Shown here one piece after another: positions 1 through 64,000 of a stretch of 64,000 nt of DNA (position 1 is its first letter; the number at the start of each line of letters is the position of its first letter). Both the position numbers and the translations under genes were made by a program. The notes beneath the pieces are model-generated. The model did not search any database. It saw only the letters and a list, made by a program, of their open reading frames with translations, and had not been told where the DNA came from. Source of the stretch: Malus domestica (Eukaryota > Streptophyta > Magnoliopsida > Rosales > Rosaceae); assembly GCF_042453785.1 (NCBI RefSeq), contig NC_091669.1, forward strand, positions 12,102,501-12,166,500, read 5' to 3'.

Positions 1-1092
1 TTGTTGATTAGAAGATATCTGGTTTGTTGTAATTAATCCCTGCACCATTTATTCGGGAGGGGAGATTGGACTAACGATATTCGAGAGGAGCGATTGGACT
101 AAGTCACACAATAAGATCATAACTAGTTATCAAACTCAACACAAGTAATACATGTCCCTACATACACGTGAGTTGAATCAAAACTCCTCACTTGCAAGTA
201 AATAGGAATATCATTTTATTGTAGTTAGAAATGAATTGCTAATGCTGAGAAAGTTTCAGAAAGGGGTGGCCATCAAGGAACGGGATCTCTCCGGATCCTT
301 TTCACCAAATCCAACAATTCAGGCTTTTGAAATTTAATCCAACAGCTAAAAACATGGAGCCCCTTTAAAAGTTATAATAACTTTAGCCGTTGGATCAAAT
401 TTCAAGAGCCCGGATTGGTGAGGAAGGGATCCGGAGAGAATCCCTTTCCGGCCGCCAATCAGACTCAACCCCAATTTTAGACTAGGGGTAAATTTCGCAG
501 TGTCTCCTCAACTTTTGACCTTTTAAAACGTGCTTATTTGCACCAACCGCCAAATTCATCACACTTCCCGTTTGTTTCCCGTCACTAAACGGGCGAAAAA
601 TTGTCATATTTCAAAAGACTCGGGCTCAGAACCAAATTGAAAGTCTAGAGGAAAAATCGAAACAAGGTACCAAAGTAGTGCGATCCCCCATTCTAGGGGC
701 ATTGCTAAAACAAATGACCAGCTGAATATCTAACTTAAACCGGCTGGTGGTGTTTGAGCTGCTACTGATATGAGGGTTAGAAATGAAAAGAATTGCAGGA
801 AAATACACATCTTCAAGGGAAAATGAAGGCACAATAACATTATGGGGTATCGTTCGTCACTGATGTGAAATATTACTACGATGGAAGATGATTGAAAGAC
901 AATCAAAGAAATAAAAAACAAAAACGATTCTTACTGATTGACACAATTGAAACGAGGACCACTGAAACGCCCAAGCTAAGAAGATTGAAGCCACCATGAT
1001 TTCTTAGAAATCGAGCCACACTTCAATAGACATGAGTTGCAGAACTCAACGAGTATTCCATCTGACACCCTTGTCTTCACAGATGGCAATAT
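1..1092. other. Intergenic, 3' flank of the Elongin-A gene
   Basis: I see no gene in this stretch. It contains one short inverted-repeat element (listed separately) and AT-rich sequence. Short ORFs on either strand have no recognisable similarity. Confidence 0.5.
282..443. mobile_element. MITE with GGATCC-rich terminal inverted repeats
   Basis: The left end reads GGGATCTCTCCGGATCC and the right end, reverse-complemented, reads GGGATTCTCTCCGGATCC. The similarity continues inward for about 45 bp with small gaps (both arms then carry CACCAA(A)TCC and CTTTTGAAA/CTCTTGAAA). No coding capacity. I could not fix a clear target-site duplication, so the superfamily is open. Sequences at about 3.42-3.70 kb and 51.6-51.8 kb share the CTCCGGAT end and may be relatives. 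Confidence 0.6.
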
Positions 1093-2584
1093 TCAGAAAG
1101 GGAGGCGCTTTGGGGGCCTGATTGGTTTAGAACTTGAAGCTGAAGCTTTCCCAGAAAACGCATCTGGCCTCTTCACGGGAGGAGCACTGTATATACAGGG
1201 TAGATATGATCAGGGCAGGAGGTGAGTTTATACGTAGTTTTGTTAACTACAGGAATAGAACATCCAGTTTATCCGAAATTTTACCTGTAACTCTTCTGGA
1301 GTGCATTTCTCTTCATTGCTGCCAGATTTTTCACCTCATTACTGCTCAAAGGAAAAGGACAGAGGAGAAAGAGGTTAATATCTTGAAGGTCTATCTCATC
1401 AAGACTAATCAAGTACCCAACATCTTTGAACATAGCTTCGAGATAAGTATCAAACCATTTAATGATTTGCTAAATACGATATAAGAAAATTAAAACAACA
1501 AAGTAAAAGGAAAACTCGAGGGTATAATTTCAGTTCACAAGCCCAAGGTGCATGTGACATGCCATACCAGGCATCATTCTCAAATACATATTACCTTTTC
1601 AGAAAATCTAGTTTCGCCTTCTTCATCAAGTTGCTCTTTCCAGTAACATTGTAGCCAGGCCCATTGCCTACAAAGAATTATCAGAAATGAAACAGTTAAT
1701 TGTTCATCCTATTTAATAATGTATTAGTCTTAGATAATCTAAAAGAGAACAGAAAAATTTACCCCAGCTTCTTTTATTGCTTGATGGTGGAACCTTTGTG
1801 CAAATTTGAACTTGCCGACTTTGTTTTCCTACAAAATTTGAATGGTTAGTAAGGTTAATCACGTATAAATCAGCATGCTGTTGTTCAGTTTGCTATAACA
1901 CGCTGAGGAGGTGAACTTACGAGCATTTGCCTCTTGATATCGACTCTTCAACTTGTCAGCCATTAAATTTTCAGCCATATCAACTTCCTTTAACTTTGCC
2001 TGCAAGTGATACCGTTAATTCTTTATCTTTTTTCCCTTATAAGTTATAAGAACAAGCATAAATCGGATCCAGAAATACTACATCAAGTACCCAAAATTAA
2101 TGGGATTTGACTACGGAAACTAAAAGAAAACAATTTTGGTCAGACAGCTTGAGGAGAGTAGCAAACGCACCTCATACAATTGTATCCACCTGAACGCAAC
2201 TTTCTTTTGCTTCATCCTTTCAATCACCTCATTCACCCTCTTAGTACCAAATTCCTTTTCATAGAATTTCTTCCACAACTTATCAGTAATTGGAGTCAAA
2301 TCTCTACCCTACAAGAATTAATTTAAAAACATTTCAGAACTTGTACTTACGGATCACAAAAAACATTCAAATAAGAACAATCTGCATCAACTTACTTTGG
2401 TACTCTTCTCTACATGCATCAACTGGTCCACCGTACAATGTGGTAGAATTCTCTTGAGAAGATGAGAATCGGTTTCACCAACATCCCCAAGGCGCCTTAA
2501 ATTATCTATTGCTGTGTTAATGCACAGATCAACCAAAGATGGCGCTATTGCTTGCCTTTCATCACTTGAATAATCCTCATCCAT
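1093..2584 (-). CDS. ELOA: Elongin-A-like protein (RNA polymerase II transcription factor SIII subunit A), 231 aa
   Basis: Exons on the minus strand: 2584-2396, 2308-2171, 1999-1921, 1828-1763, 1667-1595, 1341-1285, 1186-1093 (696 nt, 231 codons plus stop). All introns are GT-AG and the frame is continuous. The N-terminal 110 residues match the Elongin-A domain: SLVDLCINTAIDN (BC-box-like), DVGETDSHLLKRILPHCT, and the LWKKFYEKEFGT block. The middle is basic and probably helical (VIERMKQKKVAFRWIQLYE). The tail is Ser/Lys/Pro-rich and ends PPKRLPF. In animals Elongin A stimulates Pol II elongation and, with Elongin B/C, forms a ubiquitin ligase; the plant protein is short and lacks the N-terminal TFIIS-like region. 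The start is the only ATG that opens the conserved domain. The role is inferred from the family. Confidence 0.9.
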
Positions 2585-2722
2585 ATTGCCCGGTCACTTT
2601 CTAACCCGGTAGTGTCCCTAAGATCAATACATTAAGCAGCAAATTAAAATTTTACATCATCGTAAATACTTATTTGAAGTAGTAAGTATTCTGCATTGAA
2701 CAAATAGAACTCATCTACACAG

Positions 2723-2777
2723 AATTTCCAGGATTTCGAGCAACCCGAAAAGGGTGTTGCTCGAAATCCTGGAAATT
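2723..2777. repeat. Perfect 22-bp inverted repeat with 11-nt loop
   Basis: Left arm 2723-2744 and right arm 2756-2777 are exact reverse complements over 22 bp (core CCAGGATTTCGAGCAAC). The loop is CCGAAAAGGGT. The repeat lies about 140-190 bp upstream of the Elongin-A start codon, in the probable 5' leader or its intron. Confidence 0.9.
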
Positions 2778-3417
2778 TATGAAGTTAAACCCATTTTTAC
2801 TTATGGCAGATTATAGGATTTATCATGTATCATCACCAAATATACAAATTCAACAAAAAAGATTAGAACTTTTTCATCATCATCCCAGATGCTCAACTTT
2901 TAACTCATGCAACTTTGACCACTAGTTGGATTCAGCTGAATCCATAAATCCCACTCAGTTTTCTTAACAATCCATCATAAAAAATAAAAATTATCCAATG
3001 AATTACAGAAACAAAACAGAATCAGTACAAGATCAAACCTTTAGCTATTAATCTGATTAAATTGGAAAATAAAATTAAAAAAAAAAAAAACCATCTAACT
3101 CAAACTTATCAACGGAAATCCACAGCTCAATCCGATAATACCCAATCGCAATTTCGAAATAAGAAGAAAATATATGAATTGACAAATAAATTGGTTTCAG
3201 AGGGACTCAACGAGTGATCGGATACGGGAGGAGGCCGATTGACGAAGGTGAATTACAGGTTTAAATTTAATTGAATAAAGATATTAATTAATTAATATGG
3301 AGTAAGAGATTCGCTTTCCCTTTTGGTGATCCTTTGTAATAAAAGGCAACTTGCGCTAACTTGCGCGGCGCGTGCCAAGTTTAGCTGGCGGGACTCGACA
3401 TTTTTGTCCAGGAGAAG

Positions 3418-3700
3418 ATGATTGAGGATCATCTCCGGATCCTCTTGGGATCCTAGTGATCTTTTTTTTTCTGAAGGGATTCTAGGATCCTTTTTACGAT
3501 GATGATACGGATCCTCACATTCTAACCGTTCAATTTATATTATATGATCAGTTTTGTCAATTACTATTTGTTTTTAATTTTAAATAAAAAATTAAATAAA
3601 TTATGATCGTATGATATTCGATTAAATTACGAGAGTTTCTAAAATCCTCACAATTTGGACGCCGATAGAATCCAAATCTGGAAAAGAGAGGGATTCCGGG
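3418..3700. mobile_element. Probable MITE relic, GGATCC family
   Basis: Contains CTCCGGATCCTC near the left edge and an AT-rich core around 3545-3605. The core resembles the middle of the element at 51.61-51.81 kb: both have TCAGTTTT, then TTACT, TTTGT, TTTAATTTTAAATAAAAA. The right edge is unclear. Confidence 0.4.
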
Positions 3701-4239
3701 GCTTGGGTCTTCTTTAACATGTCAGCACAAAACAGGTCCCCCAATAACAACTTAACGGCACACATAACAGCCAAACAGACTTGAGGCTTAAAATGATGAA
3801 ATTTATAAACTTTAGGGCGTAAATTGACAAATCAAAAGGTCGTGGCCTATTTTGATAAACACCCCGAATCTCAGGGATGTAAAATGCACTTTGCCCCTTT
3901 GTTTTCGATGCATAACAATCGTTCATTAGACAAGTAACGCAATTTTTGCACACTATACATGTGAGTGTGTGACAGATATTTATTCACGGTAACGTCACTG
4001 GGAATAAATCATGACTGCACGAAAAAAAGCAAGTAATCTGTGTGTTGTTGCAAACTCATAACTTTCCTCATTTATATTGTAAATAGATCACCAAAAATCA
4101 TTACTAATACGACCGGTTTAATTAACAATTACGGTCTAAATTAAACCAAACCAGCCAGGTTCTGATCAATTCTAACTAATCGATTACATTTCCAAAAACC
4201 ACTTTCAGTTGAGCACATCGACATCGATCCCGGGAGTAG

Positions 4240-7200
4240 CTAGGATGTGAGCTCATCTGCTATCAATGGAGGAACAAAATTGCAATTCTGCAGAGTCTGC
4301 TCAAATATATGACCCACCTTAAGCAACTTTCCCTGCAAAATCGACCAGAAAAATCTTAAAATCAACAATCAGATACTCAACTCCACAATCCCGTACTTTT
4401 CATTAATTCGGTGACTCTCCATTCCGTGTCTAGTCTTAATCTGCAAATGTAGCAACTTTTACTCATTTTCAGTATGTAAACGCTAGAAAAGCTGAATACT
4501 AATTCCTGATAGAAATCAACATGTCGCAATGTAGTAGGTAGGTAGAAAGGTAATACCTCGTCAAATGCTGCACCGATCATTTGAAGACCAACAGGAAGGC
4601 CTGCAGAACCCCCCTCAACAAATCCACATGGCAAAACCAGTGCAGGTAGACCTGCCAAGTTAACATTGACCTGCATACAGAATCAAGCGGAACAGGTTAG
4701 AGTCATTTAGTCATCTTATGAGTAGAAACTACATGACAGGCAATAAAAGTTTTAAAGGAGGACAAGCACTTATGCAACGTAGAGCTTAAGAAACAAGAAC
4801 CAACAGCGTGTGCCACCGAATGCCCCCAAAATGAGATCTCAGACCACTTTAAACTTCTCACTACAAACTCCAGAAACAAGGGTGTGACATTTAACCATCT
4901 ACTCTTTCGAAAGACAACAAAATTGCGAGCACAAAATGGAACTGTAGGACAGGTTGAAGTGCATGTGTCAAAAGTGCGAGTATTAACTACAGAAATAAAG
5001 GCCTTATACTCCGCCACACACTAATATGACCACAGCATTTTTTTTTTTTTTTTCTGAAACAAAATCTGAACAATTTTCCAGCAGATTACAACATGGTACA
5101 TGGGCAAGTATCTAACATTACATTGATGAATGCATATTCAACATCATGACTCAATTATCAACTCCTAGGACACACATAGACTGTCCATGCATGCAGCTAA
5201 TGAACAGAAATTAAGAAATTTGGGCACTCAGAGAAAGTGAGAAGGTTCTTACAGTCATTATGTCACCTGCATACATTGCTAGAGGATCATTTTTCTTTTC
5301 ACCTGAATAAATACAAGTAAACGGGTGAGTTACTGAAAAATCATAACATATGAAAAGCATACATATCCGTGGAAACCGGCATACCAATCTTATAAGCAGC
5401 AGATGGAGCCGCAGGTGAAATTAAGATGTCATGTTCATCTAGTGCTGCCTTGAAGCTTTTCCGAATTATAGTCCTCACCTAAAACACTATAAGAATCATT
5501 AATGCCATCTTGAACACCCTAATTGATAGGATTAAGCATCTCAGAACATAACATAGTGTAGTAACCAAGAATGAATTACTAGAATGCAAACAAAAATATA
5601 GATAATAGGATAAACTTCTCCCACCAAAAGTCCCTTTTAAATTAACACCAACATCATGGTACCTGCTGGGCGCGCTTATAATATGCATCATAATAACCAG
5701 CTGAAAGGGCATATGTTCCCGTTAGAATTCTCCTTTTAACCTGAAAACAATAAAGGCATTAAATCAACTCACCAACTGGTATAAGTCTGTAAAACAAAAT
5801 TAAGAAGAAATAATAAAAAAACTAGATCAAGTGCACTGCAGCAATGTTCCAACTAATAGAAACTTCATAACAGTTGTAAGTTTCAACCAGCCACCTAGAC
5901 ATAGTGTACCTCAGAACCAAAGCCCTTGGCTCGGGAATCCTTATATTGTGAGTTCAACTCATCAGCAGCAACATGGTTTCCATACCTGGATATGGAGGAA
6001 AAACAAATAATAACAAATGTAAGCATATTCGTCATTCTGATATACCATCTCGAGTTTTATGAATACAATTAATAACTTGTCATCTTTATTCACGGTGGAT
6101 CTAAACAAGCTTCTCCTCACCCATTTTCTCTTCTCCCATTTAAATATACAAATGAATAAACTTATTTATACATCAGAACAAACTTCTGGGTGAATTACCT
6201 GACACCATCATAACGTGATAAGTTTGAAGACGACTCAGATGAAGCAAGAATGTAATAGGCTGGCAACCCAAGTGAGAAAGATGGTAATGAGACCTGCAAG
6301 TTAATGTTTCAAGAATATATGAATCAAGACATAAGAAGGGTACACATGACATTTTGGAGGAAGGAACAGATATGAGCAACTAAAGGAAAAATTATTGATA
6401 GAAGGACCTCGGTTATGGAACATCCTAATTCTTCAAGATGCAAAGCAGCACTACGAACTGCAGAAGTTACTGCAGTATCAACACCACCATCCAGAGTTTC
6501 CTGGATCAGACCAATTCTCAATCCTTTAAGAGGTTTAGAAATTGTCGAACTTATGGAAACAAATTCAGCTGCAAGGTCGGGAACCTCCTGAAAGGAGAAA
6601 TTAAAATGTATGCGTCAAGCAAATAATTGTGATATTAGTCCTTACTAGTCTTCACATAAAAGGACCAAAAGTTTGTTAAAAAAAATTCAGAGTTCACTTT
6701 CAGGATACGTAATGAGAAGATAAGGTGGTTTTATAAAATCAAGACTTAGAAAATTTTCTTACACGCTTGCTGCTGGTTGCATCAAGTCTATCATGACCAG
6801 AAATTGCCTGAAGAAGAATCCCAGCATCAGCAACAGACGTACCAAAGCAGCCAATGACATCAAGCGACGACGCATATGCCATAAGTCCGAATCTCGAGAC
6901 GCGCCCATATGTGGGCTTCAACCCAACAACACCACAAAAAGATGCTGGCTGCCTCACACTTCCACCAGTATCACTTCCCAACGACACCATGCACTGCCTA
7001 GCAGACACAGCTGCAGCGGAGCCTCCCGATGACCCTCCTGGCACCCGAGACACGTCCCACGGGTTTGCAGTCACCTAATGAATGAACAGATGCACCACCT
7101 GAGTAAACCAACCCCAGTTACGAGTGCGAAACATAAGGAAACGAACTTACACAACCTCACTCCCTTTGACTCAGTGTCTTACTGGTAGTAATACTAAGAA

Positions 7201-8551
7201 CCAAACTGTTTCACTACCCACAATAAAAATTCAACTCTCAATCTAAGGACATGTTTGGTACTCTACTTGAATCCCACTTTTCAAACTCAAAAACAATTTT
7301 CAAGTTTTAGGCCTTAAAAACTTGTTTGGTAGGACTATTTTAAAAAAATGAACTCAAAACTAATTAAAAAATATAGTCTATTCTCTACAAACATAAAAAG
7401 TGAGTTTTTTGAGTTTTTAAACTTAAACCCACTCCTTTATTTTCTCTCCCTCCTCCCCTCTCACTTCAAATCTATCCCTCTCTTTTCTTCTTCTCTCATC
7501 TTTTTTTTAACCTTTTTCGTCTATCCTCCAATCTGCTCTCTTCGTTCTCTCGGATCTTTCTCTCACTCCTCTTTCCCTTTATCTCGTCTGATCCTCTCTC
7601 TTCTTTCCCTTTCCTTCAATCATGTCTTACTTTCTTTCCTCATCTCTCCTCTTTCTCCCTCTCCTCTCTTTGTCTAGTTTAAATCGCAAACCACTCAAGT
7701 TTTTGAGTCTTAAAAAAAATTATTTTTAAGAAATGTTCTTAAGAAATGTTTTGAGAAATGATAAAAAAATTTCAAATAGGATACCAAAAGCCCTAAAAGT
7801 TCCATGAAACACTAAAATTAACTTCCTTAATATCCAACTAAAATTTCACTACCATCAAGTTCTCAATTTTTCATTAAAAGTTATTAACTTTTTATGCATT
7901 TACACAAAAATAAAATAACAAGAACGAAAAATGCACAGAACCCAGAAAGCAAATTGATAAAAGAACCAAAACCCAGAAGAGAAAAACCTGAAATGCAGAG
8001 CCTTCAGTGGTGCTACCCATGCCAAACTCATCCAAATTGGTCTTTCCCACCACAATCCCACCCAGCTCTTTAATCTTCCTGACGGCAGTGGCGTCGTACG
8101 GCGGCGTATAGCCCTCCAGAACACGAGACCCAGCGGTTGACGGCATCTCAGCCGTGCAGATATTGTCCTTGACGGCGACAAGGACCCCAGCCAGGGGACC
8201 CAACTCCTCATTCCTCTGAATCTTCTCGTCGAGCTCGCGGGCTTGAGCGAGGACCGAGTCGGAGACGTGGAGGAAGGACCGGAGGTGGGGCTCGGTGAGG
8301 CGGAGGCGGGCGAGGAAGGAGTCGGCGAGTTGGGTGGCGGTGAGGTGGCGGGAGAGGAGGGAGTGGCGGGAGGAGAGGATTTGGGAGTGGGGGAGTGGGT
8401 TTGGGGAGCAGGGTTGGTCAGTGAGGGTGGAGTGGCTGACGGGCTGTGAGGATAAGGAGGAGAGGGTTTTAAGGGAAGTGTAGCGGAGTAGGAGGGTGGG
8501 GTTTGTGCGGAAGTGGGAGAGCGAGCGCGGCGGTTGGAGTGTCGATAGCAT
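4240..8551 (-). CDS. GATA: Glutamyl-tRNA(Gln) amidotransferase subunit A, organellar
   Basis: Ten exons: 8551-7988, 7074-6763, 6587-6408, 6293-6199, 5985-5910, 5740-5663, 5478-5385, 5302-5253, 4670-4557, 4332-4240 (1656 nt, 551 aa). GatA is the amidase subunit of GatCAB, which converts Glu-tRNA(Gln) to Gln-tRNA(Gln) in chloroplasts and mitochondria. The amidase Ser-cisSer-Lys triad is visible: Lys128 in VAVKDN, cis-Ser203 in GGSSGGS and Ser227 in DTGGSVRQP, with the same spacings as bacterial GatA (K79/S154/S178). The conserved LVLPCGF and [10 protein letters not shown] blocks lie near the C-terminus. The first about 45 residues are Ser/Leu/Arg-rich and almost acid-free, as in a transit peptide, so the ATG at 8551 was chosen over upstream in-frame ATGs. 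Intron 1 carries a MITE. Length matches plant GatA. Confidence 0.95.
7246..7796. mobile_element. MITE in GatA intron 1
   Basis: Left end GGACATGTTTGGTACTCTAC and right end, reverse-complemented, GGCTTTTGGTATCCTATTTG form imperfect inverted repeats that continue for about 25 bp. CTA flanks both ends, which would suit a 3-bp PIF/Harbinger-type target duplication. The interior is pyrimidine-rich (7430-7680) and has no credible gene; the plus-strand ORF there is low complexity. Confidence 0.5.
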
Positions 8552-10046
8552 CGTTTTTTGGGAATGGATTTTTCTCCTGGCAACTGTGATATGTGGAATG
8601 AAGGGTTGAAAGAGAAATTGATGGACAGGCGATGATGATGAAGTGAAATGATCAACTGTTTTATCCGTTAGTTTCTTTGTTTGAGCTTTTGATTGGCCCT
8701 CGCTTTTTGACCCAAATAAAAAGTACAGTAAAAAAATTTGGAACTTTTCGAAGATATTAATAAACATGTTTTGCTTCATTCATTTCAACGTATTATATTA
8801 AATACACCAAGGCCTTCTTTATTAAGTTCTTTAAATTTTTCATTTTGTTGAAGTTTGTATGTTGAAACTTTGTGAGTGAAGCATGTAAGTTGAGGTAGTG
8901 CTCCCTTAATTTCCCAAGTAAGGAAAACTTCGCGTTTGGAAACTTGAAAAATCCAAGTCACTGAGTGGTCGTGAGAATTCCGAGTATCAAGGTGCAGTAG
9001 CATATGGTAGGAGTCCCTCAAGTCTCCGGTCGAGGAAGTTGACGAATGAGGCATTTCCTTTTTAAGTGGTAGCCCAAAACTCCTTCTTCATATATATTTG
9101 TTATGAAATTTGTTAGGCCCAAAGAAGAGGAGGCCTAGACAATTTTTTTTTTTGACCCAAATAAAAAGTACAGTAAAAAAATTTGTTACCATTTCTGGAA
9201 ATCTGGATTCTATGAAGAATTTTGTATGGCCAATCTGGTATATTTCAAAGAATTTTGTCGGGCAGGTGGCGGCGAGTTCAAATCTCTACTCTTGTTTGGA
9301 TTGGATTTGCTTTTAAAATGACTGAAAACACTTTTGGTGAAAATACTTTTAGAACTAATATTTAGTAAAAATACAAGTAAATTCTGAAAAAACTATTTAA
9401 GTGCTTTTGGAATAAAAAAATATTTTCTCTAAAAGTTTTTTAATCATTTTAAAAACACAACCAAACGAGTATCTCACTCAAATAGATAGGACATAAGAGA
9501 GACCATAGAGGATTTTGGGTGCAGAAGATTTCAACTCGGTGGCGGCATAATGGGGGGACGATGGCAAAGGAGAGGGCGGTGGGGAAGTGGCGGAGGCGAT
9601 GTTGATGGTGGTGGTAGTTGGAGGGGTGTGGAGGAGATGGAAAGTGGTGGCGGCAATGGTGGCGGTGTGGGGGACAATGTTGGTTGCAATGATGGTGAGG
9701 ATGGATCAATTATACACAACAACAAAAGTATCATAAAATAGTACACAATAATCTATAAATCCAAAGGTGAATATCAGGAGACAAACTTTTTGCTTGATCA
9801 CATCAAATGGGAAAGAAGTTTCCTTTTCGGACCAGCGAGTACACGAGAAAATTACGGAGGCCAAATACATTACATGAAGCGGTACACGAGCCAAGAGCCA
9901 TACAAAGCTAAAATCGCCACGATTTGCAGTTTATTTTCTTCTAGGCTTCTACAGAAATATTACCAATTGCTGTCACATGAAATATACAATGAACATTCCG
10001 ATTACACAACGATATTCTTTATGCCTATGGTGATTGGTGACAGACT
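8552..10046. other. Intergenic between GatA and ARPC1
   Basis: Contains the GatA promoter side, a 37-bp direct repeat (8704-8740 and 9149-9185), a MITE at about 9.29-9.47 kb and a G/T-rich low-complexity tract at 9550-9700. No recognisable gene. Confidence 0.5.
9293..9470. mobile_element. MITE of the GCTTTTAAAA type
   Basis: The left end carries TTTTAAAATGACTGAAAA. The right end, reverse-complemented, carries TTTTAAAATGATTAAAAA. TTTGG lies just outside this motif on both sides. A relative lies at 16308-16523. Confidence 0.5.
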
Positions 10047-13000
10047 CTACAAATACTCCGATAAATCTGCCTGGTTCTCCATATCCCACACAACTACTTT
10101 TCCATCCAATCCTGTAATGTTAAGGTGTTAAGAGATTAAGATAGTGGATTATGGTGGGAAATAGGAGGTTTTACGACAAAGTGATTGAAAACGAAATTTA
10201 ATATTGACTTGCTAAACCTGATGTGCTGAAGCGCGTTACTTTAGAACTCCCTGGTTCTCCAAGCGGCACGATACAACTACAGTAATCAGGAAATATTGTC
10301 ATGAACTTAACTCCAAACATATTAGAGCAGCCCCATATCCGCTCTCAGTTAGGGTGGATATGTAATGTTTGAAATGGAACTGGGGCTACTAGACAAGGAA
10401 TGACAAATGAGAAGCAACAGTGACGTACTTGATGCAGTTCTCATGGACACGTCCTCGTGATCTTGAATGTTCATTTGCATCATTGTTCAATCCATGTTTT
10501 TGTTGGCCATACAGCTTTCCGAATGCTTCAGAAAACTGTAGGGGCGAAAAAAGAAGTAATGAAAAATCCATTTCAGCTGACATGGAGCAACTCTTAAACG
10601 CAAGATCCATTGCCATCCTATTCAGAACGTTTACCACCATGGGATGACAGCACTGGAATGTTCATAAACAATTACATACATAGCACAGAGAAGACCAGGT
10701 ATTTACCTGTGAACCATATTTCGGACCTGAAGATGTTGTTTTTCTTTCCCCAAGAAATTTGATAAAATGCCTACAGAGAAAAACAAAACTATTACTTCGC
10801 CAGTCCTTAAAAGAATAAAGCCATCAAAGAAAAGGAATTTACCATATTCCATGTAAATCTGCCGCAAACACCATTGGATTGCAATCAAACCCCACGCCTA
10901 TAAGTAATCTTTCAGACAGAAATAACACCTGAAAAAGTGCCGCATATTGATTTACAATATCCAGATAAAAATATTTTAGTTGATTAGATGCAGAGTAGAT
11001 ATTTAGAGTCTTAAAAAGTTAACAAGAGTGGATGCTGACCCACATCACGGAGAGGCAAATCACGGAATGCAACATTTTGAGCCAGAGGAGAAGGTCCAAC
11101 ATCATCAACGAAGTAAATCATAGAACTATGGCCTGTATAATTCCACAATCCGGAAGCCAATTAGTGGAGAATGATAACAGAGAAAAGAAAGGAAAACCTA
11201 CCCAAGCCAGCTGCCAATCTGGCAATTTGAAATACTGCCTATCAGCTAGCAGCATATGCTATGCCAAAAACTTCTTATCTTTGTAAAGAATGCACAAAAG
11301 GGAAATTTGTCTGACCTACATATGCTAAGGTATTGCCACTCGGTGACCACCTCACGCCAAATGACCAAGAAAATGATAGATCAAGCTGAAGAATTTGCTG
11401 TTTCACCAGAAAGAAAACCAAGTAAGGTTTGCTCCCACCGAAAGGGGAAAAGAAAAAGGGAAATGTGTGAGTGGATAAAAACAAAATGATACTGCTCTGT
11501 AACCCCTCCAAACCAGGGTCTCTAATTATGGGTTTTGAGACAAAAATGATACTCAAATTTTCAATATGTGGTTTTGCTTTAACGTTAGAAGGCCACAAGT
11601 TTAAATCAGTACAAACAAAAATCAGATAAGCATATTACTATTAAACTTTCCTACGCTTACTATTATCTTAACAATGGCCAACATTGCTTATTCTTCTTCA
11701 CTAGAAATGACGAGCTACAGTTTTACATATATCATAACTTTTTAGAACACTGTTACAATGTTTAAAGGGAAATGAAACTGAAGGTAAGCCAAGAAAGATA
11801 TAATACCATATATAGGTCAGTGGTTAATTTTTAATTCTAGATTTAGAACAGTGCTTCGTTTCTACGTGTAACTATTATGAACAACTATATACAAGGTAAG
11901 CCAAGAGAATATTTTTCACCTCTCCAAATTTTGAATCAGCAAATGGGCCTGTTCTTGATTCCCTGGATAATTTTCATGAGCGATTAAGATTATAATAGGA
12001 CAAGTAACATAAGAATTAGACTAAATATGAAGAATGACGGTTTTAAACATACTTTGCATCGACGACCTTAATAAAAGTGGAAAATATACGGCATTTTCCA
12101 TCTGTAGATGCTGTTGCTAGAAGAATCTGTAGCAAACAAGCACAATGTTAACACTTACCGAAGGTAAATGGCTAATTACCTAGCATCAAAACTAACCCTT
12201 GAACATGATAATGAATTACAACAGTTCAGCTAAAGCAGATGTAAAGGTAAAGTAATCACAGAATATAAAAATAAGTTAGATAAATTAATTAAGCATATAA
12301 ATCACATTAAATACATCGATATGAAACAAATATAATTAAAGTGGTGGAAATTCTCAAAATACAGTTATGTATTGCAAGCCTGACTCCCTAGTTTAGGAGA
12401 AGACATTCAACTTCAGAAAATATCCAAGAATAAATAAAGGACTAACATCCTTAAAATAACTTATTAGAAGTTATGAAACTGTGATCTCCCACCTTTGGGA
12501 GGTGTAGGGCGACCCCAGGTGCACACAGATGCCCCAAACTCACAAGCACTGGGCCACAGTACTTATTAATAACTATCATGGAGAAAAGGGTGGCCTGTGT
12601 CAAACCTAAATACATGTCATGCATGCAATTGCTTTGAATGCGTGCCAAAATCAGAAACAAAATGTGATACTGGGAAAATACGTACATTATTGGGATGCCA
12701 AGCAACACTTGTCACAGAAGAGTCGTGCCTTTTTCTGATAAGTTTACTGACCCACCTGGAAAACAAAGATTCAAATTTTTACCATTAACCAGCAAGACAG
12801 CAACTTGAATTCAAATGTAACTCCAATCATTATACCGTTATCGAACATATTTAGTCAAGCAGAACAGTTTGGACAAACCACAAACAGAGAACTGCATGTA
12901 ACAGGCTAATTACCAGTTATTCTCTTGCTCGTAGTAGCATATACAAACAGTTTTTGCCCCACTTCCAACAGCAAACTTGTTTTCTAGTACAAAGAAAGGC

Positions 13001-15805
13001 ACACATTAGATTGGCATAGCATTTTCACACTGAAGGATATTCTATTTTTACATTTGCATTCAGAAAAAGAAAAAGAAAAAAAAAAAAAACAAACAAACAA
13101 ACACATCAATACCTCTTGGATTCCACTTAACACAAAGTGCAGCACGATTTAGCCGAAGGATAACAAGGGTTGGTACCCACTCTGATCCTTCTAGATTCCA
13201 GACATAACTAGGTAGATTTGATAGTTCGGGAAACAGAACTAATCCGTCAATAAGTGAAAGAAAGAAAAATAGTGTGGACTTGTGAGAGAGAGAGAAAGAC
13301 AGAACAAAACTCATGGATAAAGTTCCTATATAAATTACAAAACAAAATAATATCTCAAACCACATAGGTACTCACGAATTCCGATCATGAGATGCAGTAA
13401 CTATTTTGTTTGCCCTCGCGCTCCAGTCTATCCCAGATACAATTTGGTCATGCTGCCACATGATGAAAAATAATAAAGCTTAATTGCATTGCATTTTCTT
13501 GACAGAAGCTAAGTAACACCAGATCGTCTTAGAAAATATACAACTATCCAGACGTGAATAAATAATAATAAAATGAATCAAGAACCATTGAATTAGCGCC
13601 ACTTATGTTGTACTTTTATGCGCAAACGGAAGCAAATTATAACAAAGTACCAAATATCAACATTGTAGGTGAAAGCTAAAACAAACAATCTTAAAACCTG
13701 AACACAAAAGATTTACGTGGTTCGGCGTATAGCCTACTCCACAGGTGAAGCACGGCAAGGAATTTCACTAAACAAACGGAGATTACAAAAGAGTGTTTAA
13801 ACTCTCACAACCCAAATCCCACAAATTACAAACCCTAAACCAAACGAGTAGAGAACTCAAAACAAACGGAGAAGATTCTCCCAAATTGCTCTCTAACTCA
13901 CAAACTCACAAATTGACTCTCACCAAATTGCCACACGAATAAGCCACATCGAAATACACTAACCTTAAGGTCCTATTTATAGTGCATAGGACTTAGGTTA
14001 CAATAAGAATCCTAATAGGAAGTAAATCCAAATCCTAATCAAATAGGTAATAACAAAATCTCTCCACCAAGGAAACCAACTAAGAAGTCAAAATCCAAAC
14101 CCAAATAGGACACCAAAAACAAATAGGTAACACAAACCTAATTATTTGCATCATCCTAATTTTGAGCCGTAAAACCCAACAACTTAGTACTACGGTCTAG
14201 TGGTATTCCTCTTCACTTGTAAGTGAGAGGTCTTAGGTTCGATTCTCGCCAAAGGCGAATTTGAACCACATTATTGCTAGCCCATTGTGAGGCTAAGCCC
14301 ACCCCCTCCCCCTTAGTGTAGATAATATCATTTGTTAAAAAAAAAATTTAAAAAAAAAAAAAAAAAAACCCATTGAATTAGCCACATGATTCAAAATCAC
14401 TGACGGAAAAATATATCAATACTAAGAAAGCAAACTCAACATCAGTTAGCATACCGTAATCCCTTCCAACAAAGCTAAGAAAGCAAACATCAATGAAAAT
14501 AACAATACGAAAAAAACTCAGCAATTATGCACAATGCTTCCATTGAGGACCCAAATAACATCCTCTGCCTGGAACCATGTCCTTACAAACATAATCTTGG
14601 ACAAACAGAACAGGCCACAAATCCAAATTTAAAGAACAAAAAAAGATTATAACAAATCCCTCAAACCAAAGACTTCACATATGTTGGAGTGCAGGACCTT
14701 CCAAGGAGCCCTCAAGTTTCAGTTCACATTTATCACATTACAGGGAGGTTTTCAAACAGCTCGATATATCCAAATAATACCTCTAGTACTTTTCTACCTT
14801 TACTTCCATTACTACTTAAACTACTTATAGTTGTCTTGAGTAAAACTCATAAAACTTCACGCCTCAAAAGTTGCAAGTTTCTATTTTCTGAAAAAAAATC
14901 TATTTCCTCAAATTCACATCATAGTTGCAGTGAAATATTATAGTACAATTTGATTTAGGCAATTAATATTTCTATACGATGAATCTGAACCAAGTACCTT
15001 CTGAAGAACGTGCAGCTTCTCCCACTTTCCTTGCAACAGAGCATAGATGTGAACTTCATGGTTGTTCGGACAAAATGCGAGCACTGCCAGAAAATCGGAA
15101 TTATCAAATTACAACAGTGCAACTACAAAAATGTACACACACACACACATTATCCTACGATTTCATGACCGCACATTAATCACAGCTAAAACCTGGGCTC
15201 ACAACCATCATAGTCTGGAGCAACATCAAGATTTCCCATTTTTCAGAGCTCAGAAACTAGACAAAATTACCCATTGGGCCATTGACTACCAAAGTTCTTT
15301 GAAACATTACATTTTTCAGCAGCAAGCTATATGTATGTATGTGTGTGTGTATATATATATTCTTTCAAACATTACATTTTTCAGCAGCAAGCTGTGTGTG
15401 TGTGTGTAAAGATATAGCACAAGCAGAAAAGATATAAGCTTCACAGCACAATAATTAACCCCAATCCTCTGTTTGGCTTCCCAGAAAGTGCAAATAGAAA
15501 AATGGAATCAAAATATTCAACCCAAAATCTTCACATTAGTTCATGAACTGTAATCGCTCCAAGCTCTGAGCTTTCCAATTTTTCAACACAGACCCACAAA
15601 CATAAAAGCATTAAAATATGTAACTTTAAAAAAAATAACGAGAGACTAAATGCTTGTTTTCCTATCGGTTATCCCATATTTTCCGAGCAACCAAACAGAA
15701 TAAGAAAAATGATTAGAAAGGGTGGGAAACATTACTGGAGCGATCACGGCTCCAAGCGTGGCAAGTGATGCACTGAGCGAACTTGTGAACTTCCACCGCC
15801 GCCAT
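10047..15805 (-). CDS. ARPC1: Actin-related protein 2/3 complex subunit 1 (ARPC1/p41), WD40 protein, 378 aa
   Basis: Fifteen exons: 15805-15736, 15083-14998, 13452-13376, 13207-13113, 12983-12914, 12755-12686, 12126-12053, 11962-11920, 11397-11316, 11132-11044, 10928-10843, 10770-10707, 10535-10429, 10276-10218, 10111-10047 (1137 nt). The protein begins [19 protein letters not shown], as plant ARPC1 does, and shows WD40 blades: [71 protein letters not shown], and [16 protein letters not shown] near the end. The insert between the last blades ([15 protein letters not shown]) is typical of the subunit. ARPC1 joins the Arp2/3 actin-nucleating complex activated by SCAR/WAVE and needed for trichome and pavement-cell shape. 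Length equals that of Arabidopsis ARPC1. Intron 2 contains an LTR-like plus SINE insertion. Confidence 0.95.
13664..14181 (-). repeat. LTR-like segment (TRIM or solo-LTR type)
   Basis: Read on the minus strand it begins TGTTGGGTTTTACGG and ends CACCTACA, so it has TG...CA ends. It contains the motif ACGTGGTTCGGCGTATAGCC (plus strand), which is common in small plant LTR elements. No 5-bp target duplication is visible around it. Confidence 0.45.
14182..14369 (+). mobile_element. tRNA-derived SINE
   Basis: A box-like GGTCTAGTGGTATTCC is followed by a B box GGTTCGATTCTCGCC at 14236-14250. After a tRNA-unrelated body the element ends in an A-rich tail with a few T's (14336-14368). This layout is diagnostic of Pol III-transcribed SINEs. 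Confidence 0.75.
15293..15410. repeat. Local duplication with (GT)n/(TA)n microsatellites
   Basis: TCTTTGAAACATTACATTTT... at about 15296 and TCTTTCAAACATTACATTTT... at about 15361 are two copies of a 33-bp sequence that both end CAGCAGCAAGCT. Each is followed by a GT/TA microsatellite. Lies in ARPC1 5' intronic sequence. Confidence 0.7.
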
Positions 15806-16937
15806 TTCTTCGTTTCAATCTTCAGCGGCGGAGAGGAAAACCGAAGCTTTTTTTTTTCCCAAATCTGCAGCGGAAATTTCAATCTGGGTTCCTATCAATT
15901 TTGTTCGAAGAGCTGGGATTTGCACGGAATCAAAGAGGAAAGTGATTGTTTGAGTGTGAATTTGGGAGGAGATCTGAAGGCTTTGAAGACAGATCCAGTG
16001 CTTTATTCCTCTCTTCTTTCTCACTCTTGTTTTGTTGGCATTGGAGATGGAGATGACAGGCACGTGTTTGAGAAATTAACTGAGCTCGAATTCTCACGCA
16101 GATAGGGAAAATATTTTGTTTCTGTTTTTTGCTTTTTTTAATAAGAAAAATTAATGAAAATAGTTTAAAATTTTAAATTTTAACGATACAGATAAAATAA
16201 ATGGTAAATATCATAATTAACTTTTTAGTGTAAAAATGTGATTTTTGTTAAATAAATAGTACCGAAAGCTTTTCATTAAGGTTTCCTTTTTAATATCATA
16301 TTTTGGTGTGTTTGTAAGCGCTTTTAAAATTAATGAAAGTATTTTTAATACTAATTCTTAGTAAAAATTCAAATATGTCTTAAAAAATGACTTAAATGCT
16401 TATTGCAAAAAGTATACATCTAGTGTTTTTTCCAAAAAGTATTTTTAAGTGCTTTTAGAACTTATAATCAATTATTACCAAAAACATTTTCAGTGATTTT
16501 AAAGTATTTCCAAACGACCTTTATTAGCAAAGGAAATTTTGCTAACAACCTTCTCACTTAGCCTTTTATTTTAATATTCTCAATTCTATTCATGTCACAT
16601 ATATTTCACTAGCACATAAAATCAAAATTTTAATTACTTTTTAGTTGACAAACTAAAATTTTAATTACACTAATAAAGGAAAAAATAATAATGGGATTCT
16701 AATATAATTAAAATTATGGTTTCGAGTGCTAGTTGAGTACAATCGCAAAAGGAAAAGTGAGAAGGTAAACCAGAATGTGGATAAGGTGTGCTATGTAGGT
16801 CTCGAGAAAAAAAATGAGAGTAAAAATTATTTAAGGGGGCCTCTAGAAAGTAGAGACATACTTATGTTTAGAACGTTACTGTATTAGTACCTTAACTTAA
16901 TAACTTATTGCTTGGTATTTTTATTTTATCACGTGAC
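15806..16937. other. Intergenic, ARPC1 promoter side
   Basis: Holds the ARPC1 5' flank and a MITE at about 16.31-16.52 kb. The retrotransposon begins 1.13 kb upstream of the ARPC1 start codon. The plus-strand ORF at 15722-16105 overlaps ARPC1 exon 1 in antisense and is probably spurious. Confidence 0.5.
16308..16523. mobile_element. MITE, same family as 9.29-9.47 kb
   Basis: Left end TGTTTGTAAGCGCTTTTAAA and right end, reverse-complemented, CGTTTGGAAATACTTTAAAA followed by TCACTGAAAA. The interior is AT-rich and non-coding. Confidence 0.5.
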
Positions 16938-17146
16938 TGTAGACATCGAAATTTCGGTAAATAAATGTTGACCGATAAATCAAAGTGTCAACGCTCATGT
17001 ATTACATAAATTTTACACGTAGCGTGTGACTCAATGAAAATTGAAATGAGTTGGAAAAGTCATCAAATAGGACACGTGTCAACACCTGGCATAAACGACT
17101 TATTTCATCTGGAATATTATATTCAAAATTAGGCCTTGGAAATTTC

Positions 17147-17155
17147 TATAAATAG
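17147..17155 (+). promoter_or_regulatory. LTR TATA box
   Basis: TATAAATAG in the first third of the 5' LTR. The identical motif is in the 3' LTR at 26309-26317, where it could drive readthrough toward the region downstream of the receptor kinase. Confidence 0.6.
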
Positions 17156-17279
17156 AAGGCTAATTCATTCATTTAAAAAAAAGAACCAATTCATATTACA
17201 CCTTGAAGCTCTGAAGCTCTGAAACTCCGAAGCTCTCAAGCATCCAGGTTCCCGAAGAATCAAGAAAGTGTTCTTCGTT

Positions 17280-17870
17280 CTTCGTTCTTCGTTCATCGTT
17301 CTTCCAAGATCAAGCCCCGACGGCCCTTGGATCAACAATCATCCACCTTCAAGATCAAGCCCCGACGGCCCTTGAAGAAAGCGTTCTTCGTTCTTCGTTC
17401 ATCGTTCTTCCAAGATCAAGCCCCAACGGCCATTTGGATCAACAATCATCCACCAATTCAAGATCAAGCCCCGACGGCCCTTGAAGAAAGTGTTCTTCGT
17501 TCTTCGTTCATCGTTCTTCCAAGATCAAGCCCCGACGGCCCTTGAAGAAAGTGTTATTCGTTCTTCGTTCATCATCCGTTCATCCAAGATCAAGCCCCAA
17601 CGGCCCTTTGGATCAACAACGTCGACAAATCCACACATCCAACCGTTCTTCAAGATCAAGCCCAAAAGCCCTTGAAGATCCGTTCATCACTGTTCTTCAA
17701 GATCAAGCCCAAAAGCCCTTGGAGATCCGTTCGTCACTATTCTTCAAAGATCAAGCCCAAAAGCCCCTTTGAAGATCCGCTCAAATCCACCTTCAAGATC
17801 AAGTCCACGGCCCTTGAAGAACGTTCATCCTTAGATCAAGCCCAACGGCCCTTTGGATCAATCACACATC
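17280..17870 (+). repeat. Minisatellite-like array inside the 5' LTR
   Basis: About ten degenerate units of roughly 45-60 bp share AGATCAAGCC and CGGCCCTTG/AAAGCCCTTG. Several are joined by CTTCGTTCTTCGTTCATCG. The 3' LTR carries the matching array (26430-27060) with different unit numbers. The same core recurs in the internal region at 25540-26030. Confidence 0.85.
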
Positions 17871-18010
17871 CACAAATACACACCTTACGGAGATCGAATC
17901 AGATGATCAAATTAGAGAGAGATTGTAACCCAAAATCATCAAATACAAATATTTGTTTGTGCACGTTGTTCTTGTCTCATTCGTTTCAGGAATTTTCCGT
18001 GTTCACAAAT

Positions 18011-18028
18011 TGGCACGCCCAGTGGGAC
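18011..18028 (+). other. Primer-binding site
   Basis: TGGCACGCCCAGTGGGAC starts 3 nt after the 5' LTR. Its TGG start pairs with the CCA end of a tRNA. I cannot say which tRNA from memory. Confidence 0.7.
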
Positions 18029-18082
18029 AATCTCTGCCTCTCATCTCTTTCTCCGTTCAAGAAAAGCACACTTCCAAAATTA

Positions 18083-20032
18083 ATGGCATCAAGGAAGGCT
18101 CAAACTGTTCCCGCAACCGGCGCAAAGAACAAAAGCGTCCTCGTCGCAACTGGTGTCACTTTGGGCATCACGACTCGAAGCATGGCAAGAGCTACTTCTG
18201 CCGCCTCTTTCACCTCTGCATCAACTCTGCCAAGGGAACAAAAGCACCCAAGGCATGAGCCTTTGATCACCTTAGCCTCACTAAGGGCACCAAGGGGGGA
18301 AAGCCCAAGGAAATACTCCGAATCCATGCTCTCCGATGCCGATTCAAGCGACAGTTCAGCCATGCAAGTCATGACTATTGGAGCAACTTCAATCGATGAG
18401 CAGCTGGCTCAAATGAATGAAGCAATCGCAAGGCTAACCCGAACTGTGGAAGAAAAAGACTTGCAAATTGCAGCACTAGTCAACCGACTGGAGGCGCAGG
18501 ACGGCGATAAACCCGACCCAGAGGATGATCCACTAAAGGGAGGAGCTGGCGGAGACGAAGAACCCCCGGTGAAGAAAATCGATGGGAAGCCGGAGCCAGA
18601 CCAAGCAGCGGCACTCATGGGATCTCTTTCTATCCAGCAACTGCAGGAGATGATCACCAACACCATCAAGGCACAGTACGAAGGGAGCTCACATACCTCC
18701 TTGTTCTACTCGAAGCCCTATTCCAAGAAGATCGATGTCCTAAGGATGCCAAGGGGTTATCAACCACCAAAGTTCATGCAGTTTGATCGAAAAGGAAACC
18801 CAAAGCAGCACGTTGCACATTTCGTCGAAACTTGCAACAATGCGGGGACGGAGGGAGACTACCTCGCCAAGCAGTTTGTGCGCTCGCTGAAAGGAAACGC
18901 CTTTGAGTGGTACACGGACCTAGAGCCCGAGTCCATCAACAGCTGGGAACAGTTGGAAAGGGAATTCCTCAACCGCTTCTACAGCACCCGCCGCACTGTG
19001 AGCATGCTAGAACTGACGAGCACAAAGCAGTGGAAGGACGAGCCAGTCATTGACTACATCAACAGATGGCGCACTCTAAGCCTCGACTGTAAAGACAGGC
19101 TCTCGGAAACCTCTTCAATCGAGATGTGCATCCAAGGCATGCAATGGGGTTTGCAATACATCCTTCAAGGCATCAAACCACGGACCTTCGAAGAGCTAGC
19201 CACCCGCGCCCATGACATGGAGTTAAGCATCGCCCATCATGGGAAGAAGGAACCAATCGCCAACTACAAGAACGACAAAGTTCTTGAGACAAAGGTGGAG
19301 AAGGCTGCGTGGAAATCCACCAAGGAAGTAATGACAGTCAACACAGCTCTCGTCAAAATCCCTACACGAGGCAAGGCGATTCAAGCCGAAGGCTTTCGTG
19401 ATCAAGAGATGCGTAGACGCACTTTGAAGGAGCTCGAGGAGAAAACTTATCCATTCCCCGACTCTGATGTGGTTGCTATGTTAGAAGACTTGCTGGAAAA
19501 GAAGGTGATCGGCTTGCCCGAGTGCAGACGGCCAAAAGAGATGAATCGCACCGACAGTCCAAGGTACTGTAAATTCCACCGCTTCATCAGTCATCCGACA
19601 GAAAAGTGCTTCGTGCTGAAAGATCTCATCATGAAGCTGGCTCAAAAAGGAATCATCGAGCTAGATCTTGACGATATGGTGAAGTCAAACTATACCACCA
19701 TCACTTTTGGCTCTTCCAACTCAAAGTTTTCACCTCAACCGCTGGGGGCATCCTCAAAGACAAGCAAAGTTGAAGGATGGACTCAAGTCACTCCTAAGAA
19801 ATTGCACAAGAAGCATACGTCTCCTCCACAAGTCCGCCAATCGGAAAGGGGGCAAAACAGCTCTTGTCAACCTTCAAAGCAACGTGAACATGTTGAAGAT
19901 GATGAAATTGCGACACAAAGATCGTCCGTTGCCATCACGATGCGCGACTTCTTGCCCGAAGACTTTTTCAATCATGCGGTCAAAGCTCCTTGCTATGAAA
20001 ATTGTGAGGAACGCCTCTCCAAAATTGCTTAA
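18083..20032 (+). CDS. gag: Retrotransposon Gag polyprotein, 649 aa
   Basis: The ORF is open from inside the LTR, but the ATG at 18083 (MASRKAQTVPATG) is the likely start, 75 nt after the LTR. An N-terminal coiled-coil-like stretch (IDEQLAQMNEAIARLTRTVE) is followed by an acidic linker. Then comes a Ty3-type retrotransposon Gag core with FVRSLKGNAFEWYTDL, WEQLEREFLNRFY and VIDYINRWRTLSLDC. A Cys/His patch occurs later (RYCKFHRFISHPTEKCFVLK); it resembles the degenerate knuckle of plant Ty3 Gags rather than a canonical CCHC zinc knuckle. The ORF ends at a stop with no downstream pol. It would supply capsid protein for packaging the element's RNA. Confidence 0.9.
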   Translation: MASRKAQTVPATGAKNKSVLVATGVTLGITTRSMARATSAASFTSASTLPREQKHPRHEPLITLASLRAPRGESPRKYSESMLSDADSSDSSAMQVMTIGATSIDEQLAQMNEAIARLTRTVEEKDLQIAALVNRLEAQDGDKPDPEDDPLKGGAGGDEEPPVKKIDGKPEPDQAAALMGSLSIQQLQEMITNTIKAQYEGSSHTSLFYSKPYSKKIDVLRMPRGYQPPKFMQFDRKGNPKQHVAHFVETCNNAGTEGDYLAKQFVRSLKGNAFEWYTDLEPESINSWEQLEREFLNRFYSTRRTVSMLELTSTKQWKDEPVIDYINRWRTLSLDCKDRLSETSSIEMCIQGMQWGLQYILQGIKPRTFEELATRAHDMELSIAHHGKKEPIANYKNDKVLETKVEKAAWKSTKEVMTVNTALVKIPTRGKAIQAEGFRDQEMRRRTLKELEEKTYPFPDSDVVAMLEDLLEKKVIGLPECRRPKEMNRTDSPRYCKFHRFISHPTEKCFVLKDLIMKLAQKGIIELDLDDMVKSNYTTITFGSSNSKFSPQPLGASSKTSKVEGWTQVTPKKLHKKHTSPPQVRQSERGQNSSCQPSKQREHVEDDEIATQRSSVAITMRDFLPEDFFNHAVKAPCYENCEERLSKIA

Positions 20033-20359
20033 CAAAATTCACAAATTCTCTTCGCCCGCACGAGTCTAAACTGCATGGCACAAAGCTCCTGGTCCGCACG
20101 AGCATAAAAGGCGACAACAAACACTCATTGTCTGCATGAGTTAAAACTGCAAATGGCACAAAAAGAAAATACCAAAAAAAATATATGTATGTATTTGAAC
20201 TACGTTACGACTTGATCTCTTCTTTGGAGGGGTACGTAGGCAGCTTGAATATTCAAAATTTCGAGTTCAGTCACATCAAAATATAAATAAATGTTTTATT
20301 AAAGAAAGTCAATTTTATTATAAAAAAAAATGATGAATACATATGTTTATGTATTTACA

Positions 20360-20386
20360 AAAAAAAAAAAAAAAAAAAAAAAAAAG
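20360..20386 (+). repeat. Poly(A) tract
   Basis: A run of about 26 A's lies between the gag gene and the Dof-containing segment. It could be the scar of a retroposed transcript joined into the element. Confidence 0.7.
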
Positions 20387-20752
20387 GGTTTGTACAATAT
20401 ATATAATCTGCAATTGCTTCGGCCCAGCACGGTTCACACCATCAACAAGGCCACCAAACGTTGGGCCCAACTCCTGTGGCCCAGTTTTTCATCTCCAGCT
20501 CGTTGATGCAGCCGGATTCCACTAGCCCAACTCCCCAGCCACGTCGCTCTCTCTCCTTCCTCACTTTCTCTCTCTAGAAGAACAACTCAAAACAGTATGT
20601 GTGATAAGGAAAAGATTGCACGCTCAAAGTACGCAAATGTGAGCGAAGTTTCCCGGAAAATTCAGCAATTCCATTAGCTTTTTCCCGGAAAACTCAAGAA
20701 TCGATCAATTTTCTCGGAAAAATTCAGCAGTCTGTCAACTTGGGTAATTGAA

Positions 20753-21076
20753 ATGCAAGACATTCATTCAGTGAGAGGTGGAGGGAGGTTCTTCGGGGGC
20801 TCGGGAGGAGGAGACCCGCGGCTAAGACCGCATCAGCACCCGAACCAGCATGCCTTGAAGTGCTCGCGGTGCGATTCTCTCAACACCAAGTTCTGCTACT
20901 ACAACAACTACAACTTCTCCCAGCCCCGCCACTTCTGCAAGGCCTGCCGCCGCTACTGGACCAAAGGCGGCGTCCTCCGCAACGTCCCCGTCGGCGGCGG
21001 ATGTCGCAAAACTAAACGCTCCAAGACGAAAAATTCATCTTCGTCATCACCGATATCATCTCCGTCGCCAGAATGA
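20753..21076 (+). pseudogene. Truncated Dof zinc-finger transcription-factor gene captured in the retrotransposon
   Basis: A 107-codon ORF starts [16 protein letters not shown], which resembles the start of Dof5.4/OBP4-type proteins. It contains a complete Dof domain (residues about 34-90): [18 protein letters not shown], then [19 protein letters not shown], then [14 protein letters not shown]. All four zinc cysteines are present. Family members usually continue for 150-250 residues, but here the frame stops after a short Ser/Pro tail. It lies in the sense orientation of the retrotransposon, downstream of gag. The DNA-binding domain could still fold if it were translated; whether it is expressed cannot be told from the sequence. 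Confidence 0.85.
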
Positions 21077-21153
21077 GGCTTCTCAACATCCACGTGCACC
21101 ACTGCAAGCCCGCCCGCCACTGTTAACCACCGGTTCAGCTCGGCTCAATTCCG

Positions 21154-21710
21154 TTGAAGGTAAGACAGACCCTGTTTCTGATGCTACCATTTTCTCGCCT
21201 TCCAAACAGAACCCAGATGAGAAATTGGGGCCAAAATCTCAAATCTGATCCCTCAGAATTGTCAGTGGCGAAATCGAAATACAACCCAGGTGGGAAAAGG
21301 GGTTCAAAGGCGAAATTGAAAAGTGGTTCAGTCTCATCCCCTTCAAATTCCTCCAATTCCTCTCCGGAAAGTGCAATTTTCTCGCCATCCAAACAGAACC
21401 CAGATAAGAAGCAGCGTTCTAAGCCCAAACCGAAATCTCGGTCGTTTCATTCTCCGCCGGATTCTTCTAATTGGTTGACAGACTCCCCTTCGCCCCCGAG
21501 GAAATCGGGTTGCTTGTGGTGTTCCCCGAAGACAAAGAGGGCTTCTCACACAAAGAGTATAGAAAATTAGGCAATTGACTTCGGGGCTGGTCTGAATTTC
21601 AGCGACGATGATGGGCTTTTATCGGATTTGGGCAGTTTTTTTGAAGAAAGAGCAAACGAGGAGACTGAGATGCGCAGGGGTGGAGGAGAAGGACATGGCG
21701 GGAAATTAAA
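21154..21710 (+). pseudogene. Second host-like coding fragment, Ser/Lys/Pro-rich
   Basis: An ORF at 21154-21570 encodes a Ser/Pro/Lys-rich stretch with SAIFSPSKQNPDKKQRSKPK and SPPRKSGCLWCSPKTKR. The motif IFSPSKQNPD also occurs about 180 bp upstream in another frame, and the likely continuation (FSDDDGLLSDLGSFFEERAN, from about 21599) is in another frame again. This suggests a frameshifted copy of a plant gene of unknown function; proteins with a CxWCSPK motif followed by an acidic LLSDLGSF-type segment are familiar to me but I cannot name the family. Confidence 0.45.
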
Positions 21711-22172
21711 GTTCTGGGATTGTCCTTTTGCGGAAACTCACATGAGTTGTTGCTTGTGCTATTGCTGGTCCCGAGGTTCTTCGTCGTGTACATGGTGGTC
21801 GGGTCGGGTTGTACGACGGGTTTCATCCCAGAAGTTCGCAGAAGGAGTGGGTCTTCTTCACCCGGCCCAAATACAAAGACACCAGCAACAACAACCACCT
21901 CCCGCCACCATCGAATCAGCTCTGTTGGGCCCGTCGCCGCCGAGCCCGTCTCAGAGAGTGGAGCTCATGCTGCAACACGTTGTGGGGAAGGTGCCTGACA
22001 ACATGAGAAGTAAAGAGAGTATCAAAGCTGCAGCTCAGCAGCCACACCTTCGAGCGCACAAGGCCTCCACGCCAGCCCGTACCCTTCTTTCCTCCACACC
22101 TACCTCCTCCGTGCTCCTCCTTCTTCCTTCTCCAAACTCCTATCCCGCACCATATATATATATATATATATA

Positions 22173-22719
22173 GGATGAAGTGCCAATTTAGTCCTTGAAC
22201 TATCACCTCAGTGAAAATTAGGTCCTTGAATTATTTTTTCAGTAAAATAAGTCCCTAAATTCATTAGAAATTGCTAATTTCATCCCTATTATTATATTCA
22301 AAGCTATTTTATCTAATTTTTCGTTAAATTAAGTCACTTGACACACTTTAGAATGTAATACCATCATTTTCTTGTTTATAAGTGCTTAACATTTCATATA
22401 TGTTGCGAATTTAATGTCTAATTTACCCTTAAAAGTTAACTTACACTATTTCTTTATGAAAAACTACCAATTTCTCCTCCAAAGTTAACTCCATACACTA
22501 TTTCTTTATGAAAAACTACCAATCTAGCCTTCAATGTGTATCACATGCAAGTAACGTGACTTAAATTGATGGAAAATTGAATATAGTAGCTTCGAATATA
22601 ACATTAGGGATGTAATTGGCAGATTTTTATAATTCAGGGACTAATTTTTCTGAAAAAATAGTTTAGGGACCTAATTTTCACTAAGGTGATAATTCAGGGA
22701 CTAAATTGGCAGTTTACCC
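22173..22719. mobile_element. Long-TIR element (MULE-like) nested in the retrotransposon
   Basis: The left end (GATGAAGTGCCAATTTAGTC) and the reverse-complemented right end (GTAAACTGCCAATTTAGTCC) are inverted repeats that stay similar for about 200 bp, so the element is almost all arm. It sits in an (AT)n tract, which hides the exact target duplication. No coding capacity. Confidence 0.7.
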
Positions 22720-22860
22720 ATATATATATGTATGTATGTATATATATATATGTATGTATATGTATGTACGTATGTATATGTATGTACGTATGTATATGTA
22801 TGTACGTATGTATGTATATGTGCATGATAAAAATAAATAAATAAATAAATAAATAAAAAT
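22720..22860. repeat. ATGT/ACGT microsatellites and (AAAT)n
   Basis: Three or more units of GTATGTATATGTATGTAC are followed by (AAAT)n at about 22829-22857. The short ORFs across them are low-complexity artefacts. Confidence 0.9.
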
Positions 22861-23167
22861 GGGGGTTAAAGCTTATGGAATGGTGCATGGGCACCAACTA
22901 AAGAAACAAAAAATAATAATAAAAAAAAAAAAAAAAAAAGGGGTATGGTGCATCAGGCACCATCCTGAAAAAGAAAAAAATATATATATACAAAAAACAT
23001 AAATGAAAATTTGGGGATAGTGGACGGCAAAGAGGTGTGGTGACATGTGTGTATATATTTGTTATATATAAAATATGATTTGTGGAGTTGTGTCAGACAA
23101 GCAATAGTGGCCATCATTTAAGTTATGATGGTGTATGTGAACACCACCGAAAAGCAAAAGGAAAAAG

Positions 23168-23285
23168 GTGGGTGTGTGTGTGTATGTACATTGTGTGGGT
23201 ATATATTATATATATGTACATGGGTATATATTATATATATATTATATTTTATATATATATATGTATATATATATATGTACATCTG
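23168..23285. repeat. GT/TA microsatellite tract
   Basis: Alternating (GTGT)n and (TA)n with GTACATGGGTATATATTATA repeated. Non-coding. Confidence 0.85.
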
Positions 23286-23369
23286 AAGGAAATAAAGCTC
23301 GTTTATTGATTTCTCAAAAAAAAAAAAAAAAAAATTTTTACAAATGTGCAAACAAACGGGAGGGAGTTT

Positions 23370-24074
23370 TCATTGCTCAGGTGGTGTCTCAGTACTCGGC
23401 AGAGCTCTAGGAAAAAGAGACGTTGGAGGTTGACTGTTTGAAGTCACACCATTCGGCGGAACTCCAGGAAGAAGAGGAGCCGGGAGTTGATCATGAGGAG
23501 CTTCATTACGCGGTACAGCCCCAGAAGACGAAGGCAAATGCTGCTGGAACAAACCCACAAACCTCTGAAGATCAAGTAAAATCTGACCATCAGATTCCTG
23601 CATCTGGTCAATCTTCCTCTTCATGTTTGTCGCATAGCTATGTGCAAGCTTATGCAATTGTTTATTCTCCTGCTTGAGTCCTCTAATCTCCTGTTTGAGA
23701 CTCGTCACTTCAGCTGCCAATGATTCAACTTGACGGGTTCGAGCAAATAGGCGTTGAGCCATATTAGACACAGAACCTGCACACTGCACACTGAGAGCCA
23801 GAGAATCCTTAACAGCCAACTCATCAAACCGTTTGGAAAGTAGTCTGTTATCTCTGGGAGTGACAAGGTTTCGGGCCACCACCGCAGCGGTCATATCATT
23901 CTTCACCACCGAATCCCCAACGGTAAGATGACCAGTAGGGGATATGAAGGATGGGCGCCATATGTTGTCTGGAGAAGGCGGGACTGCCTCTTCACCAAGA
24001 TTCAAGTCAAAACGACGATCGGAGGGTCCAGACATTTTCAAAGTGTTGAAGAAAGAAGAGATTGGACAAATCAA
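23370..24074 (-). CDS. Antisense ORF of the retrotransposon, coiled-coil protein, 234 aa
   Basis: This uninterrupted 234-codon ORF runs opposite to gag. An alternative start (MSGPSDRRFDLNLGEEA) lies 13 codons in and looks better, because that start is familiar from plant proteins of the 'putative gypsy type transposon' class. Features visible: an acidic/DLNL N-terminus, a heptad-like coiled coil in the middle (QVESLAAEVTSLKQEIRGLK, then QENKQLHKLAHSYATNMKRK) and a Pro/Ser-rich C-terminus. The wording of the N-terminus and coiled coil recurs in many annotated plant hypothetical proteins, so I infer a conserved antisense ORF of this element lineage. Its function is unknown. The DLNL motif resembles an EAR-type repressor motif (LxLxL), a weak hint only. 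Confidence 0.65.
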   Translation of the reverse strand: MICPISSFFNTLKMSGPSDRRFDLNLGEEAVPPSPDNIWRPSFISPTGHLTVGDSVVKNDMTAAVVARNLVTPRDNRLLSKRFDELAVKDSLALSVQCAGSVSNMAQRLFARTRQVESLAAEVTSLKQEIRGLKQENKQLHKLAHSYATNMKRKIDQMQESDGQILLDLQRFVGLFQQHLPSSSGAVPRNEAPHDQLPAPLLPGVPPNGVTSNSQPPTSLFPRALPSTETPPEQ

Positions 24075-24993
24075 GATCTTAGAAGTGCAAGAGGGGAGTT
24101 TTCACAAGCGAAAATTCAAGTATGCTTTGAAACGAACTGCATGCCTCTATAAAAAATCAGCACTCGACGGGATTTCAGAGATCAAAGAGGCGAGCTCAGA
24201 ATTCGAAGAGGCCATTCAAAAATCGAAGAGGCAAGCTCAGAAATCGGAGAAGCATCTTGCTTTTCCAGACGCGTCGGCACCCGTCACACGCAAACTCAGC
24301 TTTGCGGAAATCACGGGCAATTTTTTGAAGCGCCGATCCCAGATATCGAAGAGGCGCCAGTCTTTTTCAGCCTCGTCAACACCTGTCATATGCACACTCA
24401 ACTTTGCGTAAATCACGGGCAATTTGTCGAAGATTTTCGGTGAAGGAGAAAGCACGTGAAGTTTACTGTTCAATCACGCATTGGTTGCCGACACGAGTGA
24501 AAGAATAGTACCTCTACAGGTATCAAAGAACTTCCTATAACTGTCCACCTTCGCCCTCCATAGCAAGGCAGACATACAGAGCCTTTCTTCATCTCCAAAA
24601 ATGATTTCCCAACGAAGCCTCTCTAGTCATTCAATGTTCCTTATTCCTTGGGGTACCTCTGCAAGCCAATGACTCCAAAGCAAAAGTATCTCATATCACC
24701 AGGGTAGAAAGCAAGAGTATCTCATATCATGCACTCTCCCTGTCCTTTCCTTTGTCCTTGTTCTTACCTGCAAAGACAAGGATAAAGAAAGCAATATGCC
24801 GGAACCTCCACTCAAACTCGGGTAAGGAACCGACTGCTTGGAACCTTTCCCTAATTGCCTACTTAGCACTGCTCTCGAGTACTCGTCTCCCACTGCTGCT
24901 GTACTTCCAAAGAAGCTACCACATCTGCCTGAAGAATAGATAAGGCAAGTGAAAATGATACCTTGCAGCATGTGGAGACAACGTGCAGAAGGA

Positions 24994-25160
24994 ACAAGCA
25001 GAGAAGAATGCGGTCTGCACAGTCAACTCAGCAGAAGGAGTCCGAGCTGAAGAACTCGAGAAGCTGCCACATCTGCCTGAAGAAACAAGCAGAGAAGAAT
25101 GCAGCCTGCACAGTCAACTCAGCAGAAGGAGTCCAAACTGAGGAACTCGAGCATATGCCA
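24994..25160 (+). repeat. Two-copy 91-bp tandem repeat in the retrotransposon
   Basis: ACAAGCAGAGAAGAATGC starts at 24994 and again at about 25085. The copies run through CAGTCAACTCAGCAGAAGG to GAACTCGAG with a handful of differences. The outer sequence GAAGAATAGATAAGGCAAG also occurs on both sides. Confidence 0.8.
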
Positions 25161-25539
25161 CATTCTGCCAGAAGAATAGATAAGGCAAGGGAAATGATAC
25201 ATTGAAACATGTGGAGACAAGCACAAAGCACGTGCCGATTCATCCGCTACTTCTTCAAAATCAAAAGTATCTCATATCATCAAAGTTGCAATCACTCTGG
25301 ACGGTGAACTCGTTTTGACCCTCAAATTCTTGGGTCGACTTACTAGGCATTGCGGGCTGCACGTGTCGATTCACCACCCTTGAATCAAATCCTTAAATAT
25401 CAAGTCACCAACTGGAAGAAGAGCCCATCAATCTTGAAGATCATACCGCTGACCAAACTGCTCAGGTGTGAATTGGAAAGATTGAACAAAGCAACAAGTC
25501 GTCACCTTCACCTCGTGCCTGCTTGCCATGTGTTCGAGT

Positions 25540-26030
25540 CAACCTTCAAGAATCAAGCCTCAAACGGCCCTTGAAGAAGCTTCCAGCCAAAGTTCAAGAT
25601 CAAGCCTCTACGGCCCTTGAAGAAATCACAAGTACAATTCAAGATCAAGTGTCCATCACCCTTGAATCAAATCAAACTCCACATAAAGAGTAAGTTCAAA
25701 CAATCGGAGGAAGCCAGAAATTCCTCCAACCCAGTTCAAGATCAAAGCTGTGGAAAGTCAACAAGCGCAACAAAATACGTGCCGATTCACCCACTACCAA
25801 AGCCAAAGATCATCTACCACATGAAGCTCCTTGTGGTCCAATTTCAACCTTCAAGATCAAGCCTCGACGGCCCTTGAAGAAATTTCAAACAAAAGTTCAA
25901 GAACAAGCCTCAACGGCCCTTGAAGAAATCTCAAGCCCAATTCAAGATCAAGCCTCAACGGCCCTTGAAGAAATCTCCAGCCCAATTCAAGATCAAGTCT
26001 CGACGGCCCTTGGATCGACATCTACAATAA
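25540..26030 (+). repeat. Internal array related to the LTR minisatellite
   Basis: At least five units of AAGATCAAGCCTCAACGGCC followed by CTTGAAGAAAT. They share the AGATCAAGCC...CGGCCCTTG core with both LTRs, although this is internal, non-LTR sequence. Confidence 0.85.
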
Positions 26031-26086
26031 GGGACTTCAAAACGCATCTCCTACACGTGACAAGCACATGTATACGACGTGCCTTG

Positions 26087-26099
26087 AAGTGGGGGCATT
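26087..26099 (+). other. Polypurine tract
   Basis: AAGTGGGGGCATT lies directly before the 3' LTR, the expected position for plus-strand priming. Confidence 0.6.
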
Positions 26100-27206
26100 T
26101 GTAGACATCGAAATTTCGGTAAATAAATGTTGACCGATAAATCAAAGTGTCAACGCTCATGTATTACATAAATTTTACACGTAGCGTGTGACTCAATGAA
26201 AATTGAAATGAGTTGGAAAAGTCATCAAATAGGACACGTGTCAACACCTGGCATAAACGACTTATTTCATCTGGAATATTATATTCAAAATTAGGCCTTG
26301 GAAATTTCTATAAATAGAAGGCTAATTCATTCATTTAAAAAAAAGAACCAATTCATATTACACCTTGAAGCTCTGAAGCTCTGAAACTCCGAAGCTCTCA
26401 AGCATTCAGGTTCCCGAAGAATCAAGAAAGTGTTATTCGTTCTTCGTTCATCGTTCTTCCAAGATCAAGCCCCGACGGCCCTTGGATCAACAATCATCCA
26501 CTTTCAAGATCAAGCCCCGACGGCCCTTGAAGAAAGCGTTCTTCGTTCTTCGTTCATCGTTCTTCCAAGATCAAGCCCCAACGGCCCTTTGGATCAACAA
26601 TCATCCACCAATTCAAGATCAAGCCCCGACGGCCCTTGAAGAAAGTGTTCTTCGTTCTTCGTTCATCGTTCTTCCAAGATCAAGCCCCGACGGCCCTTGG
26701 ATCAACCATCCACCAATTCAAGATCAAGCCCCGACGGCCCTTGAAGAAAGTGTTCTTCGTTCTTCGTTCATCATCCGTTCATCCAAGATCAAGCCCCAAC
26801 GGCCCTTTGGATCAACAACGTCGACAAATCCACACATCCAACCGTTCTTCAAGATCAAGCCCAAAAGCCCTTGAAGATCCGTTCATCACTGTTCTTCAAG
26901 ATCAAGCCCAAAAGCCCTTGGAGATCCGTTCGTCACTATTCTTCAAAGATCAAGCCCAAAAGCCCCTTTGAAGATCCACTCAAATCCACCTTCAAGATCA
27001 AGTCCACGGCCGTTGAAGAACGTTCATCCTTAGATCAAGCCCAACGGCCCTTTGGATCAATCACACATCCACAAATACACACCTTACGGAGATCGAATCA
27101 GATGATCAAATTAGAGAGAGATTGTAACCCAAAATCATCAAATACAAATATTTGTTTGTGCACGTTGTTCTTGTCTCATTCGTTTCAGGAATTTTCCGTG
27201 TTCACA
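26100..27206 (+). repeat. 3' LTR
   Basis: Same ends and TATA box as the 5' LTR, 1107 bp against 1070 bp; the difference is mostly in the number of internal array units. It ends 525 bp from the stop codon of the receptor-kinase gene. Confidence 0.93.
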
Positions 27207-27730
27207 GTGACATTGAATTATTTACTAAAGGAACTACCATAGTTACTCTCCAAGTCCAAGTGTAAATAAGTTTCTCCTTATTGTCACCAGAAAATGAACA
27301 AAATAATTCCTTATGAGTTATGACCATGATTGCTTTGCTTATAATGAAAGATGTTAACCAAGTGATGATGGAAATGATAAATCATGATATTTTCTTGGTG
27401 TAACACATTATCATGTCTAGACAGCTAACAATTTAAATAGGTACTTCCACAGAAATTGACAAATGTTTATTTGTATCTGCAATTTACGTTAACAAGTTGA
27501 CAACATAACATATCACACGTCATATTAAAAAAAACACCGGTTTCCGGCACGCTTGTAGTGAATGCTTCCATGTGTAACGGAGCAGTAAGAACTTCAAAGT
27601 TGGAAGTAAAATCACCAGAAAATATGGAATATGCAGCCTTATATTTGGACTGTAAATACATATTTTGCATCTTATATTTAATTATAATTAGCCACTTTTA
27701 ACTACTAATCCTTTACATTCTGATACAGTT
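27207..27730. other. Intergenic, 3' flank of the receptor-kinase gene
   Basis: AT-rich with no gene seen. Starts with the right copy of the GTGAC target duplication. Confidence 0.5.
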
Positions 27731-30700
27731 TTACTCATCAGATTTAACCGAAGTCAATGATCCAACTCTCAGGAGATCAGCATTCTCTTCTGTTTCAATG
27801 TACGAACCGGAAGTATCAGTTTTCGGACCGTTGGTTGACATGCTCTGAGTACAACTTGGATGTTGCCAGAAGTGATTTCTGATGGCCCTGACCTTGGAAT
27901 TGATGGCTGAAAACCCGGGATCCGAAAGCAGGTCTTGAACCGCCGTTCGTCCTTCAAGCATGCTCACTACTTGGGTCATTGTAGGCCTAAGGGTGGGAGA
28001 TGCATTGGTGCACAAGAGAGCAACATTTAGCACCACCATGGTCTCTTCTGATGAGTACTCTGAACCCAAGGCTGGATCAACCAACTCCAATAGACTCCCT
28101 CTCTCTTGCAGCACATAGGCCTGAAGAAAAAGCAAAAATTTAAGATGGAGGAAGCGTAATCGCATGGTGAAACCAGCGAAAATTGAAGAGCTAAACACAG
28201 ATTACAATCCCTAAGTTTGAAAGGTATGGGATTGTGCGTGATGCTTGCAGATATCGAAGAGAAGTAAAGGAAACGAGTGTTTTTGAAGTTTTTAATTTAG
28301 TTACCCAGTCAAGAAGGTAGACGAATTCCTCCTTTGGCCTGTAGTTTGTGTTGCTCTTTCCACTAACGATTTCAAGTGCAACAACTCCAAAGCTATAAAC
28401 ATCTGCCTTGTCAGTCAAGTAACCACGCATTGCATACTCAGGAGCCATATAGCCACTGCAAAGTGGAAGGCCAAAACAAATTACCAAAAAAAGTATAGTT
28501 TCAATCTTGCAACGAGAAATTGCACAATAACATATAAGTTCATATTCCAACTTAATTTATTAAGAGAAAAAAAGGTGGCTGTGTAGGATGTTTATGCTGC
28601 AGGAAACTTACATGGTTCCAGCAACCCGCGTGCTGATGTGGGTTTTGTCGTCTTCATTAAGCTTTGCCAAGCCAAAATCTGAAATTTTAGCATTGAAGTC
28701 CTTATCAAGCAACACATTGCTTGTCTTGATATCACGATGCACGATTCTTAGTCTTGATTCTTCGTGGAGATAGGCCAAGCCTCTAGCAATACCTATGCAA
28801 ATCTTCTTCCTTGTAGGCCAGTCGAGTTTCAGTCTGCAAGTCGGGTCGCTTCCTGTATTGATCAGAATTATAGTCAATCTCTTTCATACTTTCAGTCCAA
28901 ACTGCCTTCTGTTTAAATACGTGAATCCTGAATATTTTAAGTTCCTATTCTCACCGAAAAGAGCACGTGACACACAGTTATTTTCCATGTACTCGTAAAT
29001 TAACAGCATCTGGTTCCCTTCAACACAGCACCCATAAAGCTTCACAAGGTTTGGATGTTGCAGGGCAGAAATCATGCCGATTTCATTCACAAATTCACGG
29101 TTTCCTTGCTTTGATTTTGAGGACAGCTGCTTCACCGCAATTACTGTGCCGTCTGATAATTCACCCTATTCAGAAAGCAGATTCCCAGTCCTAGAACAGT
29201 TAGAATAAACCAGGAAAAAGAGAGACGAATACAAAGAAACCAAAAGTTACCTTGTAGACCACACCAAAGCCGCCCTCCCCAAGTTTGTTAGCTGCGTCAA
29301 AGTTTTTTGTTGCAGCCTTTATCTGTCTTAAAGTATATAGTCCTGTTTGAAGATCTAAATCTTTGAATTCTGCTTGGTCAAGAGAAGATATTGTTACTTC
29401 TAATTTTCTAAAATAGATACAACGGTAAAACTGTACACCGGCATTCTTTCATAAGTTGAAAAAAGAAAACTATGTAGTTCTGGAGAATATAGAGAGACAA
29501 TAAATTAGAAACCACACCTTTATCTGCAGCGATCTTTCCTCCCAAACAGCCCTTTTTCCTCATGATGCCTAAGACCAGAAGCAGAAGAAGTACTAGTGCT
29601 CCAGCCACTCCCCCAACTACTTTAACGAGACGATTCTTGTGGCCATCAACCGAAGGAGGTTTAAAATCTGCAACAAATTTACATTGATTTATGTCACATA
29701 TCCCGTTAGAAATTTAATCAGGATTTTGTTATAGAAAAACTTAAACCACAACAGATACAACTTCACATTTTAACAATGTGATCGAAATGCAATCAATAAA
29801 AGCTTTATCAGTTAGTTAATTAAAAACTGCTTGAGTTCCCTTGAGCATACTTAAATATAGTTAGTCTCCAGTTTAACAGATCGTGTGGATTTCTCAATAG
29901 TAGTTGGTCAGAACCAGACGTAACCCCGCAGTCGAAGTGAGTAAGTTTCTAATGCTTAGGCCATTTAATTAGGACAAATGCAAGGTTAGTGTGCACTTTA
30001 AACAACTTACTAGGATCTACTGATATAGCCGATATGAGAGGACCATAAAATCCTCTGTCTGGGATGCCCGTCGTCCCTTTTCCAGCCCAGTAAAAATGGA
30101 TCTTTAATGTATGACTCGAAACAACCGAAGTGAACTCTTTAACAATCGGCTTGCCAGCATCCCCAGCTTCACTTGCTATATCGAAATCTTTCAGGACCAG
30201 CTTATCCTGCATGCAAAATATACTGCAGAATAAGTACTTATTAGTAATAGTTAACATTGCTTTTCATTGTTTATATGGTGCGGATTATTTACCTGGATGT
30301 AGACATCAAATACACGCTTGCCAAGGCTGTAAAATGTTCTGTCATTGGTAAAAACAATCTCAGCAAAGTGGAGTTGCACGGTGTAGTTTCCATTTATGAG
30401 ACAGAGACCATAGTATGTGAGCAAGATGGGAGATGCGCGCGCTGTCATGTACAGTTCTGAATCAAGCGCAGAGACATTTTTTGAAAGTGCAGATGTATTG
30501 GTGTCAATGTAGGTATCTGAATCAGCATCGTTGTCCATGAAGTTTCCTGTGCTGCTGAAAGCCCAGTTCTCACCCATGTAATACATCGATGCACCCCTTG
30601 GTTCTCTATCAGCTTCATACTTCTTGTCACCGATCATTACTTCCTTTCCGCCACAGTTAATATACAGTGAATGTTTACCTGTTTTCCATCAGGAAAAGGC

Positions 30701-33700
30701 AAAAAAAATTAAGACATGAATTCAAATTGACTTACAATTAGATTAACTAATCAATAAATCATCAAGCCCCAGTTCAAGTTTGAGGCTAATTGAGATCTTA
30801 CGCTGATCTTTCGAAGCATGACAAGGAAAATTTCTTTTCATGCACGGTTGTATTTTTCTGCGACAGAGAAGAAATGTGAGCTTATATCATGAAGCTAAAC
30901 GTGATAAAAAGGCTGCAGCCTTAATCATAACCCCGAGGAAGTGACAAATTTCTCTTGTAGTTCAAATTCATATCAAACAGACGAGGAATCTTACAATTTA
31001 TCAGCTGACGAGGAGTAGCTCTCCACTAAGTTGCTGGAATAAAGAACGAAAACATTGTTTCATCAGTCTACAAAAGTAATCGGTTAAGAAATTAAATAGA
31101 AGTTGTATGGCGTGTATCAGACTCACACACTTCCTCTAGAGCATTCATTAGGACTTGAACCTTCCCAAGTGAAGTTGTTGTAAGAAATATCCCTGTATAC
31201 CGAAATTTCAACTGATCAAAACCAAAAATTAATCATCAGAGCCATACTCTTACTGCTGCAGTTTTGTATTACATACACATTATTGTTACTTGACGGGACC
31301 CATCCCGGTATGGTTCCAGTGAGCTGGTTTCCTGTCAAATACCTAAAGCAGAACAAATTAAACAATAGTCTCTTATTAACATTAATGAGAATTAGACTCT
31401 GTGAATTATCTGAAGATGAAAATGTTATCTAGAAATCCGCTTACATAATGTCAATTTTTTCCAGTCGGACAAAAGATGCAGGTATTTCACCCGTCAACTC
31501 ATTGAAGCTGAGGTCTCTGCATTGAGGAAATTTTCAGAAAAATGCAGATTAGTTTCTCACCGAAACTTATACAAGTCATGGAAAGTGAGAAACTGAACAA
31601 AGCCATTTGTTGAAATACTTACAAGTTTTTCAAGTTTTCCATATCCCCAATGTAATCTGGGATTTCATCGTGTATCAAGCAATTCCTCAGTATCCTACAT
31701 TCAAAACATTTGACTACCTATGAGCTTAATTAGCAAGTAATAAAAGGAGATTAAAAAACTGGTTAGGATTCCAACTCACAATGTTTTCAAGGATTCTAAA
31801 TTACTCAATGGCGGGAAAGGAGACCTGTTTCCTTTTAAGTCGGTTATCCTCCTAAAAAATAATCAAGGTACAACTATAGCTTCACATTCTCGTTTGACAG
31901 GAGAAAAAGATAGGATGATGTAGAATTACATACAGATCAGTTAAACTTGTTAAGGCAGATATGGTAGAAGGTATAGGCCCCTCAAGAGAGCTACCCTCGA
32001 TAAGCCTGTAACATAAGAGTAGAAAATTTTAAAATCAGCAAAAGATTATACTGTGATTGCAGCAATAAAACTACAAGCGCAAAGCTTACAGTTTTGAAAC
32101 CCGCGTCCAATTTCCAATGAAGTCAGGTATCTTTCCAGAGAAATTATTGTCATTTATCCTCCTACAAGTACCAAGGACACCAAATTTCAAAAGATATTAC
32201 AACACAGAGTATCGATACATACAATATAAAAGTAAAATTTGTTACACTAGGTCGTCAGTTGGTTCACTATATTATGCAATTACGAAGTTGGTGGTTATTT
32301 AGTTAGGTTGGAAAACCTACAGATTAGGAAGAACCGAAGAAAGGTAAGCTTGCTTACATATCAGACAAGTTCGTCAGCTTTCCTAGTGTCGATGGCAATT
32401 TTCCGGTGAAGGCGTTTGAAGACAGAATGCTGAAGGAAAATAGTGAGAATGTCAGTGCTAGTTGAGAATTAAAATGCAAAATCTTGGACAAAATAATTGG
32501 CTTCTCATGAAGAAGGTGATGAGAAATTACAGCTTTTCTAGTTTGATCAACTTTCCAATTTCCCACGGAATGGGTCCTGAGAAATGGTTTCCTTCAATGC
32601 TCCTGCAAATGGTATAAATTCATGCAGAACCATTGGTATTTAAGACATTGTATAGAGCATCAAAGTCTAACTGAGTTCGACTACTATCAGGAACGGATTT
32701 TCTCTAGATTCACCAGCCACGTATTTTCAACTTTCTGTTGATATAAACACAACGAATTTTCCATTTTACATTCGTATAAATACGTTCGAGAACAAAAATC
32801 CATACTCATCAATATGTGAATTAAGGAAATAATTCAACATACAAGTTTCTGAGGGTGGTGATATTGGTAAGAACTTTTGGAAATGGTCCTGACAATCTGT
32901 TTCCCATAAAAGACCTGCATATCCAATAGAAAACTTAGGCACTTGACCGATTGCAATTTGATTAGATAACTAGTAACTGATGAGAGATCTGGTGCTTACA
33001 GCGTGTGCAAGCGCATGGTAGCCCATTGGGAAGGTATAGTACCATTGAGGACATTTCGACTCAAGTCTCTGTAAAAGAAACAGGATGAAGACAGACCAAC
33101 AATGTTTAGTGCAGAACAGATGCAAAGCCAATACTATGCTTACAATTCTTCTAGGTAAGGAAGCTTCGAAAACTCTGGTGGCACGGTCCCTGAAAGATTC
33201 TGGGACTTTAGAAATCTGCAATATATCACTGGAGGAATCAGAAGAGCTCTCTACTAAAATCATGCCTTAAGAAATATACATAAAATAAAATGCAGAATTG
33301 CACAATCTATACGCTGAGTTCCTCATGCAATACTTTTTTTGTGTCATTCACATGATCATTGACTTCTGAAAAAAAAAAAAATCTCACAACATAAATGATA
33401 AAACATATATGAAAACCGGAACCCTAAACCCTAATAAGCAAGAAGTTAGCCAATTCACACGAAAACCCGAAACCCTATTTAGCAAGAATGTAGCCAAGTG
33501 ACACTGATAAGTAAAAACATGGTAGCAGCATGTCGGAAGATTAGCTGCAACTTACCTCATTGGAATTAACACAAGTGTAATTTTCTTTTTTCTTACGAGA
33601 TTAAAGAACTAACAAACTAGTGACTCCCACCAACAACATTATTCTAGTTGCAGTTCATGACCATGCATTAAGGCTTCACATATAATTAGTTACTGATCGG

Positions 33701-34535
33701 CTTATGACATGTTTACTAATCCGTAATTTCGATAATTTGAGGAACTGAATTTAGGATGCTTGTGTAGTAATGCTTCGGCTCCGGTCAAGGTAAACAGAAC
33801 AGCAATCGGAGTACAGTGTGCAGTCAACGTTTACAGGTCAAGGGGGAGAGAGAGAGAGATGTACATTCTGATGACGTGGCAAGAGGAATTGTGGTTGAAG
33901 GTGCAATCACATATGACAGCACTGTCAAAGGCCTTCTTCCCCGTACTAATCGGGACCGTCCAATTCCCTTCTTCCGTACATGGATCTTTTCCAAAATCCC
34001 AGTCTTTCTTACCCATCTTTTTCCCTATCTCTTTCAATACATTCACTGCAGCAAAAGCAAATTAACAGATATCTAGCACATCATTTTACATTAATGTTAC
34101 AATCTTTCGTAATTAAAAATCATTTGAGAAAAAATATAATTAGTTAATCTTCCAAATCTCTCTCTATAACGAATTTAATTCTTCCCCAAAAGACCAACCA
34201 ATTAAATTAATGAATGCAATGAAGCAAACTTGAATACTATAAGAACTCAATTTAGCTAAGCTGAGTTGATAGCCAATTTCCTTATTTGGCAGAACAACTC
34301 AGATTAGTTGAAATGAACTCAATCCAAATGGTCGTCCGTTATTATTCCTGAGTTTGAATACAGCCTTTATCAAATAAAACAGGATTGCAAAATTGAAGTT
34401 TTTAAGGTTACCTTCTTGAGTGTGAAGCTTGGCGGTGGTGGCTGACTGACCAAAAGTTGCAAAGAACAAAAATGTAGAGGAACAGATGAGACATGCAAGA
34501 AGCAACTTTGGGAATGAAAGCTGATGGCTTTCCAT
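27731..34535 (-). CDS. LRR receptor-like serine/threonine kinase with malectin domain (LRR-VIII, At1g53430/At1g53440 type), 1040 aa
   Basis: Twenty-four exons: 34535-34412, 34045-33865, 33215-33144, 33068-33000, 32914-32843, 32602-32531, 32429-32358, 32161-32090, 32005-31934, 31851-31780, 31694-31623, 31516-31445, 31342-31277, 31192-31127, 31033-30995, 30857-30802, 30678-30293, 30206-30011, 29667-29518, 29399-29251, 29165-28955, 28852-28612, 28455-28305, 28120-27731. Order: signal peptide, about eleven LRRs encoded by mostly 72-nt exons, malectin domain (LYINCGGKE...), one membrane span (about residue 630) and a kinase. Key kinase residues are Lys722 (VIAVK), Asp821 (HRDIKTSN) and DFG 839-841. 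All three are intact, so the kinase is predicted active; HRD marks an RD kinase. The family acts at the plasma membrane in cell-wall or immune sensing; the ligand is unknown. Length is normal. Confidence 0.93.
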
Positions 34536-35509
34536 GTTTGGCTCAAACTCTGAGTTGCAGCTCCTGAAGAAGCTCAGAGAAAGGAAGAACTGAGGGAAGG
34601 AGGGAGGGAGAGACAGGAACGTGGAGAGTGGAAGAGGAGATTGGACAGAGGTAAGAGAGAGAGTGTGTGGGTCTATGGATTAAAGTGCATTATGTTAATC
34701 AACAATAATATTAAAGTGGTTTGATATGTGACCATTTGTCCTTTTCATACAAGTATATCTTTCCGTGTGGAAATTGTGGACTTTTGTATTACCAGAAAGA
34801 TATTTTTCTTTTTTTTTCATCTTTTTATTGTTTAAGCATGTGAAAATAAAAAAGTATGAGTGAGATGGGAAACCATGTTTGGAATTTGGATAGAAGGAAA
34901 CACATAATTAACCTAATAATTAAGTTATTCAGTGCTCTTCTGTTTCTTTTTCAATTGGTAAATGGTGACTTTACAAGCCATGCTTTGCCGTTTATCTCAT
35001 GTTTGGTGCATGCCTAGAATTATATCAGATTGGAAAACTCATTAAATGTTAATTACATTCTTAAGGAAAGAAATGAAGGTTGAATTTCAAATTTTCCCCG
35101 TTGAACGAATTAGATGGGTTAGTCATGAATGAAGTTTATTTCGTCAAATTCTCATGTAATGGTTGCAATAGTGAGGATAGTTTTCCTTTCAGACTAATTC
35201 ATTTTTTATCTTCGACTTGACAAAATTTTAAAATTAGCATCTATATTTTATTTCAGTATATCTTAAACTTAATGAGTTATATAATCTAATTTTATCTTTG
35301 CCACTAAACGTGGCCTAAAACCATTTTGGCAAACAAAATGGAATTATTCCATTCAGACCTAGAGTGTTAGACTTGGTTTGTTTGCTTTTGAGAAGAAAAC
35401 ATGGTTGCCCTTTTCGAAAGATATTCATTCATATAATTTGGGAATGCGAATTTTATACACGGCTGATTCCTGATTTGACGAAATTTAACCTACAAAATGA
35501 CAAAAATTG

Positions 35510-35960
35510 CCAGCCTAATTGATGAACATCTTGAAAAAGGGAGAGGGTGTCCGCCAAAGGGCCTCCGATGTCTAAGTTAGAAAAGTAGTAGAGTGAAAAG
35601 AGAACTTGAGAGAGTTTTGAATAGTAAGTGGCGATTACCGATTTCTCTGATTGACTTGGTTATTTGTAGGGAAGAAACCCTAGCAGGCAGTTGGGAGGAG
35701 AGGCTGCAAAGCATATTGGGTAATCCTTGATGATGCATGTCAGTCATAGCAATTCTGCCAACTAGTATTCCTTACAGTCCCTGTTGGTTGGAGCCTAGGT
35801 GCACCGGACACCCAAAGGAATACTCTGGAGAGTCAGCGTCTTGCCATCATTGGATTGGATATGGCCTGATTGCAGGACAAATTATGGGTAGCTAAGTCCA
35901 TAATGTATCATGTGTGACCGAGAGATCCCATGACTCATACAATGGGGGGGAGGTCTAGAG
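35510..35960 (+). repeat. LTR-like fragment
   Basis: GC-richer than its surroundings. It shares CTCCGATGTCTAAGTTAGAA and a following GAGAGTTTT with the solo LTR at 54033-54591 (CTCCGATGCCAAAGTTAGAA). Ends and target duplication were not found. Confidence 0.4.
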
Positions 35961-37674
35961 AGCCCATGGTCCGTTAGTGGCATAAAAGGCCAATTATCTT
36001 AGAGCAGTTTACATTTTATTTCCTGAAGGTAATCATGCGATCTAGTTTATGATGCCAGTCGTAAAACCGTCGAATTGAACATATAATTCAACTGTCTTTT
36101 TACTATTAGATGTGGTTAATTTATGTCTTTACATTATCACTCTTATATATTGTTTGGTAATTGTTCTTCATTTATATTCATAAATGTTAAAGTTTGAAAT
36201 GTTTGGACTAAAAATACATTGTAACAATTGAAAATCATGTTAAGTTTACATCTACCTTTTGTAATAGAATGAGAATGCATATGGTTATTGGTTGAGAGGT
36301 TATTGTAGCATTTATTGTGACCACTTATCCATAACACCACCACCACAAGTGAACTGAGGACCATTACCATCGATAATAGCAAATGAAGTATGAAGCCTGG
36401 AAATCAGTTGGCATGTTTAATTTGTCTTCTCCCAAAAGAAGGATTTTTTCTCCATATCATTTTCTAATCAGGTGCCGGATCAAGAGTGATGTTTTAGTAT
36501 ATTGATAATAAGATTTTTTACATGGTGACGATATAAGTAAAATAACACTTAAAAGAAAAATTTATTTATGTTATAACACTTGATATACTGACTCGCATAT
36601 TTCAAAAAGAGAAAATCGTGATCGAAGGCATATGAATTTACAAGCTTAAATTTTTTAATTTGCAACATATAATCCCCGGGGCAAAAAAAATTGTATAAAT
36701 TCTTGTTTCATTTTTTTATTCCTTTTCTAGGTGAAAAGTGTGGCTGATTCTTGTTGATTTGTCCAAAAAGGTAAAAAATAATATATAAAGAATAGTATGT
36801 GAATAAATTATAAAAACAAGTCAATGCGTATTAAAATTTATATAGCAATTATATTTATTTTAAGTGCAAAAGATTTTGTGTCGCGTGTGACTTAACTCGG
36901 AGGAAGAGAGCAGATTAGCTTGATCTGTCTTTTCGGGAATTATTACAAACATGTGGCTTATATTAAATTTTTTATTATAAAAATCCAATCTTTTCGTATA
37001 AATTATGATATTTCCTGAGTCAAAGTCTTCGATGAACACAGCACATATTCATATATGATATACAATATATTATATATATATATATATATAAATTCTAACG
37101 TCAAATCCAAATCGAGCATAGCAGAGCAGGACAGGAGTGGCCACTTGAGTCGACAGAATGTCAAAATCTACATCCTATTAATATTTAAATTCTACGCGTT
37201 CGAATCAATCAAGCAGTGCATGGAATGGGATGGGAGCAATTTGCAGAAACACTAGTCGAGTACGTACCAGAGCCGGCGTTGAGAGTGTACACAAGGGCAA
37301 TGGTACAGGGTTTTAAATTTTTGAGGAGCCCAAAATTATGATCTTTCTATATATCACATATGTATGTATTTTATAACAAAAAAAAATTATTAAAAAGAAA
37401 ATCATCATCATATTATGATATTATCTATATTAATTAAGTAGAGCTTCTACTTAAACATTTCTTTAGCAATAAAAAAACTTGTGTATTACTTTATTTAATA
37501 ATAAAAAACAAACATGTGTATTACATTCTTCCACAAATACAAACATATTTTCATATTTGTGTTTTAGTCGCATTCCTTTTTTTTCATAGATGAACCATAA
37601 ATCATAATTTCATGGCAGTTGGAGATTATTTAAATGAGATGTTGATTTCAATTAAGTTTGAATATTGGGAGACT

Positions 37675-38370
37675 TTGGATGCGGTCCCTAGTTATGAACA
37701 ATCTTTGACTGAAACCTTATTGGTTTTCAATTTTTGATCCAAGTCCCTAAAATTAATTGATAATTTATTTCTATGTACGTTACTATATTTTTTAAATTAA
37801 AAATTAAAATTTATAGTTGTTTATAGTAATGAGATTTTAAATAAAAAACCATAATTTGTGGGATTAAAAATATTAAAATATAAATATACTATTGTGTGTG
37901 TGTGTGTGTAAACATGGGTACATTCATAAAAATAACCAAAAAATTATTGTATCAAAACATGGGTACATTCTTCAAAATGGGTACATTTAGCAAAAATAAA
38001 AATGGGTACAAATAAATAAAAAAATATGGGTACAATACAAATAAAACTTTAAAAAATATGGGCACAAAAAGAATTTAATATATGGGTACAAATTAAAACT
38101 GAAAGGAAAATTGGTACAAATTAAAAAAGGGTTGCAAATTAAAAATGGGTACAAACTAAAAATAAAAATATATGATAAAAAATTTAGCCATAAGTATAAA
38201 TATACTAATTGTAACATTTTTAATATTAAATGAATATATTTAGAAATAAAAAATATTTTATTATTGAAATAATTAATGATATTATTAATAGAAAGGACCT
38301 TGATCAAAAATTGAAAAGTAATAAGGTTTTAATCAATAGAATAGTAAAAATAAGGATGAAAACCTAATTA
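37675..38370. mobile_element. TIR element with internal GGGTACA repeats
   Basis: Left arm: AAACCTTATTGGTTTTCAAT then TTTTGATCCAAGTCCCT. Right arm, reverse-complemented: AAACCTTATTACTTTTCAAT then TTTTGATCAAGGTCCTT. The AT-rich interior has at least eight ATGGGTACA(A/T) motifs between 37910 and 38155. Confidence 0.6.
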
Positions 38371-39008
38371 CTCCTTGAATATTTATTGTTGAATTTTGCA
38401 TGAATAAATTGTTCAGAAAAATAATTTTTTTCAAATAAGGAGGACCTTTTTATTAAGTTCGCATATAGTCTAAAATGTCAGAGACAACCCTGGTATGTAC
38501 TATTGTAAAATGTTTATCTATCACCATCCCACGGTGACCGCCCTTGTTCTTCTGTCCTTTAATTTTTTGGATGATTAATTGAGTCATGCACCAAGACATG
38601 CCTATTTAAGTCAATAGGGTACTGCATGTTATTGCCCTCTAAGCTAGGTTAGCTATCACCATTAACCCTAGAAAACAAGCACTATGATTACGACCCGCAA
38701 AGTCTAAAATATAAGGACCCGACTTTCGTATATAAACCATTGTATTTCGTGAAGAATTATGTTAACATCAGTCATTTATGTATAAAAAGTTATACACTGA
38801 TCATTATATCGCTCACACATGCATGAAATAATTATAACTCTTACTTCTAATAACTTGAGTCACCGGCACGCGCATGTGTTCGACTGACCAATATTGGTAC
38901 CATCGACATGGGCCACAAGTCCCATTCGAGCATTGTCCGTATGGTATAGACAACGTATTGAAAGCATGCATGCATGATGATAATAAGCATCTCTAATATT
39001 GTGACTGA

Positions 39009-39125
39009 CATCGTGACAAAGTAGCCACCGTGTGGGGACGTCAATGGAGGTGGCTCCTCCTGTGACGGTGCATCGTGACAAAGTAGCCGCCGTGTGGGGG
39101 CGTCAATGGAGGCGGCTCCTCCTCC
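39009..39125 (+). repeat. Two-copy 62-bp tandem duplication
   Basis: CATCGTGACAAAGTAGCC begins at 39009 and again at 39071. The copies differ at about four positions, mostly A versus G. Confidence 0.9.
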
Positions 39126-39289
39126 TTTGGTTCACAAAGGTTTGTGCAGTATAACTATACATATACAAGTTCAGAACAAAGCCAAGAGTTCATATTAATT
39201 GTGATATGACAACACTAGTTGCCAGCTGGATTTGTGATTTGACTACAGAATGTTAAGTTTGACTTCTAGTTATACAATTATATTATATC

Positions 39290-39711
39290 AAGGTTCTAAA
39301 AAACGCTAGGCGCTAGTCGGGTGGCGGGTTAGCGCATAGCGCCTAAGCGGCTAGGCGGATTTAGGTAAATTTCTTGTATATCTTGTAAATAAGTGCATAT
39401 TAACACCTAAAAAAATATATATACTTGTATGGATAATAAAATAATGATAAAATGCAAATTAGGTACACTATTTCCATAAGTATTGGAATCCATCATTTGC
39501 AAATTAGATACACAATTTCCATAAGTATACCACCATGAAACCAAAAAAGAAAAAAACACGCAATTAATAAAAAATAAATAAATAAAAAACCTCCTAAGAC
39601 CGCCTAGCCTGCCTAGGCCCAACCCGATTTTTTCGTGCGATTTGCCCAAAAATGCCTCGGTTGCTAGGCGCCCAGTGCCTAGGCGGCGCCTAAGACGTTT
39701 TTTAGAACACT
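39290..39711. mobile_element. TIR element with CTAGGCG-rich ends
   Basis: Left end AGGTTCTAAAAAACGCTAGG and reverse-complemented right end AGTGTTCTAAAAAACGTCTT are inverted, and both subterminal regions are packed with GCCTAGGCG-like motifs. No coding capacity. Confidence 0.65.
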
Positions 39712-41499
39712 GATTATATATACACATGCGACGACAAGAAGAGAATCAAATATAAAGAACCTAAAATACGAGACGAATGCGCTTAACTAATTATGCAACA
39801 GTTCTTTACAAGGAGACAAGTCCATGAGTCTATGAAGCTACTTGTCTCTGCGCATCCACATGGTAGGCAAATTTGTGTGGCAATGAATATGACAAGTTTA
39901 CTTACACCAAATAAGTTGAAATCGAGCTGGTATAAATGGATAATACTTGCATTCTTTTTTCACAAATAACGTATTTTTGTTATGAAATTTTAATAATCTG
40001 AATAATTCCTCTTAATCTTCATTCGAAGATCATCCACATAAATATTTATCAAATTGGTTGTCGTTTAGTCATTCAAATGTATCAAATAAATCAACATTAT
40101 AAGTACTAAGTGACATATTATGATGAACTAGGGATGTAAGGTTGAATAGTATTTTTGATTCCGACAATAGAATTTTCGAATCCGCATATTTTACAAAAAT
40201 TGTAACGTGAATTGGAATGCATTTAGAGATTTCAAGAACTTCGAATTTCCAATCCTAATATTTTTTTTGAAGTGTTGAGAACTTATTCTGATAAAAAAAC
40301 TTCCAAAATATTTTGATTGTTTATAGTTATTTATCAAATTATATATTTTGTAATCAACTTGTAGGTTAATATTAGTTTTGATACATTTTGTTCATTATTT
40401 TAATATTAAACATTAGTTATATATTAAAAAAGAATAAATATACTAGTATACACCAAAAGAATTGAATTTATACATAAGCATATATATACCACTTATTAAG
40501 AAAGAACAATGAATTGCATGTATGGAAAAAATTAAAGGATATTCAAAAACTCACTAAATGTACATTATTTCAACATAAAAGAAAAAAAAAAGGCTCACTA
40601 AATGTATGAATCTCAAATTTTTGTTTCAAAATTTTCGAGATTACTCTAATTCCAATTTGTTTGAATATGCCAAAAATTTGAATTTAAAAATTACAATCTA
40701 ATTCTGAAAGTTCAGAACGAAAAATACAAACGCTATTTCCAATCTAATACTTCCAAAACACAATCTAATACTTCCAAAACACACCCTTATGATGAACCGT
40801 TGAAATATATTGCCTTGATTGAATCATATGTGCTTTTGCACTTATATAGTACAATATTACATTAATAACTACATTAATAATTACATTCATAGGACTTGAT
40901 AATTGATATGTTCAATTCAAGTTCATGTAATAATTACATTCGATGAACTTGACGCTTGCTATGATAATGATACTTTAACAGATACATTTAGATGACTAAA
41001 TTGAATAATTTTTTGTACTGATGATATTTACGATAACAATATGTTGTAAACAAATTGGTGAATAACTGATAAGTTCATCTCCAAAAGAGAATGCAACAAT
41101 TAACCGTAATGTGTGTTTCAAAAAGGGGCATTTTGATATAGGTCCTCGTTTTTTAATTTTTTAGACTAAACATACACTCCTTTTGAAAATTTGATCAAAC
41201 ATTTTCCTAAAATTTTGGTTATTAATTTTAGTTCCTATTATCTCTATTATCCCTATATTTATGCATTTATTACCCATCTCCTGGGCATTTCGTTTGCTTT
41301 TTTTTTTCTTTTCCTATTATCCCTATATTTATGCATTTATTATCCATCTCTATGCATTTTTTTAATTGTTTGTTATAATATTTACTTTTTTTTTGTGAAT
41401 ATAGTAGAATATTTATAAAAAAAATTGTCAAATTTTATTATTTAGAAGACCCAACACATAGTAAAGATTTGTTTGATAATATAGCTACGTCTAGTTACC

Positions 41500-41880
41500 T
41501 ATAATATGGACACATTTAGTTTTATAGTGGATTTGATTTTTTGTATTTCTTGGTACATTTGGAATATAAATGTACCAAAAGGGTTATCTAATAGAGACAT
41601 TTGGTTTTGTGGTACATTTGAGATTTTTTGTTCATTTGGTCTTTTGGTACAATGAGAATCTAAACGTACCAACATGATTACTTGACAATGGGCACATTTG
41701 GTTTTATGGTACATTTGAAATTTTGTTACATTTGGTTTCTCAGAATATTTGAAAACTAAACGTACCAAAAAAGTTACATAACAATGGGTACATTTGGTTT
41801 TATGGTACATTTGAATTTTTGGTACATTTGGTTTCTCGGTACATTTGAAATCTAAACGTACCAAAAGTCGATACTTTTGT
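41500..41880 (+). repeat. Tandem repeat, about 97-bp unit, GGTACATTTG-rich
   Basis: The phrase ACATTTGGTTTTATGGTACA (or a close variant) starts at about 41512, 41597, 41694 and 41790, giving spacings of 85, 97 and 96 bp. Each unit ends with an AAACGTACCAA-type block. Confidence 0.8.
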
Positions 41881-42491
41881 TCTCAAATGTACCATAAGTT
41901 TTAAGTATATTTTTTATATATCTATACATGAAAAAAAATATGTATTGAAGACTTTTTATTGATACAATTTTAATAGAAAGAGTATTTTCTTTAAATACTA
42001 ATAATAAGGAAATGAGGAATTAGTTAATTAATTTTTTATTTTATTTTATTAAAAAAATGTCATTTAATGCGCATAAGGGGATTGAGGAAATTAAATTCCT
42101 ATATTATAGACAATTAGTTGATAAGCTACCTTATACCTCTATATAAATGCATTTAAATTAATGACATGGAAATTAAATAAATAGAAAATTATTGAGGTGG
42201 AAATTGATTGAAGCACCTTAATCAAATCTTTAAAAGGGATGAATGCTTAATCTAACAACTATAGAAATTATGTAGGGCCTTCTAATTTTCCCTTTCAAAA
42301 AACTAAAAAAACAATAAAAGAAATTGAAAACTATAAACAGGAAAATGAATTGGTTACCAAACGAACATGTAAGCTACAAAAAAAAAAAAAAAACACAGAA
42401 AGAAAATTCAAATTACCCAAAAACAGAAATGAGATGTTCTACAAAATCATAAATTCATCATTCTTTCTTCAACTCAAGTGATTGGAACCAC

Positions 42492-45400
42492 CTAGCCTGG
42501 CCCATAGTGCAGTTCGACATTTGAATCATGAGCTCCCGAACCAGAAAATCCTCCCTCTCTAATGTTGAACATTCCAGTCCCAACCCGAATTGGCACACCC
42601 ATAATTATGCACTCACTCACTCCTCTAACCGCGTCAACTCTCCCATTCACACAGCCATTGAACAGATGATCCGCCACCTGCTCGAACGACGCCAATGCAA
42701 TCACACTCTTCTCCATTTTCTTCGCTCCGAATCGCGTCAGCCCAAGCACTTCCCCCATGTATGTCATCACATCCCCCACGCAGATCATGTGCCGGCAGTC
42801 TATGTTCATCCCATGTTGTTTCATCGTGCTCTTTATCTCCTCAATGATGCAGACTCGCGCCGCTTCGATCCCAAGCGTCCTCTGCACTTCCAGAACGTCA
42901 TTGCTTGTGGTTCTGCATCCGTCTACTCCTTCAGTCCCCAGCACTTCTAGAAGCCCTCTGCCTTCGGCGAACAGCTTGTACTTCTTGTGATTTGTTTTCG
43001 CTTCTTTTTCGTTGTTAATCACGACACGCTTGACTGTGTTTATGCCCCTTACTGTGATTGATGGGAGCATGTTCTTCAAGCTGTGAAGGCGAAAATAAAG
43101 TTTGTTCCTGTCAGTCCCTGCAGGAAAAACTTCCAATTTTCTGACATCCAAAACCTTGATATTTTCTGACTTTAGTTTGATTCCCCGAATTTGTAAAATC
43201 GATTCTTTCACCACATTGGCATCCACGGACAAGTGCGCATCTTGAATCATGGATATATCGAGCGTGATCACTATAGATGCTGATCTTGCAGTCATCACAA
43301 TCTGTATATTCTCAGCAATCTGCCCGAGACTTGTTCTCTCAATCCGCCCTGCTACCACCCTTGCAGATTTTTCGTTAGTATCACATTCGAGTGCCGCAGT
43401 GATGATTGGCGTGTGGATGTTCTTCACCGCGTCTAATATTTCCTTGATTCGGGGGACTCCGAGTGTAATGTTCATGCTTGCAACTCCAGCAAAGTGGAAA
43501 GTTTTCAGTGTCATCTGCGTCGCAGGCTCGCAAATACTTTGAGCTCCGATTATTCCAATTGCTGTTCCACCTTCAATCTTCTTCGAATGGTAACGTGAAA
43601 TGCAAGTATCAAGAAAAACCTCCAACTGTGTAGAAGTAACACCCGCGATATTTTGCACAATCTTCTCCTTCCAAGCAGGGATTTGATCATCATCAAACAT
43701 AAATATCTCATGTTTTTTTCTGAATGATTCTACATACTCATCCAAAAATTCTTCCAAAGAAGTTTTGAAACCGGCAGAGCACCCGGCCTCAGGAGTCATA
43801 TCTGGTTCAGAAAGCCTTCTTCTCACTATTTCAGACACTTGATCAGGAGACACGTACTCATTTTTGCCGGCAGGACATGTGGCTTTCGCTTTCAGAAACA
43901 ACCGGGGCAAGTCCAACGGAGCTCCATCTTTTCCTTCCATCACTGCAGGATCCATACCATCATCTCCATAACAGAACTGAAGTATACATCCACTCGCATT
44001 TCTCACGGTTTTATCATACTGAACACACAGATCCTCCATAACTTTGGTCAATCTACGACTCAGGTACCCAGTGTCAGCTGTTTTCACAGCTGTATCCACA
44101 AGCCCCTCTCGCCCTCCCATTGTATGGAAGAAAAACTCTGTAGGACTCAAGCCGCTGTAAAATGAGCTAGCAACAAACCCTTTAGCGGCAGGGGTTTTTA
44201 CACCTCTAGGGAAGTGTGGAAGGCTTCGGTCTATGAACCCGTTGGGGGCGCGACAACCACCAACCGATTGCTGGCCAACACAAGCAACCATCTGGCTGAT
44301 ATTGATGGCAGATCCTTTAGAACCACACTGGGACATGATCAAGGGACTATTTCTCCAATGCAGCTTTTGCATACACAACTTTCCGGTTTGATCTCTGATG
44401 TTGTTCAATACACTAGTTATCCCCGACTCAAGCGACTGTGCTGCATCAGAACCCGGTATAAGTTGGAGCTGCCCTTCATTGAACAACTTTATCTGGCCAT
44501 AACATTTTTCATAGCCTTCTTTAATTATCTTCTCTTTCTCTTCACGCAAATTGCCACTTGGCTGAACATCGCTTATCCCAATTGAGAATCCGTGGTTACC
44601 AATCCATTGTGCGCTTAACTTAGCTAAGCGATTCATGCAAGCAGCAGCTGCGTGAGGTTTATAGTCTCTGAGAAGAACAGAGTAAAGTCCATTCTTGTTG
44701 CCATTTCCCAATGTAGCCTTCCCAAGTTGCCCGGCTATGAGCACACTGTTACGAAAATAGACAAACCCATCATTCGGGCACATTGCTTCAATTTCTCTCC
44801 CATCTTCGGTCTTGGTGCTGGTGTAGGACTTCTCCGTGACAGTTAGATTCAGATAGACTCTCACGTTTGCATTTGGGCGTACGAGAACACTAAACAATTG
44901 CTTTCCTGTCCACAGCTCTACTGGTTTAATCACGGCAGGTGTTGGAAGATCAACTGGATCCATGCCACTTCCCATATATGAACACATGAGTGAAAATGAT
45001 GAACGGTCATAAAATGTGTCCTTCCTCGTTATAAGGAAAGAGGATGTCAGAAAATCCTGAGTTGAAGCAACCAAGATCTCCCCATTTTTGGGTGTGCACA
45101 AATTGTTTTCCACCCCTAACAACAAAGCAGCCTCTGCCCGCGCCTCCTCTGTTTGCGGGACATGAATGTTCATCTCATCGCCGTCAAAATCAGCATTATA
45201 CGGATTGCAAACAGATTCATTAAACCTCAGCGTCCTCCAAGGCATAACCTTAGCCCGATGAGACATGAAAGACATCCTATGCAAGCTTGGTTGTCTGTTG
45301 AAAAGAAGAATGTCACCGTCTTGTAGATGGCGTCCAACTATGTCACCGTATTGGAGTCCATCAGCCAGATTTTTACTGATCCTCGTAATCGCCAAGGAGA

Positions 45401-46685
45401 ATTCTTCACCATCACGATGTAAGGATCTGGCACCGGGGTACTTATGAGGTCCATTACTCACACACTTCCTCAACTTCTCAATATTATGACATGTAACCCG
45501 TTCGGGGTACGTTAAGATTTGAGCCATTTCAATGGGGACTCCAACCTCATTGATTTTCAGATTAGGGTCAGGAGATATAACACTTCTTCCAGTATATTCC
45601 ACACGTTTTGCAGACAAATTCCCGCGAAAACGCCCTTGCTTCCCCTTGAGCCGCTGCACAAAACCGTTCAACGGATTCCCACCCTGCATTGTGAAAGGCA
45701 CACGAACCTCACTATTTATGTACTGCGCAACCTCAACCTGAAGTTCATCCCAACTCCGCTTAACCCCGGGGGCATACCCCAGCCTCAAATCAAACAAATC
45801 GCGCGTAAGGCGCGCATTCGACTGAATGATCTGCTTCAACCTCACCGTAATGTCATTCTCGTTGCTCACTTCTCCCCCAACCAAAACCGAAGGGCGAATC
45901 ACAGTAGGCGGCACCAGAATGTTGGTTATCAAGAGATTCTCCGGCCTAGTAGACAAATAAAGCACCTCACAATCCTCATCACTCATCTCTTTCAACAAAG
46001 TGAAAACTTTTGCGGGGTCTAACATAGCTTCCACGCTCAACCCCGCTGCGGAGACTTTAGTCTCCGCCATTGTTTTTCTCAACTCATCCATCACATCTTC
46101 AAATTTCGAACGGTCGTGAAGAATACCGATCATCCCAACCGCCTTCTTCACCGTCCCGTTCACATACCCGCATTTCCAGCACTCCGCCCGCCGATTACCG
46201 GCACACAATGCAGTACATTTCTTCACCACAATTTTCATCAGTTCGATTTTTTTCATAGGATCCTTCAGATTCCTCATCTTCCTCAAATACTCCACCCGCA
46301 TTTCGTCCTTCAGTAGAAACCCAGAACAATTCTTGCAGATGCACTTCAGGACGTTCACAACCGTGCCCAGATACCCGACGTTGTAGACGGGGAGTGCGAG
46401 GGCCAAATACCCAAAATGCCCCGGGCACTCGACGTGGTTCCCGCCACAAGTGGCGCAGATTAACCGCTTGCTCGCCGGGCCCAGCCGCGGGTCCAGTAAG
46501 CCGCCTTCGATGGGTTTCCAACCGGAGTTGTAATACGCGCCAATGTAGATTTGAACTTCCGCCAGTTTCATAATCTCCGCCGGGGACATAACGGTAAATT
46601 TCAGTTCCTTTACCGTACGGTGCGTATCGGGCTCGATAAAGGGCTGCCTGGTGAAATCTAGGGTTTTGACGTTGGCGGATTTCAT
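42492..46685 (-). CDS. NRPC1: DNA-directed RNA polymerase III largest subunit (NRPC1/RPC160-like), single exon, 1397 aa
   Basis: The uninterrupted 1397-codon ORF covers the whole family length. Visible domains: the N-terminal zinc site [17 protein letters not shown] (C77, C80, C87, H90) with further Cys pairs at 117/120 and 169/172; the catalytic [10 protein letters not shown] with Asp499, 501 and 503 for Mg2+; the bridge-helix region [19 protein letters not shown] (838-856); and the trigger-loop region near 1047-1065. The subunit forms the active centre of Pol III, which makes tRNA, 5S rRNA and U6. Two oddities stand out. Plant NRPC1 genes normally have many introns and this one has none, which suggests a retrocopy. 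The motif GEPGTQMTL reads CEPATQMTL (Cys1052, Ala1055). No poly(A) remnant is visible downstream. A functional intron-containing paralogue probably exists elsewhere. Confidence 0.9.
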
Positions 46686-47334
46686 CGTGTTGATTGATCG
46701 TAACGGCGGAGTGGCGCACTCTGAGAGAAATTACAAAATTGCAGAACGCCATAATTTAAAAATTGTTCAAAAATCGTTAAGAGATTGTTTGATCAGAAAA
46801 ATTTCACTGGAACAATTAAACCCTAATTTTAACAGAATCATCCCCAATTGATTATTCAATTTTACACGTACAATTTAGAAAATTAGAAATTTAGAAATAA
46901 AAATCAGAATTTACTGACTGAAATTAAAAAAGTAAACAGACGTACGTACCTGGTTGAAAATTTAAAAAATAAAGGAGAAGCCGAAGAAAGAGGCGCTGCC
47001 AGAGTTCGAACCCGAGACCTCTGAAAACGTTACTGAGAAACGATATGCCCAACACGCCACTTGCTGTAGTTTTATCGGTTGCGCGTGTCAATTATATTTA
47101 TTCAATATGAGTATAATGGGCCTAATTGGCTTTTCTGTAATAGTTTGGTTAGTCGCAGCCCATTTCCTCTTTTTTGTTGTTTTTATGGGATTATTTCTTA
47201 ATATCTTTTTTGAGAGGAGATAATACCTTGGTTAGGTTACTTTTCTGGATTTAGGTTTAATTGTCTAATTAAGACTTATTTTATTTCTTGTTTTTAAGTT
47301 AATCTTGTATCTCGTTCATTTATAAATACTTCGT
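46686..47334. other. Upstream region of the Pol III subunit gene
   Basis: AT-rich leader and promoter side, then a tRNA-like stretch at 46993-47085. No other gene seen. Confidence 0.5.
46993..47085 (-). repeat. tRNA-like / SINE 5' relic with B box
   Basis: On the minus strand an A-box-like AGTGGCGTGTTGGGC is followed about 45 nt later by the B-box match CGGGTTCGAACTCTGGC. The arms do not form a clean cloverleaf, so this is more likely a SINE head or tRNA relic than a working tRNA gene. Confidence 0.45.
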
Positions 47335-48050
47335 TATAGAGAAAAATTCAAGATTTTGTATTTTTTCATTCTCCAATAATTTGTTTAACTTTACATGATT
47401 AGAAAAGAAAACTACATTCTTGAACGTATATGAAAGTTGATTGGTATGATATTTGTTTGTCAGATATTATAATCTACTTGTATTGTCATCTAGATAATTC
47501 AATACGTATTGCCTAACTTACATGAAACATATTTCTTATCACATGGTATCTCTTATCCAATACTGCATTGTCATGTATAAGTTTTCCTCTACATAATAAT
47601 ATATTATGAGACCGAAATGTCACATAACGATGAAACCGTTTCATGTAATATGTTTGCAAGAGTCTATAGGAATTTCGAATAGTGTACAGCAGCTTTTTCC
47701 AAGTGTCAAGAACTCCAGGGAGGCACGAGTGGTTGTAGTTCATGCCACGGCGGGCTCTATTGCCATAAGTAGATGGGCGGCTGTGGGACAACTCTCAACA
47801 CACTCCTGCATGTGTGACGGATTTTCAAGTCTACACGTGGACAACAACTAGGTGACGTGCAGCGCGTGTGGCCGTTTGGCTTCACACGAGGACAACCCGC
47901 TTTGATACCATGATGAAATTGAGATTCCACCATAAAACCAATTGACAATATGAGAAGTAGCCCAAGATCATATAAGCACATAGCAAACCTTGTCCCTTAC
48001 CGATGTAGGACAACTCTCAACATTAACATCTTATTTGTTATAAATAAATA

Positions 48051-49326
48051 GAGTAAACTGTCAATTTGCCCCCTAAACTTTCACCTAGCTTTCGATTTCT
48101 CCCCTGAACTTTTCGATTGGAAAATTAAGGACTCAAACTAATTTTTTTAGCCAATTTGCCCCCTACCGTTAGTTTTTCAAACATTTCATCCATATTTCTG
48201 TTAAGTGAGACCATGTGTACAACATGTGAGGGTAGTTAGTCATTTTACTCTTAAAAATGATTAAAAAACTGAAAATAAATTAAAAAAAAAAACTTTCCCT
48301 CTATTTTTTGCCTCTAATTCCTATCCTTAATTTTATTTTTCACTCATTCCTATGCATGAGAAATGACATACGATGTTATTATCTTTAAAAGTATCTAAGT
48401 TGGTCTTTTTCTTGAAGCATGTACTACCATTTTTATTTTCTCTAACAAATTAATAATTTGATAAATGCTCATGGTGTTAAATGTGCAAGAATGCAGTTGA
48501 AATATCCATCATTTGATTCTAGGTTGAGTTGTGCACTTTCTTCTCTTTTATAGTAATTAATTTATTATTTGAAAACATTGTACTTTGAGGAGGCAAGCAA
48601 AGCTTTGTGGAACTGCGTGGGTATGATATACTTTTTTTTTTTGTGTTGGATACTATTGCTAGAAAATTGGAGGAATAGTTAGGATTAGTGCAGTTAGCCG
48701 ATCTTTGGAGTTTTGATGCTAGTGATTGGAGTAGTTTTTTTTTCTTTGACTTATTGTAGTTTTTACTAGATGATGGACATGTTAACTGCTAGAAACTATT
48801 TTTATAACTATTCTAACTCTTCTACTAGTAAAGTCTTAATGTCTCTAAAATGAAGCACAACACGTAACATGCTTATATTAATGCACTGCTTTGGAGACAA
48901 TAACACCATGAACATTTGTCAAATTATTAATTTGTTAAAGAAAATAAAAATGGCAATACATGCTTCAAGAAAAAGACTAACTTAGATACTTTTGAATACC
49001 ATATGTCATTTCTCATGCATAAGAATAAGTGAAGAATAAAATTGAGGATAGGAATTAGAGGGAAAAAATAGAGGGAATGTTTTTTTTTTCTTAAATTTTT
49101 TTTCCAGTTTTTTAATCATTTTTAAGAGTGAAATGACTTAACTACCTTCACATGTTGTGAACATGGTCTCACTTAACATAAATATAGATGGAATGTTTGA
49201 AAAACTAACGGTAGGAGGCAAATTGGCTAAAAAAAATTAGTTTGAGTCCTTAATTTTCCAATCGAAAAGTTCAAGGGGGAATCGAAAACTAGATGAAAGT
49301 TTAAGAGGTAAATCGATAGTTTACTC
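48051..49326. mobile_element. Long-TIR non-autonomous MULE, 1276 bp
   Basis: The inverted arms are about 420 bp each (48051-about 48480 and about 48900-49326), beginning GAGTAAACTGTCAATTTGCC and, reverse-complemented, GAGTAAACTATCGATTTACC. The 9-bp duplication AAATAAATA flanks it (48042-48050 and 49327-49335). The matching point in copy 2 (about 52780) is uninterrupted. No transposase. Confidence 0.85.
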
Positions 49327-49709
49327 AAATAAATAAGGTTCAAAAGCGAGTCTAGATAAATGATAGACTGTCACATCGATCATGCACAATGAATAATGTA
49401 ATATTGGTGAGTAGTGCATTACTTTTGACATATATATCGACCCAACAATTATTGTTTAATTTTGAAGGAGAATCTAAATTCCAATTTCATAAACAAAAGG
49501 ACCTAATACCCTTTTGATAGATGGGAGGGTTTTCTCCTTGTATAGCTCAAAAGTTATCAATATGTGGGACTAATGTTTAACGGATTTAAACTTACTTTTA
49601 ATGACTCAGTGAAATACTTTGTAAGAATACTTTAGTTTTCTCAGTATCAACAATTTGTCCATTCAATGTGTCCAAATTTTTAACGCTTTCTAATAAGCAA
49701 CAAGACGAT

Positions 49710-49815
49710 GAGGACAAGGCCTAGCTGCAGTGGCACTAGGGCCAAGGAAACTCCTACCTCACCCAAGTTCGATTCCCCCCTCCCCTAAATTTAATGCCTG
49801 ATGTCAAAAAAAAAA
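49710..49815 (+). mobile_element. Short tRNA-derived SINE, 106 bp
   Basis: Perfect 18-bp target duplications (49692-49709 and 49816-49833; AATAAGCAACAAGACGAT) flank the element. It has an A-box-like TAGCTGCAGTGGC, a B-box-like GTTCGATTCCC and an A tail. Copy 2 of the segmental duplication (about 53150) lacks it. Confidence 0.85.
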
Positions 49816-51609
49816 AATAAGCAACAAGACGATCCACGTCATGATATAAAGTTTTTCTATCTTGAACAAAATCCCACCTGCATGACATGCCAACAAAAGC
49901 TTACCCTACCATATGCTTTTATACATATTTAAGTCCTAATATTTCTCATTCACATAAATAAGCGCTCTATCGCTGAAGTTATACGATTTAAACCACTAAA
50001 AGCAAGATCATATCTCACGGTTGTTTCCTTCCAGTATGGAGCCACCAGTGCCACGTGTTGAAGAGAGTTGTCCGACCAGTAATTCGTAAGGAACTTTTTC
50101 ACAAAAATATGACCTTACATATTTTAGTAGGATTCGATTTCACAATAATTCTATTTAAAGAGTTGCTCGAGTCAATCAATTCTAAAAAAAAATTCTCGTA
50201 GTTTGAGTTTGAGTTGCACCACCTACAGATAAAGCTGTGAAATCTTTTTTTTTATTATTATTGGAAAAGCTGTGAAATCTTTCATAGCACAACTCTTTAT
50301 GATACATTCATTTATTAAAAATAATCGTTTTTTTAGGGAAAAAATAAGTTGTCCCAGTAAAAACATGAAGGGAAAAAAAAAAAGGAATTCGCATAGAATT
50401 GTTGAATTTTTGCATTATTCGAAGTGAACAAGCAGAAGAGGAGTCGATTGCTGGTATTTTTTATGAAACTCCTTTGTTCAAAGAGATTTACAATATAATC
50501 TAAACTACTAAACAGGAAATTCAAACTTAAGTGAGAGAAAATAAATTGCTTTAATTAACTTGATTAGGTCCGTACGTAGTTTTCAAACTCCAACTCTGTT
50601 AATTATAGTCTATGAGTTTAGAATTTTCTTTTTAAGAGTTGATTCGACACTTGCTAATGAGCAGCATGCTAGCATTCTTGCATCAAAATTCGATTTTTTT
50701 TCCGTAGATAAAGTGGTTTAAAATCTCTCTTTGTCAATAACGAAACTATCTCGAAAAAGACGGATTAGATTGAAACTTATTTAGAGAGGACACAAAAAAG
50801 AAAATCAAATAGGGATAGAAGGAAAACCTAATATAGAGAAAAATTCAAGATTTTGTATTTTTTCATTCTCCAATAATTTGTTTAACTTTACATGATTAGA
50901 AAAGAAAACTACATTCTTGAACGTATATGGAAGTTGATTGGTATGATATTTGTTTGTCAGATATTATAATCTACTTGTATTGTCATTTAGATAATTCAAT
51001 TCGTATTGCCTAACTTACATGAAACAGATTTCTTATCACGTGGTATCTTTTATCCAATACTGTATTATCATGTATAAGTTTTTCTTTACATGATAATATA
51101 TTATGAGACCGAGATGTCACATGACGGTAAAACAGTTTCATGTAATATGAGAGTTTATAGGAATTTCGAATGAACTCAGTGTACAGTAGTTTGTTCCAAG
51201 TGTCAAGAACTCCAGGGAGGCACCAGTGGCTGCAGTCCAGTCTACGGCGGGCTCCATTGCCATGTGTAGATGGGCGGCCGTCTTTCCTCAGCTGTGACAG
51301 CCCTGTCACGTTAAGCAACAGCACTAGCTTCGACATGTCACTAAGAACTTTTTTTCGGTTTTTCCACAATCACATATGTTGGGTGTTTTCTTTTTGGGTA
51401 TGCTTTTACGGGAGGTGGGTTCTATACCTTCCTAATCTTTCTTCCGTTCATTTCCCTTCTATTTGAATGGTTATAGTTTAGCCATGTTAATATCTTATAT
51501 TGATTTTTTTTTATAGAGACAATAAGACAAAAAACAATATGTGAGAGGAAGGGGGGAAGAGGATGAAAATAGGAGGGAAGAGAATCATTCTTCGTTTTTA
51601 CTAGCCAAC

Positions 51610-51812
51610 AGAATCTTCTCCGGATTTTTTTGGTGATAATCTTGGGAATCTGTAAATCGTGTTCATTCATTATACATTATACGGTCAGTTTTTATCAGTT
51701 ACTGTTTGTATTTAATTTTAAATAAAAATATTTAAAATAATTTCTGATTGCATGATGTACAATGAACGGATATAATTCACAGATTTTCAAAATCTTCACA
51801 AAAAGAATCCGG
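51610..51812. mobile_element. MITE, CTCCGGAT family
   Basis: Left TCTCCGGATTTTTTTGGTGA and reverse-complemented right CCGGATTCTTTTTGTGAAG are inverted. The middle resembles the repeat at 3.42-3.70 kb. Confidence 0.5.
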
Positions 51813-51877
51813 CAAGCTACAAGTTTTCATACCAACTTTATTCATAAAATGATGAATGATCATATTTACATCTCTTA

Positions 51878-52760
51878 GGGCACGTTTGTTTGGCCGGCTT
51901 AAGTTTCACTGGACTGGACTACTAAGCTAGAATCAGTAGTCCTGTGTTTGGTGTAAATTGGGATTGTGTTTAATGGGATTAAGCCGGACTCGTGCCGACT
52001 AAATCCTTCGCTAGGTGGGCTTAGCGAGAGCCACCAAAAACGAGGGGATTTGTAGTCCCGCTTCTGTTCTTCTCTTCACCTCATGTTGCTTCGCTTCACC
52101 CCAGGCTTGAACGACAACTTGCGGTCCCTTTCTCTGACTCTCTCTCTCTCCTCCTCCCTCTTCTTCATCTCAGAAGATCTCTAAATCTGCAATTTTGGGT
52201 TTGACGGAAACGAATCCAAGAAATCCAAGCCATCGCCTTCTCTCACTTCCCCGACTCCACAAACCCCGACTCGTTGCTGGACAGCTTGCCAGGCATTGTT
52301 GCAGGCTGGTTCCGCCGCTCCACAGGCTTGCGGCTCCGATTGAATCCACGGACTTGGAAAGCTCTCTCCAGTTGTAATCTTGCACCGAACAAAAACCTGA
52401 AAAACCAAGCTCGATTCTTCGTTTTGCAGAAAAAAATTTGGCAATTAATCGGAAAAAAAGAGGGCAGGAAGGAGAGAGTGGGACGGAGAGAACGAGGGAG
52501 ATAAAGAGGGAGAAAAGGATGAGGCTTCCACAGAGAGAGGGAGAGTTTTATTAGAATAAAAAAAGTAGAATTAATTAATATAATATTATTAGATATGAAT
52601 TAAAAAATATAATATTGTAGTTTGCTATTATCCTTCTTTTTAGTCCGACACTGCACCAAACGTTTCACTAAGTTAGTCCAGCTTAGTCTAGTCTAAGCCA
52701 GTCCAGCTTAGTCCCTGAAGCTAGTCCAGTTTGAGATAGTCCGGTGCAACAAACGCACCC
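51878..52760. mobile_element. PIF/Harbinger-type non-autonomous element, 883 bp
   Basis: Ends GGGCACGTTTGTT and, reverse-complemented, GGGTGCGTTTGTT, flanked by TTA on both sides (51875-51877 and 52761-52763), the usual PIF target duplication. The subterminal regions carry many TAGTCC / AGTCCAG motifs. No transposase; the short GC-rich ORFs at 52170-52504 overlap each other on both strands and are unlike known proteins. Confidence 0.75.
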
Positions 52761-53574
52761 TTAAAATCTTATTTGTTATAAATAAATGAGGTTCAAAAGT
52801 GAGCCTAGGTAAATGATAGACTGTCACATCGTTCATGCACAATGAATAATGTAACAATGGTGAGTAGTGCATTACTTTAGACATGTATATCGACCCGACA
52901 ATTATTGTTTAATATTGAAGAGATTCTAAATTCTATTCCCATAAACAAAAGGACCTAATACCCTTTTGATAGAAGGGAGGGTTTTCTCCTTGTATAGCTC
53001 AAAAGTTATCAATATGTGGGACTAATGCTTAACGGATTTAAACTTACTTCCAATGACTCAGTGAAATACTTTAGAAGAATATTTTGGTTTTCTCAATATC
53101 AACAATTTGTCCATCCAACATGCCCAAGTTTTTTATGCTTTCTGATAAGCAATCCGTGTCATGATATAAAGTTTTTCTATCTTGAACAAAATCCCACCTG
53201 CATGACATGCAAACAAAAGCTTACCCTACCATATGCTTTTATACATATTTAAGTCCTAATATTTCTCATTCACATAAATAAGTGCTCTATCGCTGGTTGT
53301 TTCCTTCCAGTATGGAGCCACCAGTGCCACGTGTTGAAGAGAGTTGTCCGACCAGTAATTCGTAGGGAACTTTTTCACAAAAATGTGACCTTACATATTT
53401 TAGTAGGATTCGATTTCACAATAATTCTATTTAAAAAGTTGCTCAAGTCAATCAATCCTATAAAAAAAATTCTTGTAGTTTGAGTTTGAGTTGCACCACC
53501 TACCGATAAAGTTGTGAAATCTTTTTATTATTATTGGAAAAGCTGTGAAATCTTTCCTAGCACAACTCTTTATG

Positions 53575-53794
53575 GGACTTGGATTTTCTGTCTTTCCATT
53601 TCGGTGTTCTTCTCGTGTCTTTCTATTTGTGTAGTTACGGTTAAGTCACGTCAACATTTTATATTACTATTTCTTTTTATTTTATTATTTTTATAAAAAA
53701 ACAATATAAAATGTTGACGTGGCTTAATCGTGACCACACAAAACATAAGGGTACGGAGAGGGCATCGAAATGGAAGGGCAGACAATCCAAGTCC
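53575..53794. mobile_element. Foldback MITE, 220 bp
   Basis: Arms GGACTTGGATTTTCTGTC and, reverse-complemented, GGACTTGGATTGTCTGCC stay similar for almost half the element, so the whole unit is a hairpin. TCTTTATG flanks both sides. Copy 1 (about 50300) has the uninterrupted site. Confidence 0.8.
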
Positions 53795-54032
53795 TTCTTT
53801 ATGATACATTCATTTATTAAAAATAATCGTTTTTTTAGGGAAACAATAAGTTGTCCCAGTAAAAACATGAAGGAAAAAAAAAAGGAATTCGCATTGAATT
53901 GTTGAATTTTTGCATTGTTCCAGGTGAACAAGCAGAAGAGGAGTCGATTGCTGGTATTTTTTATGAAACTACTTGTTCAAAGAGATTTAGAATATAATCT
54001 AAAGGCCTAATCAGATAAATGGTCTACGTGAT

Positions 54033-54591
54033 TGTGGATGCAAATTTCCGCCTTCTTCTTCTTGGACAAAATTACACCAACAAAACAATTAACACCTTAG
54101 GTCAAGGCCAAGAGCCTCACGCATCCACGATGAATGGGGGGCTTTAGCCGAAGAATCTCCGATGCCAAAGTTAGAATTTAAAGAGAAAAATATTTGGAGA
54201 GTTTTTGGGAGTTTTGCAAGAGTGTAGACCTCCTTTTTTAGAAAAAAAATAGGATCATATATATAGGGAATGGAGGTGGTCGGCCCTTAGAGGTTTTTTT
54301 TGTGAAAATTGGTGATTTAATTGGTGATTAATGGATTCATTAGGAATTAATCCATTAATTAGCCAATTAATCTCCATTTATATGGAATAATTTGTAGGTT
54401 ATGAAGTAATTACCTAAGATGAGGATGGATGAGATAATTTGGAATTGGTTACTTTTTTTGGATACTCTTGGCTTGATTAAAGAATGATTGTCCACTGCTC
54501 GCGCGTAGGACAACCGGTGTGTCTCAGGGGTAACTTTGTCATTTTTCACAAAAAATCCATGTGTCGCCTTGTGATTATTTTTGGCTCCACA
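54033..54591. mobile_element. Solo LTR nested in the Pack-MULE arm
   Basis: 559 bp, TGTGGATGC...GGCTCCACA, with the 5-bp duplication GTGAT on each side (54028-54032 and 54592-54596). Removing it restores the left TIR to match the right TIR. The internal CTCCGATGCCAAAGTTAGAA motif is shared with the fragment at 35.5 kb. Confidence 0.88.
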
Positions 54592-54748
54592 GTGATCATA
54601 AGGTATTCGAAAGATAGTCACCGTGGTAAAAAAATTCGGATTTAAACCCCAGTGGTCTAAATCTTTTAGAATTTATGCTCGAAATTAGAGTTTCTGTCAT
54701 TCATCTGATAGTAGCTTGCAGGTGGGTCTTAAGGTAAGACAAAGATTG

Positions 54749-55222
54749 TCATTTCATCATTTCCATTTCATCCCTTACATACTTAAACACAAGTTTTGCA
54801 CCCAATTGCCCATTAGCTTCCACACCATTGTCACAGATAATTGAGTGAACCCTTTTTCCGTCTTGGAGCAACATCATTCCAGCACAAAGCTCCATAACGG
54901 AGCAGTAAGCCTCCAAGTCAAGCTCGGATTTTTGAGCCCCCGACACCATTTCCATGGCGGATTTCAGATTACCCATTTCGCAGTACTTGTTAATCTTGGC
55001 ATTCTTGTCTGCAACTCCGGTGATGGCGGGTGCGGCGAGAGAGTCGGAGACGTGAAACTGGGCACGAGAAAGGCCCGAATTTGGAGATAACATAGGGGTT
55101 TTTGAAGAGAGTTTGAGGAAGATGTAACCATTTGAGGGTCTGAAAGATTTTGATTTGTTTTCGTGGTGAGGAAGAGGAGATATCGACAACAAGTTTTGCG
55201 GTGTGGTTGTGGCCGTCATCAT
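54749..55222 (-). pseudogene. Captured 5' end of a DOT4-like PPR gene, chimeric 157-codon ORF
   Basis: The ORF begins MMTATTTPQNLLSISPLP, a plausible organellar targeting sequence. It then shows AKINKYCEMGNLKSAMEMV, YCSVMELCAG, LLQDGKRVHSIICDNG and GAKLVFKYV, which matches the region just before and in the first PPR motifs of DOT4 (At4g18750)-type chloroplast editing factors. The full-length protein is over 850 residues; here the host part stops after KYV. The last eight residues (RDEMEMMK) and the stop are encoded by the MULE terminal repeat, so the protein would be a host-transposon chimera. It could not act as an editing factor because nearly all PPRs and the E/DYW domains are missing. Confidence 0.8.
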
Positions 55223-56129
55223 TGTTCTGAAAGGAGATCAATGAAAGGGATGAAATGGAAATGATGAAATGACCATCTTAGTCTTGTCCGTGAGACCCAC
55301 CTGCAAGCTATTAACGGAGGAATGACAGAAGTTCTAATTTCAAGTATAAATCCTAACAGACTTAGACCACGGGGTTTAAATCCGAATTTTTTTACCACAT
55401 GGGCTATCTTTCGAATTCCTTATGACCACGGAGACCATTTATCCGATTAGGCCTAATCTAAACTACTAAACAGGAAATTCAAACTTAAGTGAGAAAATAA
55501 ATTGCTTTAATTTACTTGGTTAGGTCCGTCGTAGTTTTCAAACTTTGACTCTGTTAATTATACTCTATGAGTTTAGAATTTTCTTTTTAAGAGTTGATTC
55601 GACACTTGCTAATGAGTAGCATGCTAGCCTTCTTGCATCAAAATTTGATTGTTTCTCCGTAGATTCGAGTGGTTTAAAATCGCTCTTTGTCAATGATGAA
55701 ACTATCTCGAAAAAGACGGATTAGACTGAAACTTATTTAGAGAGGACACAAAAGAGACAAAATCAAATAGGGAAAGAAGGAAAACCTAACATCAAGGAAC
55801 AAAATTGGATAAAGAGGAGTCATTTTGTGAAAAGCTATAGCAAAAGTGAAAAACAAGGGGTTACAGCTGAATGCTCATGCTGTTGAAGAGAATCAAACTG
55901 CTCTGTTATACAAAGCTGAACAAGTTTCCAAACTTTTGATGCTCTGGGAGATCACATGGATTTTCCATTACATGATCAAGAACAAAAAATAAAACAAATT
56001 GAACGGATCACATGGCTTGATGATTCGTGGAAGAGTAGCTTCCTGTATATCTCCTACCGCCTTTTTGCACGAAGAATCGCAGATACTACGTAGACTGTAA
56101 CATGCTATGCCGCCACTCCAATGGTTAGT

Positions 56130-59100
56130 TTAATTACCATCTGCAACGAATCCCAAAAACAGATATTTGAGAACAAATATGTTAACTGAATATCGAGTCA
56201 ATAATGTAACTGATGTGTTAGTGATTCAGTTTCGACAACAACTAGGAAACGCAGATACAGTAACAGAAAAAGCACTCGGCATGTCTTTTAGCCGTGTACT
56301 TTCACATATACGATATCGCTTGTGTGTGCTACATATTCAGGAAAGAACTAATATGATAAAAAGGGTGCAAGGCTTGATTTGACACAATCGAAACTTGATG
56401 GATCGTGTGCACGATGTGTTAGTTTCCATCAATTGTGGCTTCAACTGTGTGCCAGAAATTAGGGGCACGTCACAAACTAAACCAATTGAAAAGAGATCCT
56501 TATGTTTGTTTAGGCCCGTAATGCCCTTGCATATGAAGATGACTTTTCACGGGTAACAACACTTGCGAAAATGTATAACTCAGTAAGTTTCTTGTGGCTC
56601 ACCTTCTGAAGGATCGACGTGCACAAAAAAACTGGCTGCAACTATGAGATAGCACAGAATAAGCATCAAGCCTTTAAAATAGTTTGACGTCCCATCCTAC
56701 AAAGATAAAGGCAATGAATCTCACATCGAGCAAAATTGAATGTAAACAAAAAACAGCAACTAAGGAACACTTTGTCATATCGTACAATTGAACAGAAACA
56801 AAATAAAAGGCATGAAAGAAAGAAAGCATAATTCATCTCGGATTATGTAATAGGAAGACTCGACAGGGACCAAATAAGTTCATGGTTAAACTTAGAGAAA
56901 CTCTTAACGGTTAAAAGGAAGACAAACAAGGAAATGATCACAAACCTGCAACATAAATGCCACGACTAACACTGTAATAAAAAGTGTGGCAGTTTCGAAC
57001 AGTTGAAAATTCAAGTCCATTGGCAGTCCCATGATCCACCCCACAACTACGCAGAAGGGTATCTACAATTGTCAAGAACACAAATTATTAGCCTATTTTC
57101 CGTTCTGAAATGTAATCAACTCAAGAGAAACTATAACAAGCAAGTCCAACAGAGGTTTGTGACGGTTCATAGACATTCTATCATATGCCAAAATTCTGTA
57201 GAGAGAACTCATTAGCTAGCTATTCAAGTCCTTACCACAAACATGGATATTTGTGTAGATGATCCAATTGCAACTCCAAGTGTGATATCCTGTGGAAAGA
57301 TTAATTCCGTCAATAAAATAAACGGAATCTATAAATTGAGGTTTACAAATCTTGGATTCAAAGCACTCACAAGCTTGTCCTTCATGGCAAACATGATAGC
57401 ACTTGCATGCTCTGCAGCATTTCCTACAATTGGTAGTAGTATAACACTGATAAATGCCACAGGCATGTTGAATGAGTCAGATGCTCCCTGGAGAAACAGT
57501 AAATACAGTAACTTATCAAATAGTTACACAAAACCGAGGCCAAATTACCAGTAAAACAAGAATGAAAAATGTGTGTACAATCACACATAGAAAATGAAAG
57601 TGCAAAAGGTCAGCACAATAGCAGCTCAGAAACTATGCACCCGGAGCACAGTGGACTAGTATATGAATCAACTGTTACCTGGATAGCATCAACAAGGTAT
57701 CCAGACAAAACGGACACCCAGACGGTTAAAACAGCAAGCCAGCCAATTGCTTCCCAATGAGTTATCTCGGGAGCCTCTTCTTCATCGGATTCATCTTCAT
57801 CCCTGATTCCTTCCTGAAACAGTTTCCAAAGAGAAATTAAACAACTGAATGGATATTTTCAATAGAAAGCTGAAGGAACTAGTAAACGCTGTTCTTTATG
57901 GAAAATAAAATCATAATAAAATTGATAAGAAGATAATTCCCTTAAATATGAAATTTTTTCATATAAAAAACCGAAGCTCATTCAAGATTTAAAAAATGCA
58001 AAAAACTCATCATTTTGATAAACTTCAGCAACTAACACAGCAATGCACAATGTTCAAAATAGAAAAACAATGACATTCTAGATCCTTTGAAAAACTTAAG
58101 CAAACTTGACTGACCTCCTCAATGGGATTATAAAGATTACGATGACTTCTAAGTTGAAAGAAGAGGTAACTTGCATATGCCACTAGCATTACACAGCTGC
58201 TAAATCTTGAAAGAGACAACTCTGACTTCCCAAAGTGGATCTCTGAGTGCGTAAAATGAAGCACAGCTGGAAACATTAACCCCATGACAGCCATCAACAG
58301 CAATCCGGAATTCACAAGGGCGGCAGACTGTTGCAAAAGTAGCCACATTCGGATGTAAATGTCATGACATCAAGATGAACAGCGTCAAAGAGCTCACAGA
58401 GCAGAAAATTTCAGGGTCCAAGGCTTAATAAAATTTGAAGATCTACCTTGTTGAAAACCTGAATTTTTTGGTAATGAATGATTCCACCAGTGAAGAAGGC
58501 ACATCCGAGCACTAAGAGCATGTTAGACAAGATTGATCCCAATAAAGACTGCTGAACAACCCTTATCATTCCGTTCTTTAATGCATATATTGATATAATC
58601 ATTTCCGTTGCATTTCCAAATGTGGCATTTAACAGACCCCCAACTGCAATCCAACAACTAGCTCACTTGAGAAAAAACCAAAAAAAGATGCACAAAGGAA
58701 TAAGATTTTTTGAATCAGTGATTCAGTAAGTAGGTTACCAAAGCTCCTACTTTGAAAACAAGAGGAACTACCTATTCCCTTTCATAACCAACGAAAAGAA
58801 GTGTATCAAGTGACACTACAGAGAACAGGTTACCGGCACTGGGAATCTGTGATAATTTATTAAGATTATCTGAATCACTATTTATAACAACTAAAACATC
58901 TTTCAGGATGTCCAGTAAACACTCTAGTAAGCTGACGTTATAATCGATTAATGGCACAAAAACATCATTAGAGTAATTGATATGATCAAAGTCCCGTAGA
59001 AAAACAGTTTACTTCGTACAAGCCATTCAACCAGACACATGACCATAGAGACTAACTAGTAAACAGGTAGGAATAGAGAAGCAAATGATGCTGTTACAAC

Positions 59101-60488
59101 AACAACAACAACAACAAAGCCTTATCCCACTCAGTGTGGTCAGCAGACTGATGCTGTTGGGGGATTTAAATCCCATAATGTTATGATCTAGTAAATTAAA
59201 CACAGAGCGAAATGCATGTTCAAAAGTCCAATGACCAGCAAAAGATAACTTGCATAGTTTACCAAGAACCAACTCTGTTAGTTCCTATACAGTCTGAGTC
59301 TAATCAATGAGATACACAAATTATTCTAGGGAAGAAGTTAATTTATTGAGGATAACTAAAAAATCTTAAAATATACTTCTCAATTGTCAGGGGATTCAAG
59401 GGAAAATATACGACTATTAAAAAAACCCATATTATCATCCACTAAAGTATACTATTGATCATGACCATTGATCAAATAATATTGCGTCTAAATGTATGGC
59501 CCCAATTGACAGCCCTAGCAACATTTTGTGTCAACAGAACAGTACTTTATTGCAGCAGCAGAGCCAGGAATCTAAACTAGGATGGTGGCAACCTCAGAAA
59601 ATTTAGTTCATCAAAATAATATATATTCGGACAAAATTCTTCGAAATCCTAATCCAGTTAGGGATATAAATATCACTACAAAAATTTATGAAAATGATAC
59701 AAAAATTCAGGCTACCATCACTTGGCAGGGTAAAAATTATACCTGTTGGTCCGGTGTAAAAAGCAAGTTGCCTGCACCACAACAATGAAAAACTCAAGAA
59801 TTACCCTTAGACAAAGTTAAGGGAACTTAATGCAATCCAAAACAAGCTAGCACTTACTCAGTCACATATCCTATACGCTCTGCTAAAGGTACGATGCCCA
59901 CTAAGCTGAAGAAGAAGACCCATCCCTAATGTATACAAAGTAACTGTCAATGGATTAGGAGTGAAGTCAATTTAAACTATTGATAGGATGTGCAAGAAAG
60001 AAATCATGTTGGAACACCTTGCCATATAAGATTAGGCTACATCACAAGGTTGTAATGTCAAGTTCCAAAAGAAAATAAAGACATGGAACCGCTAATTCTT
60101 GATTAGTTGCCAGTAGCTAAGACTATGCTCTTCTGCACTTCCCTGCTTACTAAACTCTACTTCATTCTTCTCCCAACTAAATGAAATGATTTTTAAAGAT
60201 GAATTAGAGATGTATACATACATGCTTTCCAGTAATATAATGTAGCAAGATTGCCAACGGACCAAGGGGTAGCAACACATTGATCTTTGCTTTAAATAAG
60301 ACTATATAAATACTCCTTGGAACTCTTATCCACATATGTGTTGAAACCCATGAGTTCGCCAAATCTGCCCGTGACCGCAAATGAATCATCTCAAAGTCCA
60401 AGGCCTCTACTTTACTGGTGGCTGCTGATGAGCTAAAAGGGATTTCTTCATCAGACTCAAGGTCTGTCTTTCCATCTATGGAAACCAT
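56130..60488 (-). CDS. CAX: Vacuolar cation/proton exchanger (CAX, type IB like CAX2/CAX5), 433 aa
   Basis: Coding exons: 60488-60222, 59925-59858, 59771-59743, 58643-58447, 58327-58115, 57813-57679, 57487-57371, 57289-57236, 57062-56946, 56696-56603, 56140-56130. A 5'UTR intron (60489-61078) ends exactly at the ATG. The protein is almost wholly hydrophobic with about eleven spans. It has the two CaCA repeats, [16 protein letters not shown] (c-1) and [20 protein letters not shown] (c-2), separated by the acidic loop [19 protein letters not shown] proteins move Ca2+ (and Mn2+ or other metals) into the vacuole in exchange for H+. The N-terminal region before the first span resembles the autoinhibitory extension. 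[20 protein letters not shown] favours the CAX2/5 branch. The last coding exon is only 11 nt; reading through its donor instead would give a slightly longer tail ending at 56580. Confidence 0.92.
59095..59147 (-). repeat. Au-SINE-like 3' end in a CAX intron
   Basis: (CAA)n followed by AGCCTTATCCCACTCAGTGT matches, in reverse, the well-known end of plant Au SINEs (CCACTTAGTGGGATAAGGCT then TTG repeats). Only the 3' part is recognised. Confidence 0.5.
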
Positions 60489-61200
60489 CTGCAAGTAAGA
60501 ATTACCAACCAATTAAGAAGAGGGCAGAACACGGAAACGCGATTACACCAAAGCAAGGAACTTTACTCACAAAAAAAAAAAAAAAGAAGCTACATTTACC
60601 CATTTGGTTAAGTAACTTGGAGGACAACAATGTACACCAAGTTAAAAATTAGCAAAAAACAATAAATGCATGGTGACCCCATTAGAGAACAATCCCAAAA
60701 ACGAAGAAACTTCATTGGTTTTCCCCAAAACTGCTGATTATATTTTCATTCCACCTTTTCATCTTTTAAGGGCTACGGGATGCAATCTGAAAGTAACCAA
60801 ATGACTACATTTAAACAACCCAGTTTTCTTCACTTCAATCACATACCAAATAAAGCTCAGTAAAATTAATTAGGCAGTGTTTGGAGGTTGAAATAAATGA
60901 AGAATCAGAACAGATGGCATGGAGTGCAAGCCATCTACTTACAGATCAGCCAAAACACCAAATGGCACCAACCCACTTGAAAAGAAATCATTTTTACTAA
61001 CAAATACAGCAAAACAAACAGAACATTTCAATTAAAAACGATTAAGTTTATAGATTCTGAGAGAAACAACAGTATTACCTCAAACCCAGAAGCAAAAATG
61101 GATTGGATTTGAGCAAATGGACCAACTTCTCCTCAGTCTTTGCCTCCTTCAGAGAGAGAGAGAGAGAGAGAACGTTTGTCTGAAAATGGAGCCCAGCACT
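60489..61200 (-). promoter_or_regulatory. CAX 5' leader with leader intron
   Basis: A donor at 61078/61077 (TTTGAG|GTAATA on the minus strand) pairs with the acceptor TTGCAG at 60489-60494 next to the start codon. The non-coding leader exon upstream contains a (GA)n tract at about 61150-61171. Leader introns are common in plant transporter genes and can raise expression. The transcription start is not determined. Confidence 0.55.
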
Positions 61201-64000
61201 TTGGGTCTGTGAAAAGCAGAAGAGAGATAGAGTCAAGAGTGGAGGAGGAGATGGCGTTGGATGCCAGAACCCGGCAAAAGATTTTAAGACAAAACGAGAC
61301 TTATTATACATTTAAAAGGAAGGTTCTGAGAAAATTCAAAATAGGGAGGCCTCGTGATTCAAGGTTTGATTTCTTAATTGTTTTCCAATCTTTGAATGTT
61401 CTTTCTTTCTGTTCCTCTCCCACCAACAACCCATTTTCGTGGTTGATTAGATTTAGATATGTTCTTGTTTATTATTATGTTCATATATTTATTTCTTAAG
61501 AGTTATATATGTGTTACATGTTCGGACCAAAATAGTATGTGCAACATGTTGATCCAATGTTGAAAACATACAAAGAATATAATAATCTCGAGAAATTTAC
61601 CTTAAAATTTTATTCTGCACTCCTTTTCACCAAGAGTTTGTTGTGTGCAGACTGACATATATGAACATCTTCAATCACGCTCTTTAATTTTTAGCTAAGA
61701 GTAGAAAGTTAGAAGCTCCTTTTAAAATTTATACTCTAATCATACTTTTAAGGATTAAGTACCTAATAAAACCTCATAACCTTTTAGTGTAATTTTATAT
61801 TGGTCTCAACCTTTTCAAACTTTCCAAAGAAGTACCTAATTTACTGAAAATGTCACATCCGTTAAGTCTCAGTTAATTTTTCCGTTACATGCACATGTGG
61901 CAACATTGGATATCACTTATTTGATTACTTGGACACTAAAATAATAATAAAAATAATTCAAAAAAACATGAAGATGAAAAAATAAAAATAAATAAACAAA
62001 TTCAAGAATAAAATGGAAAATAAAAATGAAGATCCGGAAATCTCCTAACAAAGAAAATGGTTAAGAATTCAGAGAGGGTTTTAAGGAGCTTATTATTGCT
62101 CATGTGATTTTTTTCATTACCTGATTTTCGGCTGGTAAAGTGTTCAGTTCTTCTTTATAGGCGATGAAGATGGTGGTGGCCAAAAAAGAAGTTTATGAAT
62201 TGAATGTTTATATAACACACTCACACAAATATGACATTAATCGTGCAGACATAGACGTAAATTGCATTACTAAAACGAATGAACTCACTTTTAAGCAACT
62301 GAAAACATTAAATTTTCATTCCCATAATTTTACTTAGTTTAATTAAAATATCGCTTGTATATATATAGATGTGAATAATCATTTAAGCTATGATATAAGG
62401 TTAATTTTTTAATTTCAAGAATTTAGTATTTGGAGATTTTTAAATTAGAAAGGTAATAAGTCTATTTTACTTGGTTGAAGTTGCAGATATTCTATATAGG
62501 TTATTCCAATGTATTTGGGAGGTTGGCCTTGTTTATTTAATGGTATTCACTGTGATATTTCTAAATATTGGTCATGAAAAACATGTTTGAGTGAGATATT
62601 AGTCATGATATAAAGTCGTTACTATTAGACTTTCAGTCATAGTTGTTAGTTGTTATTATCCGCATTTTAGTTATAACTGATATTGTGACTAATAGAGCTT
62701 TAGTTATAGAAGGTTGTTACTAAGATTTTCAGTCATGTGGACTGGTTGTGACTAAAATGCTTGTGACTAAAATACTTGTTACTAAAAGGATGTTGTGACT
62801 AAAAGTGAAGAGTGATTGTTACTAAAAGGATGTTGTGACTAAAAGTGAAGATTTGTGTAACGTCCCGGCCCGAAAATTTTATTTCGGAAAATAAATTCGG
62901 TGATAGGCTAGAAATTTACCCCTTGTTTAATTTACTACCATTGATCACACTTCTTTATTTAAATTCTTAATCACTCACAAAAACTATAACCAAAATTTTA
63001 TATCCAAAAACATAAGATTAAATTTCTACTTAATCACCAAATTTCTATTCTTGAATCAAATTCCCAACAAAAGACTATTCTCAATTATTTAAGGCTGCAT
63101 CTAACCTCTGTTAGACTGCCTACGTACCCTTAATACGAGATCAAGCCTTTCGTAGTTCACCATTCCTCCTTTTATCGATTTCCGAAAATATTCTAGAATT
63201 ATGCTTCCACAATCGAATCACATCACATAGGTACCAAATACAGATTTAAAAATATCAAAAACTGGATGAAAAGGCAGCATTGGCCCACTGACCACGTGCC
63301 GCCACACGCGCCGCCGCTGACGGCAGTTTCAGACGAATAGAAACCCAATTTTCTGACTAACTCTAAAAATTACCCAATTTTATAGGTAAATAGAGTTCAA
63401 TGAGAGGAACAACTTTCATACCTGGGCCGAAGTCCAATTCGGTCGGGAAACACCTGAAATCATCCTTGGACCGCCAGAAACCCTAGAAATAGGTGTTCTC
63501 AATTCGACCTCAAAACAAACTTCGACACCCCAACCATTGCTTGGGATTTTCTCCTGACATTAAGGGGAGACTATTGGTGGTGGTAATGGCTGGAGTTAGC
63601 TTCGGATTTTGGCGAATCGAGGCCAAACCCGTCGCACCCATCGTTGGGTTTCTCTCAAAATCAATCCAATTTCCTTAGTTTTTCGGGTGGAAAAGGGAGA
63701 GGGAATGACTGAGTTCAAAGTAAGGATCATTTTTGTACCTGTCTGGTTGTCAAAGGTGGCTGGAATCGAGAGATACATATGGGTCGGGTCGGGAGGAATT
63801 CGAGTCGAGAGGGTCCGGTTTTCCCTTCTTTCTCTCTCCCATCCTTTCCCTCATTTCTTTTCTCTCCTATTGGTTCCCCCCTTGATTGGTCCACACCCCT
63901 CCTTTTCTCTCTTTCCTTTTCCATCATAGCTACATACGTGGCTTTACCTATCCTTGCTCCAGAAATTTGGAGCCTTCCAGATTGTGGTAAAATTACCAAA
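61200..64000. other. Intergenic right end of the window
   Basis: No supported gene. Contains AT-rich sequence, a TTGTGACTAAAA-type repeat cluster (62.6-62.86 kb) and, from about 62.86 kb, sequence with retrotransposon-like phrases (AACGTCCCGGCCCGAAAATT; GACTGCCTACGTACCCTTAA). The latter resembles GGTACGTAGGCAG after gag in the element at 20.2 kb. Confidence 0.45.
62590..62860 (+). repeat. Cluster of TTGTGACTAAAA-type short repeats
   Basis: At least eight copies of (G/T)TGACTAAAA, TTACTAAAA or close variants. A 36-bp phrase starting TTGTTACTAAAAGGATGTTG occurs at 62776 and again at 62816. This resembles the subterminal repeats of CACTA or other TIR transposons. Confidence 0.6.

Follow-up and report, generated by a model that had tools for sequence, protein, structure and literature searches.

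A transposon that carries the beginning of a host gene within an intact reading frame may be a working chimera or genomic debris, and the locus at 54004-55453 of the window (the whole 64,000-nucleotide stretch of apple DNA that was analysed, C9:12102501-12166500 in a 651-Mb genome of 19 contigs) raises the question which of the two it is. We consider it to be a non-autonomous MULE (Pack-MULE) that captured the 5' part of a PPR-DYW gene and spread to at least six loci, with a reading frame that is a neutral leftover, and we put the probability of this reading at about 0.93.

MULEs are characterized by target site duplications (TSDs) of 9 to 11 bp, long terminal inverted repeats (TIRs) common to a family, and mobilisation by the MURA-type transposase of an element that has these TIRs too. 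Here the element is bordered by exactly the 9-bp duplication that the original prediction had proposed, TAATCTAAA at 53995-54003 and again at 55454-55462, and the same word occurs only once in a tandem paralogue, at 50496-50504, where the empty target reads ...ATATAATCTAAACTACTAAACAG without interruption. Both flanks are joined at the insertion point in a third paralogue (C9:12188700-12190000) too. The unoccupied target in the tandem paralogue thus demonstrates the MULE insertion directly. The site lies in a tandem duplication whose unit measures about 3.5 kb (window 47335-51281 and 50832-55792, with pieces 87-94% identical), of which a further copy is found near C9:12189662. Since the tandem copies beside the insertion site are 93.7% (222 bp) and 92.4% (342 bp) identical, versus 81% over 1.1 kb between a C17 flank and the window flank, the insertion would most simply be younger than the local duplication, which is now 6-8% diverged.

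Once the solo LTR nested in it is discounted, the element measures 886 bp. The left TIR consists of an outer part of 29 bp (54004-54032) and an inner part at 54592-54780, the latter matching 55241-55429 on the opposite strand, while the right TIR with an inner extension occupies 55220-55453 and reads ...TGATCTCCTTTCAGAAC in the ORF sense beside the ATG; the extension is also present in sister elements on C7 and C15. TIRs of about 209 bp, as predicted, are present; over 190 bp the arms are 86.8% identical, and over the outer 28 bp 93% (left TIR after removal of the LTR, GGTCTACGTGATCATAAGG; right counterpart, GGTCTCCGTGGTCATAAGG). The longest ORF in the region is a 157-codon PPR fragment on the minus strand (54749-55222): the element contains part of a host gene and lacks a transposase. 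Its first ATG stands at the right TIR junction, followed by 148 codons of the PPR parent, and the homology to the parent ends at residue 149. From there the frame passes from GTA straight into the left TIR, which provides the last eight codons (RDEMEMMK) and the stop TGA, exactly as predicted for an ORF that ends inside the terminal repeat.

The boundaries 54004-55453 given in the original prediction hold, but the solo LTR of 559 bp in the left TIR (54033-54591) had been missed. It splits the TIR between two copies of its own 5-bp duplication GTGAT (54028-54032, the end of the outer TIR part, and 54592-54596, the start of the inner part) and has the termini TGTGG...CCACA. At least 35 further near-full-length matches with 89-95% identity were found among the best 40 of 4112 candidates that were scored, several of them forming same-strand pairs about 3-4 kb apart. 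For example, locus L068 contains two LTRs (152-711 and 4178-4733, about 4 kb apart) that are 94.6% and 92.4% identical to the solo LTR of the window, and it has no stop-free stretch longer than 113 codons. The 5-bp duplication, the terminal bases and the full pairs elsewhere in the genome are common to solo LTRs generally, and this one differs only by its nesting in a MULE TIR. Four of the five other copies of the element are free of the LTR at the same TIR point, and the C14 copy lacks that end.

For the 468-bp interior, which had been described as host-like, 444 bp (54776-55219, minus strand) correspond to parent codons 3-150 of a PPR gene on C10 with 94% identity (418 of 444; 26 positions differ). 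Searched as a protein, the 157-codon ORF gave 11 rows: nine from the six element loci, one from the parent, and one distant match (23% identity). The match in the parent lies at C10:38604381-38604830, within an uninterrupted open frame of 898 aa (879 codons from the ATG) that encodes PPR, an E motif and a DYW deaminase. The class that had been proposed, a Pack-MULE with the 5' end of a PPR gene, is thereby confirmed with an intact PPR-E-DYW parent. The name DOT4, that of a plastid editing factor of Arabidopsis, which the original prediction had given to the parent, would be consistent with these domains. The parent gene is unlinked and without TIRs, and five element loci compared by BLAST with the 6-kb parent locus (L020) match it in the captured part alone. 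The capture comes from the GC-richer 5' end, as anticipated, with a GC content of 0.496 in the first 450 bp of the parent ORF against 0.434 in the remainder.

The same capture exists at six loci, namely the window (C9), C1, C6, C14, C5:21.0 Mb and C5:15.6 Mb. The captured part matches the parent at 425 of 444 positions in C1, 424 of 444 in C6, 413 of 443 in C14, 395 of 424 in C5:21.0 Mb and 394 of 423 in C5:15.6 Mb. The 5' junction is common to all six copies and the 3' junction to five of them (it is deleted in C5:21.0 Mb), and neither is present in the parent; the shared junctions indicate a single capture that was then amplified. Distinct TSDs are found among the copies (TAATCTAAA, TTCAACTAA and TTTTATTTT, and the 10-bp AAAAAAATAA at C5:15.6 Mb). 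At the right junction the copies read GAACGATGATGATGGCC, with small changes in single copies, and sister elements with other interiors read GAACGATGAAACGG, which assigns GATGA to the TIR and TTGATGG to the parent, the exact base being ambiguous across the shared GATG. In the captured part the six copies differ from one another by 4-9%. The capture had been called recent, which holds insofar as the window insertion is younger than the local duplication, and does not hold insofar as the capture has spread to at least six loci with this divergence.

The history of the window copy can be proposed as follows. A member of a TIR family whose termini number in the hundreds would have acquired 444 bp of 5' sequence from the PPR-DYW gene that is now on C10; gap-filling or template switching at the short shared GATG motif is the probable mechanism. 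Transposition in trans would then have brought the element to at least six loci, and the window copy would have entered one unit of the tandem duplication, giving rise to the 9-bp duplication. Most simply it was later that an LTR retrotransposon struck the window MULE and recombined to the solo LTR, an order of events that we infer.

The MULEs of the C14 copy (L025:2536-2860) and the C5:15.6 Mb copy (L021:1688-2006) occupy the same point of a high-copy repeat. Their shared flank was considered as a segmental duplication, and it turned out to be this repeat instead (at least 40 matches; 40 scored of 494 candidates). The shared point may reflect the common descent of a nested unit or the repeated choice of the same A/T-rich target.

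The abundance of the same TIR, whose count had been proposed as a check, was obtained by searching the genome for the terminal 21 bases with at most one mismatch, and it turned out that there are 336 termini (165 forward and 171 reverse), while the reversed control gave 0 and 0. The elements of this family end with GGCCTAATC...GATTAGGCC. Among 24 loci scanned for terminus pairs, 21 have a pair, and the three without (L021, L022 and L025) are copies of the PPR element with altered ends. The 21 outer pairs are flanked by exact 9-bp duplications in 13 cases, by duplications off by one base in four, and by unmatched bases in the 9-bp register in the other four.

Besides the PPR fragment, the family carries other captures. 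The C7 and C15 elements have a common interior with an 88% match to C16:5102721-5103228, a locus in which no match to the TIR query was found and which would be the donor of this interior. An element at C2:5.94 Mb contains an F-box fragment (Pfam F-box-like, E = 1.9e-5); at the protein level its residues 9-101 are 87% and 86% identical to two open frames, which lie on C2 and C7 and have 427 and 443 codons, respectively. In search of an autonomous partner, the MULE domain gave at least 151 matches (the best 150 of 482 candidates were scored), and from these matches alone no transposase was tied to the TIRs. Within the family, L082, L083, L085-L088 and L092 form a subfamily with the same TIRs and related, repetitive interiors, whose GC content is 0.55-0.68 versus 0.28-0.50 in the other 13 interiors scanned. 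Besides, L089, L090, L091 and L093 have doubled termini: on each side a second TIR-like end is found about 173 bp inward of the first, beside GTTTAGGTT and AACCTAAAC.

As to whether the element does anything for or against its parent, an unlikely reading, though a more probable one than the other alternatives, is that small RNAs from the captured segment act in trans on the parent PPR gene, dampening or methylating it. The window copy shares 143 identical 21-mers and 124 identical 24-mers with the parent locus (77-154 and 60-133, respectively, across the six copies), but such words follow from any capture and are uninformative on use. The long TIRs could form hairpins, but one TIR arm of the window copy is interrupted by the solo LTR. 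A precedent exists in rice, where 24-nt small RNAs map to TIRs and interiors of MULEs (PMC4858842).

We judge it very improbable that the 157-codon ORF makes a functional, putatively plastid-targeted short PPR-like peptide, such as a decoy, although it is open in the window and C1 copies, keeps the N-terminus of the parent and takes its stop from the TIR. In the other four of the six copies the frame is broken: by a TAA and a 2-base insertion in C6, by a stop and a 1-base deletion in C14, by a 1-base deletion and loss of the 3' part in C5:21.0 Mb, and by a 1-base deletion and a 1.5-kb insert in C5:15.6 Mb. Simulated neutral change left the captured stretch without a stop in 0.48-0.39 of runs at 19-26 substitutions (substitutions alone, without indels), so that two open frames in six need no special explanation. 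A single weak PPR match is all that the ORF retains (Pfam E = 0.058; score 13.6 bits, cut-off 23.8).

We searched for purifying selection on the frame among the six copies through private changes, defined as changes in one copy alone where all other sequences with a base at the position agree (at least four, parent included), and compared them with a neutral expectation from the mutation spectrum of the same elements, with stops left out of the expectation. None was detected in the captured part, in which 41 nonsynonymous (N, two of them stops) and 18 synonymous (S) changes stand against an expected N fraction of 0.715 (p = 0.41 for fewer N), small numbers in which weak selection would be missed; the two open copies alone gave 10 N and 5 S (p = 0.43). 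The NG86 dN/dS ratios below 1 lean towards constraint and would favour the peptide (window-parent, 0.50; C1-parent, 0.40; window-C1, 0.59), but this method disregards the strong excess of C-to-T and G-to-A changes seen in the elements, and the broken copies gave 0.51 (C6), 0.75 (C14) and 0.56 (C5:21.0 Mb) against the parent, C5:15.6 Mb being left out of the ratios. Purifying selection was set aside, given that C6 yields 0.51 although its frame is broken and that the private changes fit the neutral spectrum. We infer that the open frame is a neutral leftover with no product, and the neutral N:S ratio and the four broken frames speak against the plastid-targeted short protein of the original prediction.

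Equally little credence is given to the broader proposal that the TIR family is a frame-making cassette, in which one end has a start nearby and the other provides a stop: an in-phase 5' capture would become a short closed ORF, putatively organelle-targeted, and the C9 and C1 copies would be expressed and serve as decoys or as sources of small RNAs directed at the parent editing factor. Finally, although the genome contains duplicated segments and the C5:15.6 Mb copy at first resembled a duplicate-gene remnant of the parent, the reading of the interior as common transposon sequence or a PPR gene remnant is practically untenable, since both the junctions that the copies share and the empty site refute it: the parent at 94% is found on C10, its homology breaks off at the same points in TIR-bounded elements (5' in 6 of 6, 3' in 5 of 6), the element loci compared match nothing else of the parent locus, and the C5:15.6 Mb copy, with TIRs and a target duplication, is a sixth element copy.

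Pack-MULEs of rice and other plants have reportedly been described in Jiang 2004, Jiang 2011 and Hanada 2009. The apple element resembles them in being non-autonomous with long TIRs and 9-bp A/T-rich TSDs, in carrying a fragment of a host gene from another chromosome, taken from its GC-richer 5' part, and in having several copies with different TSDs from one capture. The window copy differs by the split through the solo LTR, and by an ORF that starts at one TIR junction and stops in the other TIR. Two papers (PMC8277862, PMC4858842) describe Pack-MULEs as MULEs that are non-autonomous and contain pieces of genes, that often exist in several copies with distinct TSDs (481 of 1337 are multicopy in rice, as quoted in PMC8277862) and of which a minority is under detectable constraint. 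The element fits this published description in each feature compared. Animal Pack-TIRs are similar in that their interiors were copied from elsewhere and short shared sequences occur at many breakpoints, and different in that they belong mostly to the hAT and TcMariner superfamilies and are mostly single-copy (PMC8277862). In the titles and abstract openings of the papers listed, no account of this element or of an apple Pack-MULE with a PPR fragment was found; a grapevine transposon paper (PMC2528002) contains both “Pack-MULE” and “pentatricopeptide”.

The element is thus an ordinary, well-documented kind of genomic debris, a Pack-MULE with a nested solo LTR. With a parent, six copies, an empty site and the solo LTR for relative dating, it is well resolved, and it illustrates that a Pack-MULE can hold an intact chimeric ORF which is no more than a neutral leftover. 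Pieces of at least two genes that can be recognised, PPR-DYW and F-box, occur in its TIR family, together with part of a third locus.

Several minor observations concern the copies and the surroundings of the element. Private changes are about 5-fold more frequent outside than inside the capture in C1 (L023; 19 of 367 versus 4 of 368, p = 0.0013) and about 2.5-fold in C6 (L024; 15 of 363 versus 6 of 370, p = 0.047), unlike in the C14 and C5:15.6 Mb copies, with C14 leaning the opposite way (3 of 279 versus 13 of 376, p = 0.07). For the six copies pooled, the counts are 68 of 1806 outside and 60 of 2207 inside (p = 0.07). The excess in C1 and C6 counts against the neutral reading of the frame; it may stem from gene conversion among TIRs, among other causes. 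In the window, a fold-back element of about 220 bp (53575-53794; self-match on the opposite strand, 73%) adjoins the MULE and is missing from the tandem paralogue near 50301, and TCTTTATG on both of its sides suggests a MITE insertion. Elsewhere in the window, a direct repeat of 1.1 kb (16938-18007 and 26100-27206) is 95% identical between its two copies.
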